This document shows, in pieces, positions 1 to 64,000 of a stretch of 64,000 nucleotides of DNA. The position numbers were made by a program, and so were the translations under genes. A model generated the notes under the pieces. It made no database searches. It saw only the letters and a program-made list of their open reading frames with translations, and was not told the origin of the DNA. Each line of letters starts with the position of its first letter. Within the stretch, counting starts at the first letter, position 1. This DNA is from Paracoccus sulfuroxidans (GTDB lineage: Bacteria; Pseudomonadota; Alphaproteobacteria; Rhodobacterales; Rhodobacteraceae), in NCBI RefSeq assembly GCF_007830335.1, contig NZ_VLKU01000001.1, forward strand, positions 1 through 64,000, read 5' to 3'.

Positions 1-119
1 ATCAGTTCGATCTCCTCGCGCTGGCGGCCAAGCTCCTGCCGGATCGCCCCGAAAATCGCGGGGTCACGGCTGTCAAGCGTCTCGGTGAAGAATCCTTGCA
101 GGGGGTTTTGTACGTTCAT
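1..119 (-). CDS. glyA: serine hydroxymethyltransferase, N-terminal part (runs off the left edge)
   Basis: Only about 39 N-terminal codons are present. The reverse strand reads MNVQNPLQGFFTETLDSRDP and continues to an ELGRQREEIELI block, the typical start of serine hydroxymethyltransferase just before its conserved ASENI motif. The enzyme transfers the methylene group of methylene-tetrahydrofolate to glycine, giving serine, and is PLP-dependent and cytosolic. The start codon at 119 follows a purine-rich ribosome site (GAGAGGAG) and lies 12 bases after the ppc stop, so it is the sixth gene of the minus-strand serine-cycle run. Being encoded here suggests it is the C1-assimilation isozyme; a second housekeeping glyA elsewhere would be expected but cannot be seen. 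Confidence 0.88.
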   Translation of the reverse strand, partial: MNVQNPLQGFFTETLDSRDPAIFGAIRQELGRQREEIEL

Positions 120-131
120 GTTAGCTCCTCT

Positions 132-2806
<2,675 letters not shown>

Positions 2807-2807
<1 letters not shown>

Positions 2808-3778
2808 CAGTTCACCCGATCGCGCGGTTCGCGCCCTGCAAAGAAGTCTTCCAGATTGTCGATGACCCGGAAGCCCATGGCCTCGCGCGCTTCGCGGGTC
2901 GCGCTGCCTAAGTGTGGCAGCATGACCAGACGCTCGCTTTGCTTGAGGTCGGGGTTGATCGTCGGCTCGCCGTCGAAGACGTCCAGTGCCGCGCCGCCGA
3001 TGGTTTCATACCACAGCGCCTGCGCCAGCGCGCTTTCGTCGATGACCTCGCCGCGCGCCGTGTTGATCAGATAGGCGTCAGGACGCATCAGACCCAGGCG
3101 GCGTGCATTGATCAGGTGGCGGTTGGCCGCGCCCCCGGGACAATGCAGCGAGATGAAGTCACATTCCGGCAGCAGCTCGTCGATCGAGGCGATCTGCGTG
3201 GCCTTGTTCTGGGCCAGCACCTCGGGGGCGACGGGGCTGCGGTTATAGGCCAGGATCTTCATCCCGAAGCCGTGGTGGGCGCGCCGGGCCATTTCCTGCC
3301 CGATGCGTCCGTATCCGATGATCCCCAGGGTCTTGCCCGAGACTTTCGTCCCGACCAGATGCGTCGGACGCCAGCCGGTCCACTCGCCCGCGCGCAGCTC
3401 ACGTTCGCCTTCGCCGGCGCGGCGCGCCACCATCAGCATCAGCGTCATGGCCAGATCGGCGGTGCATTCGCTCAGCACGTCGGGCGTGTTGGTCACGACA
3501 ATGCCGTGACCCGAGGCGCGCTCGACGTCGATGTGGCTGAAGCCGACACCGTAATTCGCGAAGATGCGGGTTTGCGGGCGTTCGATCTCCATCGAAGGCG
3601 TGCCGAGCTTGTCGGTCACCGTCGGCAGGATCGCATCGTACTGGCCCATGGCAGCCCGAAATTCTTCGGGCTGCATGGGCTTGTCGTCACGGTTCAGCTG
3701 AACTTCGAAGAGGTCATTGAGACGCGCTTCGACAGCAGCGGGCCAGCGACGGGTGACAAGAACCCTGGGTTTCGCCAT
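2807..3778 (-). CDS. D-2-hydroxyacid dehydrogenase, probable hydroxypyruvate/glyoxylate reductase
   Basis: A 323-residue NAD(P)-dependent D-isomer 2-hydroxyacid dehydrogenase. The nucleotide-binding GYGRIG is at 155-160, and the catalytic triad is visible as Arg242 (NTARG), Glu271 (DGEP) and His289 (LPHLGSAT). In this setting it most likely reduces hydroxypyruvate, formed from serine by the aminotransferase, to D-glycerate. By eye it resembles the GyaR/GRHPR branch more than Methylobacterium HprA, so the symbol hprA is not assigned. It starts 13 bases after mtkB and overlaps ppc by one base. A glyoxylate reductase is the main alternative reading. Confidence 0.9.
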
Positions 3779-3791
3779 CTTTCCCCCCTGT

Positions 3792-4673
3792 TTACTGCAT
3801 GGCCCGGGCGATGGTCTCGCCGATCACAGCCGGGTTTTCCGCAATGGTGACACCGGCAGCGGTCAGGATCTCGACCTTTTCCGAGGCGCTTTCGCCGAAG
3901 GCCGAGATGATCGCGCCCGCATGGCCCATGGTGCGGCCTTTGGGTGCGGTCAGGCCCGCGATATAGGCGACGACCGGCTTCGTGACGTGGTCGCGGATAT
4001 AGTCCGCGGCTTCCGCCTCTTGCGGGCCACCGATCTCACCGATCATGCAGATGATGTGGGTGTCGGGGTCGTTCTCGAACTGCTCGAGGACATCCTTGAA
4101 GGACGAGCCGTTGATCGGGTCGCCACCGATGCCGACCGAGGTCGAGATGCCGAGGCCACGCTCTTTCAGCTGCGCTGCAGCCTCATAGCCCAGCGTGCCC
4201 GAACGGCCGATGATGCCGACGTTGCCCTGCAGATAGATGTGGCCCGGCATGATGCCCAGCATCGCTTTGCCGGGGCTGATCGTGCCCGCACAGTTCGGGC
4301 CGGTCAGCACCATCCGCTTTTCCTTCGGGTAGCGGTACATGTAGCGCTTCACGCGGATCATGTCCTGCGCCGGGATGCCGTCGGTGATGCAGACGCAGTA
4401 GCGGATGCCCGCATCGGCGGCTTCCATGATCGAGTCGGCAGCCGAGGGCGGCGGCACGAAGACCAGCGAAGCTTCGGCGCCGGTGGCCTCGACGGCCTCC
4501 TTGACGGTGTTGAACACCGGAACGCCTTCACAGGTCTCGCCACCTTTGCCGGGGACGACGCCGCCGACAACATTGGTGCCATATTCGATCATTTCCTTGG
4601 TGTGGAAACGGGCCATCTTGCCGGTGATGCCCTGAACGATGACGGGGGTGTCGCTATCCAGAAAAATGCTCAT
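3792..4673 (-). CDS. mtkB: malate-CoA ligase (malate thiokinase), alpha subunit
   Basis: This 293-residue protein belongs to the succinyl-CoA synthetase alpha family, with the N-terminal CoA-binding fold ([10 protein letters not shown] near 11-20) and the phosphohistidine loop GHAGAI (His251). With MtkA it makes malyl-CoA from malate, CoA and ATP, which malyl-CoA lyase then splits. Succinyl-CoA synthetase is the paralogous alternative, but the location between sga/mtkA and hpr/ppc supports malate as substrate. It begins one base after the mtkA stop, so the two subunits are translationally coupled. Confidence 0.9.
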
Positions 4674-4674
4674 C

Positions 4675-5871
4675 TCAGACGACTTTCAGATTGGTGTTGC
4701 GGGCATTGTCGCTTTTCCATGCAGCGACGACACGTTCAGCGGCCTCGTTCAGCGTGGTGGCGCGGATCAGGGGAAGACCGCTTTGCGCGATGATCTTCTG
4801 ACCTTCTTCGACATTGGTGCCAGCCAGGCGCACGACCACCGGCACGTCGACCGGGTTTTCGCGCAGAACCTTGACCACGCCCTCGGCCACCCAGTCGCAA
4901 CGGTTGATACCGGCGAAGATGTTGACCAGCACGGCCTGCACGTTCTTGTCCGACATCACCAGACGGAAGGCTTTCGCCACACGCTCGGGCGTTGCACCGC
5001 CGCCGATGTCGAGGAAGTTCGCAGGCTCGCCACCGGCCAGCTTGATCGTGTCCATGGTGGCCATGGCCAGACCGGCACCGTTCACGATGCAGCCGATGTT
5101 GCCCTCAAGACCGACATAGGAGAGGCCGCCGTCTGCCGCACGCGATTCACGCGGGTCTTCCTGCGACTTGTCGCGCAACTCGGCCACCTGCGGGTGACGG
5201 AACAGAGCGTTGTTGTCGAAGGTCATCTTCGCGTCGAGCGCCAGGATGCGGTCGTCCGAGGTGATCACCAGCGGGTTCACTTCGACCATGGTCGCGTCGA
5301 GTTCGCGGAAGGCGCGGTAGCAGCCCTTCAGCGTGCGCACCATCTGCTGGATCATCGCCGGCTTGATGCCAAGCGCGAAGGCGATTTCGCGGCACTGGAA
5401 TTCCTGCAGACCGACAGCCGGTTCGACCGTGGCGCGCACGATGCTTTCCGGACGCTCGGCCGAGATTTCCTCGATCTCCATCCCGCCTTCACCCGAGGCC
5501 ACGATCATCACGCGCTGGCTGGCGCGGTCCAGAACGAAGCCCAGATAGATTTCGCGGGCGATCGGCACAGCCGCTTCGACATAGACGCGGTAGATGCCTT
5601 TGCCTTCCGGGCCGGTCTGATGCGTGACCAGCTTCTGGCCGAACATCTCTTCGGTGACCTGCTGGATCTCGGTGTCGCTGTTACAGACCTTGACGCCGCC
5701 AGCCTTGCCGCGACCGCCTGCATGGACCTGAGCCTTGACGACCCAACGGTCGCCGCCCAGTTCGCGGGCGCGGTAAGCTGCCTGCTCGGGGCTGTAGGCC
5801 AGCGCGCCCGGTGCGATTCCGACCCCGAAATTATTCAGGATCTCTTTCGCCTGATACTCATGAATGTCCAT
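4675..5871 (-). CDS. mtkA: malate-CoA ligase (malate thiokinase), beta subunit
   Basis: A 398-residue ATP-grasp beta subunit. It opens with [12 protein letters not shown], has the basic [11 protein letters not shown] nucleotide-binding stretch near 52-62, an EVNPLV metal-binding motif near 202-207, and the C-terminal CoA-ligase region with [13 protein letters not shown] and [15 protein letters not shown]. The last block and [15 protein letters not shown] closely match the methylotroph MtkA sequence as I recall it, while ordinary SucC is also related. A strong ribosome site (GGAGG) precedes the ATG. It lies 25 bases after sga and is paired with mtkB. Confidence 0.9.
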
Positions 5872-5896
5872 CTAATCCTCCTCCCAAAGGGTGCAA

Positions 5897-7144
5897 TTAC
5901 TCGGCGGCGACAGCGGTCTTGTAGTGACGCTCAAGGCCAGCCATGACGGTCTGCATGTCGATATTGGCGCCCATGGCCGACATCTCGTCAGCGAAGCGCT
6001 GCACGATCTCGGTGATGGCGCGCTGGTTCAGCAGGTTCAGGATGCCGATGCGGACCTGGACGGGCTCGGACAGCGTCGGCCAGATGCCGAAGCCTTTCGA
6101 GCGGCAGGTCTGGACCAGTTCCTGTTCGCGGCCAGCAAGGCCATCGGGCAGGTTCAGAACGACCAGCGAGGTCATGTCCGAGGTCACCTTGCAACCCATC
6201 GCGGTCACGGCTTCACGCAGCGCGGCCTCGTGGAACGCATAGTCGCGGGCGCGCTTGGCCACGGTCTGCTGCAGCGTGATGCGCAGCGCTTCGTGGAAGG
6301 CGCAGACGGCATAGGCGCTGTGGGTGCGGTGATAGGTGCCTTTTTCGACGTCCTTGCCGTCGACGATGCCCCAGTGACGCGCTTCCAGGATCGGGTGGTG
6401 CACGAAGGTACGGGTCCCGGTCTTGCGCAGGTTCGCGATATAGCGGTCCGAGAAGGACACCGGCGCATAGGTCAGCGGCAGACAGCAGATGCCCTTCTGC
6501 GGGCAGGAGGCCCAACCATGGACGCCCGGGAAATCATCGATGGCGAAATCTTCGACGCCCAGCGACGACACGGCGTCGACCAGACCCATCACGTCATGCT
6601 TTTCACAGGCATCCGAGAAGCCGCGGATGTCGTTGATGCGGCCCGAGCCGGTTTCCCAATGCGCCATGGCGGCCCATTTCGGCTTGTGCTCGGCCAGCGC
6701 CTTCTCGACGATCTCGCCGGTGACCGACTGGCCATGCGGGACGTTGATGATGGTGACCGAGGCGGGCTGGGGGTCCAGCGGGTTCGCGGCCAGCTCCTCG
6801 GCGGTCGAGGCTTTCATGCGGACGGTCAGCCCGTCGATGCCCGAGAAGGTGCCGTTCACGAACATCACCACCTTGTCGCCGGGCAGAACGGCGCTGAACA
6901 GCGTATCAAGGCCGCTCCAGCCGGTTCCGGCCACGCCGAAGGTGTAGACATTCCTGGTCCCCATGACTTCGCGCAGCATCAGCTTGCACTCGACCATGCC
7001 GCGCAGGACGTCTGCCTGCATGTGGTCGGCCACGCCTGCACTGGCAAAACGCTGCAGGACTCGCGGATCGGTGTTGCCGGGCCCCGGACCTGCTGCCAGC
7101 GTCGGGGGGATCTCAAGCTGCCCGAAGATCGTTGCTTCAGTCAT
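5897..7144 (-). CDS. class V PLP-dependent aminotransferase, probable serine-glyoxylate aminotransferase
   Basis: The predicted protein is 415 residues from the ATG at 7144, which has an AAGGGAA ribosome site; the open frame extends 21 codons further but without support. The fold-type I class V pattern is clear: GPGNTDP near 20, GVAGTGWSGLD near 70, DAVSSLGVED near 190, and the PLP lysine in CPQKG (Lys217). The expected reaction is serine plus glyoxylate to hydroxypyruvate plus glycine, the entry of glyoxylate into the serine cycle. It is clearly divergent from Methylobacterium SgaA (CPQKG instead of GSQKG), so alanine-glyoxylate or another amino donor is possible. It is the first gene of the minus-strand operon. 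Confidence 0.82.
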   Translation of the reverse strand: MTEATIFGQLEIPPTLAAGPGPGNTDPRVLQRFASAGVADHMQADVLRGMVECKLMLREVMGTRNVYTFGVAGTGWSGLDTLFSAVLPGDKVVMFVNGTFSGIDGLTVRMKASTAEELAANPLDPQPASVTIINVPHGQSVTGEIVEKALAEHKPKWAAMAHWETGSGRINDIRGFSDACEKHDVMGLVDAVSSLGVEDFAIDDFPGVHGWASCPQKGICCLPLTYAPVSFSDRYIANLRKTGTRTFVHHPILEARHWGIVDGKDVEKGTYHRTHSAYAVCAFHEALRITLQQTVAKRARDYAFHEAALREAVTAMGCKVTSDMTSLVVLNLPDGLAGREQELVQTCRSKGFGIWPTLSEPVQVRIGILNLLNQRAITEIVQRFADEMSAMGANIDMQTVMAGLERHYKTAVAAE

Positions 7145-7256
7145 CGTTGTTTCCCTTTGATCTACTAAACTGAATGACAGGAAAAACCTTAACGGGCCTT
7201 TCAACAACGTCAGTTGCTCCTGCTTTTTGATATTTCTTTTGGTAGGAAATCGACTA

Positions 7257-7271
7257 TACTAATGGGTAGTT
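7257..7271. repeat. operator-like direct repeat, copy 1 (TACTAATGGGTAGTT)
   Basis: This is the first of two near-identical words in the intergenic region between sga and the divergent regulator. It starts with TACTAAT and contains the inverted TACCCAT, both fitting the TACYNMT-type heptamers known for NarL-family binding sites. Its centre is about 41 bases from copy 2, close to four helical turns. Function as an operator is inferred. Confidence 0.45.
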
Positions 7272-7296
7272 CTGCGACTTTTCGCGGAGACATGCC

Positions 7297-7313
7297 TACC
7301 TAAATGGGTGGTT
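7297..7313. repeat. operator-like direct repeat, copy 2 (TACCTAAATGGGTGGTT)
   Basis: This second copy differs from copy 1 by two single-base insertions and one substitution (TAC-C-TAA-A-TGGGTRGTT). It lies just upstream of the regulator start codon at 7325 and covers the upstream in-frame ATG at 7304, which supports the later start. Binding of the adjacent regulator here would allow autoregulation and control of sga in one place. Confidence 0.45.
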
Positions 7314-7324
7314 TTAGGGGCGAA

Positions 7325-7978
7325 ATGAACAACTCTGGGACGAAAGATTCGGTAATTTCGATCATGCTGGCCGACAGCAACCCGCTGGTTCTCAGCGCGA
7401 TGGCCGAGGTGTTCGAGCGTCATCCGCGATTCTCTCTGGTCGCGACGGCCTCGACGGCCGAGGGCTTTCTGGGAACGGCCATGCGGGTTCCGGCGCAGGT
7501 GGGCGTGATCGACTGGAACCTGCCGATTCTGGGCGGCGCGCGGCTGCTTGAGGTGCTGCGCGAACAGGAGCACGCGCCGCGCATCGTGGTTTACGCCGAT
7601 GAGGGCAGCGATGCGCATCTGGGCGCGCTTGGGGCAGGGGCGGCGGGATTCGTCGCCCGCAACGGCCCGGTCGAGGCGCTGCTGGAGACCTGCGCCTCGG
7701 TTGCGGCGGGGCGGATGATCTTCCCCTATCTAGACGTTCGGCAGTTGCAGAACGACCCGATGAACATGCTCTCGAAACGCGAGACGAAGATGCTCGAGGC
7801 GTTGGCGACCGGGATGACGAACCGTGAACTGGCCCAGCAATTCGGCATCACCACCAACACCGTGAAGTTCCACCTGTCGAACCTTTACGACAAGCTGGCG
7901 GTGAAAAACCGGGCTCAGGCCATCGCGTTTTTCTATTCCAACAACCAGGGCCGAAAGCCCGACACAAGTGGCAGATGA
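7325..7978 (+). CDS. NarL/LuxR-type regulator with atypical receiver domain
   Basis: A 217-residue two-domain protein. Residues about 11-140 form a response-regulator receiver and 148-205 a LuxR/GerE helix-turn-helix (LSKRETKMLEALATG, then TTNTVKFHLSNLYDKL). The candidate phospho-acceptor Asp63 is kept (VIDWNLP). The usual acidic pair is Asp17-Ser18, the conserved Thr/Ser is Tyr90 and the conserved Lys is Arg112, so classical phosphorylation switching is doubtful. No histidine kinase is nearby. The start at 7325 has an AGGGGC ribosome site. Divergent from sga and directly upstream of mclA, it is the obvious candidate regulator of the serine-cycle genes. Confidence 0.88.
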   Translation: MNNSGTKDSVISIMLADSNPLVLSAMAEVFERHPRFSLVATASTAEGFLGTAMRVPAQVGVIDWNLPILGGARLLEVLREQEHAPRIVVYADEGSDAHLGALGAGAAGFVARNGPVEALLETCASVAAGRMIFPYLDVRQLQNDPMNMLSKRETKMLEALATGMTNRELAQQFGITTNTVKFHLSNLYDKLAVKNRAQAIAFFYSNNQGRKPDTSGR

Positions 7979-8090
7979 TATGAGACTTAAGTCGTCTGCG
8001 GAATAATAGTTCGCGGTTCTTTATTGACAGGAAAGAAAGTTGCTCCCTTCCTTGCGGGGATTTCAACAACCCGGCAGGAGCACCCAAAAG

Positions 8091-9065
8091 ATGAGCTTCC
8101 ATCCTATTGAACAAGCCCAGGCACGCCTGAATCGCAGCGAGCTGGCCGTCCCCGGCAGCCAGCCCAACATGTTCCAAAAAGCAGCGGAATCAGACGTTGA
8201 CGTGATCTTCCTCGACCTCGAGGACGCAGTTGCGCCCGATGAAAAGGCGCAGGCGCGCAAGAACATCATCAAGGCCCTGAACGAGATCGACTGGGGCAAA
8301 AAATCGATGTCCGTGCGAATCAACGGCCTCGACACCCACTACATGTATCGCGACGTCGTCGACGTCGTGGAACAGGCGGGCGAGCGTCTGGACCTGATCA
8401 TGATCCCGAAAGTGGGCACCGCCGCCGACGTCTATGCCGTCGACATGATGGTGACGCAGATCGAGGATGCGAAGGGCTATAAAAAGCGCATCGGTTTCGA
8501 GCACATCATCGAAACCGCGCTTGGCATGCAGAACGTCGCGGCCATCGCCGGCGCTTCGAAGCGCAACGAAAGCCTGCATTTCGGCGTTGCCGACTATGCG
8601 GCCTCGACCCGTGCACGCACCACCGTCATCGGCGGCGTGAACGAGCATTACTCGGTCCTGACCGATCCGGCGGCCGATGGCTCGCGTCAGATCCATTGGG
8701 GTGACATGTGGCACCACGCGCTGGCGACCATGGTCGTCGCCGCCCGCGCGAACGGCCTGCGCCCGATCGACGGTCCCTTCGGCAACTTCCAGGACCCGGA
8801 TGGCTACAAGGCCGCCGCTTATCGCGCCGCCGTTCTGGGCTGCGAAGGCAAATGGGCGATCCACCCCAGCCAGATCGCTCTGGCGAACGAAGTGATGAGC
8901 CCCTCGGCTGCTGAAGTCGAGCGTGCTGAAAAGATCCTGAAGGCGATGGCGGAAGCCGAAGCCGCAGGCAAAGGCGCGGTGTCGCTGGACGGCCGCCTGA
9001 TCGACTACGCGTCGATCCGTCAGGCTGAAGTGCTGGTCCAGAAGGCTCGTCAGATCGCCGCCTGA
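8091..9065 (+). CDS. mclA: L-malyl-CoA lyase (possibly also beta-methylmalyl-CoA)
   Basis: A 324-residue CitE-like lyase that splits malyl-CoA into acetyl-CoA and glyoxylate. Arg76 (VRING), Glu141 (IIETALG) and Asp168 (GVADYAAS) correspond to CoA- and Mg-binding residues of the family. Blocks such as SELAVPGSQP, IFLDLEDAVAPD and THYMYRDVVD resemble the Methylobacterium enzyme more than Rhodobacter sphaeroides Mcl1. The ATG at 8091 follows AGGAG; an upstream in-frame start at 8040 lacks conservation. It is 112 bases after the regulator on the same strand and is followed by a strong hairpin, so it is probably its own transcription unit or co-transcribed with the regulator. Confidence 0.93.
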   Translation: MSFHPIEQAQARLNRSELAVPGSQPNMFQKAAESDVDVIFLDLEDAVAPDEKAQARKNIIKALNEIDWGKKSMSVRINGLDTHYMYRDVVDVVEQAGERLDLIMIPKVGTAADVYAVDMMVTQIEDAKGYKKRIGFEHIIETALGMQNVAAIAGASKRNESLHFGVADYAASTRARTTVIGGVNEHYSVLTDPAADGSRQIHWGDMWHHALATMVVAARANGLRPIDGPFGNFQDPDGYKAAAYRAAVLGCEGKWAIHPSQIALANEVMSPSAAEVERAEKILKAMAEAEAAGKGAVSLDGRLIDYASIRQAEVLVQKARQIAA

Positions 9066-9090
9066 GGCCTAGATCTGAGTGAAAATGACT

Positions 9091-9114
9091 GGCCGGAGCA
9101 TCGCTGCTCCGGCC
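9091..9114 (+). terminator. hairpin terminator of mclA
   Basis: A perfect 9-bp stem, GGCCGGAGC pairing with GCTCCGGCC around a 6-base loop, starts 25 bases after the mclA stop. There is no long T-run, so termination efficiency is uncertain. A second weaker hairpin (GGG-TCGCC/GGCGA-T-CCC) follows at 9138-9160. Confidence 0.6.
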
Positions 9115-9379
9115 AATCTGCGTTTGACCGTCGATTAGGGTCGCCGCTTATGGCGATCCCGAATCTGACGCGAACCCGCTATTAACTTCTATTATAATAT
9201 ATATTAAACAACTAACTATCTACGTATTCTGAAGTAAATTGTAGGTACTGTTCCAGTGCTCACGGCGGGCGGGACCGCGCCCATCAACCCATTCCCTCCC
9301 GGTCAGAGCTTGAATCGCCCGCCCCGGCGGGGAATATGCAGAGGCGATTGCGGGACGAAAGCAAAGGGACGACCTTCAG
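9115..9379. other. gene-free AT-rich spacer
   Basis: No gene was found here. The stretch 9178-9245 is strikingly AT-rich for this genome and includes a TATAAT at 9193-9198 and an ATATATATTAAA run. It probably carries the promoter of the downstream glycosyltransferase-like gene, but no convincing -35 element pairs with the TATAAT. Confidence 0.5.
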
Positions 9380-10594
9380 ATGAGCGGTCAGGATGCCGGG
9401 AAAGACGATGCGCAGGCCCTGAAGGCAGAGCTTAAAGCCCAAGAGCGCGCCAACCGTCAGGCTGCGAACAAGGCCGAGCGTGAGGCGCGGCGCGAAGAGA
9501 ATAAGGCCAAGCGTCAGGCCCAACGCAAGCCCGCTGCACCGGCCCGTACCGAAGCGCCGAAGCCCCGCGTCAAGCGCAAGCCCGCCGCGCTGCCCCCTCC
9601 CGCCATCCAGACCCGGCCTTTCAACATCCTGCTGGTCGGGCAAAACGGCGCGATTGGCCGTCAGGCGGCGATCTTTGCCGCGAGCCTTCGGCGCAACTCG
9701 CCGCAGTGGCAGGGCAGGCTGATCGTGGCCGAGCCGCAGAACGACGGCGCCTGGTCGGACGCGCAGGTGCGCATGACGCAGCCGACCCGCGATGCGCTGA
9801 CCGCTTTCGGGGCGGAAATCCTGCCCTTCACCGCCCAGCATTTCGGCCGCTCTTATCCCTATGGCAACAAGATCGAGGCGCTTGCGGTCCTGCCCGCGGA
9901 TGAGCCCTTCATCTTCTTTGACAGCGACACGCTGGTGACCGGCCCGCTGGAAAGCCTGGCACTGGATTTTGCGCGCCCCTCGGCCTCGATGCGCCGCACG
10001 GGGACCTGGCCGCAGCCGCCGCTTTACGGCCCCGGTTTCTCGGGTATCTGGAAATCGCTCTATGACCGGTTCGGCCTCGATTTCGCCTCGACGCTGGACC
10101 CCAGCCAGCCCGATGAGCATTGGGAGCATTACCTCTACTTCAACGCAGGCTGGTTCTTCGGGCCGGACCCCGCTGAATTCGGTCGCCGCTTCCTCGCATG
10201 GGCGCGCGCCGTCCGGGACGAGCCGGGCGATGCGCTGGCCTGCCAGAGCCTCGATCCGTGGCTTGATCAGGTGGTGCTGCCGCTGGTCATCCATTCCTTG
10301 GGCGGCGGGCGTCCCGATGCGGCCCTCGACGGTCTCGACGGGGCGGTCACCTGCCACTACCGCAACCTGCCGCTGATGTACGCGCGCGAGAATGAGCAGG
10401 TCCTAGATACCTATGAGGCCGTGACGCGTGACCCCGCGATTGCCCCCTTGATGCAGGGCGATGAAGAGTTTCGCCGCGTGGTCACCGAACAGGGTGGGCG
10501 CGATGTGATCCGTCCGATGTTCGAGGCCGAGATCGACGCCATGCCCGAAAACCTGCTGCGCCACCGCCTGCGCAAAGAGGGCTGGTGGTTCTGA
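9380..10594 (+). CDS. putative GT-A-type glycosyltransferase-like protein
   Basis: A 404-residue protein with two parts. Residues 1-75 are very rich in Lys, Arg, Glu, Ala and Gln and look like a charged helical extension ending in a Pro-rich linker. From about residue 80 a globular domain begins (PFNILLVGQNGAIGRQA) with a DSD motif in FIFFDSDTLV near 183, the metal/nucleotide-sugar signature of GT-A glycosyltransferases. No signal peptide or membrane segment is seen. Substrate and partner are unknown. It stands alone between the AT-rich spacer and a bidirectional terminator. Confidence 0.6.
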   Translation: MSGQDAGKDDAQALKAELKAQERANRQAANKAEREARREENKAKRQAQRKPAAPARTEAPKPRVKRKPAALPPPAIQTRPFNILLVGQNGAIGRQAAIFAASLRRNSPQWQGRLIVAEPQNDGAWSDAQVRMTQPTRDALTAFGAEILPFTAQHFGRSYPYGNKIEALAVLPADEPFIFFDSDTLVTGPLESLALDFARPSASMRRTGTWPQPPLYGPGFSGIWKSLYDRFGLDFASTLDPSQPDEHWEHYLYFNAGWFFGPDPAEFGRRFLAWARAVRDEPGDALACQSLDPWLDQVVLPLVIHSLGGGRPDAALDGLDGAVTCHYRNLPLMYARENEQVLDTYEAVTRDPAIAPLMQGDEEFRRVVTEQGGRDVIRPMFEAEIDAMPENLLRHRLRKEGWWF

Positions 10595-10614
10595 CGCCCA
10601 CGCCCCGGAAATAA

Positions 10615-10642
10615 AAAGGCCCGCTGTTTTCAGCGGGCCTTT
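10615..10642. terminator. bidirectional rho-independent terminator
   Basis: A 12-bp perfect stem (AAAGGCCCGCTG with CAGCGGGCCTTT) closes on a TTTT loop between two convergent genes. A-rich and T-rich flanks on either side let it serve both the glycosyltransferase-like gene and ileS. Confidence 0.85.
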
Positions 10643-10647
10643 GTCAC

Positions 10648-13572
10648 TCAGCGCAGGCTCAGGGCCTCATCGCAGCGGGCGCAGGTGCCCGGATGCTTAT
10701 GCTCGCCCACATCGGGCAGGATCTTCCAGCAGCGCTGGCATTTCTCGCCTTCGGCGGTCTCGAAGACCACGCCGACGCCCGGCACCTCGGCCAGACGGAA
10801 CGCTTCATTCGGGGCCGGATCGCCGGTCAGCACCAGATCCGAGGTGATGCAGACGGTGGCGAAATCGACCGATTGCAGCGCCGCCAGCACCGGGGCATCC
10901 TCGACATGGATCACCGGTGCCGCCTCCAGCGACGAGCCGATGACCTTGTCCGCCCGCTTCAGCTCCAGCGCCGCCGTGACCACGCGCCGCGCCCGGCGGA
11001 TCGCGTCCCATTTCTGAGCCAGAGGCTCGTTCAGCCAGGCGGCAGGCGTCACCGGGAAGTCGTGCAGATGCACGCTGTCATCCTCGCCCGGGAAGCGGCT
11101 CAGCCAGACGTCCTCCATGGTGAAGGGCAGGATCGGCGCGAGCCAGGTCACCAGACGCTGGAACAGGATGTCCAGCACTGTGCGCACCGAACGCCGCTCC
11201 AGCCCCGAAGGCGCGTCGCAGTAAAGCGCGTCCTTGCGGATGTCAAAATAGAAGGCCGACAGATCGGTGGTCGCGAACTGGAAAAGCGTCTGGAACACGC
11301 CCTGGAAGTCATAGGCGTCATAGCCCTTGCGCAATTGCTGATCCAGCTGCGCCAGACGGTGCAGCACCCATTGCTCCAGCTCGGGCATGTCCTTGGGCTC
11401 GACGCGCTCGGCCTCGGTGAACCCGTCGAGGTTCCCCAGCACGAAGCGCAGCGTGTTGCGCAGACGGCGATAGCTGTCGGCGGTGCCCTTCAGGATCTCT
11501 TTGCCGATGCGCAGATCGGCGGTGTAATCCGATTGGGCGACCCAAAGACGCAGGATATCCGCGCCATATTCCTTGATGACATCGGCGGGCGAGACGGTAT
11601 TTCCCAGCGATTTGGACATTTTCATGCCCTTCTCATCCAGGGTGAAGCCATGCGTCAGCACGCCGCGATAGGGCGCGCGGCCCCGCGTCGCACAGGCCTG
11701 CAACATCGAGGAATGGAACCAGCCGCGATGCTGGTCGGTGCCCTCAAGATACAGATCCGCAATCCCGTCGGGCGAGCCATCGGCCCGGTCACGGATCACG
11801 AAGGCATGGGTCGAGCCGGAGTCGAACCACACATCCAGCACGTCCATGACCTGAACGTAATCCTCGGGCGCGGCAACGCCCTCCAGCATGCGGGCCTTGA
11901 AGTCCTCGGCATACCAGGCATCGGCACCGTCCTTCTCGAAGGCGGCGATGATGCGGTCGTTGACGCGCTGGTCGCGCAGCAGGAAGTCCTCGGCATCGGG
12001 CTTGGCACCCTTGCGCACGAAGACGGTCAGCGGCACGCCCCAGGCGCGTTGACGCGAGAGCACCCAGTCGGGCCGGTGCTCGATCATCGAGAACAGACGG
12101 TTCCGCCCGGTCTGCGGCGTCCAGCGCACCAGCTTGTCGATCGAGGTCAGCGCACGGCTGCGGATCGTCGTGCCATATTCGTCCATGCCATCGCCCAGCA
12201 CCTTGTCGATGGCGGCGAACCACTGCGGCGTGTTGCGATAGATCAGCGGCGCTTTCGAGCGCCAGCTGTGCGGGTAGCTGTGCTTGATCTTGCCCTTGGC
12301 CAGAAGCCCGCCCGACCAGGCCAGCTGCTTCAGGACCGAGACATTGGCCGGGCCCTCGCCCCCTTCCGGGGTGATGATCGCCTGCCCGCCGAACAGCGGC
12401 AGATCGGGGCGATAGCTGCCGTCCGGCTCAACGTTATAGGTCATCGGCAGGCCGAACTTCAGACCCAGCTGATAGTCGTCATCGCCATGCGACGGCGCGG
12501 TATGGACAAAGCCCGTGCCCGCGTCATCGGTGACGTGATCGCCCGGCAGCAGCGGGACGTCATAATCCCATTCGCCATTGCCACCCTCGACGCCACGGAA
12601 CGGATGCGACAGCACCAGCCCCTCCATATCGGCGGCGGTGACATCGGCGAGGCGGGTAAAGCTTTCGACCTTCGCGGCCTTCATCACCGCCTCGGCCAGC
12701 GCATCGGCCACAACGATCAACTCACCCGCCTTGGCGGTCGCATTCTCGGCCACCTCGCCCAGCTCATAGAGCCCATAGGCGATCTCGGGGTGATAGGCGA
12801 CGGCGCGGTTCTGCGGGATGGTCCAGGGCGTCGTGGTCCAGATCACCACGCTCGCGGGCTTCTTCGTTGCAAAAATACCCTGCGACGTCTCCACCGGGAA
12901 TCGCACCCAGATCGTGTGGCTGGTGTGGTCGTGATATTCGACCTCGGCCTCGGCCAGCGCGGTCTTCTCGACCGGAGACCACATGACCGGCTTCGACCCC
13001 TGATAGAGGCTGCCGTTCATCAAAAGCTTCATGAACTCGGCCGCGATCACCGCCTCGGCGTGATAGTTCATCGTCAGGTACGGATCGTCCCATTTCCCGG
13101 TCACGCCCAGACGCTTGAACTCTTCACGCTGCGTCTCGACCCAGCCCTCGGCGAATTTGCGGCATTCCTGACGGAACTCGACGATATCGACATCGTCCTT
13201 GTTCTTCTGCTTCAGGCGGTATTGCTCTTCGATCTTCCATTCGATCGGCAGGCCGTGGCAGTCCCAGCCCGGCACATAGCGGGCGTCGCGGCCCATCATC
13301 TGCTGGCTGCGGGTGATGAAATCCTTCAGCACCTTATTCAGCGCATGCCCGATGTGCAGGTTGCCGTTCGCATAGGGAGGGCCGTCATGCAGGATGAAGG
13401 GCGAGCGGCCCTTCTCGCGGCGCAGGCGGTCATAGATGCCCAGACGCTCCCAGCGGGCCAGCCATTCGGGCTCGCGCTGCGGAAGGCCTGCGCGCATCGG
13501 AAAATCGGTTTCGGGAAGAAACACCGTGTCACGGTAATCGGGCGCGGCGGTGTCGGTCTTGGTGTCGCTCAT
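10648..13572 (-). CDS. ileS: isoleucyl-tRNA synthetase
   Basis: A 974-residue class I aminoacyl-tRNA synthetase charging tRNA-Ile. The HIGH motif is at 73-76 (NLHIGHALNK), the KMSKS loop reads KGMKMSKSLGN, and the C-terminal zinc site shows paired cysteines (CQRCW and CARC). The large editing (CP1) domain lies between them. Length and domain order match bacterial IleRS. It is a single gene, convergent with the upstream-facing terminator and divergent from the monooxygenase. The opposite strand is open throughout but is a codon-bias shadow. Confidence 0.98.
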   Translation of the reverse strand: MSDTKTDTAAPDYRDTVFLPETDFPMRAGLPQREPEWLARWERLGIYDRLRREKGRSPFILHDGPPYANGNLHIGHALNKVLKDFITRSQQMMGRDARYVPGWDCHGLPIEWKIEEQYRLKQKNKDDVDIVEFRQECRKFAEGWVETQREEFKRLGVTGKWDDPYLTMNYHAEAVIAAEFMKLLMNGSLYQGSKPVMWSPVEKTALAEAEVEYHDHTSHTIWVRFPVETSQGIFATKKPASVVIWTTTPWTIPQNRAVAYHPEIAYGLYELGEVAENATAKAGELIVVADALAEAVMKAAKVESFTRLADVTAADMEGLVLSHPFRGVEGGNGEWDYDVPLLPGDHVTDDAGTGFVHTAPSHGDDDYQLGLKFGLPMTYNVEPDGSYRPDLPLFGGQAIITPEGGEGPANVSVLKQLAWSGGLLAKGKIKHSYPHSWRSKAPLIYRNTPQWFAAIDKVLGDGMDEYGTTIRSRALTSIDKLVRWTPQTGRNRLFSMIEHRPDWVLSRQRAWGVPLTVFVRKGAKPDAEDFLLRDQRVNDRIIAAFEKDGADAWYAEDFKARMLEGVAAPEDYVQVMDVLDVWFDSGSTHAFVIRDRADGSPDGIADLYLEGTDQHRGWFHSSMLQACATRGRAPYRGVLTHGFTLDEKGMKMSKSLGNTVSPADVIKEYGADILRLWVAQSDYTADLRIGKEILKGTADSYRRLRNTLRFVLGNLDGFTEAERVEPKDMPELEQWVLHRLAQLDQQLRKGYDAYDFQGVFQTLFQFATTDLSAFYFDIRKDALYCDAPSGLERRSVRTVLDILFQRLVTWLAPILPFTMEDVWLSRFPGEDDSVHLHDFPVTPAAWLNEPLAQKWDAIRRARRVVTAALELKRADKVIGSSLEAAPVIHVEDAPVLAALQSVDFATVCITSDLVLTGDPAPNEAFRLAEVPGVGVVFETAEGEKCQRCWKILPDVGEHKHPGTCARCDEALSLR

Positions 13573-13788
13573 CAGGCGGGAATCCTTCGGTTGCAGGGCA
13601 GGCGCGCTTTACCCGACGGCGAGGATCCCCTGCGCCGCCGGGACACTAATTCGATGAATCCGGTCCATGCTGAACATGGTTGGGTTTATATGAACTCGGC
13701 CCCCGACCTGCAAGCGGTCTGGCCGGTATTGTCAGATGCGGTGCCGCGCACCCTTGCGAGCGCGCGCGCCATGCGGCAAGCGGTTCGC

Positions 13789-14967
13789 ATGGGACAGAAA
13801 ATCGCCATAGCCGGGGCCGGGATCGGCGGCCTTGCAACCGCCGTGCTGGCAGCGCGGGACGGGCATGAGGTCACGGTCTTCGACCAGTTCGACGCGCCCC
13901 GGCCGGTCGGCTCGGGTCTGGTCATCCAGCCGGTCGGGCTTGCGGTGCTGGATCTGATCGGCGCGGGTGCGAATGCCCGCGACTGGTCCAGCCCCATCCG
14001 CCGCATGCAGGGGCATGAGGCGCGGCGCGGGCGGGTGGCGCTGGATGTCTCTTACCCCAAGGACGCGCCCGGTCGCGGCATCCACCGCGCGAGCCTTTTC
14101 GAATCCCTCTGGCGGCAGGCCCGGGCCGAGGGCCTGACCGTCGTCACCTCGGCGCGGGTGACCTCAGCCCCGCAGGACGGTCGCTGCCGCCGGGTCCTCT
14201 TGGAGGACGGGCGTGATTTCGGCCCCTTCGACCTGATCATCGACGCCAGCGGTGCAGGCTCAGCCCTCTCGCCGCTCAGGTCGCGCCCGCTGCGCTTCGG
14301 CGCGGTCTGGGGCACCGTTCCCTGGCCCGAGCAGACCGCCTTCTGCCGCGAAAGGCTGCGGCAATGCTATCTGGGCGCCAACCACATGATCGGTATTCTG
14401 CCCATCGGGCAACGCCCGGACGACCCCCAGCCCATCGCCGCCGTCTTCTGGTCGCTGCCGCAGGACCGCATCGCCGAATGGCAGGTCGCGCCGGTTGAGG
14501 CGTGGAAGCGGCAGGCGGAACGCCTCTGGCCGCAGATGGCACCGTTCCTGCAGACGATCCGCACGACCGCTGATATGACGCCCGCGCGCTACAGCCACGG
14601 CACGCTGATCCGGCCGCACGCGCCCGGCCTTGTCCATCTGGGCGACGCCGCCCATCGCGCCAGCCCGCAACTGGGGCAGGGGGCGAATATGGCGCTTCTG
14701 GATGCCCTCGCGCTGGTCACCGCGCTTCGCAGTGGCCCCGAGGATGCGCTGGCCGATTTCGCCCACATCCGGCGCTGGCATGTCTGGATCTATCAGACGA
14801 TGAGCGCCTTCCTGACCCCGCTTTATCAATCCGACAGCCGCGTCCTGCCCTTGTTACGCGACCGCCTTCTCGCACCCGTCTCGGGCCTGCCGGTCGTGCG
14901 GGGCATGCTGACGCGCCTTGTCGCGGGCGACCTGATCCCGCCGCTCTCTGGTCTGCGCCTGCCTTAG
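13789..14967 (+). CDS. FAD-dependent monooxygenase (UbiH/salicylate hydroxylase-like)
   Basis: About 392 residues. The FAD-binding GAGIGG occurs at residues 8-13 and the second FAD motif, GLVHLGDAAHRASPQLGQGANMALLDA, lies near 280 (shown by GD and the Gly-rich turn). This pattern fits group A flavin hydroxylases that act on aromatic rings using NAD(P)H and O2. The start at 13789 was chosen because the Rossmann motif normally begins within a few residues of the N-terminus; upstream in-frame ATGs at 13690 and 13771 exist and none has a strong ribosome site. The substrate is unknown. A truncated haemoglobin follows 60 bases later. Confidence 0.85.
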   Translation: MGQKIAIAGAGIGGLATAVLAARDGHEVTVFDQFDAPRPVGSGLVIQPVGLAVLDLIGAGANARDWSSPIRRMQGHEARRGRVALDVSYPKDAPGRGIHRASLFESLWRQARAEGLTVVTSARVTSAPQDGRCRRVLLEDGRDFGPFDLIIDASGAGSALSPLRSRPLRFGAVWGTVPWPEQTAFCRERLRQCYLGANHMIGILPIGQRPDDPQPIAAVFWSLPQDRIAEWQVAPVEAWKRQAERLWPQMAPFLQTIRTTADMTPARYSHGTLIRPHAPGLVHLGDAAHRASPQLGQGANMALLDALALVTALRSGPEDALADFAHIRRWHVWIYQTMSAFLTPLYQSDSRVLPLLRDRLLAPVSGLPVVRGMLTRLVAGDLIPPLSGLRLP

Positions 14968-15006
14968 GGCAGGGCGCGGCAAGTCGCCGCCTTGCGGGCG
15001 CTGCCC
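14967..15006 (+). terminator. imperfect stem-loop after the monooxygenase
   Basis: GGGCAG pairs with CTGCCC and, inside, GCAAG pairs with CTTGC, separated by an unpaired internal loop. It begins in the stop codon of the monooxygenase and ends 22 bases before the haemoglobin start. There is no T-run, so attenuation or mRNA stabilisation is as likely as termination. Confidence 0.3.
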
Positions 15007-15027
15007 GGTCGCGCCATATCCATCGAC

Positions 15028-15429
15028 ATGAGCCTTTCGCGTTTCGATATCACGGCAGAAGAAATCGACCAGGTGGTCGCGGTCTTCTATTCCGCCGTCC
15101 GCCGGCACGAGGTGCTGGGCCCGGTCTTCGCCCGCCATGTCGACGACTGGCCCGCGCATGAGGAAAAGATCTGTCGCTTCTGGCGCAATGCGATCCTTTA
15201 TGAGCGCAATTATGACGGCAACCCGATGCGTACACATCTGGCGGCGGGCGATGTGAAAGCCGATCATTTCGCCCCTTGGCTGATGCTCTTTGACGAAACC
15301 CTGCGCCGGGTCCTGCAGCCCGAAACGGCGCGCGCATGGTCGGCCCTGGCCCATCGCATCGGCGCGGGCCTGCGCATGGGGGTCGAGGATATTCGCGCCC
15401 CCCGCAGCGGTCCGCCGATCTTGCGCTAG
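15028..15429 (+). CDS. group III truncated haemoglobin
   Basis: A 133-residue haem protein of the 2-on-2 globin fold. The start is the ATG at 15028. Typical group III features are FDITAEEIDQVVAVFY at the start, GPVFARHVDDWPAHEEKICRFW, NPMRTH and the proximal His80 in ADHFAPW. Such proteins bind O2 or NO and are linked to nitrosative or micro-oxic physiology, although precise roles vary. It follows an FAD monooxygenase and precedes a VOC protein on the same strand, 46 bases away. Confidence 0.88.
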   Translation: MSLSRFDITAEEIDQVVAVFYSAVRRHEVLGPVFARHVDDWPAHEEKICRFWRNAILYERNYDGNPMRTHLAAGDVKADHFAPWLMLFDETLRRVLQPETARAWSALAHRIGAGLRMGVEDIRAPRSGPPILR

Positions 15430-15475
15430 CACCCCTACGGGTGTAAACAAAACGGGAACAGTCCGGGAGGCCCTC

Positions 15476-15799
15476 ATGCAGATCGACTATCTGGAATTCT
15501 CCTCGCCCGAGCTTCAGAAGACGCAAGGCTTCTTTGCCAAAGCCTTCGGCTGGGACTTTGTCGACTACGGCCCCGAGTATCAGGAGATCTCGGGCGCGGG
15601 CCTGACCGGAGGCATTGCCGCAGGCCCCACGCGTGCACCGCTGGTCATCCTGAAAACCGATGATCTTGAGGCGGCGCTGGCCCGCGTCGAAGCGGCGGGC
15701 GGTCAGATCACCAAGCCCATCTTCGCCTTCCCCGGCGGACGCCGCTTCCAGTTCCTCGAGCCCGGCGGGACCGAAATGGCGGTCTGGTCCGAGGCCTAA
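15476..15799 (+). CDS. VOC (glyoxalase/bleomycin-resistance) family protein
   Basis: A 107-residue single-domain VOC protein. It opens with MQIDYLEFSSPELQKTQGFF, the usual first beta-alpha unit, and ends with RRFQFLEPGGTEMAVWSE, the last metal-ligand-type strand. A GGGAGG ribosome site precedes the ATG; the longer open frame upstream overlaps the haemoglobin gene and is not used. The activity is unknown; members range from lyases to binding proteins. Its 3' end overlaps the convergent TRIC gene by four bases. Confidence 0.8.
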   Translation: MQIDYLEFSSPELQKTQGFFAKAFGWDFVDYGPEYQEISGAGLTGGIAAGPTRAPLVILKTDDLEAALARVEAAGGQITKPIFAFPGGRRFQFLEPGGTEMAVWSEA

Positions 15800-16437
15800 A
15801 GCGGGTCGCGTGGCGGCCGGGGCTTATAGACCGGCAGCCGCCAGCCGCAGGTCATGCTGCCCGCCCTGAGCGCGATCACCACGGCCGAGCAGACGAGCAG
15901 GGCAATCGGACGGGCGACATCCAGTTGCAGCAAGATGACCGCCGCCAGCGCGCCCGCAAAGGCGGCGGTGATGTAAAGCTCGCCCTGCTTCAGGATCAGC
16001 GGCACCTCGTTACTGACCACGTCCCGCATCAGCCCGCCCATCGTGCCCGTGGTCATCCCCATCACCACGATGACCGTCGGGCTGACCTCCATGCTCAGCG
16101 CCACGCCCACCCCGGCGGGAACGGCCACTGCCAGCGCCATGGCATCCAGCCATAACAAGGCCTTGTAGCGGCTTTCCAGAAGATGCGCGGTGACAAAGAC
16201 CAGTACGGCCGAGCCCGCGGTCAGCAGGATCAGCTCGGGCCGGTCGACCCAGAAGACCGGCAGGCGCCCCAGCATCAGATCGCGCATGGTGCCGCCGCCG
16301 ATCCCGGTCAGCGTGGCAAAGAAGATGAAGCCGACCAGATCCAGCTGCCCCCGGCTCGCAACCAGCGCGCCGGTCAGCGCAAAGATGAAGACGCTGGCAT
16401 AGTCCAGAAACGAGACCAGAAGCCCGATCTGTGTCAT
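15796..16437 (-). CDS. TRIC (UPF0126/YadS-like) cation channel family membrane protein
   Basis: A 213-residue protein with about seven hydrophobic helices. Two similar halves carry the Gly-rich family signatures [13 protein letters not shown] near 45-57 and [15 protein letters not shown] near 130-144. Bacterial members form trimeric K+-permeable channels, although some were annotated as glycine transporters. The start overlaps the rnhA stop by four bases (ATGA), so it is co-translated with rnhA. Confidence 0.85.
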
Positions 16438-16898
16438 CCTGCCTTGGCCGGTTTGTAAGGTGCCATGCCGGCGCGGGCCAGCTCATCTGCGCGTTCGTTT
16501 TCGGGGTGGCCGGCATGGCCCTTGATCCATTCCCAGCGAACCTGATGGCGCGCCTGCGCGGCATCCAGACGCTGCCACAGATCGACATTCTTCACCGGCT
16601 TCTTGTCGGCGGTGCGCCAGCCGTTGCGCTTCCAGCCGTGCATCCATTGCGTGACGCCGTTCTTCACATAGGCGCTGTCGGTCGTCAGGGTCAGCGCGCT
16701 GGCGCGCGTCAGCACCTCCAGCGCCGAGATCGCCGCCATCAGCTCCATGCGGTTGTTGGTGGTGTCCGGCTCGCCGCCCGAAAGCTCGCGCTCCTTGACG
16801 ATGGTGTCGCCATCCATGGCGCGCATCAGCACGCCCCAGCCTCCGGGGCCGGGGTTGCCGCTGCAGGCGCCATCGGTCCAGGCGTGAAGTTCCGTCAT
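16434..16898 (-). CDS. rnhA: ribonuclease HI
   Basis: A 154-residue endonuclease that removes RNA from RNA-DNA hybrids. The four catalytic carboxylates are visible at Asp9 (AWTDGA), Glu52 (RMELMA), Asp74 (TDSAYV) and Asp138 (ERADELA), with the flexible His region GHAGHPEN near 127-134. Length is standard for bacterial RNase HI. It lies between LysE and TRIC genes on the same strand. Confidence 0.97.
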
Positions 16899-16911
16899 TC
16901 TTGCAATCCCG

Positions 16912-17514
16912 TCAGGCGCGCGCCAGCGCCAGTTTCAGCCCCAAGGCCCCGAATGAGGCCGCAAACGCCCGACGGATCCAGCGCATCGCCCGCGCCGATC
17001 CCAGCAGCGCATCGCGCCCGCTGGCCGCCAGGGCCGCATAGCCCAGAAAGGTCAGGAAGGTGACCAGCGAAAACACCGCGCCCAATTCGGCCATCAGCGG
17101 CAGGCCGGAACCGGCGGCCATGAATTGCGGCAGAAACGCCATGAAGAACAGCGGCAGCTTCGGGTTCAGGATGTTCAAAAGCACCCCGCGCCAGACGATC
17201 CGCCCCAGCGGCGCAGGTTCTGCGGGCGCGACCGACATGCTGCCCCGATCCTGCAACACCGCCCAGGCCATCCACAGCAGATAGGCCACGCCCATCAGCT
17301 TCACCGCCTGAAACAGAACCGCACTGGTGTGCAGCACCGCCGCCAGCCCGGCCATGGCGACGATCATGTGGAATATCGTGGCGATGGTGCAGCCGATGGC
17401 CGCCCAGAAGCCCGCCCGCATCCCGCCGCCCAGCGTCATCGAAAGCGTATAGACCACCCCGATCCCCGGAGAGACACAGACGATGAAGGCCGTCAGCAGA
17501 TAATCCCAGCTCAT
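16912..17514 (-). CDS. LysE family translocator
   Basis: A 200-residue inner-membrane protein with about six hydrophobic segments. The family start ([25 protein letters not shown]) and the [18 protein letters not shown] segment near 113-130 are diagnostic. LysE/RhtB members export amino acids or related small metabolites; the substrate here cannot be told. Its start overlaps the preceding GST gene stop by four bases. Confidence 0.88.
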
Positions 17515-18116
17515 CCGTCCAACCCTTTATATCCGGGCAGGGCGGCAATGCGCCCCAGCCAGCGATTGACCCCGGGAAAACGCTGCATCTCGAAACCGCC
17601 GCGCGACCCCGCCGTATGGGTATAGGCGTAAAGCGTCAGATCGGCGAGCGTCAAGCTTTCCCCGACCAGCCAGTCATGGCGCGCCAGCCGGTCCTCCATG
17701 ATCTGCAACAGCGCATGCCCGCGCTCCAGCAACTCGGCCAGCCGCTCGGGCGTCGCCAGCGCGCGCCGCGCAGGATAGAACTGCAGCGCCCCCCGAACCG
17801 CGACGACCCCCTCATGCTGGTTCTGCTCCCAGAACATCCAGGCCAGCATCTCGGCGCGGGTAAACGCATCACACGGCACCAGTGCCGACCCTTCCCCCAG
17901 CCACATCAGGATCGCATTCGATTCCGGCAGCAAGCGCCCGTCATCCAGCTCCAGAACCGGAGCCTTGCCAAAGGGCAACCGCCCCTCCGCCCTGGCCTCC
18001 GCCAGCGCAACCGAGCTGTCCTCGACATCGACGATCTGGCACTCCCGCCCCAGCAGCGCCATGAGCAGCCGCACCTTGTAGCTGTTTCCGGATGAGGGCA
18101 TCGAATAAAGCTTCAC
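17511..18116 (-). CDS. glutathione S-transferase family protein
   Basis: With a GTG start at 18116 the protein has 201 residues and begins VKLYSMPSSGNSYKVRLLMA, the normal first strand and helix of a GST thioredoxin-like domain. GGAG lies 8 bases upstream of this GTG. An in-frame ATG at 18137 would add seven poorly conserved residues and has no ribosome site. The glutathione-binding PVLELDDGRLLPESNAI segment is near 52-68 and an all-helical C-terminal domain follows (SLTLADLTLYAYTHT). It is the first gene of a GST-LysE-rnhA-TRIC run. Confidence 0.87.
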   Translation of the reverse strand: MKLYSMPSSGNSYKVRLLMALLGRECQIVDVEDSSVALAEARAEGRLPFGKAPVLELDDGRLLPESNAILMWLGEGSALVPCDAFTRAEMLAWMFWEQNQHEGVVAVRGALQFYPARRALATPERLAELLERGHALLQIMEDRLARHDWLVGESLTLADLTLYAYTHTAGSRGGFEMQRFPGVNRWLGRIAALPGYKGLDG

Positions 18117-18140
18117 GGACGGGTCTCCATCTTTCATGTC

Positions 18141-18184
18141 GAAATATCCCGGGGGAGGCCCGCAGGGCCGGGGGCAGAGCCCCC
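18141..18184 (-). repeat. REP-like palindromic element, copy A
   Basis: Read on the minus strand it contains GGGGGC-TCT-GCCCCC, then GGCCC-TGC-GGGCC, and ends CCCCCGGGATATTT. A related element at 44528-44558 shares GGGGC-nCT-GCCCC followed by CCCCGGGRTATTTCG. It sits between ispH and the GST gene, directly upstream of the GST start region. Confidence 0.6.
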
Positions 18185-18207
18185 TCTCGCTCACCTCGGC
18201 AAAGCGA

Positions 18208-19158
18208 TCACGCCTCGCGCAGAACCCGCGGCACCTTGAATTCGACCCGCTCCAGCGCCGTCTCGACCAGCTCGACCGTCAGATCATAGCGCTGCCGGAA
18301 GGCGTCGACGACCTCATCGACCAGAACCTCGGGCGCGCTCGCCCCGGCGGTGACGCCGACCGCACGCGCACCCTCGATGGCGCGCCAGTCGATCTCATCG
18401 GCGCGCATGACAAGCTGCGAATAGGCACATCCGGCGGCACTTCCCACCTCGACCAGACGGCGCGAGTTCGAGCTGTTCGGTGCCCCGATCACCAGCAGCG
18501 CCTCGATCCGGTCGGCAATCGCCTTGACGGCCGCCTGCCGGTTCGTGGTGGCATAGCAGATGTCTTCCTTGGCCGGGCCGATGATGGCGGGAAAGCGCGC
18601 CTGAAGGGCCGCGACGATCTCGGCGGTGTCATCGACCGACAGCGTGGTCTGGGTGATGAAGGCAAGACGCGCGGGATCGCGCGGCACGACGCCCGCCACA
18701 TCCGCGACGGTCTCGACCAGCAGAACCTCGCCCTGCGGCAACTGTCCCATGGTGCCCAGAACCTCGGGGTGACCGGCATGGCCGATCATGACCATCTGCA
18801 GGCCCTCGGCATGGTGACGCTCGGCCTCGACATGGACCTTGCTGACCAGAGGGCAGGTCGCATCGACAAAGACCATGTCGCGGCGGCGCGCCTCGGCGGG
18901 GATCGCCTTCGGCACACCATGGGCCGAGAAGATCACCGGGCGGTCATCGGGGCATTCGTCCAGCTCCTCGACAAAGACCGCGCCCTTGTCGCGCAGCCCG
19001 TCGACGACGAATTTGTTGTGCACGATCTCGTGGCGCACATAGACCGGCGCGCCCCATTTCTGCAGCGCGAGTTCGACGATCTTGATGGCCCGGTCGACAC
19101 CGGCGCAAAAGCCGCGCGGGGCGGCCAGATAGAGGGTCAGGGGCGAAAGCGTGCTCAT
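18208..19158 (-). CDS. ispH: 4-hydroxy-3-methylbut-2-enyl diphosphate reductase
   Basis: A 316-residue 4Fe-4S enzyme making IPP and DMAPP, the last step of the MEP isoprenoid pathway. The three conserved iron-sulfur cysteines are Cys18 (PRGFCAGV), Cys102 ([11 protein letters not shown]) and Cys201 ([11 protein letters not shown]). The substrate-binding histidine regions ([15 protein letters not shown]) are present. It is encoded with its 3' end beside the REP-like element. Confidence 0.97.
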
Positions 19159-19225
19159 GCCTCTGACCTACCCTTGGGCGTGGGCCACTGCAAGGCGGCG
19201 GGCTGATCCAAAGGACCGATCACGC

Positions 19226-19789
19226 TCATTTGCCCTCGAACGAGGTCAGCACATGGACATCCTGCCCCAGTTCTTCCAGCAGCGCGCGGCCCCCCAGATC
19301 CGGCAGGTCGATGACGAAGGCGCAGCCGATGACCTCGGCGCCCAGCCGCTCGCACAGCGAGATCCCGGCGGCAGCAGTCCCGCCCGTCGCCAGCAGGTCG
19401 TCGACGATCAGAACGCGATTGCCGGGCACCAGCGCGTCGTCATGGATCTCCATCACGCCCTCGCCATATTCCAGCTTGTAGGTCTGGCTGACGACAGCAC
19501 CGGGCAGCTTGCCCTTCTTGCGGATCGGCACGAAGCCCACGGACAGCTGATGCGCAATCGCGCCGCCCAGAATGAAGCCCCGCGCCTCAAGCCCCACGAC
19601 CTTGTCGATCGCAAGCCCGGCATAGGGGGCCAGCAACTGGTCGACCGCCATCCGGAACCCACGCGCATCGGCAAACAGCGTGGTCACATCGCGGAAGATG
19701 ATGCCCTCATGCGGGAAGTCATGGATCGTGCGGATATAGTCGCGGACGGTTCTGGTGTCGCGGGTGAAGCCGTTTCTGGCCGTGCTCAT
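19226..19789 (-). CDS. apt: adenine phosphoribosyltransferase
   Basis: A 187-residue purine-salvage enzyme converting adenine and PRPP to AMP. The PRPP loop [14 protein letters not shown] is at 126-139, and the N-terminal [18 protein letters not shown] segment is typical of Apt. The start at 19789 overlaps the flavin reductase stop by four bases; the longer open frame upstream reads through that gene out of frame and is discarded. Confidence 0.96.
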
Positions 19790-20382
19790 GGGCGTTCCAT
19801 TTCGAAGGTCGAGGTGGTGGTCGTGTAATCCTTGTAGCCCAGCCGCGAAAGCCATCCATTGGCGCGCAGGTCGAACCGGCCATCGACAATGCAATCCTCG
19901 CGCAGATGGATGCCGGTGACGACGCCAAGGACCATCCAGTTCGCATCGCCCGCCAGCCGCAGGATCCGCGTCATGCGGCATTCGAGCGATGCTGCCGCAT
20001 GGGCAACGCGGGGGCAGTCGATGGTCTCGCATTCGGCCGAGGCGATGCCGGCTGCCTCGAATTCGCTGACACCGGCAGGCAGGGCGGCCGAGCTTGCGTT
20101 CACCTGATCGCGCATCGCGCCATCGGCGATATTGACGCAGAAGACGCGCGATTCGGCGATCTGCGCCACGCTGTCCTTGGTCTGCGGGCGGTCGGGCTTT
20201 GACGAGGTCGAGGCGAACATGATCTGCGGCGGCACATAGGCCACGAGGTTGCAGAAGGAATAGGGCCCCAGATTGTCGCCAAGCGCACCGCGCGATGAAA
20301 TCCAGCCGATGGGTCGCGGCGCGACGATGGCGTTCAGCGGATTATGGGGCAGGCCGTGCCCTTCCTCGGGTCGATAGAACAT
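19786..20382 (-). CDS. flavin reductase-like (FMN-binding split barrel) protein
   Basis: A 198-residue protein of the flavin reductase/DIM6-NTAB family. The start [27 protein letters not shown] is characteristic, with APRPIGWIS as the flavin-binding strand, followed by [17 protein letters not shown] and FCVNIA. It probably binds FMN and may be an NAD(P)H:flavin oxidoreductase; no partner monooxygenase is adjacent. It overlaps apt by four bases and is transcribed first. Confidence 0.85.
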
Positions 20383-20536
20383 GGGGATCTCGCGACGTTT
20401 GGGTCGCTTTGGTCTGCCTGTGCTTCTCGGTCACGTCAAGACGCAGCGATTTTATCGTCACATGGTCGTGCGGGATGTTTAATACCGTGCAACTGCATGT
20501 TATCGGGCAACGCTGCCCTCACACCGCGTTGGAGCC

Positions 20537-21133
20537 GTGGCCCGGATGTATGAGCTTTGCCCCGAGACCGCTGACGACATTCATGAGGTCGAGGCCCTTC
20601 TGGACCTGTGCTTTGCGCCGGGCCGGACGGCGCTCTCCTCGTACCGGTTGCGGGACGGCGTGCCGCCCGTCTCGGCGCTGTGCCTTGTGTTGCGTAACGA
20701 AATGGACGTGCTGGTCGGCTCGATCCGCTATTGGCCGGTTCGGATCTCGGGCCGCTCGGTTCTGCTGCTCGGGCCGGTGTCGGTCCACCCGACCACGCAG
20801 GGCGAGGGGCTGGGCGCGTTCCTGATGCGCGAAAGTCTGGAAAAGGCCCGTGAGATGGGCTGGGCGCGCGTCATGCTGGTCGGTGATCTGCCGTATTATC
20901 AGCGCTTTGGCTTTAATAAGCTCGAAGGTGTCGAGATGCCGCCGCCCACCAACCCCGAACGTGTGCTGGGGTTGGAGTTGCAGCCCGGCGCATGGGAGGG
21001 CGTGACCGGTCTGGTTGAGCGTGAGACGGCACCGGACGTTCTGGCGGGACTGGAAGAGATCGCCGAAACGCCCGGGCTGCGCGGAAGCTGTGAAGAGGTC
21101 GAGCCCTCGCAGGCCAACCTCTCCAAAGGTTGA
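20537..21133 (+). CDS. GNAT family N-acetyltransferase
   Basis: A 198-residue acetyltransferase. The acetyl-CoA pyrophosphate loop is seen as VHPTTQGEGLGAFLM near 83-97, followed by YYQRFGFNKL near 124. The start is either the GTG at 20537 or the ATG at 20546; GGAG at 20531-20534 is better spaced for the ATG. The predicted fold resembles small-molecule or protein N-acetyltransferases of the YhbS type; the acceptor is unknown. It is convergent with the Ivy gene. Confidence 0.85.
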   Translation: MARMYELCPETADDIHEVEALLDLCFAPGRTALSSYRLRDGVPPVSALCLVLRNEMDVLVGSIRYWPVRISGRSVLLLGPVSVHPTTQGEGLGAFLMRESLEKAREMGWARVMLVGDLPYYQRFGFNKLEGVEMPPPTNPERVLGLELQPGAWEGVTGLVERETAPDVLAGLEEIAETPGLRGSCEEVEPSQANLSKG

Positions 21134-21135
21134 AC

Positions 21136-21603
21136 TTATTCCGTGGCTTCCGAGGTGTATTTGAAGTCGTCTGGATGGTTCGTGACGCTGCCCGTCAGCG
21201 TTGCGTAAAGCAGGGTCTTGCCGTCGATCGACTCGGCATTGCCGCCGATGTTCAGCCATTCCAGTTTTTCGCTGGCACCGTCGTTTTCGCTGGTCGAAAG
21301 TACCCCGTACATCACCTTCTCTTGCGGCTCATAGAGCACCGCCATCGCATTCGCGCCGCAATCATGCTGCTTGCAGGCCGACATGGCGAGATAGGTTTTC
21401 CCGTCGAACGAGACCTCATCGCCCTCGGAGGTCACGGCATTCGCAGCGATCCAGTCGGGCATCTGGTGATCTGCGGCCATCTTGTCGAAGGCCTCTTTCA
21501 TCGCGCTGTCGGTCGCCAGATCGGCCAGCGAAGGCTTGGCATCCTGCGCGAAAACTGGGGCAGTGGTCAGCAGGATTGCGACGGCGGTTGCGATCATTCT
21601 CAT
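21136..21603 (-). CDS. inhibitor of vertebrate lysozyme (Ivy) family periplasmic protein
   Basis: A 155-residue secreted protein. From the ATG at 21603 (AGGA ribosome site) an N-terminal hydrophobic signal (MRMIATAVAILLTTAPVFA) is followed by a mature domain. It has CKQHDC near 76-81, matching the Ivy CKPHDC loop that inserts into the lysozyme active site, but with Gln instead of Pro. The expected role is protecting peptidoglycan from C-type lysozyme or controlling a lytic enzyme. The gene is alone and convergent with the GNAT gene, two bases away. Confidence 0.8.
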   Translation of the reverse strand: MRMIATAVAILLTTAPVFAQDAKPSLADLATDSAMKEAFDKMAADHQMPDWIAANAVTSEGDEVSFDGKTYLAMSACKQHDCGANAMAVLYEPQEKVMYGVLSTSENDGASEKLEWLNIGGNAESIDGKTLLYATLTGSVTNHPDDFKYTSEATE

Positions 21604-21777
21604 CTTGGGTCCTTCGGGTTGTTCGATGTGCAGGCTGTTGGCTGCTAAGGGAACTTGCAAGGCGGGGGATTGTTTCCCCCTGCAGAGTACACAGATTCAT
21701 GATGGGACCGCTTCTGGTCCCGGGCCGGTATCCTGCGGGCAGGGAAACCCGGCGCCACAATCGCCCAGGCAGAGTTG

Positions 21778-22584
21778 ATGAACCGCAACGTACCCGCCAG
21801 GAAAGCCCCGGTCGTCCTTCCTCCGATCGACGATCCCACCGTTCACGCCGAGATTGCGCGTCTGGCACGGCGCTACAAGGATGCGGGCGGTCTGGGGATG
21901 GAGATCCTGAACACCATCGGCGGCAAGGCCGAAGGGCTGATCGAGCGTCTGCCCGAGCCGGTGCGCAGCCGCATCGACCGGATTACCACGGCAGGGCTCA
22001 ACGGTGCCTTTGATGCGGCCACCCGGACGCGGCGGCTGGTCAAGGACCGGGGCGACTGGTTCAACCGGTTGCTCTCGACAGCCTCGGGGGCGATTGGCGG
22101 CTTTGCCGGGATCGCGGGGGCGTCGCTGGAACTGCCGGTGACGATTACGCTGCTGCTGCGCGCGATCCTCGACATCGCAGCCGAGCATGGGTTCGACCCC
22201 GACAGCGATGAGGTGCGGGCCGAGGCGCTGCGTGTCTTTGCCTCGGCGGGTCCGCTGGCCGATGACGATGGCGCCGATCTGGGCCTACTGGCCGCGCGCA
22301 TGTCGATCACCGGCACGACGCTGCAGGGGCTGATCACCAAGGTTGCGCCGAAACTGTCTGCGACCATGGCGCAGAAACTGGCGGCACAGGCGACGCCGGT
22401 GCTGGGCGCGGCGGCGGGGGCGGCGATCAACTACAGCTTCACCCGCTATTATCAGGAACTCGCACGGGTGAACTTTGGCCTGATGCGACTTGCGCGCGAA
22501 ACCGGCCTGCCGCGCGAGGCGCTGGTCGAAGCGCTGGAGCTGCGCATGCGCCAGCTCGACGGCAAAGAGCGCCGCTCGGCCTAA
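21778..22584 (+). CDS. EcsC family protein
   Basis: A 268-residue protein with the EcsC-domain layout: a basic N-terminal part, then a long hydrophobic stretch with STASGAIGGFAGIAGASLELPVTITLLLRAI near 103-133, and a second Ala/Gly-rich segment (AAGAAINYSFTRYYQELARVNF) near 214-236. Function is poorly known; in Bacillus, EcsC accompanies an ABC transporter, but none is here. An ATG at 21778 was preferred to the adjacent TTG. Its stop interlocks with that of the convergent helicase. Confidence 0.82.
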   Translation: MNRNVPARKAPVVLPPIDDPTVHAEIARLARRYKDAGGLGMEILNTIGGKAEGLIERLPEPVRSRIDRITTAGLNGAFDAATRTRRLVKDRGDWFNRLLSTASGAIGGFAGIAGASLELPVTITLLLRAILDIAAEHGFDPDSDEVRAEALRVFASAGPLADDDGADLGLLAARMSITGTTLQGLITKVAPKLSATMAQKLAAQATPVLGAAAGAAINYSFTRYYQELARVNFGLMRLARETGLPREALVEALELRMRQLDGKERRSA

Positions 22585-24104
22585 TCCTCGGTCTCGATTG
22601 CCAGTTGCAGCCCGGCGACGGGCGCGTCCAGATGGTCGATCCCCAGCGGGGCCGAGGGGCGCGCCAGCCGGGATTTCACGATCCAGTGCAGCCGTTCCTG
22701 CGCGCGGGTGATCGCCACATAGGCCAGCCGCTTCCACAGCGGAATGCCCGCCTCGGTGCGGTTCGACCATGCGGCGGCAGAGATGTCCGGCGCAAAAACC
22801 TGCACATCCGGCCATTGCGAGCCCTGCGCCTTGTGGATCGTCACCGCCGCACCATGCAGGAAGGTCGCGCCCATGCGCGCGGCATAGGGGATGAAGGGTT
22901 CCTCGACGTCGGGGGCCTCGATCTTGATGATGCTGGCGGCCGAGAGGCGCGGATCTTCGGCCCCCACCACATGCAGGCGCGAGAAGCCGGGCTTGCGCCC
23001 CGGTCCCAGATAGACGACCTGCGCGCCCTTGATCAGCCCGCGCGCCTCAAGGTCGATGCGTTTCTTGCGATGCTTGAGCGGCAGTTCCAACCCGTCGCAG
23101 ATCAGCGGCTCGCCCGGCAGAAGCGCGTCGCCCGGCGCGCCATAGGCGGCGCGGAAGGCCTGGATCAGCTTGATCCGCGTCACATTGCGCCAGACCAGCA
23201 CCGGGCTTTGCGCCATCAGATCGCTTTCCACACGCTCGGCCCAGATGACACGGGGGTCGCGGGCGGCGGCCTGCCGGACCATCCGCTCGAACCCGTCGAA
23301 TTCCAGTTCCGGATCGGCTAGCGCATGGGCGAGGTCCAGAATCGGGCTGTCGTCGCTTTGCCGGTGGATGCGGTTCAGGACCAGCCGCTGCGAGGGGGCA
23401 AGCTTGTCGAAGACCATCTCGCCCGATTGACCCACGGGGGCCAGCTGGGCCGGGTCGCCGAAGAGGATCAGCACCGGGAAGATCTCGCGCAGATCCTCGA
23501 ACTGGCGCTGGTCCAGCATCGAGGCCTCGTCGATCAACCCGATGTCCAGCCCGTCCTCGCGCCGCTTCCAGCCGCGAATGAAGTCCGAGCCGCGCAAACC
23601 CGCCGCCGCCAGCGCCCCGGGAATCGAGGCGTGCTGGTCATAGAAGGCCTTGGCGCGGTCCAGCGCCTCATCGGTCAGTTCGGGGATCTGCGGCCGCTCG
23701 CCCACGCCCGTCAGCCATTCGGCGATGCGTTCGTATTCGGGGTCATAGATCGGGGTGTAAAGGATGCGGTGGATCGTCGTCGCGGGCACGCCGCGCATGC
23801 GCAGAACGAAGGCCGCCTTGTTCGTGGGCGCAAGAATCGCGGCGGTGCGCTGATCCTTGCGGCGCTTGGCCTCATAATCGCCCGAGATGATGTCGACGCC
23901 CGCCTCGCGCAGCACGCGCGAGAGTTCCGCCAGCAGGAGCGTCTTGCCCGAGCCCGCCTTGCCGATCACTGCCATGACCCGGGCCTTGCCGGGCTGCGGC
24001 GGCAGGATCTCTTCCGTGGTCAGGTCGATGCCGTTTTCGGCCAGCACATCGGCCAGCGCATCCCAGGCTTCGGCCTGGTCGGAGGAGAGGACAGGAAGGC
24101 TCAT
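22581..24104 (-). CDS. RecD-like ATP-dependent helicase
   Basis: A 507-residue superfamily I helicase without RecB or RecC partners here. Walker A is GKAGSGKT at 48-55, Walker B is IGLIDEASMLD near 203, motif III is ILFGDPAQLAPVGQ near 223, and the C-terminal UvrD-like motif reads TIHKAQGSQWPDVQV and YVAITRAQERLHW. This is the architecture of stand-alone RecD2-like or phage Dda-type helicases used in repair. The start at 24104 was chosen because the sequence upstream in frame is not protein-like. Confidence 0.88.
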   Translation of the reverse strand: MSLPVLSSDQAEAWDALADVLAENGIDLTTEEILPPQPGKARVMAVIGKAGSGKTLLLAELSRVLREAGVDIISGDYEAKRRKDQRTAAILAPTNKAAFVLRMRGVPATTIHRILYTPIYDPEYERIAEWLTGVGERPQIPELTDEALDRAKAFYDQHASIPGALAAAGLRGSDFIRGWKRREDGLDIGLIDEASMLDQRQFEDLREIFPVLILFGDPAQLAPVGQSGEMVFDKLAPSQRLVLNRIHRQSDDSPILDLAHALADPELEFDGFERMVRQAAARDPRVIWAERVESDLMAQSPVLVWRNVTRIKLIQAFRAAYGAPGDALLPGEPLICDGLELPLKHRKKRIDLEARGLIKGAQVVYLGPGRKPGFSRLHVVGAEDPRLSAASIIKIEAPDVEEPFIPYAARMGATFLHGAAVTIHKAQGSQWPDVQVFAPDISAAAWSNRTEAGIPLWKRLAYVAITRAQERLHWIVKSRLARPSAPLGIDHLDAPVAGLQLAIETED

Positions 24105-24152
24105 GCTTCGTCTGTTAGCCCGGCAGGCCCCGGTTCGAAAGGGCAAACCGCC

Positions 24153-24617
24153 TCAGCTGCGTTCATCCTTGGGCGATCCCATGACCACATGGGTGGTGAT
24201 GGTCGAGATCAGGGGGAAATCGCCCAGCACATCGGTGTGGAAGCGCTTGTAGGCGTCAAGGTCGGGCACTTCGATCCGCAGCAGGTATTCGGCGGCACCG
24301 GTGATGTTGTGGCATTCGCGGACCTGCGGGGCGGCCAGGCAGGCGCGCTCGAACGCCTTCTGCGCCTCGGTCGAGTGACGTGCGAGGCCCACCGTCACAT
24401 AAGCGGTGAAGCCGTTCCCGCGCGACTGTGGGCTGACGATGGCGCGGTAACCCGCGATGATGCCCCGCCGCTCAAGATCCTGCACCCGGCGCAGGCAGGC
24501 CGAGGGCGAAAGCCCCACTTCGTTGGCAAGCTGTTGATTCGGAATGCGACCGTCATGCGACAGGATCTGCAATATCTTGCGGGATATCAGGTCCAGTTCG
24601 CTTTGAAATTGCGCCAT
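24153..24617 (-). CDS. Lrp/AsnC family transcriptional regulator
   Basis: A 154-residue regulator with an N-terminal helix-turn-helix (LDLISRKILQILSHDGRIPNQQLANEVGLSPSACLRRV) and a C-terminal RAM ligand domain. Its amino-acid effector would be sensed by the RAM domain. It is divergent from a LysE-type exporter, with an 81-base AT-rich gap, a standard arrangement where the Lrp protein controls the exporter. Confidence 0.93.
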   Translation of the reverse strand: MAQFQSELDLISRKILQILSHDGRIPNQQLANEVGLSPSACLRRVQDLERRGIIAGYRAIVSPQSRGNGFTAYVTVGLARHSTEAQKAFERACLAAPQVRECHNITGAAEYLLRIEVPDLDAYKRFHTDVLGDFPLISTITTHVVMGSPKDERS

Positions 24618-24698
24618 ATCGGGGTCTCGTTAACAATAAAACTCTGAAATTGTGTCTGCTACGAAATAATATCGCGAGACATTCGTGGGACATTCAAG

Positions 24699-25286
24699 AT
24701 GACAATTCAGATCGCCCTCGCACTTACCGCCTTCGCCTTCGTCACATCCATCACTCCCGGCCCCAACAACATGATGCTGATGGCATCGGGCGCCAATTTC
24801 GGCCTGAGGCGCACCATCCCGCATATGCTGGGCGTGGCCCTGGGTTTCGGCGCCATGATCGCCCTGTTGGGGCTGGGCATGGATAAGGTGATCGCAGACC
24901 ATCCCCGATTCATGCAAGTCCTCTATTTGTCCAGTATAATCTATGTTTTCTGGCTGGCGTGGAAGATTGCGACGGCTGCCGCGCCCGGAGGCCGGGCCGC
25001 AGGGGCCGCACCGATGAGTTTTCTGCAGGCCTGCGCCTTCCAATGGGTCAATCCGAAGGCCTGGGCCATGGCTTTGGGGGCGCTTTCGGCCTATGCGACC
25101 GACCGGGCCGGCGTGGCGCTGGTGGTGGTGATCTTCGTGCTGGTGAACCTGCCTTCGGTCGCGGTCTGGGCGGTCATGGGGCAGCGGCTGGGCAGCTGGT
25201 TGCAGAACCCGGGGCGGCTGATGCTGTTCAACCGCGCCATGGCGCTGCTGCTGGTGGCCTCGATGCTGCCGGTGATCCTGAACTAG
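24699..25286 (+). CDS. LysE family exporter
   Basis: A 195-residue membrane protein with about six helices. The TSITPGPNNMMLMASGANFGLRR start and the FQWVNPKAWAMALGALSAY segment near 114-132 are LysE/RhtB signatures. Export of an amino acid sensed by the divergent Lrp regulator is the likely role. The stop codon is shared in overlapping form with the convergent EamA gene. Confidence 0.9.
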   Translation: MTIQIALALTAFAFVTSITPGPNNMMLMASGANFGLRRTIPHMLGVALGFGAMIALLGLGMDKVIADHPRFMQVLYLSSIIYVFWLAWKIATAAAPGGRAAGAAPMSFLQACAFQWVNPKAWAMALGALSAYATDRAGVALVVVIFVLVNLPSVAVWAVMGQRLGSWLQNPGRLMLFNRAMALLLVASMLPVILN

Positions 25287-26164
25287 CCGCTGGCGCTGAC
25301 CGCGATCAGCAGCGCGACGCCCGCAACGATCAGCGCCATGCCCAGAAGCTGGCGCTGGCTTGCCCCCTCGCGGAAGATCCGGCCCGAGACGAGCTGCGCC
25401 ATCACCACCTCGACCAGCGCCAGCGTGCGCACATTGGCCGCCGCCGTCAGCGCGAAGCCGTGAAACCAGAAGAATGAGGCAAAGGCGCCCAGAAAGCCCG
25501 CCCCCAGCGAGCCGCGCCAATGCCGGATGATGCCGCGCAGCGTTGCGCGGTCGCGCAGCAGAAACCAGGCCAGCATGATCGCGCTTTGCATCAGCAGCGA
25601 CAGCGCAAGGATGGTCGAGGCGCGCAGGAAGGACAGGCCGTAGGGCAGGGCCAGGATCGCGCCCCGAAAGCCGATGGCCGAGAGCCCGAACAGCGCCCCC
25701 GCCGCAATGCCAAGACCCACCGCGCCCCAGCCGCCGCTGCGCCAGTTCGTCCCCGACATCAGCACGACACCGAAGGTCGCAATCGCGATCGCGGCCATGT
25801 GCACGGGGCCCAGAGTGTCGCCCAGCCACAGCGCGCCGAAGATCGCCAGCGTGACCGGCTCGGTCTTGATCAGCGCGGTGGTGACGCCGAAACCGCGCCG
25901 CTCCATCGCGGCCAGCATCAGGGCGGTCGCGGCGATTTGCGAGGCGGCGCCCACCAGCGTCGAGACCAGCGCCCGCAGGCCGGGTGTGGGGATCGGCGTG
26001 GTCGCCGACAGCGCCAGCAGGAAGACCGCAGCGAAGGGCAGGCCGAAGAGGAACCGCACGGCGGTCGCACCCATCGTCCCGATCTCGGCCGTCAGCTTGC
26101 GCTGTGCGGCGTTCCGCCCGGTCTGGGCGGCTGCCGCGATCAGCGTGACGACGATCCAGTTCAA
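25283..26164 (-). CDS. EamA/DMT family transporter
   Basis: A 293-residue inner-membrane protein with ten predicted helices in two EamA halves. The second half ends ANVRTLALVEVVMAQLVSGRIFREGASQRQLLGMALIVAGV, the usual DMT signature. The substrate is unknown. It starts two bases after the hemE stop and may be co-transcribed with hemE. Confidence 0.88.
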   Translation of the reverse strand: MNWIVVTLIAAAAQTGRNAAQRKLTAEIGTMGATAVRFLFGLPFAAVFLLALSATTPIPTPGLRALVSTLVGAASQIAATALMLAAMERRGFGVTTALIKTEPVTLAIFGALWLGDTLGPVHMAAIAIATFGVVLMSGTNWRSGGWGAVGLGIAAGALFGLSAIGFRGAILALPYGLSFLRASTILALSLLMQSAIMLAWFLLRDRATLRGIIRHWRGSLGAGFLGAFASFFWFHGFALTAAANVRTLALVEVVMAQLVSGRIFREGASQRQLLGMALIVAGVALLIAVSASG

Positions 26165-26166
26165 CC

Positions 26167-27195
26167 CTAGCCCCTGATCGCGGCCAGCATGCGGTGGACG
26201 TTGTCAGGATCGGCGTCCGGCGTGATGCCATGGCCGAGATTGAAGATATGCGGGCCACCCTGAAACGCCTCGACGATGCGGCGGGTCTCGTGCTCAAGTT
26301 CGGGACCGCCCTCGACCAGCAGGCGCGGGTTCAGGTTGCCCTGCACGCAACCGTCGGTCTGGACATTGGCGGCCGCCCATTCGGCATCGACCGAATTGTC
26401 CAGCGCCACGCAATCGGCGCCCACGGCGCGGGCAAAGCCCACGTAGCGCTCGCGCGCCTCGCGCGGGAAGGCGATGACCGGCACGTCCGGATGGCGCGCC
26501 TTCAGCGCCTGAATGATGCGGCGCGCAGGGGCCAGCGCGAAATCGTCGAAATCCTGCCCGCGCAGCGATCCGGCCCAGCTGTCGAACAGCTTGATGACCT
26601 CGGCCCCGGCCTCGATCTGGGCCGAGAGATATTCGATGGTCCCTTCCGCGATCCGGTCGATCAGCGCCGAGAAAGCCACCCGGTCCGCCGCCTTCATCGC
26701 ATGCGCCGGGCCCTGATCGGGGGTGCCGCGCCCGGCGATCATATAGGTCGCGACCGTCCAGGGCGCGCCCGCAAAGCCGATCAGCGTCGTCTCGCGCGGC
26801 AGTTCGCGCGACAGGATGCGCACGGTCTCATAGACGGGCGACAGCGTCTCGTGGATCGCCTCGACCGGTTTCAGCGCAGCCACGCCCGCCGCGTCGGTGA
26901 TGGTCGACAGGCGCGGGCCTTCGCCGGTCACGAACCAGACATCCGCGCCAAGTGCCTGCGGCAGCAGCAGAATATCGGCAAACAGGATCGCCGCGTCGAA
27001 GCCATAACGGCGGATCGGCTGCAGCGTGACCTCGGCCGCCAGCTCGGGGTTGTAGCACAGCGACAAAAAGTCGCCCGCCTGCGCCCGGGTGGCCCGGTAT
27101 TCGGGCAAGTAGCGCCCGGCCTGCCGCATCATCCAGACCGGCGGAACCGCCTGGCGTTCGCCCGCAAGGGCACGAAGGATCGTTTTATCTGACAT
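26167..27195 (-). CDS. hemE: uroporphyrinogen decarboxylase
   Basis: A 342-residue cytosolic enzyme that decarboxylates the four acetate side chains of uroporphyrinogen III to coproporphyrinogen [20 protein letters not shown] near 18-34 and the [14 protein letters not shown] segment near 142-155 are invariant blocks. A GAGG ribosome site precedes the start. It is divergent from hemC, 76 bases apart, so both haem genes can share regulation. Confidence 0.98.
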
Positions 27196-27271
27196 CTCTC
27201 ACCTCTTGCTCTCCTTCATGGCCAGCCGGTCCCTGTTGTCAAGGCTGCGGGGGGGCGCTAAGGCGGTGGAC

Positions 27272-28213
27272 ATGACCAAGATGCCCGATCACACCCGCCC
27301 CCTTCGCATCGGCACCCGCGGCTCGGCGCTGGCGCTGGCGCAGGCGCATGAGACCCGTGACCGCCTGATGGTGGCGCATGGACTTGCCCAGGACGCTTTC
27401 GAGATCGTCGTCATCAAGACGACCGGAGACCGCATTCAGGACCGCTCGCTGAAGGAACTGGGCGGCAAGGGTCTGTTCACCCGCGAGATCGAGGATGCCC
27501 TGCTGGGCCGCGAGATCGACATTGCGGTGCATTCAATGAAGGACATGCCGACGATTCAGCCCGAGGGGCTGGTGCTTGACTGTTTCCTGCCGCGTGAAGA
27601 CGTCCGCGACGCCTTCGTCAGCCCGCATGTGAACGCCATTTCCGAGCTTCCGCAGGGTGCCGTCGTGGGCTCGTCCAGCCTGCGCCGCCGGGCTCAGCTT
27701 CTGGCGCGCCGTCCCGACCTGCAGCTTGTCGAGTTTCGCGGCAACGTCCAGACGCGGTTGAAGAAACTGGACGACGGCGTGGCCGTTGCGACTTTCCTCG
27801 CCATGGCCGGGCTGACGCGGCTGGGCCTTGCCCATGTGGCCAAAAGCGCCATCGGCCCGGATGAGATGCTGCCCGCCGTCGCGCAGGGCTGCATCGGGGT
27901 CGAGCGGCGTCTGGATGATGCCGATGTGGCCAGGCTGCTGGCCACGATCAATCACACGCCCTCGTATCTGCGCATTCAGGCCGAGCGGGCGTTTCTGGCG
28001 CGGCTGGATGGCTCGTGCCAGACGCCGATTGCCGGGCTGGCCGAGCTTGACGGCGACCGCCTGCGCCTTCGGGGAGAGATCCTGCGCCCTGACGGCAGCG
28101 AGGTCATCGCCGGTGAGCGTGAGGGGTTGGCCTCGGACGGGGCGGCCATAGGCACGGATCTGGCCAATGAACTGCGCGGGCGCGCGCCTGCGGATTTCTT
28201 CGAGCAGCACTGA
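27272..28213 (+). CDS. hemC: hydroxymethylbilane synthase (porphobilinogen deaminase)
   Basis: A 313-residue tetrapyrrole enzyme that joins four porphobilinogens. LRIGTRGSALALAQA near 11-25 is diagnostic, and the dipyrromethane cofactor attaches to Cys249 in DGSCQTPIAG. The start at 27272 follows AAGG and fits family length; the open frame extends 22 codons further. The stop codon abuts the convergent cbiB stop with no base between. Confidence 0.98.
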   Translation: MTKMPDHTRPLRIGTRGSALALAQAHETRDRLMVAHGLAQDAFEIVVIKTTGDRIQDRSLKELGGKGLFTREIEDALLGREIDIAVHSMKDMPTIQPEGLVLDCFLPREDVRDAFVSPHVNAISELPQGAVVGSSSLRRRAQLLARRPDLQLVEFRGNVQTRLKKLDDGVAVATFLAMAGLTRLGLAHVAKSAIGPDEMLPAVAQGCIGVERRLDDADVARLLATINHTPSYLRIQAERAFLARLDGSCQTPIAGLAELDGDRLRLRGEILRPDGSEVIAGEREGLASDGAAIGTDLANELRGRAPADFFEQH

Positions 28214-29161
28214 TCAGGCGATCAGCCACAGCACCGCCATCAGCGCGCCCATCAGCATGACGGCGCGCCGGTAAAGACCTAGACCGCGCACCAGATCGGC
28301 GGCGGTCGGGTCGGGCGCGGTCTCGTTCAGCCAGGGCTCCAGCGTGACCTTTCCGCCATAGCTGCGCGGGCCCGACAGCCGCACGCCAAGCGCGCCCGCG
28401 AGCGCCGCCTCGGGCCAGCCTGCATTGGGCGAGCGGTGAAACCCCGCATCGCGCCGCATCACCCGCGCGGCCTGTGCCCTGACAGCACGCGAGGGTGCTG
28501 ACAGCACGAACAGCAGCCCCGTCAGCCGCGAGGCGGGCAGGTTCACCAGATCATCCAGCCGCGCGGCCACTTTCCCGAAAAGCTCAAACCGCTCATTGCG
28601 GTGGCCGATCATCGAATCCATCGTGTTGATCGCCTTGTAGGCGGCAATCCCCGGCAACCCCAGCAGGGCGGCCCACAGAAGCGGCGCGATGATCCCGTCC
28701 GAGGTGTTTTCGCCAAGGCTTTCCAGCGTGGCGCGGGCGATGGGGGCAGGGCTGTCGCCCAGATCTCGCCCGACGATCATCGCGGCGGCGGCGCGGGCCT
28801 CGGGCAGGTCGCCCGCGCTCAACGGCCGGGCGACGGCGGCGACGTGATCGTACATCGAGCGTGCCGCGACCAGCGGCCATGCCAGCACCCCCAGAAGGAT
28901 CGCGCCACCGGGCAGCGGGGCCAGCCGCGCCGTCAGCACCAGCGTGGGCAGCACGGCCGCGCCGATGATCACCAGCACGGTCAGCGCGCCCTTGAGGATT
29001 CGGTTCTGCCCCCGGTTCCAGCGTCGGTCCAGCGCGTTGATCAGCCGCGCCAGCCAGACGACCGGGTGGCCGATCCGGCGAAACAGCGCGTCGGGCCAGC
29101 CGATCAGCGCGTCGATGGCGAGCGCCGTCAGCGCAATCGTCAGGGTGGTCTCAAAGTCCAT
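28214..29161 (-). CDS. cbiB: adenosylcobinamide-phosphate synthase
   Basis: A 315-residue membrane protein (CbiB, also called CobD) attaching the aminopropanol arm to adenosylcobyric acid. Conserved blocks include LIGWPDALFRRIGHPVVWL near 19-37, ESLGENTSDGIIAPLLWA near 147-164 and INTMDSMIGHRNERFELFG near 178-196. It overlaps the upstream phosphatase gene by 11 bases, forming a two-gene cobalamin unit. No cobalamin riboswitch was recognised upstream. Confidence 0.93.
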   Translation of the reverse strand: MDFETTLTIALTALAIDALIGWPDALFRRIGHPVVWLARLINALDRRWNRGQNRILKGALTVLVIIGAAVLPTLVLTARLAPLPGGAILLGVLAWPLVAARSMYDHVAAVARPLSAGDLPEARAAAAMIVGRDLGDSPAPIARATLESLGENTSDGIIAPLLWAALLGLPGIAAYKAINTMDSMIGHRNERFELFGKVAARLDDLVNLPASRLTGLLFVLSAPSRAVRAQAARVMRRDAGFHRSPNAGWPEAALAGALGVRLSGPRSYGGKVTLEPWLNETAPDPTAADLVRGLGLYRRAVMLMGALMAVLWLIA

Positions 29162-29738
29162 GATGCACGCGATTGACCGCCTCGATCCCCCAACCGGCAG
29201 GGCTGTGGGTCATGATCGTCAGCGAGAGCGGTGCCACGGCAAAGGCCAGCGCCTGCGGCCCGATCACCATGGCCAGCGCCGCGCGGACCGTGCCTGCATG
29301 GGCGATGATCGCGGTGGTGCCGCGCGCATGTTGCAGCGCCGCCTGCACACGGGCGGCCATATCCAGAAAGCTTTCGCCATCCGGCGGGCGGTGCGCGGCA
29401 AGGTCGGGCAGCGGCAGCGGCCCCAGATCGGGCAGGCTGTCGAAGGGCTTCCCTTCCCAGGCGCCGAAATCCTGCTCCCACAGGTCGGGGACCTGAGTCG
29501 CCACCAGATTCAGCGCAGCGGCGGTCATGCGCGTGCGCTGCGCGGGGCTGGTCCAGACGGAATCGGCCTTCAGCAACTGCACCCGCAGCCATGACAGCGC
29601 CGCCAGATCGGCGCAATTCGCCTGCGGGTCTGACCGGCCCGTCAGTCCCAGCGGATTGAGCACCGGCGCATGCCGCACCAGCAGCAAGCGGGTCGGGGGC
29701 GAGGGGGCGTCTTGCGGTGTCATCCAGTGGCCAATCAT
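29151..29738 (-). CDS. histidine phosphatase family protein, probable alpha-ribazole phosphatase
   Basis: A 195-residue phosphoglycerate-mutase-like phosphatase. The phosphohistidine motif appears as LLLVRHAPV near 18-26 and the second His as IIAHAGTVRAAL near 144-155. Overlap with cbiB points to the CobC role, removal of the phosphate from alpha-ribazole-5'-phosphate in the nucleotide loop pathway. The start is either 29738 or the in-frame ATG at 29723; neither has a clear ribosome site. Confidence 0.75.
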   Translation of the reverse strand: MIGHWMTPQDAPSPPTRLLLVRHAPVLNPLGLTGRSDPQANCADLAALSWLRVQLLKADSVWTSPAQRTRMTAAALNLVATQVPDLWEQDFGAWEGKPFDSLPDLGPLPLPDLAAHRPPDGESFLDMAARVQAALQHARGTTAIIAHAGTVRAALAMVIGPQALAFAVAPLSLTIMTHSPAGWGIEAVNRVHHGL

Positions 29739-29836
29739 CCGAAAGCAAGTGCTTACTTACATCGCGCAAGGGATGGGCGCGCGCAGCGGCAATGTCAATC
29801 GCGGGCAGATTCGTTGATATAATTCAATTTATAACA

Positions 29837-29856
29837 ATGAATTATGCGTAATTCAT
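29837..29856. promoter_or_regulatory. AT-rich inverted repeat (ATGAATTA-TGCG-TAATTCAT)
   Basis: Two perfect 8-base arms flank a 4-base spacer. A further AATTCA at 29821-29826 mirrors the TGAATT at 29838-29843, giving overlapping palindromes. It lies in the AT-rich segment between the cobalamin phosphatase gene and ivd, a plausible operator for either direction. Confidence 0.35.
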
Positions 29857-29942
29857 AAAGCAAAACATAAACCCGTTCGCTGCGTATAGAACGTCGAAAA
29901 GCTGTTGTCATGGCAATCTTTCGGCTAGGCTCAGATCAGCAC

Positions 29943-29972
29943 TTGACCGGGCGCGGCAGTTCCGCGCATATT
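29943..29972 (+). promoter_or_regulatory. candidate sigma-70 promoter of ivd
   Basis: TTGACC and CATATT are separated by 18 bases. The predicted start of transcription falls at the palindrome at 29976, so a repressor bound there would block initiation. A GCGCGG/CCGCGC inverted repeat lies in the spacer. Confidence 0.4.
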
Positions 29973-29975
29973 TAT

Positions 29976-29991
29976 TTGAACGATCGTTCAA
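29976..29991. promoter_or_regulatory. perfect palindromic operator (TTGAACGATCGTTCAA)
   Basis: A perfect 16-base palindrome ends 18 bases before the ivd start codon, between the promoter and the GGGAG ribosome site. GAACG-type half-sites are typical of TetR-family repressors that sense acyl-CoA thioesters. No TetR gene is present in the window. Confidence 0.6.
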
Positions 29992-30009
29992 TAACGGGAG
30001 AAATCGCCG

Positions 30010-31170
30010 ATGTTCACCGCAGGCATGGAATTCGAACTGGGCGAGGATGTGAACGCGCTTCGCGATATGGTTCACCGCTGGTCACAGGATCGGATCAAGC
30101 CGCTTGCGGCCGAGGTCGACCGCTCGAACGCATTCCCCAATGAGCTCTGGACCGAATTCGGAGAGCTGGGCCTCTTGGGCATCACCGTTCCCGAACAATG
30201 GGGCGGCGCGGGCATGGGCTATCTGGCGCATACCGTCGCGACCGAGGAAATCGCCCGGGCCTCGGCCTCGGTCAGCCTGTCCTATGGCGCGCATTCGAAC
30301 CTCTGCGTGAACCAGATCAAGCTGAACGGCACGGATGAGCAGCGGGCGAAATATCTGCCGGACCTGTGCTCGGGCAAGGCGGTGGGCGCGCTGGCCATGT
30401 CCGAAGAAAGCGCGGGCTCGGACGTTGTCTCGATGAAGCTGCGGGCCGAGAAGCGCAACGACCGCTATGTGCTGAACGGCAACAAATACTGGATCACCAA
30501 CGCGCCCGACGCGAATACGCTGGTCGTCTATGCCAAGACCGACCCCGAGGCGGGCAGCAAGGGCATCACCGCCTTCATCGTCGAGCGCGGCATGGCGGGT
30601 TTCTCGACCTCGCCCCATTTCGACAAGATGGGCATGCGCGGCTCGAACACCGGCGAGCTGATCTTTGAAAACTGCGAAGTGCCCTTCGAAAACGTGCTGG
30701 GCCAGGAAGGCAAGGGCGTGCGCGTCCTGATGTCGGGCCTGGATTATGAGCGTCTGGTGCTGTCGGGCATTGGTCTGGGCATCATGGCCGCCTGCCTTGA
30801 CGAGGTCATGCCTTATGTCAAGGAACGCAAGCAGTTCGGCCAGCCCATCGGGGCGTTCCAGCTGATGCAGGGCAAGATCGCCGATATGTATGTCGCGCTG
30901 AATACCGCACGCGCCTATGTCTATGAGGTCGCGCGCGCCTGTGACGCGGGCAAGGTCACGCGGCAGGATGCGGCGGGCGCGGTGCTTTATGCCTCGGAAC
31001 AGGCGATGGTGCAGGCGCATCAGGCCGTGCAGGCCCTGGGTGGCGCGGGCTTCCTGAACGATTCCGTCGTCAGCCGTCTGTTCCGTGACGCCAAGCTCAT
31101 GGAGATCGGTGCCGGCACCAGCGAGATCCGCCGCATGCTGATTGGCCGCCAGCTGATGGATATTGCCTGA
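30010..31170 (+). CDS. ivd: isovaleryl-CoA dehydrogenase
   Basis: A 386-residue FAD acyl-CoA dehydrogenase that oxidises isovaleryl-CoA to 3-methylcrotonyl-CoA in leucine breakdown. [20 protein letters not shown] near 127-146 and the C-terminal [35 protein letters not shown] are family signatures. In isovaleryl-CoA dehydrogenases the catalytic Glu comes from the helix containing [10 protein letters not shown], near 247, unlike other ACADs; that segment is present. It starts the liu operon, and its stop overlaps the next ATG (TGATG). Confidence 0.95.
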
Positions 31171-31694
31171 TGCGCGCGCTTGTCCTGCTGGCCTTTCTTG
31201 CCGGTCCCGCCTTCGCGCAGGACGTCGTCAGCTATGATGACGCGCTGCTTGCCGCCTGTCTGAACGATGTCTCGAAGCAGGAGGACGAGGGGACGAAGGG
31301 CGATCCGCGTCTCACCTGCATCGGCCAACCTGCGGCGGCCTGCATGCAGGGTGCGAATGGTGGGACTACCGTGGGCATGGTCCAATGCCTCGCGAAGGAA
31401 ACAGCGCAGTGGGACAAGCTGCTGAATGACAACTATGCCAAGGCGCTCAAACGCTTCGAGGCCGCCGATGCCGAGTTGAAAGAACTGGGCTCGGCCGCAT
31501 CGCCTGCGACCCCGGTTCTGAAAGAGGCGCAGCGCAGCTGGATCTCGTACCGTGACAAAAGCTGCGAGTTTGAGGCCGTCCGCTATCAGGGCGGCACGGC
31601 GGGCGGTCCCGCTGCGGGCACTTGCGCGCTGGATCTGACTGCCGCGCAGGCGTTGCGGCTGATGGACATTGCCGGGGATGGTGTCGGGGAATGA
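31170..31694 (+). CDS. LprI/DUF1311-type secreted protein
   Basis: A 174-residue protein with a signal peptide ([17 protein letters not shown], cleavage near AFA-Q). The mature part has the DUF1311 pattern: Cys near 30, 50, 58 and 73, NYAKALKRF, and WISYRDKSCEFEA near 126-138. Members include LprI-type lysozyme inhibitors; the role here is unknown. It is translationally coupled to ivd although not an obvious leucine-catabolic gene. Confidence 0.8.
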   Translation: MRALVLLAFLAGPAFAQDVVSYDDALLAACLNDVSKQEDEGTKGDPRLTCIGQPAAACMQGANGGTTVGMVQCLAKETAQWDKLLNDNYAKALKRFEAADAELKELGSAASPATPVLKEAQRSWISYRDKSCEFEAVRYQGGTAGGPAAGTCALDLTAAQALRLMDIAGDGVGE

Positions 31695-31746
31695 CCTGCG
31701 GCCACCCATTTTTCTGTGAAGCGCATTTCTGTAACAGGAACAAGCC

Positions 31747-33351
31747 ATGAAGCTCAGCTCTGCCGCGTTGCCCTCTTCTGACGCCTTCCGCGCCAATCGC
31801 GACGCGCATCTTGAGATGCTGGCCACCGTGCGCGAGGCGGCGGATGCCGCTGCGGCGGGCGGCGGCCCCAAGGCGCTGGAGCGTCACATCTCGCGCGGCA
31901 AGATGCCCCCGCGAGAGCGGGTGGCGAACCTGTTGGACCCCGGCAGCCCCTTTCTGGAAATCGGCGCGACTGCCGCGCATGATCTTTATGACGGCGCCGC
32001 CCCCGGTGCGGGCGTGATCGCAGGCATTGGCCGGGTCAAGGGGCAGGACGTGATGGTCGTGGCCAATGACGCGACGGTCAAGGGCGGCACCTATTACCCG
32101 ATGACGGTGAAAAAGCACCTGCGCGCCCAGGAAATCGCGCAGGAATGCCATCTGCCCTGCGTCTATCTGGTCGACAGCGGCGGCGCGAACCTGCCCAATC
32201 AGGATGAGGTCTTCCCTGACCGCGACCATTTCGGCCGCATCTTCTATAATCAGGCGCAGATGAGCGCGATGGGCATTCCCCAGATCGCCGTCGTCATGGG
32301 CTCGTGCACCGCAGGAGGCGCCTACGTGCCCGCCATGTCCGATGTCACGATAATCGTGCGCAATCAGGGCACGATCTTTCTGGCGGGCCCGCCGCTGGTG
32401 AAGGCCGCGACCGGCGAGGTCGTCTCGGCCGAGGATCTGGGCGGGGGCGACGTGCACACGCGCCTCTCGGGCGTGGCCGATTATCTGGCCGAGGATGACG
32501 CCCATGCACTGGCGCTGGCCCGTCGCGCGGTCGGCAACCTCAATCGCAAGCTGCCCTCGACCGTGGTCTGGCAATCGCCCGAGGCCCCGGCCTATGACCC
32601 CGAGGAGATCCTTGGCGTCGTGCCCGCGAACCTGCGCACCCCCTATGACATCCGCGAGGTCATCGCCCGCACCGTCGACGGCTCGCGCTTCGACGAATTC
32701 AAGGCCCGCTTCGGCGAGACGCTGGTGACGGGCTTTGCCCATATCGAGGGCTGCCCGGTCGGCATCATCGCGAACAATGGCGTGATCTTCTCGGAAGCCG
32801 CCCAGAAGGGCGCGCATTTCATCGAGCTTTGCAGTCAGCGCGGCATCCCGCTGATCTTCCTGCAAAACGTCACCGGGTTCATGGTCGGGCGGAAGTACGA
32901 AAACGAAGGCATCGCCCGGCATGGCGCCAAGATGGTGACGGCGGTCGCGACGACCAATGTCCCCAAGATCACCATGCTGGTCGGCGGCAGCTTCGGCGCA
33001 GGGAACTATGGCATGTCGGGCCGCGCCTATTCGCCGCGCTTCCTGTGGACCTGGCCCAATTCGCGCATCTCGGTCATGGGGGGCGAGCAGGCGGCAGGCG
33101 TGCTGGCCACCGTCCGCCGCGACGGGATCGAGCGGGCAGGCGGCACCTGGTCGCCCGAGGAAGAGGCCGAGTTCAAGCGCCCCACTATCGAGATGTTCGA
33201 GCGACAGTCGCACCCGCTTTACGCCTCGGCGCGGCTTTGGGACGACGGCATCGTCGATCCGCGCAAGACGCGTGAGGTGCTGGCCCTGTCGCTGCGTGCC
33301 TGCCTCAATGCCCCGATCGAGCCGACGCGCTTCGGCGTCTTCCGGATGTAG
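31747..33351 (+). CDS. liuB: methylcrotonoyl-CoA carboxylase, carboxyltransferase (beta) subunit
   Basis: A 534-residue carboxyltransferase subunit acting with LiuD to turn 3-methylcrotonyl-CoA into 3-methylglutaconyl-CoA. [27 protein letters not shown] near 98-124, [31 protein letters not shown] and the second-half [22 protein letters not shown] near 375-396 are characteristic of MCC beta rather than propionyl-CoA carboxylase beta. Located between ivd and liuD, it fits the liu operon. Confidence 0.96.
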
Positions 33352-33356
33352 GGGCG

Positions 33357-33770
33357 ATGCAGGACGCTGTGGCAGAAAGACTTCGGCACTATCCCGACGC
33401 GGTGCGCACCCGCTTCGGCGATGGTCCGGAATTGTCGGCCCGTCTGCTGGACCTGATCCGTCAAGGCAAGAAAACGGGCACCTGCGGCGCACTGGCGCAT
33501 TATGAAGCAGATGGAGAGCCTGTGCCCAGCAAGGGCGATATTGTCATCGCCGAGAATTGGGACGGGACCCCTGCGCTGGTCTACGAAGTCACTGGCGTGC
33601 ACATCTGCCGCTTCGACGAAGTGACCGAGGCCTTCGCTTTGACGGAAGGCGAGGGTGACTACGACGACTGGAAGCGCGGTCATATCGACTATTTCACCCG
33701 CAACGGCGGCTACAGCCCCGATCTGCAAATCGTCTGTGAAAGCTTCCGCGTGATTGAGGTGCTTCCATGA
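33357..33770 (+). CDS. ASCH domain protein
   Basis: A 137-residue protein with the ASCH-fold pattern: LLDLIRQGKKTGTCGALAHYEADGEPVPSKGDIVIAENWDG near 30-70, and FTRNGGYSPDLQIVCESFRVIEV at the end. ASCH proteins bind RNA or modified nucleosides, and some hydrolyse N4-acetylcytidine. It starts five bases after liuB and overlaps the ankyrin gene by four bases, an odd neighbour inside a leucine operon. Confidence 0.8.
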   Translation: MQDAVAERLRHYPDAVRTRFGDGPELSARLLDLIRQGKKTGTCGALAHYEADGEPVPSKGDIVIAENWDGTPALVYEVTGVHICRFDEVTEAFALTEGEGDYDDWKRGHIDYFTRNGGYSPDLQIVCESFRVIEVLP

Positions 33771-34408
33771 TCCGCACCCTCGCAGCCCTTACCCTGATGA
33801 CAGGCACCGCCATGGCCGATCCCGCCGCCCTTCTGAACGCCGCCAACCGTGGCGACGCCGCCACCGTGAAGGCCGAGATTGCGGCGGGGACCGATCTGGA
33901 AAGCCGCAGCACCAAGGGCGAAACCGCGCTGCTGCTGGCGACCCATGGCAACCATGTCGAGGCCGCCCGCGCGCTGATCGAGGCCGGGGCCGATGTGAAC
34001 GCCAAGGACCAGATGCAGGACAGCGCCTATCTTTACGCAGGCGCGCGTGGGCATGACCAGATCCTAGCCCTGACGCTGGCCCATGGCGCGGATCTGAAAA
34101 GCACCAACCGCTTTGGCGGCACGGCGCTGATCCCGGCGGCGGAACGCGGGCATGTCGACACCGTGGGCCTGCTGATCAAGGCGGGCGTCGATGTGAACCA
34201 CGTCAACCGCCTCGGCTGGACCGCGCTGATGGAGGCGGTGATCCTGGCCGATGGCGGCCCCCGCCATCAGGAAATCGCCCGGCAGCTTCTGGCAGCCGGA
34301 GCCGACCCGAATATTGCCGATCATGACGGCCAGACGCCCCTGCAGCATGCCCGCCGCATGGGTCTGACCCGGATGGCCGAAATTCTTCAAGCGGCGGGTG
34401 GCCGGTGA
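33767..34408 (+). CDS. secreted ankyrin-repeat protein
   Basis: A 213-residue protein with a signal peptide (MIRTLAALTLMTGTAMA, cleavage near AMA-D) and about five ankyrin repeats. The repeats are recognisable by G.TALLLATHGNHVEAARALIEAGADVN, GGTALIPAAERGHVDTVGLLIKAGVDVN and GQTPLQHARRMG. It is probably periplasmic and mediates protein contacts; bacterial homologues include AnkB-type proteins near catalases. The ATG overlaps the ASCH stop by four bases. Confidence 0.88.
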   Translation: MIRTLAALTLMTGTAMADPAALLNAANRGDAATVKAEIAAGTDLESRSTKGETALLLATHGNHVEAARALIEAGADVNAKDQMQDSAYLYAGARGHDQILALTLAHGADLKSTNRFGGTALIPAAERGHVDTVGLLIKAGVDVNHVNRLGWTALMEAVILADGGPRHQEIARQLLAAGADPNIADHDGQTPLQHARRMGLTRMAEILQAAGGR

Positions 34409-34468
34409 CCGGCCCCGCGCTCATGTCCTTACGGCGGCTTTGCCCCCCATCCAGAAGCGAGATGGCTG

Positions 34469-36394
34469 ATGTTTGAAAAGATCCTGATTGCCAATCGCGG
34501 TGAAATTGCCTGCCGCGTGATCGACACCGCCCGCAGGCTGGGCGTGCGCACCGTCGCCGTCTACTCGGATGCCGACCGCGCCGCGCGGCATGTCGCCATG
34601 GCCGATGAGGCCGTCCGGATCGGCGGCCCTGCGCCCAGGGACAGCTATCTGCTGGGTGACGTGATCATTCAGGCCGCGCGCGACACCGGCGCGCAGGCGA
34701 TCCATCCGGGCTATGGGTTCCTCTCGGAAAACCCTGATTTCGTCGATGCGGTCGAAAAGGCCGGGCTGGTCTTCATCGGGCCGTCCTCTTCGGCGATCCG
34801 CAAGATGGGGCTGAAGGACGCGGCCAAGGTGTTGATGGAGAAGGCGGGCGTTCCGGTCGTGCCGGGCTTTCACGGCGACAATCAGGAGGCGGGCTTCCTG
34901 AAGGAACAGGCTGACCGCATCGGCTATCCCGTCCTGATCAAGGCGGTCGCGGGCGGTGGCGGCAAAGGCATGCGACTGGTCGAAAAGCCCGCCGAGTTTG
35001 CGGCCGCGCTCGCCTCGGCGCAGGGTGAGGCCGCGACGGCCTTCGGCAACCCCGCTGTGCTGATCGAGAAATACATCCAGCAGCCCCGCCATATCGAGTT
35101 GCAGGTCTTTGGCGACGGCACCCGCGCGGTCCACCTGTTCGAGCGTGATTGTTCACTGCAGCGCCGCCACCAGAAGGTGATCGAGGAAGCCCCGGCCCCC
35201 GGCATGACCCCCGAGATGCGCGAGGCCATGGGCCTTGCCGCCGTCCGCGCCGCCGAGGCGATCGGCTATTCCGGCGCGGGCACGATCGAATTCATCGTCG
35301 ACGGCTCGAACGGGCTGCGCCCCGATGGCTTCTGGTTCATGGAGATGAACACCCGCCTTCAGGTTGAGCATCCGGTGACCGAGCTGATCACCGGCGTCGA
35401 TCTGGTCGAATGGCAGCTGCGCGTCGCCTCGGGTGAGCCGCTGCCCGCCCGGCAGGAGGATCTGTCGATCAACGGCCACGCCTTCGAGGCGCGGCTTTAC
35501 GCCGAGGACGTGCCCGCAGGCTTCCTGCCCGCAACCGGCACGCTGGCGCATCTTCAATTCCCCGAGAACGCCCGGATCGAGGCCGGCGTGCGGCAGGGCG
35601 ATGCGATCTCGCCTTGGTATGATCCGATGATCGCCAAGGTCGTGACCTTCGGCCCGACCCGCGACATCGCGCTGCGCGCGCTGGAGACCGCGCTGATCGA
35701 CACCGAGGTTGCAGGCTCGGTCACCAACGTCGAATTCCTGATCGCGCTGACCCGGCACGAGGGGTTCGGCAAGGGCGAGGTCGACACCGGGCTCATCGGT
35801 CGCGATCTGGCGGAGCTGACCGAAGCCGCGAACCCCGACCCGCGCGCCCGCGCGCTGGCAGTGATCGGGCTGGCGGGTCTTGACGATCCGAAGGTCGTGG
35901 GCGGGGTCACGCTCTGGGCGCCGCTGAAGCGCACCATCACCTGGCAGGGCGGAGAGGCCGTGCTGGAGGTGCTGGGACCGGGCCGCGCCCGCGTCATCCT
36001 GGACGGCAGGCCCCATAATGTCGAATGGACCGGCGGGCGCTGGTGGGTCGATGGCCAGCCGCGTCGTTACCGCATCGTGAACCATGCCGCCGGGACCAGC
36101 GTCTTTGGCGGACGCCCGGTGACCCTGACCCCCGCCGATCCGCTGGACCGGGGCGGCGATGAGGCCGGGGGCGGCCTGACGCTTTCGCCCATGCCGGGGC
36201 TGGTCAAGGAGGTCTTCGTGACCGCAGGGCAGACGGTGACCGCAGGTGACCGGCTTGCGATCCTTGAGGCGATGAAGATGGAGCACACCCTGACCGCCGC
36301 CCGCGACGGTACCGTGGCCGAGGTGCTGACCCATGCCGGTGATCAGGTCGAGGCCGGTGCGCCGCTGATCCGGCTGGAAGATGACAATGGCTGA
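34469..36394 (+). CDS. liuD: methylcrotonoyl-CoA carboxylase, biotin (alpha) subunit
   Basis: A 641-residue biotin-dependent subunit. An N-terminal biotin carboxylase (FEKILIANRGEIACRVI near 2-18; the ATP-grasp glycine loop KAVAGGGGKGMR near 157-168) is joined to a C-terminal biotin carrier with Lys603 in EAMKMEHT. It carboxylates the carrier biotin for transfer by LiuB. The length is right for MCC alpha. Its stop overlaps the start of the following GST gene. Confidence 0.96.
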   Translation: MFEKILIANRGEIACRVIDTARRLGVRTVAVYSDADRAARHVAMADEAVRIGGPAPRDSYLLGDVIIQAARDTGAQAIHPGYGFLSENPDFVDAVEKAGLVFIGPSSSAIRKMGLKDAAKVLMEKAGVPVVPGFHGDNQEAGFLKEQADRIGYPVLIKAVAGGGGKGMRLVEKPAEFAAALASAQGEAATAFGNPAVLIEKYIQQPRHIELQVFGDGTRAVHLFERDCSLQRRHQKVIEEAPAPGMTPEMREAMGLAAVRAAEAIGYSGAGTIEFIVDGSNGLRPDGFWFMEMNTRLQVEHPVTELITGVDLVEWQLRVASGEPLPARQEDLSINGHAFEARLYAEDVPAGFLPATGTLAHLQFPENARIEAGVRQGDAISPWYDPMIAKVVTFGPTRDIALRALETALIDTEVAGSVTNVEFLIALTRHEGFGKGEVDTGLIGRDLAELTEAANPDPRARALAVIGLAGLDDPKVVGGVTLWAPLKRTITWQGGEAVLEVLGPGRARVILDGRPHNVEWTGGRWWVDGQPRRYRIVNHAAGTSVFGGRPVTLTPADPLDRGGDEAGGGLTLSPMPGLVKEVFVTAGQTVTAGDRLAILEAMKMEHTLTAARDGTVAEVLTHAGDQVEAGAPLIRLEDDNG

Positions 36395-37046
36395 GATCAC
36401 CCTGTGGCATGTGCCCATGTCACGCTCGGTCCGGGTGATGTGGCTGCTGGAAGAGCTGGGGCTGGAGTATGACCTCCAGACCCTGTCGCTGTTCGACGGC
36501 TCGATGCGGAAGCCACCCTATGACACGATCCATCCGGTCGGGCGCGTGCCCGCGCTGCAGATCGACGGGATGGTGCTGCACGAATCCGGCGCGATGATCG
36601 AATATCTGTGCGAGACGCGCGGGCCGGACCTGTGGCGCGCGCCGGGAGCCGAGGGGCGTGGCCAATGGCTCGACTGGCTGCATTTCGCCGAAACGCTGGG
36701 CCAGCATCTGGCGAACCTGACGCAGCAGCACATCGCACTGCGCGAGGATTGGCAGCGCTCGCCCACGGTGATGAAGCTTGAGGCGGCGCGGCTGGGCCGG
36801 GCGCTCAATCTGGTCGAGGCGGCGCTGCAGCACCGCGACTGGTTGATGGGCGCGTTTTCCGGCGTCGATTGCGCCGTGGGCTACAGCGTCGATCTGGCCA
36901 GCCGCTTCGTGCCCTTCAAGGCCCGCCCGGCGCTGGCCGCCTATCGCGACCGCATTGTGGCGCGCCCCGCCTTCCAGCGCTGCCAGCCCAAACCGGGCGA
37001 TGACGTGATCTATCGCCACGAATTCTATGAGGTGCCCGATGTCTGA
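36387..37046 (+). CDS. glutathione S-transferase family protein
   Basis: A 219-residue GST-like protein. The thioredoxin-fold half contains VPMSRSVRVMWLLEELGLEYD and VGRVPALQIDGMVLHESGAMIEYL; the C-terminal half is helical. The ATG at 36387 was preferred to 36381 because GGAAG lies six bases upstream; both overlap the liuD end. Its location between liuD and liuE suggests it is co-expressed with leucine degradation, but a role there is not established. Confidence 0.85.
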   Translation: MAEITLWHVPMSRSVRVMWLLEELGLEYDLQTLSLFDGSMRKPPYDTIHPVGRVPALQIDGMVLHESGAMIEYLCETRGPDLWRAPGAEGRGQWLDWLHFAETLGQHLANLTQQHIALREDWQRSPTVMKLEAARLGRALNLVEAALQHRDWLMGAFSGVDCAVGYSVDLASRFVPFKARPALAAYRDRIVARPAFQRCQPKPGDDVIYRHEFYEVPDV

Positions 37047-37887
37047 TCCGGTCGAGATTTTCGAGGTCGGCCCGCGCGACGGGCTGCAGAATGAAAAGCG
37101 GCTGATCCCCGCCGCCGACAAGATCGCGCTGGTCGATCTGCTGTCGACCGCAGGGTTCCGGCGGATCGAGGTGACCAGCTTCGTCTCGCCCAAATGGGTG
37201 CCGCAGATGGGCGACGCCGCCGAGGTCATGGCGGGCATCACCCGCGCGCCCGGCATCAGCTATGCGGTGCTGACCCCGAACCTGAAGGGATATGAGGGCG
37301 CGCGCGCGGCCCGCGCCTCGGAGATCGCGGTGTTCGCCAGCGCCTCCGAGGGGTTTTCGAAAGCGAACCTGAACGCCACCATCGCCGAAAGCCTTGAGCG
37401 CATGCGCCCCGTGATCGAGGCCGCGAAGGCCGATGGCATCCCGGTGCGCGGTTATGTCTCGGTGGTGACGGATTGCCCCTTCGACGGCCCGACGCCGCCC
37501 TGCAACGTCGCCCGCGTGGCGGCGCTTTTGCGCGACATGGGCTGCTATGAGATCAGCCTGGGCGAGACTTTGGGCAAGGGCCGGGCCGAGACGGTGGACG
37601 CGATGCTGACGGCGGTCCTCTCTGAGGTGCCTGCCGCGCGGCTGGCCGGGCATTTCCACGACACCGAGGGCCGGGCGCTGGAAAACATCGACGTGTCGCT
37701 GGCGCGCGGGTTGCGGGTCTTTGACGCCGCGGTCGGCGGGCTTGGTGGCTGCCCCTATGCGCCCGGTGCCAAGGGCAATGTCGCGACCGAACGGGTCGCG
37801 GATCATCTGGCCGAACTGGGGCATCCCACCGGGCTTGATATGGAAATCGTCAGGCGGGCGGCCGATCTGGCCCGCAGCCTGCGCTGA
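37039..37887 (+). CDS. liuE: hydroxymethylglutaryl-CoA lyase
   Basis: A 282-residue DRE-TIM metallolyase that cleaves HMG-CoA to acetoacetate and acetyl-CoA, the last leucine step. The motif VEIFEVGPRDGLQNE at 5-19, the metal ligands in AGHFHDTEGRALENI, and the C-terminal catalytic cysteine loop GGLGGCPYAPGAKGNVATE are present. The ATG at 37039 overlaps the GST stop by eight bases. Confidence 0.96.
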   Translation: MSDPVEIFEVGPRDGLQNEKRLIPAADKIALVDLLSTAGFRRIEVTSFVSPKWVPQMGDAAEVMAGITRAPGISYAVLTPNLKGYEGARAARASEIAVFASASEGFSKANLNATIAESLERMRPVIEAAKADGIPVRGYVSVVTDCPFDGPTPPCNVARVAALLRDMGCYEISLGETLGKGRAETVDAMLTAVLSEVPAARLAGHFHDTEGRALENIDVSLARGLRVFDAAVGGLGGCPYAPGAKGNVATERVADHLAELGHPTGLDMEIVRRAADLARSLR

Positions 37888-37897
37888 GGGAAACGAC

Positions 37898-38683
37898 ATG
37901 TACCAGACCATCCGGATCGATCAGGATACGCGCGGCGTCGCCACCCTGTGGCTGGCGCGGGCCGACAAGCACAATGCGCTCTCGGCGCAGATGCTGCGCG
38001 ACCTGACGGCGGCGGCGGGGGCGCTTGGCGCGGACGCCTCGGTGCGGGCCGTCGTGCTGGCTGCCGAGGGGAAAAGCTTCTGCGCGGGCGGCGATCTGGC
38101 CTGGATGCAGGAACAGATGGCCGCAACCGCCGAGGTCCGGCGCGAGGGCGCGCGCGAGCTGGCCTATATGCTGAAGGCGATGAACGAATTGCCGAAACCG
38201 CTGATCGGCCGCATCCACGGCAATGCCTTCGGCGGTGGCATCGGCATGATGTCGGTCTGCGACGTGGCGATTGGTGCAGAGGGCGCAAAATTCGGCCTGA
38301 CCGAGACCCGGCTGGGCCTGATCCCCGCCACCATCAGCCCCTATGTTCTGGCCCGCATGGGTGAGGACAAGGCCCGCCGCGTCTTCATGTCGGCGCGCAT
38401 CTTTGATGCCGAAGAGGCCGTGCGGCTGAACCTGCTGGCCTCGACCGTCTCACCGGAATCGCTGGACGCCGCCGTCGAGGCCGAGGTGCTGCCCTATCTC
38501 TCGGTCGCGCCGGGCGCGGTTGCGGCGTCGAAACGGCTGGCCCGCAGGCTGGGCCCGCGCATCGATGACGCGGTGATCGAATCGACCATCGACGATCTTG
38601 TCGCCGTCTGGGAAAACGACGAGGCCCCACATGGCATCGCGGCCTTCTTCGACAAGCAAAAGCCGCGCTGGCAGCAGGGATAA
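37898..38683 (+). CDS. liuC: enoyl-CoA hydratase, probable methylglutaconyl-CoA hydratase
   Basis: A 261-residue crotonase. The oxyanion hole appears in KSFCAGGDLAWMQ near 58-70, and IHGNAFGGGIGMMSVCDVAI near 105-124 carries the second peptide amide. It hydrates 3-methylglutaconyl-CoA to HMG-CoA. The ATG at 37898 follows GAGGGAA. It is the last gene of the liu operon, after liuE. A weak AAGGCC/GGCCTT hairpin lies at 38690-38702. Confidence 0.9.
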   Translation: MYQTIRIDQDTRGVATLWLARADKHNALSAQMLRDLTAAAGALGADASVRAVVLAAEGKSFCAGGDLAWMQEQMAATAEVRREGARELAYMLKAMNELPKPLIGRIHGNAFGGGIGMMSVCDVAIGAEGAKFGLTETRLGLIPATISPYVLARMGEDKARRVFMSARIFDAEEAVRLNLLASTVSPESLDAAVEAEVLPYLSVAPGAVAASKRLARRLGPRIDDAVIESTIDDLVAVWENDEAPHGIAAFFDKQKPRWQQG

Positions 38684-38802
38684 GCGCCAAGGCCGGGCCT
38701 TGCACGGCTGACATGGCGGGTCTTCCGGCAATGCGGTTGGCTTTGGTGGCGAAAGAATGTTAACGCCACCATCTAGCCTTTCCTGCCTGCGGACCTTTCG
38801 AC

Positions 38803-39975
38803 ATGACCTCGAAGCCGAACCTGTTTCTGACCGTGCTTGCGCTGTCTCTGGGCGCCTTTGCCATCGGGACCTCTGAATTCGCGGCGATGGGGCTTCTGCC
38901 ATTCTATTCGACCGCCCTTGGCCTCAATGAGCCGCAGTCGAGCCTTGTGATCAGCGCCTATGCGCTTGGCGTGGTGGTGGGCGCGCCGCTGACGACGCTT
39001 CTGGGCGCGCGTCTGCCCCGGAGGCGCTATCTGGCGGCGCTGATCGGCATCTATGGGCTGATGAACATTCTGGCGGCGGTGCTGCCGGGCTATGACGCGC
39101 TGGTCGGCACGCGCTTTCTGGCGGGCCTGCCGCATGGCGGCTATCTGGGCGTCGCGATGCTGTTCGCCGCCGACGCCCTGCCGAAAGAGCAGCGCGCCAA
39201 AGGCGTGACGCAGGTGCTTCTGGGCCTGACCGTCGCCAATATCGCGGGCGTGCCGCTGGCGGGCTGGATGGGGCAGGAGCTGGGCTGGCGTTGGGGCTTT
39301 GCGCTGCCCGGTGCCGTGGCGCTGCTGGCGGCGGTGCTGATCCTGAAGCTTGCGCCGCGCGTCGGTGCCGATCCGAACGCCCGCCCCTGGTCCGAGATGC
39401 GCGCGCTCAGCAATCCCGGCGTCATCCTGATCCTGCTGGTGGGGGCCATCGGCAATGGCGGGATGTTTGCGATCTATTCCTTCCTGACCAAGGCGATGCT
39501 CGAGCTCAGCACGCCGCCCGGCTGGGCCGTGCCGGTCACGCTCGCGCTTTTCGGCATCGGCATGACGGTCGCCAGCATCGCGGCGGCGCGTATCACCATT
39601 CGCGTGGGGGCCTTCCGCGCCTCGCTTTACATCATGTGCTTCATGATGATGGCGCAGGTCTTTGCGGCGCTCTCGGTCGGAAGCTGGCGGATGATGGTGC
39701 TGTCGTCGCTGGTGCTGGGCCTCGGCAGTGGTCTCTTCGTGCCGCTGCAGACGCGGCTGATGGAGGTCGCGGGACATGCGCAATCCATGGCTGCGGCGAT
39801 GAACCACGCCTCGTTCAACGCGGCCAATGCGCTTGGCCCCTGGCTGGCGGGGATGGCGCTTTACGCGGGCTGGGGCTGGCGCTCGCCCGCCTATGTCGCG
39901 CTTGGCCTGACGGTGCTGGGCCTGCTGTCGCTGGCTTTGGCCTTCTGGCAGGCACGCCGCTCGGGTACGGTCTGA
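38803..39975 (+). CDS. MFS transporter of the DHA1 (AraJ/PbuE-like) family
   Basis: A 390-residue major facilitator with twelve predicted helices. The start FLTVLALSLGAFAIGTSEFAAMGLLPFYS and the loop GARLPRRRYLAALIG (motif A type) are typical of drug or sugar/purine efflux pumps. The substrate is not deducible. It is about 120 bases after liuC and probably separately transcribed. Confidence 0.88.
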   Translation: MTSKPNLFLTVLALSLGAFAIGTSEFAAMGLLPFYSTALGLNEPQSSLVISAYALGVVVGAPLTTLLGARLPRRRYLAALIGIYGLMNILAAVLPGYDALVGTRFLAGLPHGGYLGVAMLFAADALPKEQRAKGVTQVLLGLTVANIAGVPLAGWMGQELGWRWGFALPGAVALLAAVLILKLAPRVGADPNARPWSEMRALSNPGVILILLVGAIGNGGMFAIYSFLTKAMLELSTPPGWAVPVTLALFGIGMTVASIAAARITIRVGAFRASLYIMCFMMMAQVFAALSVGSWRMMVLSSLVLGLGSGLFVPLQTRLMEVAGHAQSMAAAMNHASFNAANALGPWLAGMALYAGWGWRSPAYVALGLTVLGLLSLALAFWQARRSGTV

Positions 39976-40014
39976 CAAAGCGAAGCCTTTGGCGGGATTG
40001 GGAAAAGTGACGCG

Positions 40015-40033
40015 CCCGGCGGGATTGGCCGGG
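40015..40033 (+). terminator. GC-rich hairpin after the MFS gene
   Basis: CCCGGC pairs with GCCGGG around a 7-base loop, 40 bases after the MFS stop and without a T-run. The hairpin overlaps the second copy of an 11-base direct repeat, GGCGGGATTGG, at 39991-40001 and 40018-40028, so a regulatory role is possible instead. Confidence 0.35.
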
Positions 40034-40174
40034 ACGCGCATGGTTGCCAGAGCGCCCTGCATGCGCTAACCGATCAGAGACGCCATTCCGTAAGGGAAAA
40101 GCCATGCGCGGACTCTGCAGCAGCCGGATCAGATGCGAATGGACGCCCTTCCGCCATTGCCGGAGGCTTGCCTG

Positions 40175-41641
40175 ATGCAGATGCCCGAACCCGATGGCGC
40201 GATCATCGCCCGCCGCGTCGAGATTGCCGCCCTGCTGCGCGCTGCCGTGCCGGATGCGGTGATCGACGATCCGGCCGAGACGCGAGCCTATGAATGCGAC
40301 GCGCTTTCCGCCTATCGCTGCCCGCCGCTGGCCGTCGTGCTGCCCGCCACCACCGAAGAAGTCGCGGCCGTGCTGCGCATCTGCCACCGTGAGGGTGTGC
40401 CCGTGGTGCCGCGCGGAGCAGGGACCAGCCTTGCGGGGGGCTCGATGCCGACGGCGGATGCGGTGGTTATTGGGCTCGCCCGCATGAACGCGGTGCTGGA
40501 GGCGGATTATGACAACCGCTTCATCCGCGTGCAGACGGGGCGGACGAACCTCTCGGTCTCGGGTGCGGTGGATGGCGCGGGGTTTTTCTATGCGCCCGAT
40601 CCCTCCAGCCAGCTGGCCTGCGCGATCGGCGGCAATATCGGGATGAACTCGGGCGGGGCGCATTGCCTGAAATATGGCGTGACGACGAACAACCTGCTGG
40701 CGGTGAAGCTGGTGCTGATGGACGGCCAGATCGTCGATCTGGGCGGCCCGATGGGTGAGGCAGCGGGGCTGGACCTGCTGGGTGTCGTCTGCGGCTCGGA
40801 AGGCCAGCTGGGCATCGTGACCGAGGCGACCCTGCGCATCCTGCCGAAGCCCGCTGGCGCGCGCCCGGTGCTGGTCGCCTTCGATGCCAGCGAGACCGCA
40901 GGCGCCTGCGTCGCCGCCATCATCCGCGCGGGCATCTTGCCTGTCGCCATCGAATTCATGGACCGCCCCTGCATCCGAGCGACCGAGGCTTTCGCGCAGG
41001 CGGGCTATCCCGATTGCGAGGCCCTGCTGATCATCGAGGTCGAGGGCACCCCGCCCGAAATCGCCGAACAGCTGCAGCTGATCCGCCAGATCGCCGAGGG
41101 ATTCTCGCCCGTCGAGTTCCGCGAAAGCCGCTCGGAAGAGGAATCGCGCCGCATCTGGCTGGGCCGCAAATCGGCCTTTGGCGCGATGGGCCAGATCAAT
41201 GACTACATGTGTCTGGACGGGACCATCCCGGTCTCGGCCCTGCCGCAGGTGCTGGGCGGCATCGCGCGCCTCTCGGCTGAGTTCGGGCTTGAGGTCGCGA
41301 ATGTCTTCCACGCGGGCGATGGCAATATGCACCCGCTGATCCTTTACGATGCCAACAAGCCCGGCGATCTGGAGCGCTGCGAGGAATTCGGGGCCGAGAT
41401 CCTGAAGCTTTGCGTCGAGGTGGGTGGCTGCCTGACGGGCGAACATGGCGTGGGCGTCGAAAAGCGCGAGCTGATGACCACGCAATTCACCCTGACCGAT
41501 CTTGAGGCGCAGATGCGGGTCAAGGATGTCTTCGATCCGCAATGGCTGCTGAATGCGGCGAAGGTCTTTCCGCTGTCGGTCTCGGCTTCGCGGCGCGAGG
41601 GGCGCAATGACCGGAAAGGGACAAGCGCGCATGCGGCCTGA
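40175..41641 (+). CDS. glcD: glycolate oxidase, FAD-linked subunit
   Basis: A 488-residue FAD-linked oxidase subunit oxidising glycolate to glyoxylate. The PCMH-type FAD domain contains VVPRGAGTSLAGGSMPT near 80-96 and FYAPDPSSQLACAIGGNIGMNSGGAHCLKYG; the C-terminal domain has FHAGDGNMHPLI and LTGEHGVGVEKRE. The ATG at 40175 has GGAGG eight bases upstream; an ATG at 40133 is in frame but unsupported. It leads glcDEF. The approximately 200 bases upstream hold no gene. Confidence 0.94.
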   Translation: MQMPEPDGAIIARRVEIAALLRAAVPDAVIDDPAETRAYECDALSAYRCPPLAVVLPATTEEVAAVLRICHREGVPVVPRGAGTSLAGGSMPTADAVVIGLARMNAVLEADYDNRFIRVQTGRTNLSVSGAVDGAGFFYAPDPSSQLACAIGGNIGMNSGGAHCLKYGVTTNNLLAVKLVLMDGQIVDLGGPMGEAAGLDLLGVVCGSEGQLGIVTEATLRILPKPAGARPVLVAFDASETAGACVAAIIRAGILPVAIEFMDRPCIRATEAFAQAGYPDCEALLIIEVEGTPPEIAEQLQLIRQIAEGFSPVEFRESRSEEESRRIWLGRKSAFGAMGQINDYMCLDGTIPVSALPQVLGGIARLSAEFGLEVANVFHAGDGNMHPLILYDANKPGDLERCEEFGAEILKLCVEVGGCLTGEHGVGVEKRELMTTQFTLTDLEAQMRVKDVFDPQWLLNAAKVFPLSVSASRREGRNDRKGTSAHAA

Positions 41642-42665
41642 AAGCGTCGAGGCACTGGCCGAGATTATCCGCCTGACCGACATGCCGCTGTCGCCCGTCG
41701 GCGGCGGCACGCGGCTTCGGCCCGGCGAAGGGCAGGGCGCGCGGATCGAGACGGGCAGGCTGAGCGGCGTCACGCATTATGAGCCCGAGGCGCTGACGCT
41801 GGTCGTGCGCGCCGGAACCAGCCTGCAGGCCGTGCAGGAGTTGCTGGCCTCGGAAGGGCAGATGCTGGCGTTCGAGCCGGACGGGCGGGCAGGCTCGACC
41901 ATCGGCGGCGTGGTCGCGGCCAATGCCAGCGGCCCGCGTCGGGTGCAGGCGGGGGCCTGTCGCGATGCGCTGATCGGCGTGCAATTCGTCGATGGCCGGG
42001 GCGAGATCATTCGCAACGGCGGGCGGGTGATGAAGAACGTCACCGGCTATGATCTGGTCAAGCTGATGGCCGGATCGCGCGGGACGCTGGGGGTACTGAC
42101 CGAATGCGCCTTCAAGACCGCGCCGATCCCGCAGGTCTCATTGACGCTGGCGCTGCCGGATCTGGAGGCGGGACCGGCGGTGGCCGCGCTGACCCGGGCG
42201 CTGACCGGGCCGTTCGATGTCTCGGGTGCCGGATGGCTGCCAGAGCGAGGTGCGCTGATCCGGCTGGAAGGGCTCGAGGGCTCGGTTGCGATCCGCAGGC
42301 AGACGCTGGCTGCGCGGCTGGAAGGGTTCGGCGGGCTGGTCGAGGTGCCGGGAATGAACTGGGCCGATCTGGTGCCTGAGGCGCGGGGCGGCGATCTGTG
42401 GCGGATCACCTGCCAGCCGACCGAGGCGCCCGCGCTGCTGGCCGCACTGCCCGAACCGCTGGCACTCGATTGGGGCGGCGCGCTGATCTGGGTTGAACTC
42501 CCGCCGGGCGAGATGCCGGTGCTGCCGTCCTGGTCGGGGCAAGCCCAGCGGGTGCGCGGCACGGAACCGGCGCTGGTGCCACCGATGAACAGCATTGTCG
42601 CGCGGCTGAACCGCGACCTGCGCGCGCGTTTTGACCCGCGCGGCATTCTGGTGGGAGAGGGCTGA
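41607..42665 (+). CDS. glcE: glycolate oxidase, FAD-binding subunit
   Basis: A 352-residue PCMH-type FAD-binding subunit. PLSPVGGGTRLRPGEG near 27-42, STIGGVVAANASGPRRVQAGACRDALIGVQFVDGRGEIIRNGGRVMKNVTGYDLVKLMAGSRGTLGV are family hallmarks (the latter block shown here by its ends: near 92 to 160). The ATG at 41607 has GAGG six bases upstream and overlaps glcD by 35 bases; ATG 41631 is an alternative. It is translationally coupled to glcF by a one-base overlap. Confidence 0.93.
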   Translation: MTGKGQARMRPESVEALAEIIRLTDMPLSPVGGGTRLRPGEGQGARIETGRLSGVTHYEPEALTLVVRAGTSLQAVQELLASEGQMLAFEPDGRAGSTIGGVVAANASGPRRVQAGACRDALIGVQFVDGRGEIIRNGGRVMKNVTGYDLVKLMAGSRGTLGVLTECAFKTAPIPQVSLTLALPDLEAGPAVAALTRALTGPFDVSGAGWLPERGALIRLEGLEGSVAIRRQTLAARLEGFGGLVEVPGMNWADLVPEARGGDLWRITCQPTEAPALLAALPEPLALDWGGALIWVELPPGEMPVLPSWSGQAQRVRGTEPALVPPMNSIVARLNRDLRARFDPRGILVGEG

Positions 42666-43957
42666 TGCAGACATTCTTTACCCCCGAGCAGCTCTCTGAT
42701 CCGCTGACCGCGCGCTCGAACAAGGTGCTGCGGACCTGCGTCCATTGCGGTTTCTGTACGGCGACCTGCCCGACCTATCAGGTGCTGGGGGATGAGCTGG
42801 ATAGTCCGCGCGGGCGGATCTATCTGATCAAGGACATGCTGGAAAGCGGGCGCGATGCTGATGAAAAGACCGTGCGCCATCTGGACCGCTGCCTGTCCTG
42901 CCTGAGCTGCATGAGCACCTGCCCCTCGGGCGTGAACTACATGCATCTGATCGACCATGCGCGCATCCATGTCGAAAAGACCTATCGCCGCCCTTGGCGC
43001 GACCGCGCGCTGCGCTGGCTGCTGGCGCGGTTGCTGCCCCATCCGGGGCGGTTTCGCCTGGCGCTGATGGGCGCGCGGATCGCGCGGCCCTTCGCCGGGC
43101 TGATGCCCGACCGGCGGCTGCGGGCGATGCTGGAAATGGCCCCGCGCCACATTCCGGGGCCCAGCCGTGACGACGATGGCCAGACCTTCGCGTCCGAGGG
43201 CACGCGGCGCGCGCGCGTGGCCCTGATGCCCGGCTGTGCTCAGCGGGCGCTGAACACCGACATCAATGCGGCGACGATCCGTCTGTTGCGCCGTGCCGGA
43301 TGCGAGGTGGTGATCCCCGAGGCCTTCGGATGCTGCGGTGCGCTGACCCATCACATGGGTCGGGAAGAGGACGCGCTTCACTCGGCCCGCGCGGCGATCC
43401 GGGGCTTTCTGGCGGCGGATGCGGTTGCGCCCCTGGATGCGATCATCATCAACACCTCGGGTTGCGGCACGACGATCAAGGATTACGGCGCGATGTTTCA
43501 GGGCGATCCGATGGAGGCCGATGCGCGCCGCGTCGCCCTGCTGGCGCGCGACGTCACCGAATTCCTCGACGTGCATGGCCTGCCCGAGCGGACGCGCGAG
43601 ACCGGCTCGCGCGTCGCCTATCACTCGGCCTGTTCGCTGCAGCATGGCCAGCAGATCCGCAACGCGCCGAAATCACTGCTGGCAGCGGCCGGATTTCAGG
43701 TGGTCGAGCCCGAGAACCCGCATCTCTGCTGTGGTTCCGCCGGGACCTATAACCTGCTGCAGCCCGAGCTTTCGGCTGAGCTGAAGCGGCGCAAGGTTGG
43801 AACGCTGGAGGTGCTGGGGCCCCAGATCATCGCGGCGGGCAATATCGGCTGCATGATGCAGATCGGCTCGGGGACGGGGATTCCCGTCGTGCATACGGTC
43901 GAGCTGCTGGATTGGGCGACAGGCGGGCCGCCGCCCGCAGCCCTTGAAACCGCCTGA
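42665..43957 (+). CDS. glcF: glycolate oxidase, iron-sulfur subunit
   Basis: A 430-residue protein that passes electrons to the quinone pool. Two 4Fe-4S motifs are visible: Cys25, 28, 31 and 35 (CVHCGFCTATCP) and Cys76, 79, 82 and 86 (CLSCLSCMSTCP). Two CCG-type domains follow (EAFGCCGALTHHMG and HLCCGSAGTYN). It completes the membrane-associated glycolate dehydrogenase. Its last codons contain a heat-shock-like promoter for hsp20. Confidence 0.96.
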   Translation: MQTFFTPEQLSDPLTARSNKVLRTCVHCGFCTATCPTYQVLGDELDSPRGRIYLIKDMLESGRDADEKTVRHLDRCLSCLSCMSTCPSGVNYMHLIDHARIHVEKTYRRPWRDRALRWLLARLLPHPGRFRLALMGARIARPFAGLMPDRRLRAMLEMAPRHIPGPSRDDDGQTFASEGTRRARVALMPGCAQRALNTDINAATIRLLRRAGCEVVIPEAFGCCGALTHHMGREEDALHSARAAIRGFLAADAVAPLDAIIINTSGCGTTIKDYGAMFQGDPMEADARRVALLARDVTEFLDVHGLPERTRETGSRVAYHSACSLQHGQQIRNAPKSLLAAAGFQVVEPENPHLCCGSAGTYNLLQPELSAELKRRKVGTLEVLGPQIIAAGNIGCMMQIGSGTGIPVVHTVELLDWATGGPPPAALETA

Positions 43958-43971
43958 ACGCATTCCCAAAT
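43943..43971 (+). promoter_or_regulatory. candidate heat-shock (RpoH) promoter of hsp20
   Basis: CTTGAAA and CCCAAAT are separated by 15 bases, close to the sigma-32 pattern of CTTGAAA and CCCCATNT-type elements. The -35 part lies inside the end of glcF. The next gene is a small heat-shock protein, about 90 bases downstream. Confidence 0.45.
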
Positions 43972-44062
43972 CCGAAGATGTCGGAGGGCCATTAAGGCGC
44001 CGATATTCCGCCCGCCCGAATTCGGGGGGCAGACGATGTATCGCTTTGAAAAGGATGCGAGA

Positions 44063-44515
44063 ATGCGTAACTTTGATCTGAGCCCGCTTTACCGTGCCTC
44101 GGTTGGTTTCGACCGGATGGCCGATCTGATGGACCGGGCCCTGACGGCCGATGTTTCGGCCCCGACCTATCCCCCCTACAACATCGAGAAGACCGGCGAG
44201 AATGCGTATCGCATCTCGGTCGCGGTGGCCGGATTCGCGCCCGATGATCTGACCGTCGAGGTCAAGGAAGGCGTCGTGGTTGTGGCCGGGCGCAAGGCCT
44301 CGGAAGAGGAAGGCCGGACCTATCTGCATCGCGGCATCGCGACCCGTGCGTTCGAGCGCAAGTTCACCCTTGCCGATCACGTGCGCGTCGAGGGTGCGAG
44401 CCATGTCGATGGCATGCTGCATATCGAACTGCTGCGCGAGGTGCCCGAGGCGCTGAAATCGCGCCGGATCGAGATCAGCAAGGCGCCGAAAGCCGTCGAA
44501 AAGCTGGACGCCTGA
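44063..44515 (+). CDS. small heat-shock protein, Hsp20/IbpA-like
   Basis: A 150-residue chaperone that holds unfolding proteins. The alpha-crystallin domain spans about residues 35-130, with YNIEKTGENAYRISVAVAGFAPDDLTVEV and GIATRAFERKFTLADHVRVEGASHVDGMLHIEL. The C-terminal IxI-type motif appears as RIEISK. The ATG at 44063 follows AAGGA at seven bases; the frame opens nine codons earlier. A probable RpoH promoter and a strong terminator frame it as a single-gene unit. Confidence 0.92.
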   Translation: MRNFDLSPLYRASVGFDRMADLMDRALTADVSAPTYPPYNIEKTGENAYRISVAVAGFAPDDLTVEVKEGVVVVAGRKASEEEGRTYLHRGIATRAFERKFTLADHVRVEGASHVDGMLHIELLREVPEALKSRRIEISKAPKAVEKLDA

Positions 44516-44527
44516 GGGAAAGCCAGA

Positions 44528-44558
44528 CCGGGGCGCTGCCCCGGACCCCGGGGTATTT
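44528..44558 (+). repeat. REP-like palindromic element, copy B
   Basis: CCGGGGC-GCT-GCCCCGG forms a 7-bp hairpin, followed by CCCCGGGG and TATTTCG. It shares its order and words with the element at 18141-18184. It lies between hsp20 and its terminator. Confidence 0.6.
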
Positions 44559-44577
44559 CGGACAACGAAGAAGCGGA

Positions 44578-44604
44578 GGGTGCGGGGAACCGCGCCCTTT
44601 TTTT
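44578..44604 (+). terminator. rho-independent terminator of hsp20
   Basis: GGGTGCGG pairs with CCGCGCCC (one G-T pair) around a GGAA tetraloop and is followed directly by seven T residues. It is the clearest classical terminator in the window. Confidence 0.88.
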
Positions 44605-44615
44605 GTTCTCCGTGG

Positions 44616-45227
44616 TCAGAATTTGCGGCGGGCGCGCAGGGCGGCGGTGATGGTGCCGTCGTCGAGATAGTCCAGCTCTCCGCCGATGGGGACGCCCTGG
44701 GCGAGGCCGGTGATGGCGACCTGCGTCGGGGCAAGCGCGTCGGCGATGTAATGCGCCGTTGTCTGGCCTTCGACCGTTGCGGAGAGGGCGAGGATGACCT
44801 CGGTCACGTTTTCATCCGTGATGCGATTGATGAGTTCGGGGATGCGGAGATCTTCGGGGCCGATTTCATCGAGTGCCGAGAGGCTGCCGCCCAGCACATG
44901 GTAGCGGCCCCGGAACGCGCGGCCGCGCTCGAGCGCCCAGAGATCTGCGACATCGGTGACCACGCAGATTTCACCTGTGGCGCGGGACGGGTCCTGGCAG
45001 ATCGGGCAGATGTCGGATTGGGTGACATTGCCGCAGGCGAGGCATTCGCGTGAGCTTTCCGCCACCGAAGCCAGAAGCGTGGCCAGTTGGGCCATCTGGC
45101 CCGCGCGGCGGCGGATCAGATGCAGCACGATGCGCCGGGCCGAGCGCGGGCCAAGACCGGGCAGGCGCGACATCATCTGGATGAGCGCCTCGATCTCTCC
45201 GTTGTCTTTATCGCCCGGCGAATGCAT
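44616..45227 (-). CDS. recR: recombination protein RecR
   Basis: A 203-residue recombination mediator of the RecFOR pathway. The helix-hairpin-helix [16 protein letters not shown] is near 22-37, the zinc finger cysteines are Cys62, 65, 74 and 77, and a TOPRIM domain follows ([14 protein letters not shown]). It is the last gene of dnaX-ybaB-recR, starting three bases after the YbaB stop. Confidence 0.97.
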
Positions 45228-45230
45228 GGA

Positions 45231-45575
45231 TCAGAAGGGCATCTTCATATCGGCGGGCAGGCCCATCTCACGCGTGAGGCGCGCCATTTCCGAGGCGGCC
45301 TTGTCCTGGGCGCGGCGCTGCGCGTCCTTGATGGCGGCCAGGATCAGGTCTTCGACCACTTCCTTGTCGTCCGGGCTGAAGATCGTGGGGTTGATGTCGA
45401 GGCCCACGAGTTCGCCCTTGGCGGTGGCGGTGGCCTTCACGAGGCCCCCGCCGGATTCGCCGGTGACCGTCAGATTGGCCAGATCTTCCTGCATCTTCGC
45501 CATCTTGGCCTGCATTTCCTGCGCGGCTTCCATCATCTTGCCGATGTCGCCCATATCGCCCAAGCCTTTGAACAT
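45231..45575 (-). CDS. YbaB/EbfC family nucleoid-associated protein
   Basis: A 114-residue DNA-binding protein. It starts MFKGLGDMGDIGKMMEAAQEMQ and has the central VTGESGGGLVKATATAKGELVGLDINP strand region. Homodimers bind DNA and affect nucleoid structure or expression. It sits between dnaX and recR, the usual conserved order, and starts three bases after the dnaX stop. Confidence 0.95.
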   Translation of the reverse strand: MFKGLGDMGDIGKMMEAAQEMQAKMAKMQEDLANLTVTGESGGGLVKATATAKGELVGLDINPTIFSPDDKEVVEDLILAAIKDAQRRAQDKAASEMARLTREMGLPADMKMPF

Positions 45576-45578
45576 GTC

Positions 45579-47372
45579 TTACTCCTCGTCCTCGAAGGGA
45601 TCCCATTCCTCGACCTCGGCCACGGGGCCATCGGTCTGCTCATGCGGGGATGTATCGTCGCCGCTGCTGATTTCAACCTGCGGCGCGACCGGCACCGGGC
45701 GGATTTCGGTGATTTTCGCCTGCGGGAAGGCGGCGAAGATCGCCTGCACCACCGGGTCCTCCATCGCGCGGTCGCGGGCAGCCTGTTTCTCGGCGGCGCG
45801 GGTCTCGCTGATCGTGGGGGCGCCGCCCGAGCCGGTGACGGTCACCGTCCAGCGATAGCCGCCGGTCCAGCCGCGCAACCGCTCGCTGAGGCGCTGCGCC
45901 AGTTCGCGGGGCGCGTTGTCGGTCGGCTGGAACTCGATCCGGCCGGGGCTGTAGCGCACGAGGCGCAGGTGATCCTCGACCTGCAGGAGCAGCTGCATGT
46001 CGCGCATGCGGCGGATCAGCTCGATCACCGAGGCGAAATCGGGATAGCCTGCGATGGCATCGGGCGAGACGGCAAGGGCCGTCGCGGCACCGCCGTCCTG
46101 CATCACCACCGGGGCTGCAGGGCGGACCGCGCGCGGGGCCATCGCATGGGGGGCATCGCTTCGCTGGGCGTTACCGGCTGCCGGGCCACGGGCGAATTCA
46201 CCCGCCGCAGCCGAGGCCTGGACCTTGCGGATCAGCGCCTCGGGGTCGGGCAGGTCGGCCACATGGGTCAGGCGGATGATCGCCATTTCGGCGGCCATCA
46301 TGGCGTTCGGCGCAATCGAGACCTCTTCCAGCGCCTTCAGCAGCATCTGCCAGAGCCGCGTCAGCGCGCGCATCGGGATCCGCTGGGCGATGTCCTGACC
46401 GCGCGTGCGTTCGTCGGGGCCGATGGTGGGGTCCTCGATCGCTTCGGGCGTGATCTTCACGATCGAGATCCAATGGGTGATCTCGGCCAGATCGCGCAGC
46501 ACGGCGACGGGGTCGGCGCCATCGGCATATTGGGCCTGAAGCTCGGTCAGGGCCTCGGCGGCGGCACCGCGCAGGATCATGTCGAAAAGGTCCAGCACCC
46601 GGCCCCGGTCGGCCAGACCCAGCATGGCGCGGACCTGCTGGGCGGTGGTTTCCCCGGCACCATGGCTGATCGCCTGATCCAGAAGCGAGGTTGCGTCGCG
46701 GGCCGAGCCTTCGGCGGCGCGGGTGATCAGCGCCAGCGCATCCCCGGTGATCTGGGCGTTTTCGCTGCCCGCGATCCTTTGCAGCAGCGCGATCATCACC
46801 TCGGGTTCGATCCGGCGCAAATCGAAGCGCTGGCAGCGCGACAGGACCGTGACCGGGACCTTGCGGATTTCCGTGGTGGCGAAGATGAATTTCACATGCG
46901 GCGGCGGCTCCTCAAGCGTCTTCAGAAGCGCGTTGAAGGCGCTGGTCGAGAGCATGTGGACTTCGTCGATGATGTAGATCTTGTAGCGCGCCGCGGCGGC
47001 CCGGTAATGGACGCTTTCGATGATTTCGCGGATGTCATTGACGCCGGTGCGCGAGGCCGCGTCCATCTCCATCACGTCGACATGGCGGCCTTCGGAAATC
47101 GCGACGCAATGTTCGCAGGTGCCGCAGGGTTCGGTCGTGGGGCCGCCCTGACCGTCGGGGCCGATGCAGTTCAGGCCCTTGGCGATGATCCGCGCGGTCG
47201 TGGTCTTTCCGGTGCCGCGGATGCCCGTCATGATGAAGGCCTGCGCGATCCGGTCGGCTGCGAAGGCGTTTTTCAGCGTGCGGACCATGGCGTCCTGACC
47301 GACCAGATCGGCAAAGGTCTCGGGGCGGTATTTCCGCGCCAGCACCTGATAGTTCTGTTCGCTGTCCGTCAT
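45579..47372 (-). CDS. dnaX: DNA polymerase III subunit gamma/tau
   Basis: A 597-residue clamp-loader subunit. From MTDSEQNYQVLARKYRPETF the AAA+ domain contains Walker A with GTGKTT (residues 53-58), a zinc motif with CGTCEHC, and YIIDEVHMLS (Walker B). The C-terminal tau-type region follows from about residue 370. No A-rich slippery site for a programmed frameshift was noticed. The start at 47372 fits homologues; 24 further codons upstream are open but not conserved. Confidence 0.97.
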   Translation of the reverse strand: MTDSEQNYQVLARKYRPETFADLVGQDAMVRTLKNAFAADRIAQAFIMTGIRGTGKTTTARIIAKGLNCIGPDGQGGPTTEPCGTCEHCVAISEGRHVDVMEMDAASRTGVNDIREIIESVHYRAAAARYKIYIIDEVHMLSTSAFNALLKTLEEPPPHVKFIFATTEIRKVPVTVLSRCQRFDLRRIEPEVMIALLQRIAGSENAQITGDALALITRAAEGSARDATSLLDQAISHGAGETTAQQVRAMLGLADRGRVLDLFDMILRGAAAEALTELQAQYADGADPVAVLRDLAEITHWISIVKITPEAIEDPTIGPDERTRGQDIAQRIPMRALTRLWQMLLKALEEVSIAPNAMMAAEMAIIRLTHVADLPDPEALIRKVQASAAAGEFARGPAAGNAQRSDAPHAMAPRAVRPAAPVVMQDGGAATALAVSPDAIAGYPDFASVIELIRRMRDMQLLLQVEDHLRLVRYSPGRIEFQPTDNAPRELAQRLSERLRGWTGGYRWTVTVTGSGGAPTISETRAAEKQAARDRAMEDPVVQAIFAAFPQAKITEIRPVPVAPQVEISSGDDTSPHEQTDGPVAEVEEWDPFEDEE

Positions 47373-47454
47373 CTTTCCGCCTGTCCTGCAACCGCGCCAC
47401 CTTAGCGGCGCGGTCGGGGCGGGGCAACAACCCCGCTTTCGCAATCAGCGACGG

Positions 47455-47748
47455 TCAGGCCGTCCAGTCGAAGGTCAGCTCTTCGCGGAAGGCAAAGCGC
47501 GCGATGTGATCCTCGACCACCTGACGCCAGGGCGCGAGGGTCTCGGCATCGGCGGCAAAGGCCCGGATGCTCAGCTGGCTGGCCGATGCATCCAATTCGA
47601 CGCCTTTGCCCTCATCATTCACGATCGAGGCATGGGTCGGGTCGAACTCGGTCGCGAATTTATGCGCCCAGTGCTTGGCCAGCTGCTGCAGATAGCGGCT
47701 GCCGTGTTCGGTGGCGATGGTGACCGTGGTGCTGACGGGCTCAGCCAT
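47455..47748 (-). CDS. DUF2218 family protein
   Basis: A 97-residue cytosolic protein. The family blocks are ATEHGSRYLQQLAKHWAHKF near 12-31, VELDASASQLSIRAFA near 50-65 and the C-terminal HIARFAFREELTFDW. Its start overlaps the end of the FbpA-like gene by eight bases. DUF2218 genes are often linked to iron or siderophore loci, so an iron-homeostasis link is inferred from the neighbour. Confidence 0.85.
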   Translation of the reverse strand: MAEPVSTTVTIATEHGSRYLQQLAKHWAHKFATEFDPTHASIVNDEGKGVELDASASQLSIRAFAADAETLAPWRQVVEDHIARFAFREELTFDWTA

Positions 47749-48742
47749 CGAAATTGACCTCTTCGATCAGCTTCAGCGCCTCGGGACGCAGGGCCGAAAT
47801 TTCGCTCAGCGGCGTCGTGTCGGCGGTGAAATCGCCCCAGCTTTGCACCAGCTCCGAGCGGGCAACGCCGTCCTTGATCGGGAATTCGTTGTTGGTTTCG
47901 GCGTAGATCTTCTGCGCCTCGTCACCGGCCAGGAACTCGACCAGTTTCAGCGCGGCTTCCTTGTTCGGGGCCGATTTGGTCATCGCCACGCCCGAGACGT
48001 TCACATGCGTGCCGCCGCCTTCGAAGGTCGGGAAGACGATGCGGACCGATTCCGCCCAGGCCTTCTGTTCGTCATCCTTCAGCATCGCGCCCATGTAATA
48101 GGTGTTGCCCAGGCTGATGTCGCATTCGCTGGCCCAGATCGACTTGACCTGATCGCGGTCGCCGCCTTCGGGTTTCTTCGCCAGGTTGGCCTTCACGCCT
48201 TCCAGCCAGGTCTTGGTCGCCTCGGCGCCGTGATGCGCCAGATAGGCGGCGGTCAGCGCGACGTTATAGTCATTGGTGAAGCTGCGGGTGCAGATGCGGC
48301 CCTTCCATTTCGGATCGGCCAGATCCTCATAGGTGGTGACTTCGCCGTCCTTCACCCGGTCCTTGCTGGCATAGACGATGCGCGCGCGCGTCGTCAGGCC
48401 GTACCACTGGCCATCGGCGTCGCGCAGATCGGCGGGGATGGCGGCGTCCAGCGTCGGATCTTCGATCTTCTGGGTGACGCCCGCGTCCTTGACCTCGCCC
48501 AGACGGGCGACGTCGACGGTCAGCACCAGATCGGCGGGCGAGCGGTCGCCCTCGGCCTTCAGGCGCTCGACCATGCCCTTGTCGACGAAGGCGATGTTGA
48601 CCGGAATGCCGGTCTCGGCGGTGAAGGCATCGATCAGCGGCTGGATCAGCGCGGGCTGACGGTGCGAATAGACATTCACCTCTTCCGCGAATGCGGGGGC
48701 GGCCATCGCGAGGATGCTGGTCGAAATCAGGGCAAAGCGCAT
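47741..48742 (-). CDS. iron(III) ABC transporter substrate-binding protein (FbpA/FutA-like)
   Basis: A 333-residue periplasmic protein. The signal peptide MRFALISTSILAMAAPAFA is cleaved before EEVNVYSHRQP. The iron-binding tyrosine pair is Tyr215-Tyr216 in LGNTYYMGAM. The ATG at 48742 has GGAG seven bases upstream. No permease or ATPase gene is adjacent, so the rest of the importer must lie elsewhere or the protein works with a distant system. It is followed, with overlap, by a DUF2218 gene. Confidence 0.9.
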   Translation of the reverse strand: MRFALISTSILAMAAPAFAEEVNVYSHRQPALIQPLIDAFTAETGIPVNIAFVDKGMVERLKAEGDRSPADLVLTVDVARLGEVKDAGVTQKIEDPTLDAAIPADLRDADGQWYGLTTRARIVYASKDRVKDGEVTTYEDLADPKWKGRICTRSFTNDYNVALTAAYLAHHGAEATKTWLEGVKANLAKKPEGGDRDQVKSIWASECDISLGNTYYMGAMLKDDEQKAWAESVRIVFPTFEGGGTHVNVSGVAMTKSAPNKEAALKLVEFLAGDEAQKIYAETNNEFPIKDGVARSELVQSWGDFTADTTPLSEISALRPEALKLIEEVNFDG

Positions 48743-48869
48743 AGTTGACTCCAATGGTCGGGTTCCATGGGATGTCTGACCTAAACGGCTCCTTCCGTCA
48801 ATCGTTGATAAAAAGACTAGGGAAGCGTCGGCTATTCCGTCGGGGGGCCCGCTTTGCTATCGTCGGGCG

Positions 48870-49862
48870 ATGAAACGACGCGAATTCATGGCCGTCCTTG
48901 GGGCGGCGCTGGCTGCTCCTGCGGTGATTTCGGCGCAGGGCCGCGCCTCGCTGGAGGCGCTGCTGGATGAGGCGAAGGTGCATCCGCAACTGCGCGCCAT
49001 CGCCATCTGGCAGGAGGGGCGCGAGGTCACCGCGCGCGGCTATAACGGTTTCACCCCGGACCGGCCGACGAACATCAAATCTGCCTCGAAGTCGATCATC
49101 TCGGCGCTGACGGGCATCGCGATTTCGCGCGGGTTTCTGAGCGGGACGGATCAGCTGATCGCGCCCTTGATGAAGGCCGATCTGCCGCGCGATCCGGATC
49201 CGCGACTGGCGCAGGTGACGCTGGGAAATCTTCTGTCGATGCAGGCGGGGCTCGCGCGGCAATCGGTGCCGAATTATGGCCGCTGGGTCAGCAGCCCGAA
49301 CTGGGTGCGTGCGGCGCTGGCGGCCCCGTTCGAGCAGGACCCCGGCGGGACGATGCAATATTCCACCGCCTCAACGCATCTGGTCTCGGCCATCCTGACG
49401 CGGGTGACGGGGCGGCCGACGATCTCGCTGGCGAATGACTGGCTGGGGCGCCTGCCGCGATTTTCCGTCACCAGCTGGCAGCAGGACCCGCAGGGTATCT
49501 ATCTGGGCGGCAATGAGATGGCGATGTCGACCCGGTCGCTGCTGGCCTTCGGCGCGGCCTATGCCGCGGGAGGGGCAGGGGTGATCCCGCCCGAATGGAT
49601 CGCTGAAAGCTGGACGCGGCGCACCTCGTCGATCTTCAACGGGCAGGACTATGGCTATGGCTGGTTCATCAGCAGCACCGGCGGCCGGGATGTGCGCTTC
49701 GGCTGGGGCTATGGCGGGCAGATGATCTATGTCTTTCCCGCCACGGACGGGCTGAAACCGGTGGCCATCGCGATGACTTCTGACGCCAATCAGCCCTCGG
49801 CCCGGACCGGCTACCGCGAGGAGCTGCACACCCTGGCCGGGCGGCTGGTGCAAGAACTGTGA
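48870..49862 (+). CDS. class C beta-lactamase-type serine hydrolase
   Basis: A 330-residue secreted or exported enzyme. The start MKRREFMAVLGAALAAPAVISA resembles a Tat signal. The nucleophile motif SxxK is Ser71-Lys74 (SASK), the YxN-like motif is YSTASTH near 163, and GWGYGG near 284 takes the place of the KTG triad. The lack of a clear KTG suggests an esterase or peptidase rather than a lactamase. It is divergent from fbpA by 127 bases. Confidence 0.82.
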   Translation: MKRREFMAVLGAALAAPAVISAQGRASLEALLDEAKVHPQLRAIAIWQEGREVTARGYNGFTPDRPTNIKSASKSIISALTGIAISRGFLSGTDQLIAPLMKADLPRDPDPRLAQVTLGNLLSMQAGLARQSVPNYGRWVSSPNWVRAALAAPFEQDPGGTMQYSTASTHLVSAILTRVTGRPTISLANDWLGRLPRFSVTSWQQDPQGIYLGGNEMAMSTRSLLAFGAAYAAGGAGVIPPEWIAESWTRRTSSIFNGQDYGYGWFISSTGGRDVRFGWGYGGQMIYVFPATDGLKPVAIAMTSDANQPSARTGYREELHTLAGRLVQEL

Positions 49863-49916
49863 GATGCGGCAGCGGGGGGCGTTGACGACCCGCGCGGCCC
49901 GGCATATCTGCGCCGC

Positions 49917-51740
49917 ATGGCACGCGCACCTCTTTTACAACTTACCGATATTTCGCTGACCTTCGGCGGCAATCCCGTGTTCGACGGGCTCGACATGACC
50001 GTCCAGCAGGGCGACCGGCTGGCGCTGGTCGGCCGTAACGGTTCGGGCAAGTCGACGCTGATGAAGATCATGGCGGGGCTGGTCGAACCCGACAAGGGGC
50101 AGGTGGTGACGCCTGCGGGCATCCATGTCGGCTATATGGAGCAGGACCCGGACCTCTCGGGCTTCCAGACGCTGGGCGAGTTCGCCCGCGCCAGCCTGCC
50201 CGATGGCGAGGGCTACCGCGTCGAGATGGTGGCCGAGGGGCTGAAGTTCGACCCCGACCGGCCCGTCGCCACCGCCTCGGGCGGCGAGCGTCGCCGCGCG
50301 GCGCTGGCCCGGCTGCTGGCCGAGGCGCCGGACCTCATGCTGCTGGACGAGCCGACGAACCATCTGGACATCGAGGCCATCGGCTGGCTGGAAGAGCAGC
50401 TTTCGACCAGCCGCTCGGCCTTCGTGCTGATCTCGCACGACCGGGCGTTCCTGCGCAATCTGACGCGCGGCACGCTGTGGATCGACCGTTCCGAGGTGCG
50501 CCGTCAGGATCGCGGCTTCGAGAATTTCGAAGATTGGCGCGAGACCACCTGGGCCGCCGAGGATGAGGCGCGTCACAAGCTGGACCGCAAGATCAAGGCC
50601 GAGGCCCGCTGGGCCGTCGAAGGCATCAGCGCCCGGCGCAAGCGCAATCAGGGCCGCGTCCGCGCGCTGGCGGAACTCCGTGCCGAACGGGCAGGGCAGA
50701 TCCGTCGGCAGGGCACGGCGGCGATGGAACTCGACGCCGGCCCGCAATCGGGCAAGCGTGTGATCGACGCCAAGGCGATCTCGAAAGCCTTCGGCGACCG
50801 CACCATCCTTGAGCCCTTCGACCTACGCGTCCTGCGTGGCGACCGCGTGGCCTTCGTCGGCCCGAACGGCGTCGGCAAGACCACGATGATCAAGATGCTG
50901 ACCGGCGAGCTGGCCCCCGACAGCGGCGAGATCACCTTCGGCACCAATCTGGACGTCGCGATCTTCGATCAGGCCCGCAGCGCCATCGACGAGAGCGTCA
51001 GCTTGTGGAACGCGCTGACGGGCGATCCCTCGATGAGCGTTTCGGGCAATTCCGATCAGGTGATGGTGCGCGGCACGCCCAAGCATGTGGTGGGCTATCT
51101 GAAGGATTTCCTGTTCGACGAGGCGCAGGCCCGCGCCCCGGTCGGCAGCCTGTCGGGCGGCGAAAAGGCGCGACTTCTGCTGGCGCGGATCATGGCGCGC
51201 AGCTCGAACCTTCTGGTGCTGGACGAACCGACCAACGATCTGGACGTCGAGACACTGGACCTTTTGCAGGACATCCTGGGCGAATATGACGGCACCGTGC
51301 TGCTTGTCAGCCACGACCGCGATTTCATCGACCGGGTGGCGACAACCACCGTGGCGATGGAGGGCGACGGCCGCGCCACGATCTATCCGGGCGGATGGTC
51401 CGACTACCGCGCGCAGCGGCAGGAGAGTGCGCCCGCGGCGACCCGGCCCGCGCCCGCAGGGGCCAAGCCGGCCACCGAGGCAAAGCCCGCCGAGCCTGTG
51501 GCAGCCGCGAAACCCGGACTGACCTTCTCGGAGAAGAAGCGGCTTGAGGCGCTGCCTGGCATCATGGAACGTCTGGAGGCAGAGATCGGCAAGCTGCATG
51601 AATTCCTCTCGGACCCTGATCTCTTTTCCTCGGCCCCGGCGAAGTTCCAGAAGGCCAGCGACGGGCTGGTCGAGCGCCAAACGGCACTGGCGAATGCGGA
51701 AGAGGAATGGCTGGGTCTGGCCGAGCGGGATCAGGGCTAG
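49917..51740 (+). CDS. ABC-F family ATPase (Uup-like)
   Basis: A 607-residue soluble protein with two ATP-binding cassettes. Walker A sites are VGRNGSGKST near 38-47 and VGPNGVGKTT near 318-327; signature loops read ASGGERRRAALARLL and LSGGEKARLLLARIM; Walker B is LMLLDEPTNHLD and LLVLDEPTNDLD. A Pro/Ala-rich linker near 500-530 precedes a C-terminal coiled coil typical of Uup, which acts on ribosomes or branched DNA. Confidence 0.93.
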   Translation: MARAPLLQLTDISLTFGGNPVFDGLDMTVQQGDRLALVGRNGSGKSTLMKIMAGLVEPDKGQVVTPAGIHVGYMEQDPDLSGFQTLGEFARASLPDGEGYRVEMVAEGLKFDPDRPVATASGGERRRAALARLLAEAPDLMLLDEPTNHLDIEAIGWLEEQLSTSRSAFVLISHDRAFLRNLTRGTLWIDRSEVRRQDRGFENFEDWRETTWAAEDEARHKLDRKIKAEARWAVEGISARRKRNQGRVRALAELRAERAGQIRRQGTAAMELDAGPQSGKRVIDAKAISKAFGDRTILEPFDLRVLRGDRVAFVGPNGVGKTTMIKMLTGELAPDSGEITFGTNLDVAIFDQARSAIDESVSLWNALTGDPSMSVSGNSDQVMVRGTPKHVVGYLKDFLFDEAQARAPVGSLSGGEKARLLLARIMARSSNLLVLDEPTNDLDVETLDLLQDILGEYDGTVLLVSHDRDFIDRVATTTVAMEGDGRATIYPGGWSDYRAQRQESAPAATRPAPAGAKPATEAKPAEPVAAAKPGLTFSEKKRLEALPGIMERLEAEIGKLHEFLSDPDLFSSAPAKFQKASDGLVERQTALANAEEEWLGLAERDQG

Positions 51741-51750
51741 ATCGCGCGCG

Positions 51751-52674
51751 TCAGGGCAAAGAGGCTAGGCAATCCGTCAATCTTGCTGCTCCGCCCCAGG
51801 TTTCATAGGCTACTTTCGCGGCCAGCCCCGCAGCCTCTGGAGCCTCAGCTTTATAGGTGGTCTTGCCGCCCTTGTCGCCGAAAAAAAACCAAACTACCCG
51901 CGCCTGATCGACTTGGCCCTCGAACCTCTCGGCGCGCGAGATCGGGTTCTTTGCGGGAAGTCCCGCCAACGCGCGTGCAAGTGCAGGTGTCGCTTCCCCG
52001 ACGCGAGGGCCAAGATCCCCGACGACGAAGGGAACGGCGATACCGCGCCTCGGATCGACCGCCACGCCGAAACTTCCGATACCAACACCGTTTGCTTGCA
52101 GTGTCGCGGATCTTGGAATGACCGCTGCGGGAACAATCATCGGATTTGCATAGCGGGATTGATCGGCTTGATTTGTGATCCGGGAATCAAAAAACGCGGT
52201 TGGAGAAACATAAAAGCCCGAGCCGTCAGAATTGGCGACAGGCACTACTGAATTCACGCGCTTTCCTGCAATAACTACCGAACCCTGCCCCAGAATGCCG
52301 TACCATTCAATCGCGCCGATTGACGGCGTGCGCCAATTCGCGGCCCCGATGCGCTGGAAATCCTGCATGAATTTTCCCGTGCACGTCTGATTGTTCTCTG
52401 AGCCTTGATACGACGATCCGTCTGGCAAATTGACTTTTCCCGCATTGCAAAGATGGATGAGGGCACCTGCCGCCGCGTTTTCCGGGTGATACGCGCGTCC
52501 ATAGCCGTCGATGTTGATGTTGACTTTGGCGCGTCCAAGAAGTGTTCCATCATCAAGCTGATACGCGGGCTGCATGCCCCTAATGCTACCTGCCGATTGC
52601 AATGAACCGCAATCAGCCATCAGTGAAAACGGAATAAGAGAGAGGGCTGCTGCGAGGTGGATTGAATTCTGCAT
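51751..52674 (-). CDS. secreted GH75 (chitosanase)-like protein
   Basis: A 307-residue protein with a signal peptide (MQNSIHLAAALSLIPFSLMA, cleavage before DCGS). The central and C-terminal part resembles glycoside hydrolase family 75: FGVAVDPRRGIAVPFVVGDLGPRVGEATPALARAL near 202-236. Asp220 and Glu227 are candidate catalytic acids in a GD..GP..GE pattern. Family members hydrolyse chitosan. Its flanks are less GC-rich than the neighbours, hinting at acquisition. The ATG at 52674 follows AAGGTGA; assignment by eye only. Confidence 0.6.
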   Translation of the reverse strand: MQNSIHLAAALSLIPFSLMADCGSLQSAGSIRGMQPAYQLDDGTLLGRAKVNINIDGYGRAYHPENAAAGALIHLCNAGKVNLPDGSSYQGSENNQTCTGKFMQDFQRIGAANWRTPSIGAIEWYGILGQGSVVIAGKRVNSVVPVANSDGSGFYVSPTAFFDSRITNQADQSRYANPMIVPAAVIPRSATLQANGVGIGSFGVAVDPRRGIAVPFVVGDLGPRVGEATPALARALAGLPAKNPISRAERFEGQVDQARVVWFFFGDKGGKTTYKAEAPEAAGLAAKVAYETWGGAARLTDCLASLP

Positions 52675-52790
52675 GACAGTCACCTTCAGAAAGTGAAGCC
52701 ACAGGGGCAAGCTAATACTGGGGGCGAAACAGAATATCGATTCTTATTTTAATATGGATTCTACTACCGGATCCAATTCCGGCAAATGAA

Positions 52791-52816
52791 AAAGGGCGCC
52801 CCGAGGGACGCCCTTT
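52791..52816 (-). terminator. rho-independent terminator of groESL
   Basis: On the minus strand AAAGGGCG and CGCCCTTT form an 8-bp stem, extended by CC/GG after one mismatch, followed by more T residues (CCCTTTTTC). It lies 24 bases after the groL stop. Confidence 0.8.
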
Positions 52817-52839
52817 GTCTGTCTTGCGACAGCGGATGA

Positions 52840-54477
<1,638 letters not shown>

Positions 54478-54519
54478 CTAATTCCCTGAATTGATTGAGT
54501 TAAAGGATGGACGATCAGC

Positions 54520-54807
54520 TCAGGCGATGACGCCGAGGATGTCGCTTTCCTTCATGATCAGCAGCTCTTCACCGTCGACGGTGACTTCGGTGCCCGACCA
54601 TTTGCCGAACAGGACGCGGTCGCCCGCCTTGACTGCCGGAGCGATCAGCTCGCCCGAGTCCTTGCGCGCGCCTTCGCCGGTCGAGACGACTTCGCCTTCA
54701 GCGGGCTTTTCCTTGGCGGAATCGGGGATGATCAGGCCGCCCTTGGTCTTCTCGTCCGACTGGACGCGACGGACCAGAACGCGGTCATGCAGCGGTTTGA
54801 ATGCCAT
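54520..54807 (-). CDS. groS: 10 kDa co-chaperonin GroES
   Basis: A 95-residue lid of the GroEL chamber. It begins [20 protein letters not shown], has the mobile loop [21 protein letters not shown] and ends ILGVIA. The ATG at 54807 is used; the frame stays open upstream through the CIRCE region but that is not protein. Confidence 0.99.
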
Positions 54808-54843
54808 TGGAACACTCCGGTGTTTCAGGTTGCAGTGTTGTTT

Positions 54844-54870
54844 CTGGCACTCAGGCTTGCCGAGTGCCAA
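54844..54870 (-). promoter_or_regulatory. CIRCE element (HrcA operator)
   Basis: The plus strand reads CTGGCACTC, nine bases, GAGTGCCAA; the consensus is TTAGCACTC-N9-GAGTGCTAA. It lies between the promoter and groS. HrcA, the repressor that binds it, is not encoded in the window. Confidence 0.9.
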
Positions 54871-54877
54871 TGAAGCC

Positions 54878-54906
54878 CATCTAGGCAGCGTGCCTTGCCG
54901 TGTCAA
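54878..54906 (-). promoter_or_regulatory. sigma-70 promoter of groESL
   Basis: On the minus strand TTGACA and TAGATG are 17 bases apart, a near-consensus housekeeping promoter. Transcription would start at or next to the CIRCE element, so HrcA would block it directly. Confidence 0.75.
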
Positions 54907-54977
54907 CGCCCGTGATCTAGGAATCTTCTCCGAATGCAGATGACCGCCGGAGCCGCAGCCGGTGCGCTGGAAAATGG

Positions 54978-56288
54978 GTGGCCGATTTGGATAAGCGCTT
55001 GCGCGTATTGATTATTGCCGAGGCCGCCAATCCCGAATGGGTGTCGGTGCCGCTGGTCGGCTGGTCGCTGGCAACCGCTTTGCGCGGTGTCGCGGATGTC
55101 CATATCGTCACCCAGATCCGCAACCGCGATGCCTTCCTGCGGGCGGGCCTGACCGAAGGGCGCGACTTCACCGCCATCGACAGCGAGAAGCTGGCGGCCC
55201 CGCTGTGGAAAGCCGCCGAAAAGCTGCGCATGGGCAAGGGCGTGGGCTGGACGATGACCACCGCAATCTCGGCCCTGGGGTACGGCTATTTCGAGCGCAA
55301 GCTGTGGCAGATCTTCGGCCCGGCGATCCGGGCGGGCGAATATGACATCGTGCATCGCGTGACGCCGCTGACGCCCACCGCCAACAGCCCGCTGGCGCGA
55401 AAATGCGCGCGGGCGGGCGTGCCCTTCGTGCTGGGGCCGCTGAATGGCGGCGTGCCCTGGCCCAAGGGTTTCGACGCCGAGCGGCGGCGAGAGAAGGAAT
55501 GGCTCTCGTATATCCGGGGCGTCTACAAGCTGCGACCGGGCAGGGGGGCGATGCTGGATGCGGCGGCGGCGATCATCTGCGGCTCGATGCACACGCTGGG
55601 TGAGATCCCGGCGCGGCACGCTGCCAAGACCGTCTGGCTGCCCGAAAATGCCATCGACCCGGCGCGCTTTTCCCTGACGGCGGCACAGCCCGGAACGCTG
55701 CCCTTGCGCGGGTGCTTCATCGGGCGGCTTGTGCCCTACAAGGGCGCAGATATGGCGATCGAGGCGGCGCTTCCGCTGCTGAAATCAGGCGCGCTGCATC
55801 TCGACATCATCGGCGAGGGGCCGCAGGGCGAGGCCTTGCAGGCGCTGGTCGCGCAGGAGGGCGTCGCGGGTGCCGTGACCTTCCATGGCTGGCTGGCGCA
55901 TGGCGATGTGCAACGGGTCGCGGCGCGGGCGCAGCTTCTGACCTTCCCCTCGGTCCGCGAGTTCGGCGGGGGCGTGGTGCTGGAGGCGATGGCCCTTGGG
56001 GTCGTGCCGGTGGTCATGGATTACGCCGGGCCGGGTGAGCTGGTCGATGAGGCCACCGGCTGGCGCATCCCGATGGGCAGCCGGGCACAGGTGGTCGCGG
56101 CGCTGCGCGCGCGCTTGCAGGCGATTGCGGCAGACCCCTCGGTCCTGCCTGCGATGGGGCATCGGGCGCAGCAGAAGGTGCTGGAGGATTTCACCTGGGA
56201 CGCCAAGGCGCGGCAGGTGCTGCGGATCTGGCAGGCGGTGCTGGCCGGTGCCTCGCCTCTGCCCGAGGCGCTGCCCCGCCCACACTAG
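54978..56288 (+). CDS. glycosyltransferase family 4 protein
   Basis: A 436-residue GT-B enzyme. [29 protein letters not shown] marks the acceptor domain; the donor domain shows [17 protein letters not shown] near 246-262 and the E(x7)E-like [24 protein letters not shown] near 322-345. A GTG at 54978 is the likely start. It would transfer a sugar to a cell-surface glycan; substrates are unknown. It is divergent from groESL. Confidence 0.88.
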
Positions 56289-56357
56289 GCGCGCGGCTGG
56301 CGCTTTGGGTCTGCGCGTGCAATCCTTGGCCGCGTACCCAGTCACGGAACCCTGCCG

Positions 56358-57365
56358 ATGCGTTTTGCCCTTGCCGTTGCCGCCCTGTTTCTTGCCACGC
56401 CCGTTGCCGCCATGGACTGCGTCGGTCGCGATCTGATGACGGATCTTTCGCAGGCGCGCATCGATGAAATCGACGCCGCGACCGCGAAGGTGCCCTATCA
56501 TCGCGGTCTTGTCTGGCACGCGAGCAAAGACCAGATGAAGGCCACCATCGTCGGCACCTATCACTTCGACGATCCGCGCCATCAGGCCACGCTGGAGCGG
56601 ATCGGGCCGGAGCTTGACGCCGCAGCCATGCTGCTGGTCGAGGCGGGCCCCGAGGAAGAGGCGGCGCTGGCCAATGCGATGATCTCGGACCCGAATCGGC
56701 TGGTCAATGCAGAGGGGCCGACCCTGCCCGAACGCATGACGCCCGAGGAATGGACGCAGCTTTCCGATGAGATGGTCCAGCGCGGCATTCCGGCGGTCAT
56801 GGCCGCGAAAATGAAGCCCTGGTATGTCTCGATCATCCTTGGCGTCTCGCCCTGTGTGTCGCGGGTGCTGGCGGCCGAGGGCAGCGGCAACGGCCTTGAT
56901 GCCCAGCTGATCGACCGTGCCGAGGCGCAGGGGCTGCCGATCCGGGCGCTGGAGCCCTGGGACACGATCTTCACCCTGTTCGAGGGGCTGACCCCGGATG
57001 AGGAGATCGAGATGATCCGCACCTCATTGCCGATTGCGAAATATGCCGATGACTATACCACGACGCTGGCCAACGCCTATTTCGACGGCGACATCTGGCG
57101 GATCTGGGAGTTCGGCCGTTTCGACGCCTATGACAACTCTGGCCTCGATCAGAAGACGGTCGATGAACAGTTCCGTCTGGCCGAGGAATTGCTGATGGAA
57201 CAGCGCAACCGCGAATGGATCGAGCCCATCGACCTTGCGGCCAGCGAAGCGGCGAAAGGGAACAAAGGCATCTTTGTTGCGTTTGGCGCTTTACACCTGC
57301 CCGGCGAGGAGGGCGTGCTGAGACTGCTGGAAAAGGACGGCTGGACCGTCATCCCGGCGAACTGA
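56358..57365 (+). CDS. TraB/GumN family protein
   Basis: A 335-residue protein with a signal peptide (MRFALAVAALFLATPVAA). Two GxxH-type motifs typical of TraB/GumN are seen: IVGTYHFDD near 64-72 and FGALHLPGEEGVLRLLE near the end. The fold is related to a metallo-peptidase superfamily (Tiki); the activity here is unknown. The mature protein is likely periplasmic or lipid-bound. Confidence 0.82.
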   Translation: MRFALAVAALFLATPVAAMDCVGRDLMTDLSQARIDEIDAATAKVPYHRGLVWHASKDQMKATIVGTYHFDDPRHQATLERIGPELDAAAMLLVEAGPEEEAALANAMISDPNRLVNAEGPTLPERMTPEEWTQLSDEMVQRGIPAVMAAKMKPWYVSIILGVSPCVSRVLAAEGSGNGLDAQLIDRAEAQGLPIRALEPWDTIFTLFEGLTPDEEIEMIRTSLPIAKYADDYTTTLANAYFDGDIWRIWEFGRFDAYDNSGLDQKTVDEQFRLAEELLMEQRNREWIEPIDLAASEAAKGNKGIFVAFGALHLPGEEGVLRLLEKDGWTVIPAN

Positions 57366-57430
57366 GCCGCAGGCCCTTTCCGCCGGAGCGGGTCGAATGC
57401 GCTGAATTGCGCAATGTCAGGGGGCCTGAG

Positions 57431-57766
57431 ATGACGGCGGAGTTCTGGGACCGAGAGAAAGACTTCTGGAAGCAGGGCCCGGCCGAGGCCGCGCGCCGGC
57501 TGGATGTCTCCTGCCTGTTTGTCCATGCCGCCTGGGGCATCCTGAACCGCGACCGACTGCTGACCGCGATGCAGGAGGTGCCGCGCTGGAAAGAGGTCGC
57601 GCTGAGCGATCAGAAGGCGACGCTGGCCGATGAGGTGGTGGCGCTGGCCTATCGCGTCCTCGCTTCGCGCCCGGGGCAGCCCGAGTACCGGGCGCTGTGT
57701 TCGACCACCTGGGTCAACCGCTCGGGCGAGTGGCGCATCCTGCTGCATCAGCAGACGGCGATCTGA
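57431..57766 (+). CDS. NTF2-like (DUF4440/SnoaL-type) protein
   Basis: A 111-residue single-domain protein. It begins MTAEFWDREKDFWKQGPAEAARRLD, a helix typical of NTF2-like folds, followed by strands such as VALAYRVLASR and WRILLHQQT. Function unknown; members often bind or isomerise small molecules. It is followed without gap by the DUF1345 gene. The frame opens 72 codons earlier, but that part overlaps TraB and is not used. Confidence 0.78.
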   Translation: MTAEFWDREKDFWKQGPAEAARRLDVSCLFVHAAWGILNRDRLLTAMQEVPRWKEVALSDQKATLADEVVALAYRVLASRPGQPEYRALCSTTWVNRSGEWRILLHQQTAI

Positions 57767-58402
57767 ATGCAGATCCGGTGGCGGCGTCATCGGGGCTTCA
57801 TCGCCTCGTTGCTGGCGGGGGTGCTGACCGGCCTCTGCCTGTTTCCACTGGGCGCGGTGGACCGGCTGCTGATCGGGGCGGATGTGATGTTCGCGCTCTA
57901 TCTGATCCTGATGGCGCGCACCTCGCGCAGGCTGGATGCCGACAGCCTGCGGAAGCGCAGCGCTGAAACGGATGAGAGCATGAAGATCATCGTGCCCATC
58001 GCGGTCGCGGCGATCCTGATCAGCCTTTACGCCATCCAGCAATCGCTGGGTGCCGCGCATCAGGGCGTGATGCGGCCCTTGCTGGCGCTGGCCTCGGTGC
58101 CGCTGGGCTGGGCGATGCTGCACACGCTGATGGCCTTCCACTATGCCGCGCTCTGGTATGCGCGGGGCGATGACGGCAAGGACGCGCGCGGGCTGCAATT
58201 CGCGGGCAACCCCGATGAGGTCGGCATCAGCGATTTCATCTATTACAGCTATACGCTGGGCATGACCGCCCAGACCTCGGACACGGCGGTCTCGACCCAG
58301 AACCTGCGGCGCACGACGACGGTGCATGCGATGATCTCGTTCTTTTACAATACCGTGTTGCTGGCGATTGCCGTCAACGCAGCCGTGGCCTTGGGTCAAT
58401 AG
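57767..58402 (+). CDS. DUF1345 membrane protein
   Basis: A 211-residue integral membrane protein with about five helices. The DUF1345 signature FHYAALWYA...GLQFAGNPDEVGISDFIYYSYTLGMTAQTSDTAVST lies near 122-175, and ends in FFYNTVLLAIAVNAAV. It begins the base after the upstream stop codon, so it is coupled to the NTF2-like gene. Role unknown. Confidence 0.85.
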   Translation: MQIRWRRHRGFIASLLAGVLTGLCLFPLGAVDRLLIGADVMFALYLILMARTSRRLDADSLRKRSAETDESMKIIVPIAVAAILISLYAIQQSLGAAHQGVMRPLLALASVPLGWAMLHTLMAFHYAALWYARGDDGKDARGLQFAGNPDEVGISDFIYYSYTLGMTAQTSDTAVSTQNLRRTTTVHAMISFFYNTVLLAIAVNAAVALGQ

Positions 58403-58464
58403 ACAAGCACCAGTCAGCCGCTTATAAGGCGGCCCATCCCGAACCCTTCCCAAGGTATCCCCGT

Positions 58465-59385
58465 ATGATCAAGGTTTTCGGCCACAAGGCCCCCGACACG
58501 GACTCGACCGGCTCGCCCATTATCTGGGCCTGGTACCTGACCGAGATGCGCAAGACCCCCGCCAAGGCTCTGCTGCAGGGAGAGCCGAATACCGAAGCCG
58601 CATGGATGCTGACCAAATGGGGAATCGCCAAGCCCGAGATCTTCACGGATGTCTCTGCAGGCGATCAATGCGTGATCGTCGACACCAACAACCCGGCCGA
58701 GCTGCCCGCCTCGATCAATGAGGCCGATGTGATCGAGATCATCGACCACCACCTGCTGGCCGGCGGCATCAAGACGCGCCTGCCGATCAACATCACCATC
58801 CGCCCGCTGGCCTGTACCGCGACCATCATGCACGACCTGATGGGCGATGAGGCCGTGGCCCGCGCACCGCGCGAGATCAAGGGCGCGATGCTGACCTGCA
58901 TCCTGTCGGACACGCTGGAATTCCGCAGCCCGACCACCACGCCGCATGACCGTTTCGTGGCCGAGAAACTGGCCGCCGATCTGGGCCTTTCCGTTTCGGA
59001 ATACGCAGCCGAGATGTTTGCCGCGAAATCCGACGTCAGCGCCTTCGCCGATGACGCGCTGCTGCGTATGGACAGCAAGGAATATGAGCTGGGCGGCAAG
59101 CAGCTGCGCGTCTCGGTTCTTGAGACCACCGCGCCGCAGGTCCTGCTGGACCGCAAGGCCGCGCTGATGGCCGCGATGCCTGCCGTCGCCAAGGCCGATG
59201 GCGCCGATGAGGTGCTGCTGTTCATCGTCGACATCCTGAACGAGGAAGCGACGCTGCTGATCCCCAACGACTTCGTCAAGCAGGTGGCCGAGAAAAGCTT
59301 TGGCGCGACCGTCAGCGGCGACAGCGTTGTCCTGCCCGGCATCATGTCGCGCAAGAAGCAGATCATCCCCGCTCTGTCCATCTGA
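58465..59385 (+). CDS. ppaC: manganese-dependent (family II) inorganic pyrophosphatase
   Basis: A 306-residue DHH-family enzyme hydrolysing pyrophosphate. Metal ligands are visible: His7, Asp11 and Asp13 (FGHKAPDTD), Asp73 (VDTNN) and Asp94-His95-His96 (IDHHLLAGG). The C-terminal SRKKQIIP motif binds substrate. This is an evolutionary alternative to the family I enzyme found in most proteobacteria. It lies 18 bases before the HAD gene. Confidence 0.96.
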   Translation: MIKVFGHKAPDTDSTGSPIIWAWYLTEMRKTPAKALLQGEPNTEAAWMLTKWGIAKPEIFTDVSAGDQCVIVDTNNPAELPASINEADVIEIIDHHLLAGGIKTRLPINITIRPLACTATIMHDLMGDEAVARAPREIKGAMLTCILSDTLEFRSPTTTPHDRFVAEKLAADLGLSVSEYAAEMFAAKSDVSAFADDALLRMDSKEYELGGKQLRVSVLETTAPQVLLDRKAALMAAMPAVAKADGADEVLLFIVDILNEEATLLIPNDFVKQVAEKSFGATVSGDSVVLPGIMSRKKQIIPALSI

Positions 59386-59403
59386 CGAACCAAAGGCATC
59401 CCC

Positions 59404-60273
59404 ATGACGACGATCATCCGGTCGCTGGACGAGATTTCGGCGAATTACGACGTTCTGTTCTGCGATCTCTGGGGGTGCCTGCACAATGGCGTGCAGGTCT
59501 ATCCTGCCGCCGCCGCCGCCCTGCAACGCTTCCGCGCTCAGGGGGGGCGGGTCGTGCTGCTGACCAATGCCCCGCGTCCCGCGCGCTTCGTTGAAGAGCA
59601 GCTTCAGCGCCTGGGCGCGCCCCGTGACTGCTGGGACGTGATCGTCAGCTCCGGCGATGCCGCGCAGGACGCCATGCTGGCCGGCGTGGTCGGGCGTCGG
59701 GTCTGGGCGATCTCGGGCCCCAAGGACGAAGGCTTCTTCGAGGCGATCCCCGCCGAGTGGCAGGATGCTCCCGCCATCGAGCGCGTGGCGCTGGATCAGG
59801 CTGACGGCGTCGTCTGCACCGGCCTTTTCGATGACCGGACCGAGGTCCCCGAGGATTATCGCGCACGCCTGACGATCGCGCGCGAACGTGGGCTGAAGTT
59901 CCTTTGCGCCAACCCTGATATCGTCGTCGACATGGGCGAACAGCGTCTCTATTGCGCAGGCGCACTCGCGCAGATGTATGAGGATATGGGCGGCAGTTCG
60001 CTTTACTTCGGCAAGCCACATCCGCCGATCTATGATCTGGCCCGCCGCAAGCTGGGGCTGGAACGTGACGCGCGCATCCTGGCCATCGGCGACGGCATCG
60101 GCACCGACGTCTCGGGTGGCGCGGGCGAGGGGATTGACGTGCTTTTCGTCACCGGTGGCCTCGCGCATGACCAGTTCGGCCCGGATGTCGAAAACCCGCA
60201 GCAGGAAATGCTGGACGAATGGCTGCGCATGCGCGAATCTGCCCCTGAGTACAGTATCGGGCGGCTGCGCTAG
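59404..60273 (+). CDS. HAD superfamily (IIA) hydrolase, TIGR01459 type
   Basis: A 289-residue phosphatase-like protein. Motif I is DVLFCDLWGCLHNG (residues 16-29), motif II is VLLTNAPRP, and the C-terminal motif is ILAIGDGIGTDVSGGAGEGID. The first Asp of motif I would be the nucleophile, but the usual second Asp is Trp (DLWG), typical for this subfamily. Its substrate is unknown. Adjacent to ppaC, a role in phosphate metabolism is possible. Confidence 0.85.
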   Translation: MTTIIRSLDEISANYDVLFCDLWGCLHNGVQVYPAAAAALQRFRAQGGRVVLLTNAPRPARFVEEQLQRLGAPRDCWDVIVSSGDAAQDAMLAGVVGRRVWAISGPKDEGFFEAIPAEWQDAPAIERVALDQADGVVCTGLFDDRTEVPEDYRARLTIARERGLKFLCANPDIVVDMGEQRLYCAGALAQMYEDMGGSSLYFGKPHPPIYDLARRKLGLERDARILAIGDGIGTDVSGGAGEGIDVLFVTGGLAHDQFGPDVENPQQEMLDEWLRMRESAPEYSIGRLR

Positions 60274-60306
60274 TCCTCTCGGTAATAATTAGTCCTGATT
60301 TCGTAT

Positions 60307-60331
60307 GCGTGCGATATTTTGTTGCGCACGC
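60307..60331. promoter_or_regulatory. 7-bp inverted repeat and possible MaoC promoter
   Basis: GCGTGCG and CGCACGC flank an 11-base AT-rich loop. The right arm overlaps TTGCGC, which is 17 bases from TATGCA (60345-60350), a weak promoter candidate for the MaoC gene. It could instead be the HAD gene terminator. Confidence 0.3.
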
Positions 60332-60375
60332 GAATTGGTGCTGCTATGCAGCATCAAGAAAACCGGGGGTGTTTG

Positions 60376-60822
60376 ATGATGCTGGACAATCTTCCGCGTG
60401 GCACGATCGTCATCGAGGATCTTGAAGTCGGGATGATGCGCTATCTCCAGAAGGAGATAACCGATCTGGATATCGAGATGTTCGCCACTGTCTCGACCGA
60501 CCGCAATCCGGTCCATCTTGACGATGAATATGCGCAGGACACCATTTTCGAAGGGCGGATCGCGCATGGCATGCTGACGGCGGGGCTGATCTCGGCGGTG
60601 ATCGGGGAACAGCTTCCGGGGCATGGCACGGTCTATCTGGGCCAGACGCTGAAGTTCATGGCGCCCGTGCGCCCGGGCGATGTCGTCCGCGCCGAGGTGA
60701 CGGTCGAGACGATCGACCATGCAAAGCGTCGCGTGACCCTTGCAACCCGTTGCCTCGTAGGCGATACGGTCGTCCTCAAGGGCGAGGCGGTCGTTCTGGC
60801 CCCTAGCCGCAAGTTCGACTGA
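60376..60822 (+). CDS. MaoC family dehydratase
   Basis: A 148-residue hot-dog-fold hydratase. The catalytic segment reads FATVSTDRNPVHLDDEYAQDTIFEGRIAHGMLTAGLISAVIG near 35-75, with the Asp-His pair (DRNPVH). Such enzymes include the (R)-specific enoyl-CoA hydratase PhaJ. ATG at 60376 follows GGGGG; earlier in-frame starts lack ribosome sites. It is a single gene between HAD and ribF. Confidence 0.88.
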   Translation: MMLDNLPRGTIVIEDLEVGMMRYLQKEITDLDIEMFATVSTDRNPVHLDDEYAQDTIFEGRIAHGMLTAGLISAVIGEQLPGHGTVYLGQTLKFMAPVRPGDVVRAEVTVETIDHAKRRVTLATRCLVGDTVVLKGEAVVLAPSRKFD

Positions 60823-60850
60823 CGGGCCGTCCGGCCCAGCGGGGGCCTCA

Positions 60851-61780
60851 TTGCGAATCCACGACGACTGGAAGGCTGTGCCAGCTGACGCCCGCGGGGC
60901 GACGGTGGCCATCGGCAATTTCGATGGCGTCCATGTCGGTCACCGCTCGGTCATCGACCTGGCCCGGCAAAGCCTGAACGCGCCTCTGGGTGTCATCACC
61001 TTCGAGCCGCATCCGCGCGAATATTTCTTCCCCCATGCCGCGCCTTTCCGGCTGATGAACGCCGAGGCGCGGGCCAACCGGCTGGCGCGCCTTGGGGTCG
61101 ATCACCTCTATCAGCTTCCCTTCGGCCCCGATCTGGTCAGCCTGACGCCCGAGGCCTATGCCCGCGACGTGCTGGTGGGCGGGCTTGGCGTGCGCCATGT
61201 CACCGTGGGCTCGGATTTCTGCTTTGGCCGCGAGCGTGCGGGCACGCCCGACACGCTGCAGGAACTGGGCGCGAAATTCGGCTTCGGCGTGACCATTGCG
61301 CCGATGGTCGGCCATGAGGGCACGCGCGTGAGTTCAACCGCGATCCGCGAGGCGCTGAGCGCAGGCCACCCCCGCGACGCCGAGCGGATGCTGGGCCATT
61401 GGCACCGGATCGATGGCGAGGTCCTGCACGGCTTCAAGCGCGGTCGCGAGCTGGGATTCCCCACAGCCAATATGTCGATGGATCGCCTGCATCTGCCAGC
61501 CTTCGGCGTCTATGCGGTGTTGGTCGACGTGCTGACCGGGCCGGACCGGGGCACCTACAAGGGCGTGGCCAATCTGGGCATCCGGCCCATGTTCGACGGC
61601 GAGAAGCCCAATCTGGAAAGCTATCTCTTCGACTATTCCGGCGATCTTTACGGCCAGCACCTGTCGGTCGCGCTGGTCGACTATCTGCGGCCCGAGATGA
61701 ATTTTGACGGGCTCGAGACGCTCATCACCGCGATCAATGATGACGTGGCGCGGGCGCGCGCAATTCTGGCGGATCGCTGA
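60851..61780 (+). CDS. ribF: bifunctional riboflavin kinase/FAD synthetase
   Basis: A 309-residue enzyme making FMN and FAD. The N-terminal adenylyltransferase has IGNFDGVHVGHRSVI near 21-35 and SSTAIREALSAG; the C-terminal kinase has GFPTANMS near 201-208 and YKGVANLGIRPMFDG. The start appears to be TTG at 60851. Its stop overlaps the YcgN start by one base (TGATG). Confidence 0.96.
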   Translation: MRIHDDWKAVPADARGATVAIGNFDGVHVGHRSVIDLARQSLNAPLGVITFEPHPREYFFPHAAPFRLMNAEARANRLARLGVDHLYQLPFGPDLVSLTPEAYARDVLVGGLGVRHVTVGSDFCFGRERAGTPDTLQELGAKFGFGVTIAPMVGHEGTRVSSTAIREALSAGHPRDAERMLGHWHRIDGEVLHGFKRGRELGFPTANMSMDRLHLPAFGVYAVLVDVLTGPDRGTYKGVANLGIRPMFDGEKPNLESYLFDYSGDLYGQHLSVALVDYLRPEMNFDGLETLITAINDDVARARAILADR

Positions 61781-62220
61781 TGCGTGAACGGTTCTGGGAA
61801 ATGCCTCTGGCCACGCTGAAACCCGACGAGTGGGAGGCGCTGTGCGACGGCTGCGGCAAGTGCTGCCTCAACAAGATCGAATATGAGGATGACGGCGAGG
61901 TGGCCTTCACCCGCGTCGCCTGCCGTCTGCTAGACGGCCACACCTGCCAATGCTCCAGCTATCCGAACCGGCATGACTATGTGCCCGATTGCGTGGTGCT
62001 GACGCCGAAGAAGCTGAAGGAAATCGCCTGGTGGCTGCCCGCGACCTGCGCCTATCGGCTGCGCTCCGAGGGCAAGCCGCTTTACGACTGGCATTATCTG
62101 ATCACCGGCGACCGCGAGTCGATCCACCGCGCCGGGGCCAGCGTGCGCGACTGGACCGTCAGTGAGCTGACCGTCGCCGAGGATGACTGGGAAGACTATA
62201 TCATCGAGGATCTGTCATGA
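61780..62220 (+). CDS. YcgN family cysteine-cluster protein (UPF0260)
   Basis: A 146-residue protein with the family Cys layout: LCDGCGKCCLNKIE near 21-34, and CRLLDGHTCQCSSYPNR and VPDCVVL. This pattern suggests binding of a metal or iron-sulfur cluster; the function is unknown. It is coupled to ribF and overlaps ltaE by four bases. Confidence 0.93.
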   Translation: MRERFWEMPLATLKPDEWEALCDGCGKCCLNKIEYEDDGEVAFTRVACRLLDGHTCQCSSYPNRHDYVPDCVVLTPKKLKEIAWWLPATCAYRLRSEGKPLYDWHYLITGDRESIHRAGASVRDWTVSELTVAEDDWEDYIIEDLS

Positions 62221-63260
62221 ATTTCGCATCCGATAACGCAGGTGGCGTCCACCCGCGCGTGATGGCGGCGCTGGCCGCTGCGAATGAAGGGCAGGTCCCC
62301 TCTTATGGCACGGACCGCATCACCCGCGCCGCGCAAGACCGCGTGCGCGAGGTGTTCGAGGCCCCGGACGCCTCCGTGCATTTCGTCATGTCGGGCACGG
62401 CGGCCAATGCGCTGTCGCTGTCACTGCTGGCCCCAGGCTGGGGCAAGATCTATTGCCACAGCGACGCCCATATCCAGACGAGCGAAACCGGATCGCCCGA
62501 GTTCTTCACCGGCGGCGCGAAGCTTTTGCTGGTACCCGGGGACGATGGGCGCATCACGCCTGCGGCCCTGTCGCGGGCCTTGGCGGCGAACGGGCGCGAT
62601 TCGGTTCATGCGGGCGCGAATATGGCGCTGTCGCTGACCAATGCGACCGAATGGGGCACGGTCTATGATCCGGCCGAAGTCGCCACGCTCAGTGCGATTG
62701 CCCGCGAGATGGGGCTGTCGGTGCATATGGACGGCGCGCGCTTTGCCAATGCGCTGGCCGCGTTGCAGGTCTCGCCCGCCGATCTGACCTGGCGGGCAGG
62801 GGTTGATATCCTGTCGCTGGGGGCCACCAAGAACGGCTGCATGGGCGTTGAAGCCGTCGTCATCTTCGACCCGGAAAAGGCCGAGGAGTTCGAGTTCCGG
62901 CGCAAGCGCGGAGGGCAGCTTGCCTCGAAGCATCGCTATCTGTCGGCGCAGATCCTCGCTTGGCTGGAGGGCGGGCTGTGGCTGGATCTGGCGGGACGAG
63001 CGAACGCCACGGCGGCTGAACTGGCCGTTGGTCTGGCCGCTTTTCCGGGCGTCAGCATTGACCAGAAGGTCCAGACGAACGCGGTCTTTGCGACCCTGCC
63101 GCGCGCCCTGCACGACAAGGCGCGGGCTGCGGGGGCGCAATACCATCTGTGGCCGCATGATCAGGCCGAGGATGGGGACGAGCCGGTCTCGATCCGGCTG
63201 GTTGCGGGCTGGGACGCCGATCCGGCGGATGTCCGGGCGTTTCTTTCGGCGCTGGCCTGA
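62217..63260 (+). CDS. ltaE: low-specificity threonine aldolase-type lyase
   Basis: A 347-residue fold-type I PLP enzyme. It starts NFASDNAGGVHPRVMAAL, has MDGARFANAL (Asp172) and the PLP lysine Lys205 in LGATKNGCMG. Family members split threonine to glycine and acetaldehyde; phenylserine aldolase-like substrates are possible. Glycine made here could feed serine hydroxymethyltransferase. The gene ends five bases before the convergent pncC. Confidence 0.88.
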   Translation: MNFASDNAGGVHPRVMAALAAANEGQVPSYGTDRITRAAQDRVREVFEAPDASVHFVMSGTAANALSLSLLAPGWGKIYCHSDAHIQTSETGSPEFFTGGAKLLLVPGDDGRITPAALSRALAANGRDSVHAGANMALSLTNATEWGTVYDPAEVATLSAIAREMGLSVHMDGARFANALAALQVSPADLTWRAGVDILSLGATKNGCMGVEAVVIFDPEKAEEFEFRRKRGGQLASKHRYLSAQILAWLEGGLWLDLAGRANATAAELAVGLAAFPGVSIDQKVQTNAVFATLPRALHDKARAAGAQYHLWPHDQAEDGDEPVSIRLVAGWDADPADVRAFLSALA

Positions 63261-63264
63261 GGGC

Positions 63265-63735
63265 CTAGCGCCGCAGCGCGTTCTTCAGCAGGCTCAATGC
63301 ATGCTCGACCGTCGCCGCGCGCACCTTGTCGCGGCCGATGGCGCCAAATTCGACGGTCTCGGTCCGGGTGCCTTGGGCGGTGGTGATGCCGAAGCAGACG
63401 CGACCTTCGGGCTTGAACTCGGAACCGCCCGGACCCGCAATCCCGGTGACCGACACCGTCAGCCGGGCATCCGAACGCTCGAACGCGCCTTGGGCCATTT
63501 CGGCGGCGATTTCTTCACTGACGGCGCCATGCGCCTCCAACGTGGCGGGGTGGATGCCCAGCATCTGGATTTTCGCGGCATTGGAATAGGTGACGAAGCC
63601 CCGGTCGACCACATCGGATGAGCCCGCAACATCGGTCAGCCGCCCCGCGATCAGCCCGCCGGTGCAGCTTTCGGCGGTGGCGATCATCAGGCCACGATTG
63701 CGGGCCAGTTGCAGGATCAGGGCAGGGTCGGTCAC
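63265..63735 (-). CDS. pncC: nicotinamide-nucleotide amidohydrolase (CinA C-terminal domain)
   Basis: A 156-residue stand-alone CinA C-terminal domain that deamidates NMN. IATAESCTGGLIAGRLTDVAGSSDVVDRGFVTYSNAAKIQMLG near 18-60 and VSVTGIAGPGG near 94-104 are diagnostic. It overlaps the upstream pgpA by four bases. Confidence 0.94.
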   Translation of the reverse strand: MTDPALILQLARNRGLMIATAESCTGGLIAGRLTDVAGSSDVVDRGFVTYSNAAKIQMLGIHPATLEAHGAVSEEIAAEMAQGAFERSDARLTVSVTGIAGPGGSEFKPEGRVCFGITTAQGTRTETVEFGAIGRDKVRAATVEHALSLLKNALRR

Positions 63736-64000
63736 AGCATCGGCTCCAGCACGGCGTGATACAGCCCCGCCAGAATGACCGATCCGATGCCCGCAAACAA
63801 TCCGGCCCAGAGATCATCCAGCATCACCCCCGCCGCATCGCCGCGCCGGTCGGCCCGGCCGACCAGCCAGGGCTTCCAGATGTCGAACAGCCGGAACAGC
63901 AGGAAGGGGACGACATAGGCGGGCCAGGCGTCGAGGATCGACACGCCGTGCCGCCAGAGCGGGATCACCGTAAAGCACATGGCCAGCCACTGACCCGCAA
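63732..64000 (-). CDS. pgpA: phosphatidylglycerophosphatase A, C-terminal part (truncated at the right edge)
   Basis: The frame continues past the edge: six more codons before the ATG at 63980 read AGQWLA, so the true start lies beyond 64000. The visible 88 codons show the conserved FRLFDIWKPWLVGRAD segment and GVMLDDLWAGLFAGIGSVIL with the catalytic-type Asp pair. The enzyme removes phosphate from phosphatidylglycerophosphate in membrane lipid synthesis. Confidence 0.88.
   Translation of the reverse strand, partial: AGQWLAMCFTVIPLWRHGVSILDAWPAYVVPFLLFRLFDIWKPWLVGRADRRGDAAGVMLDDLWAGLFAGIGSVILAGLYHAVLEPML

Follow-up and report, generated by a model that had tools for sequence, protein, structure and literature searches.

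A family of pseudo-receiver regulators that probably controls serine-cycle and Calvin-cycle operons without aspartate phosphorylation

There are several described regulators with which the protein studied here can be compared. QscR of Methylobacterium is a LysR-type, metabolite-responsive regulator of the same pathway, the serine cycle. It responds to formyl-H4F, NADP+, acetyl-CoA, and glyoxylate (PMC3486813), and a reference title in that paper describes it as a CbbR homologue. Thus, one family, LysR, serves both the serine and the Calvin cycles. Neighbouring pathways are regulated by the ScfR family (RamB and PccR), of which RamB of P. denitrificans binds CoA-thioester intermediates (PMC10370305). 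ScfR-like genes lie beside 34 of 98 malate-thiokinase loci, but these proteins differ from the regulator studied here in having HTH_3 and ScfR domains and no receiver. MxaB is an orphan response regulator needed for the mxa methanol dehydrogenase genes (PMC5784242). The present protein likewise appears to be an orphan regulator found in methylotrophs, a likeness of description and not of compared sequence. In the parts of PMC4543880 and PMC5934484 that were covered, no regulator is named for the serine-cycle genes of methylotrophs of the Paracoccus/Roseobacter group. LuxR occurs there twice in PMC4543880, on the serine-cycle cluster of P. aminophilus, for DmfR, and neither "regulator" nor "LuxR" occurs in the covered text of PMC5934484.

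Receivers that have lost their active-site residues are known from other pathways. In a canonical receiver the second acid of the pocket binds the metal directly (PMC12632262, section 7), and section 5 of the same review defines the pseudo-receiver. JadR1, RedZ, HP1021, VpsT, BldM, and WhiI each combine a receiver fold without these residues with a DNA-binding domain, as does the present protein. JadR1 and RedZ are inhibited by ligands (PMC12632262, section 20). The targets of these examples are antibiotic, developmental, redox, and c-di-GMP-linked genes (PMC12632262; BldM and WhiI from titles). The words Calvin, methylotroph, serine cycle, and carbon fixation are missing from the main text of this 2025 review, which terms the switching of bacterial pseudo-receivers a mystery.

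The window, meaning the whole stretch of Paracoccus sulfuroxidans DNA that was analysed, is 64 kb long. Its contig begins at window base 1, which truncates the serine-cycle island on the left. The features are as follows.

132 to 2807, minus strand: phosphoenolpyruvate carboxylase (ppc; PF00311, E 2.7e-203)
2807 to 3778, minus strand: hydroxypyruvate/glyoxylate reductase-like D-2-hydroxyacid dehydrogenase (hpr; PF02826 and PF00389)
3792 to 4673, minus strand: malate thiokinase alpha subunit (mtkB; succinate--CoA ligase alpha models over cut-off; named from its position beside mtkA)
4675 to 5871, minus strand: malate thiokinase beta subunit (mtkA; NF010647, 713 bits, cut-off 604)
5897 to 7144, minus strand: serine-glyoxylate aminotransferase-like class-V aminotransferase (sga; PF00266, 22.0 bits against a cut-off of 21.5), divergent from the regulator
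7253 to 7270, no strand assigned: weaker second palindrome, 42 bp upstream of the first (9.0 bits)
7295 to 7312, no strand assigned: operator-like palindrome CCTACCTAAATGGGTGGT, just upstream of the regulator start (24.4 bits)
7325 to 7978, plus strand: NarL-type orphan regulator of 217 amino acids, pseudo-receiver plus LuxR/GerE HTH (Pfam, alignments, AlphaFold)
8091 to 9065, plus strand: malyl-CoA lyase-like protein (mcl; PF03328, E 4.5e-37), downstream of the regulator

The names sga, hpr, and glyA rest on Pfam class and context. The Fhs, FolD, and glutamate-synthase-like genes, as well as those around locus L101, were named by eye.

The regulator has the domain order and fold of NarL, DesR, and VraR. 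Pfam places both Response_reg (PF00072; E 4.1e-10, 40.2 bits) and the GerE/LuxR HTH (PF00196; E 1.3e-18) above their gathering scores, as in a NarL/FixJ-type protein. The AlphaFold model has a pLDDT of 84.6 and a pTM of 0.62. In a fold search its receiver matches those of VraR, DesR, and M. tuberculosis NarL (Z 20.6 to 21.0); the top rows are all ordinary response-regulator receivers and so are uninformative on a ligand. Unlike in NarL, DesR, and VraR, the pocket is incomplete, and with 84.1 bits the protein stays below the NarL cut-off of 250. For NarP and MctR it scores 83.6 (cut-off 343) and 87.1 (300), and among the NCBIfam matches listed it reached no equivalog cut-off. The protein also differs from QscR in family. 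Neither the LysR HTH and substrate domain of the QscR/CbbR type (Pfam at E up to 1) nor PF09856, the ScfR C-terminal domain, was found in it. The start at 7325 appears to be the better one, because an alternative upstream ATG in the same frame, at 7304, sits within palindrome 7295 to 7312 and a ribosome-site-like AGGGG precedes the ATG at 7325.

No kinase domain and no LysR domain was found by Pfam in 28 distinct window ORFs, which are part of those between 0.1 and 31 kb of a contig that ends at base 1. As far as the window was scanned, the regulator appears to be an orphan gene, as are JadR1 and the other atypical response regulators. An earlier note on this DNA had said that LysR is absent and that no kinase gene is near, which holds for these 28 ORFs. 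It had also read the ORF at 7325 to 7978 with Asp63, Ser18, Tyr90, and Arg112, and the translation gives exactly these.

The receiver reads D17, S18, D63, Y90, and R112. The pocket was compared across 57 orthologues and relatives, a set that counts the window's own copy, a fragment (L050), a gammaproteobacterial sequence (L051), and a Calvin-type relative (L068). Residue 18 is S in 26, G in 15, A in 7, R in 6, and N and K in one each, with one gap. The second, metal-binding acid is thus missing from all 56 sequences that cover the position, never being D or E. The switch Thr/Ser is replaced by Tyr90 in 56 of the 57 and the conserved Lys by Arg112 in 55, and Trp64 is invariant (57/57). The PF00072 match with the second acid, T, and K replaced agrees with the sequence definition in section 5 of PMC12632262; by that definition the protein is a pseudo-receiver on its sequence, and it lacks the complete phosphorylation pocket of a canonical two-component response regulator. 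There are 35 receivers above the Pfam cut-off in the same genome, and this one scores lowest. Thirty of the other 34 were aligned. All 30 keep the second acid, the Asp, and the Lys, and 29 keep the switch Thr/Ser (one has Ile); none of the 30 resembles the regulator.

D17 and D63 are each present in 55 of the 57 sequences, the exceptions at position 63 being Glu in L067 and Gly in L068. This conservation speaks for an inefficient but real response regulator, in which a distant orphan kinase or acetyl phosphate would phosphorylate Asp63 and so drive dimerisation. According to PMC12632262, substitutions in the DD, T, or K positions need not ablate phosphorylation (section 20), and pseudo-receivers that keep the Asp may act as less efficient response regulators. 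Against it stand the loss of the second acid and the near-uniform Tyr and Arg described above, as well as the natural Glu at Asp63 in L067. Such a regulator is considered unlikely, and relatives that share the operator bear on it further below. L067 is an orthologue from the same genus (genome G020) and offers a natural test of the need for the Asp.

Cysteines were also compared. Cys123 is found in 55 of the 57 sequences, and a Cys at position 110 takes its place in 16 of 18 distant-relative rows. A redox switch could be built on such a residue, with a disulphide formed between subunits, and the pseudo-receivers RitR and HP1021 are under redox control (PMC12632262, section 20). The position of the cysteine differs between branches, though, and a pairing partner was not identified. 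This makes a redox switch distinctly improbable.

The regulator is tightly linked to the serine-cycle genes. An orthologue scan of genome contigs, seeded by six short peptide patterns and so favouring close relatives, gave 54 loci, of which 52 hold orthologues at 52-80% identity. The remaining two loci, L053 and L054 (Bacteroidota, 25-27%), were excluded because they are not orthologous. A close orthologue occurs in 52 of 390 genomes of the order (E at most 2e-77, with the next two matches near 1e-36). Malate thiokinase passes its family cut-off in 97 of the 390, in one of them twice, for a total of 98 loci. None of the 52 close orthologues is more than 3.6 kb from malate thiokinase, measured from match start to match start, so that all 52 count as near; this count used 60 of the 98 malate-thiokinase matches, and the omission of other low-scoring rows could only lower it. 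The 3.6 kb maximum itself comes from G445, whose regulator is a 36% relative and is not among the 52. The regulator is present in all 50 genomes whose malate thiokinase scores at least 705 bits (Fisher p 5e-38). The sga-like gene is the conserved divergent neighbour in relatives and mcl is the usual downstream one. The regulator adjoins one-carbon assimilation genes in many marine and soil bacteria. The same arrangement of regulator and serine-cycle genes is carried by a plasmid of P. alcaliphilus, and a plasmid of P. aminovorans carries an orthologue of the regulator.

Some further observations were made on the island. In relatives (L174), serine hydroxymethyltransferase comes after PEP carboxylase. 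A DUF4147 (glycerate kinase-like) gene lies directly after mcl in P. alcaliphilus, G389, and G240; it has no match in the window (9066-10650) or in L001, and a 404-aa ORF at 9380-10594 of the window has no Pfam match. A 34% relative is encoded on Aminobacter aminovorans plasmid pAA01 (L250), directly after PEP carboxylase and glyA. No palindrome match was found beside it, and sarcosine oxidase genes are nearby.

The gap between sga and the regulator carries palindromes of the form CCTACCCNNNNGGGTAGG. The site at 7295 to 7312 is the only matrix match of at least 10 bits in the 64 kb window. In an alignment of 20 of the 55 gap regions, blocks of the gap are strongly conserved amid otherwise diverged genomes. 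Strict half-site pairs occur 34 times at spacing 4 and 15 times at spacing 8 in the 55 regions, against 0.1 in mononucleotide shuffles in each case. The matrix was built from 57 sites in these 55 regions, so scores there are circular. With that limit, 52 of 54 gaps (the window's own included, mostly training regions) contain a site scoring 8 bits or higher, and 33 contain two or more. The commonest spacings between sites in the 54 gaps are 43 (17), 42 (9), 24 (8), and 41 bp (5); the count omits L067, whose start was mis-set. The 42 bp between the two window palindromes is about four helical turns, and this spacing suggests that dimers on the palindromes may sit on one face of the DNA.

The operator looks local. 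Across 13 stretches, 260 kb in all, taken from eight regulator-bearing genomes, four of them outside the training set (G192, G240, G389, and G341), matches of at least 10 bits fall in the sga-regulator gap with two exceptions, L173:12034 (10.7 bits) and L179:14372 (16.1 bits). A wide regulon was looked for with a simple 16-mer and found no support. In 24 regulator-bearing genomes this pattern matched 90 times and the reversed control 119 times; in 20 genomes that lack the regulator the counts were 60 and 94. In the window's own genome there were 6 against 8, and no match was found in G011 and G261, which both have the regulator, or in G258. As the 16-mer is not enriched genome-wide across the 44 genomes, operator and regulon appear to be local. 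The palindrome at L179:14372, away from the regulator gap, is a possible second target.

The position of the main palindrome just before the regulator's own start suggests autoregulation. This also favours a protein that can always bind DNA and whose activity depends on how much of it is present or on a protein partner, no small ligand being involved. Indirect control of pseudo-receivers is the subject of sections of PMC12632262. Such control is rather unlikely here, since strong selection acts across the 57 sequences on pocket residues that are not obviously needed structurally. A search by eye for -35 and -10 elements in the gap alignment gave no promoter that could be assigned. A GTATACC element of Roseobacter gaps is missing from several Paracoccus. 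The loss of pocket residues could also indicate a decaying receiver carried along by linkage, with no regulatory role at the island. This is scarcely credible, given 52-80% identity retained across genera, invariant residues in the HTH and at the pocket sites, a fixed position, and conserved palindromes.

The family is wider than the serine cycle. A relative that is 42% identical (L068/L102) sits before FBPase and phosphoribulokinase genes, and its gap holds a perfect CCTACCCGAACGGGTAGG (24.8 bits). A search with this protein matched 15 of 385 genomes of the class, its own included. Neighbourhoods were determined by tblastn and by eye, with Pfam for part of the loci; the transketolases of L239-L241 and the phosphofructokinase of L241 were named by eye. 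The neighbours are as follows.

L102, L237, L239: FBPase and phosphoribulokinase
L240, L241: phosphofructokinase and phosphoribulokinase
L242: phosphoribulokinase
L238: transketolase, aldolase, and epimerase
L244, L246: GAPDH
L245, L247, L248: malate thiokinase cluster
L243: aminotransferase

No recognised assimilation gene was found near L236 or L101. Seven loci of distant relatives thus adjoin Calvin-cycle genes, and two adjoin GAPDH. All seven genomes of the class with this type of phosphoribulokinase have the regulator (p 2.7e-11), in six of them within 2 kb. RuBisCO is found in 8 of the 15 regulator genomes and in none of 11 others, which were drawn from the listed negatives and not matched for lifestyle. 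The seven Calvin-type loci and L236 fall in the 8 RuBisCO-bearing genomes. The genomes of the GAPDH loci L244 and L246 gave no RuBisCO match, so that "Calvin cycle" does not fit them. At L102, the regulator is near FAD-oxidase and CCG-domain genes that resemble glycolate oxidase.

The palindrome accompanies this wider family. An independent operator test used a matrix trained on serine-cycle gaps only and 13 distant loci; L245 was left out as a serine-cycle locus of the window's type, and its two sites score 24.3 and 23.0 bits at a distance of 44 bp from each other. Eight of the 13 loci have a site of at least 12 bits no more than 350 bp from the regulator, with none elsewhere in 189,748 bases (3 elsewhere at 10 bits). 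Of 200 column-permuted matrices, none reached 8 loci (mean 0.15, largest 6). Sites were present in 6 of 7 Calvin-type loci (not L238), both GAPDH loci, and none of the four others. The loci without one are L236, L238, L243, L247, and L248, of which L247 and L248 are malate-thiokinase loci. The recognition region, NTVKFHL.NLY.KL.V.NRAQA, is nearly identical in the serine-cycle and Calvin groups.

The acceptor position differs in these relatives. In 14 wider-family sequences it is Gly in 12, Glu in one (L248), and Asp in one (L245, the serine-cycle locus), and all 8 distant loci with a site of at least 12 bits have Gly. Other relatives have Ser, Ala, or Glu. The operator therefore accompanies the family with or without an acceptor, which argues further against phosphorylation of Asp63 as the switch. 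A tree separates the family from 8 canonical NarL-type proteins (100/99). Within the family, the Asp-bearing serine-cycle clade has support of 100/99 and is placed amid lineages that lack the Asp. Asp63 is paired with Arg112 in 54 of the 57 sequences and Gly63 with Lys112 in 10 of 13 rows outside the type-2 group described below; one reading is that residues 63 and 112 may form a structural pair. The earlier note had taken Asp63 as kept. This is so in 55 of 57 sequences but may be too simple, as the Asp in the serine-cycle clade may have been regained. The tree is weak in its deep order, with bootstrap not settled and long branches flagged, which makes regain a possibility and not a result.

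Taken with these comparisons, it is judged likely, short of assured, that the protein is a phosphate-independent pseudo-receiver factor, probably switched by a metabolite, that controls the serine-cycle operon and its own gene with mcl through the palindromes. In the mechanism that we infer, from DNA binding and dimer geometry to control direction, phosphate independence, and ligand, the regulator would bind the palindromes as a dimer, and dimers on sites 41-43 bp apart would sit on one DNA face. From the sga-regulator gap it would control the divergent sga-mtkA-mtkB-hpr-ppc operon (glyA too in relatives) as well as its own gene with mcl. Activation would be a guess. The regulator would be switched without Asp phosphorylation, and the receiver pocket, with phosphotransfer lost, may bind a metabolite that occurs in both serine-cycle and Calvin-cycle growth. 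Across the family, control of serine-cycle and Calvin-cycle operons is probably exerted without Asp phosphorylation.

Phosphate-independent control appears most likely because the same operator occurs with Asp-less relatives and the Asp clade lies among Asp-less lineages. By itself it leaves the strong conservation of Asp63 in the serine-cycle clade unexplained. The likeliest signal would be a metabolite bound by the receiver, since QscR responds to metabolites and ligand-controlled pseudo-receivers are known. Candidate ligands are glyoxylate or glycolate, a C3 phospho-acid (phosphoglycerate or PEP), and a pyridine nucleotide. The glycolate-oxidase-like genes near the L102 regulator would make glyoxylate/glycolate attractive. 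A more far-reaching idea is tentative and less likely than not: a family unrelated to LysR-type CbbR and QscR would use the former phosphorylation pocket to sense an intermediate shared by the serine and Calvin cycles and would switch both kinds of operon through one palindrome, Asp63 having been regained as a partner of Arg112 and not as a phospho-acceptor. The regulator may represent a type of carbon-assimilation switch that had so far gone unrecognised.

The earlier note had proposed that an unphosphorylated or ligand-sensing NarL-like protein, not described for this pathway, controls the island. Its interpretation stands in part. Control of the island is supported on comparative grounds by locked synteny and conserved gap palindromes, and switching other than by ordinary phosphorylation is likewise supported, by relatives with the same palindrome but no acceptor Asp. 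Novelty held up in searches of open-access literature, which gave no description of this regulator by title or start of abstract. The scope is widened by the Calvin-cycle relatives. The regulator may fill a gap as a candidate for the serine-cycle genes of the Paracoccus/Roseobacter group, and in other alphaproteobacteria its family is a candidate for the control of Calvin-cycle operons. For the question of how pseudo-receivers are switched, the family brings probable targets, an operator of short length, and only a few candidate signals. This is relevant to biotechnology based on one-carbon compounds and CO2.

Other regulators are found at the remaining malate-thiokinase loci. At these 46 loci, examined by tblastn in stretches of 5.9-17.5 kb, a different regulator is nearby in all but one: 34 are ScfR-like, 10 have a type-2 NarL-type regulator (L103-L106, L111, L185, L187, L189, L190, and L202), one is intermediate (L100), and one (L203) has none of the three regulator types looked for. 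The type-2 receiver reads D R G V M in most, with Gly for Asp, and by its sequence is even deader than that of the regulator at 7325 to 7978. It accompanies a separate class of malate-thiokinase cluster. Type-2 gaps hold related GGGTAGG/CTACCC elements by eye. The palindrome is not claimed as a general feature of type-2 loci, as the matrix supports a gap site of at least 10 bits in 3 of 11 loci, the 10 of type 2 and the intermediate L100 (L103, L104, and L100). The 34 ScfR loci served as a control; over 566,028 bases they gave 13 matches of at least 10 bits but no match that reached 14. These ScfR-like loci (L107-L110 and 30 further loci) form a third class of malate-thiokinase cluster; they were called by similarity to L108, in which PF09856 was confirmed. 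For this class an acyl-CoA signal is suggested.
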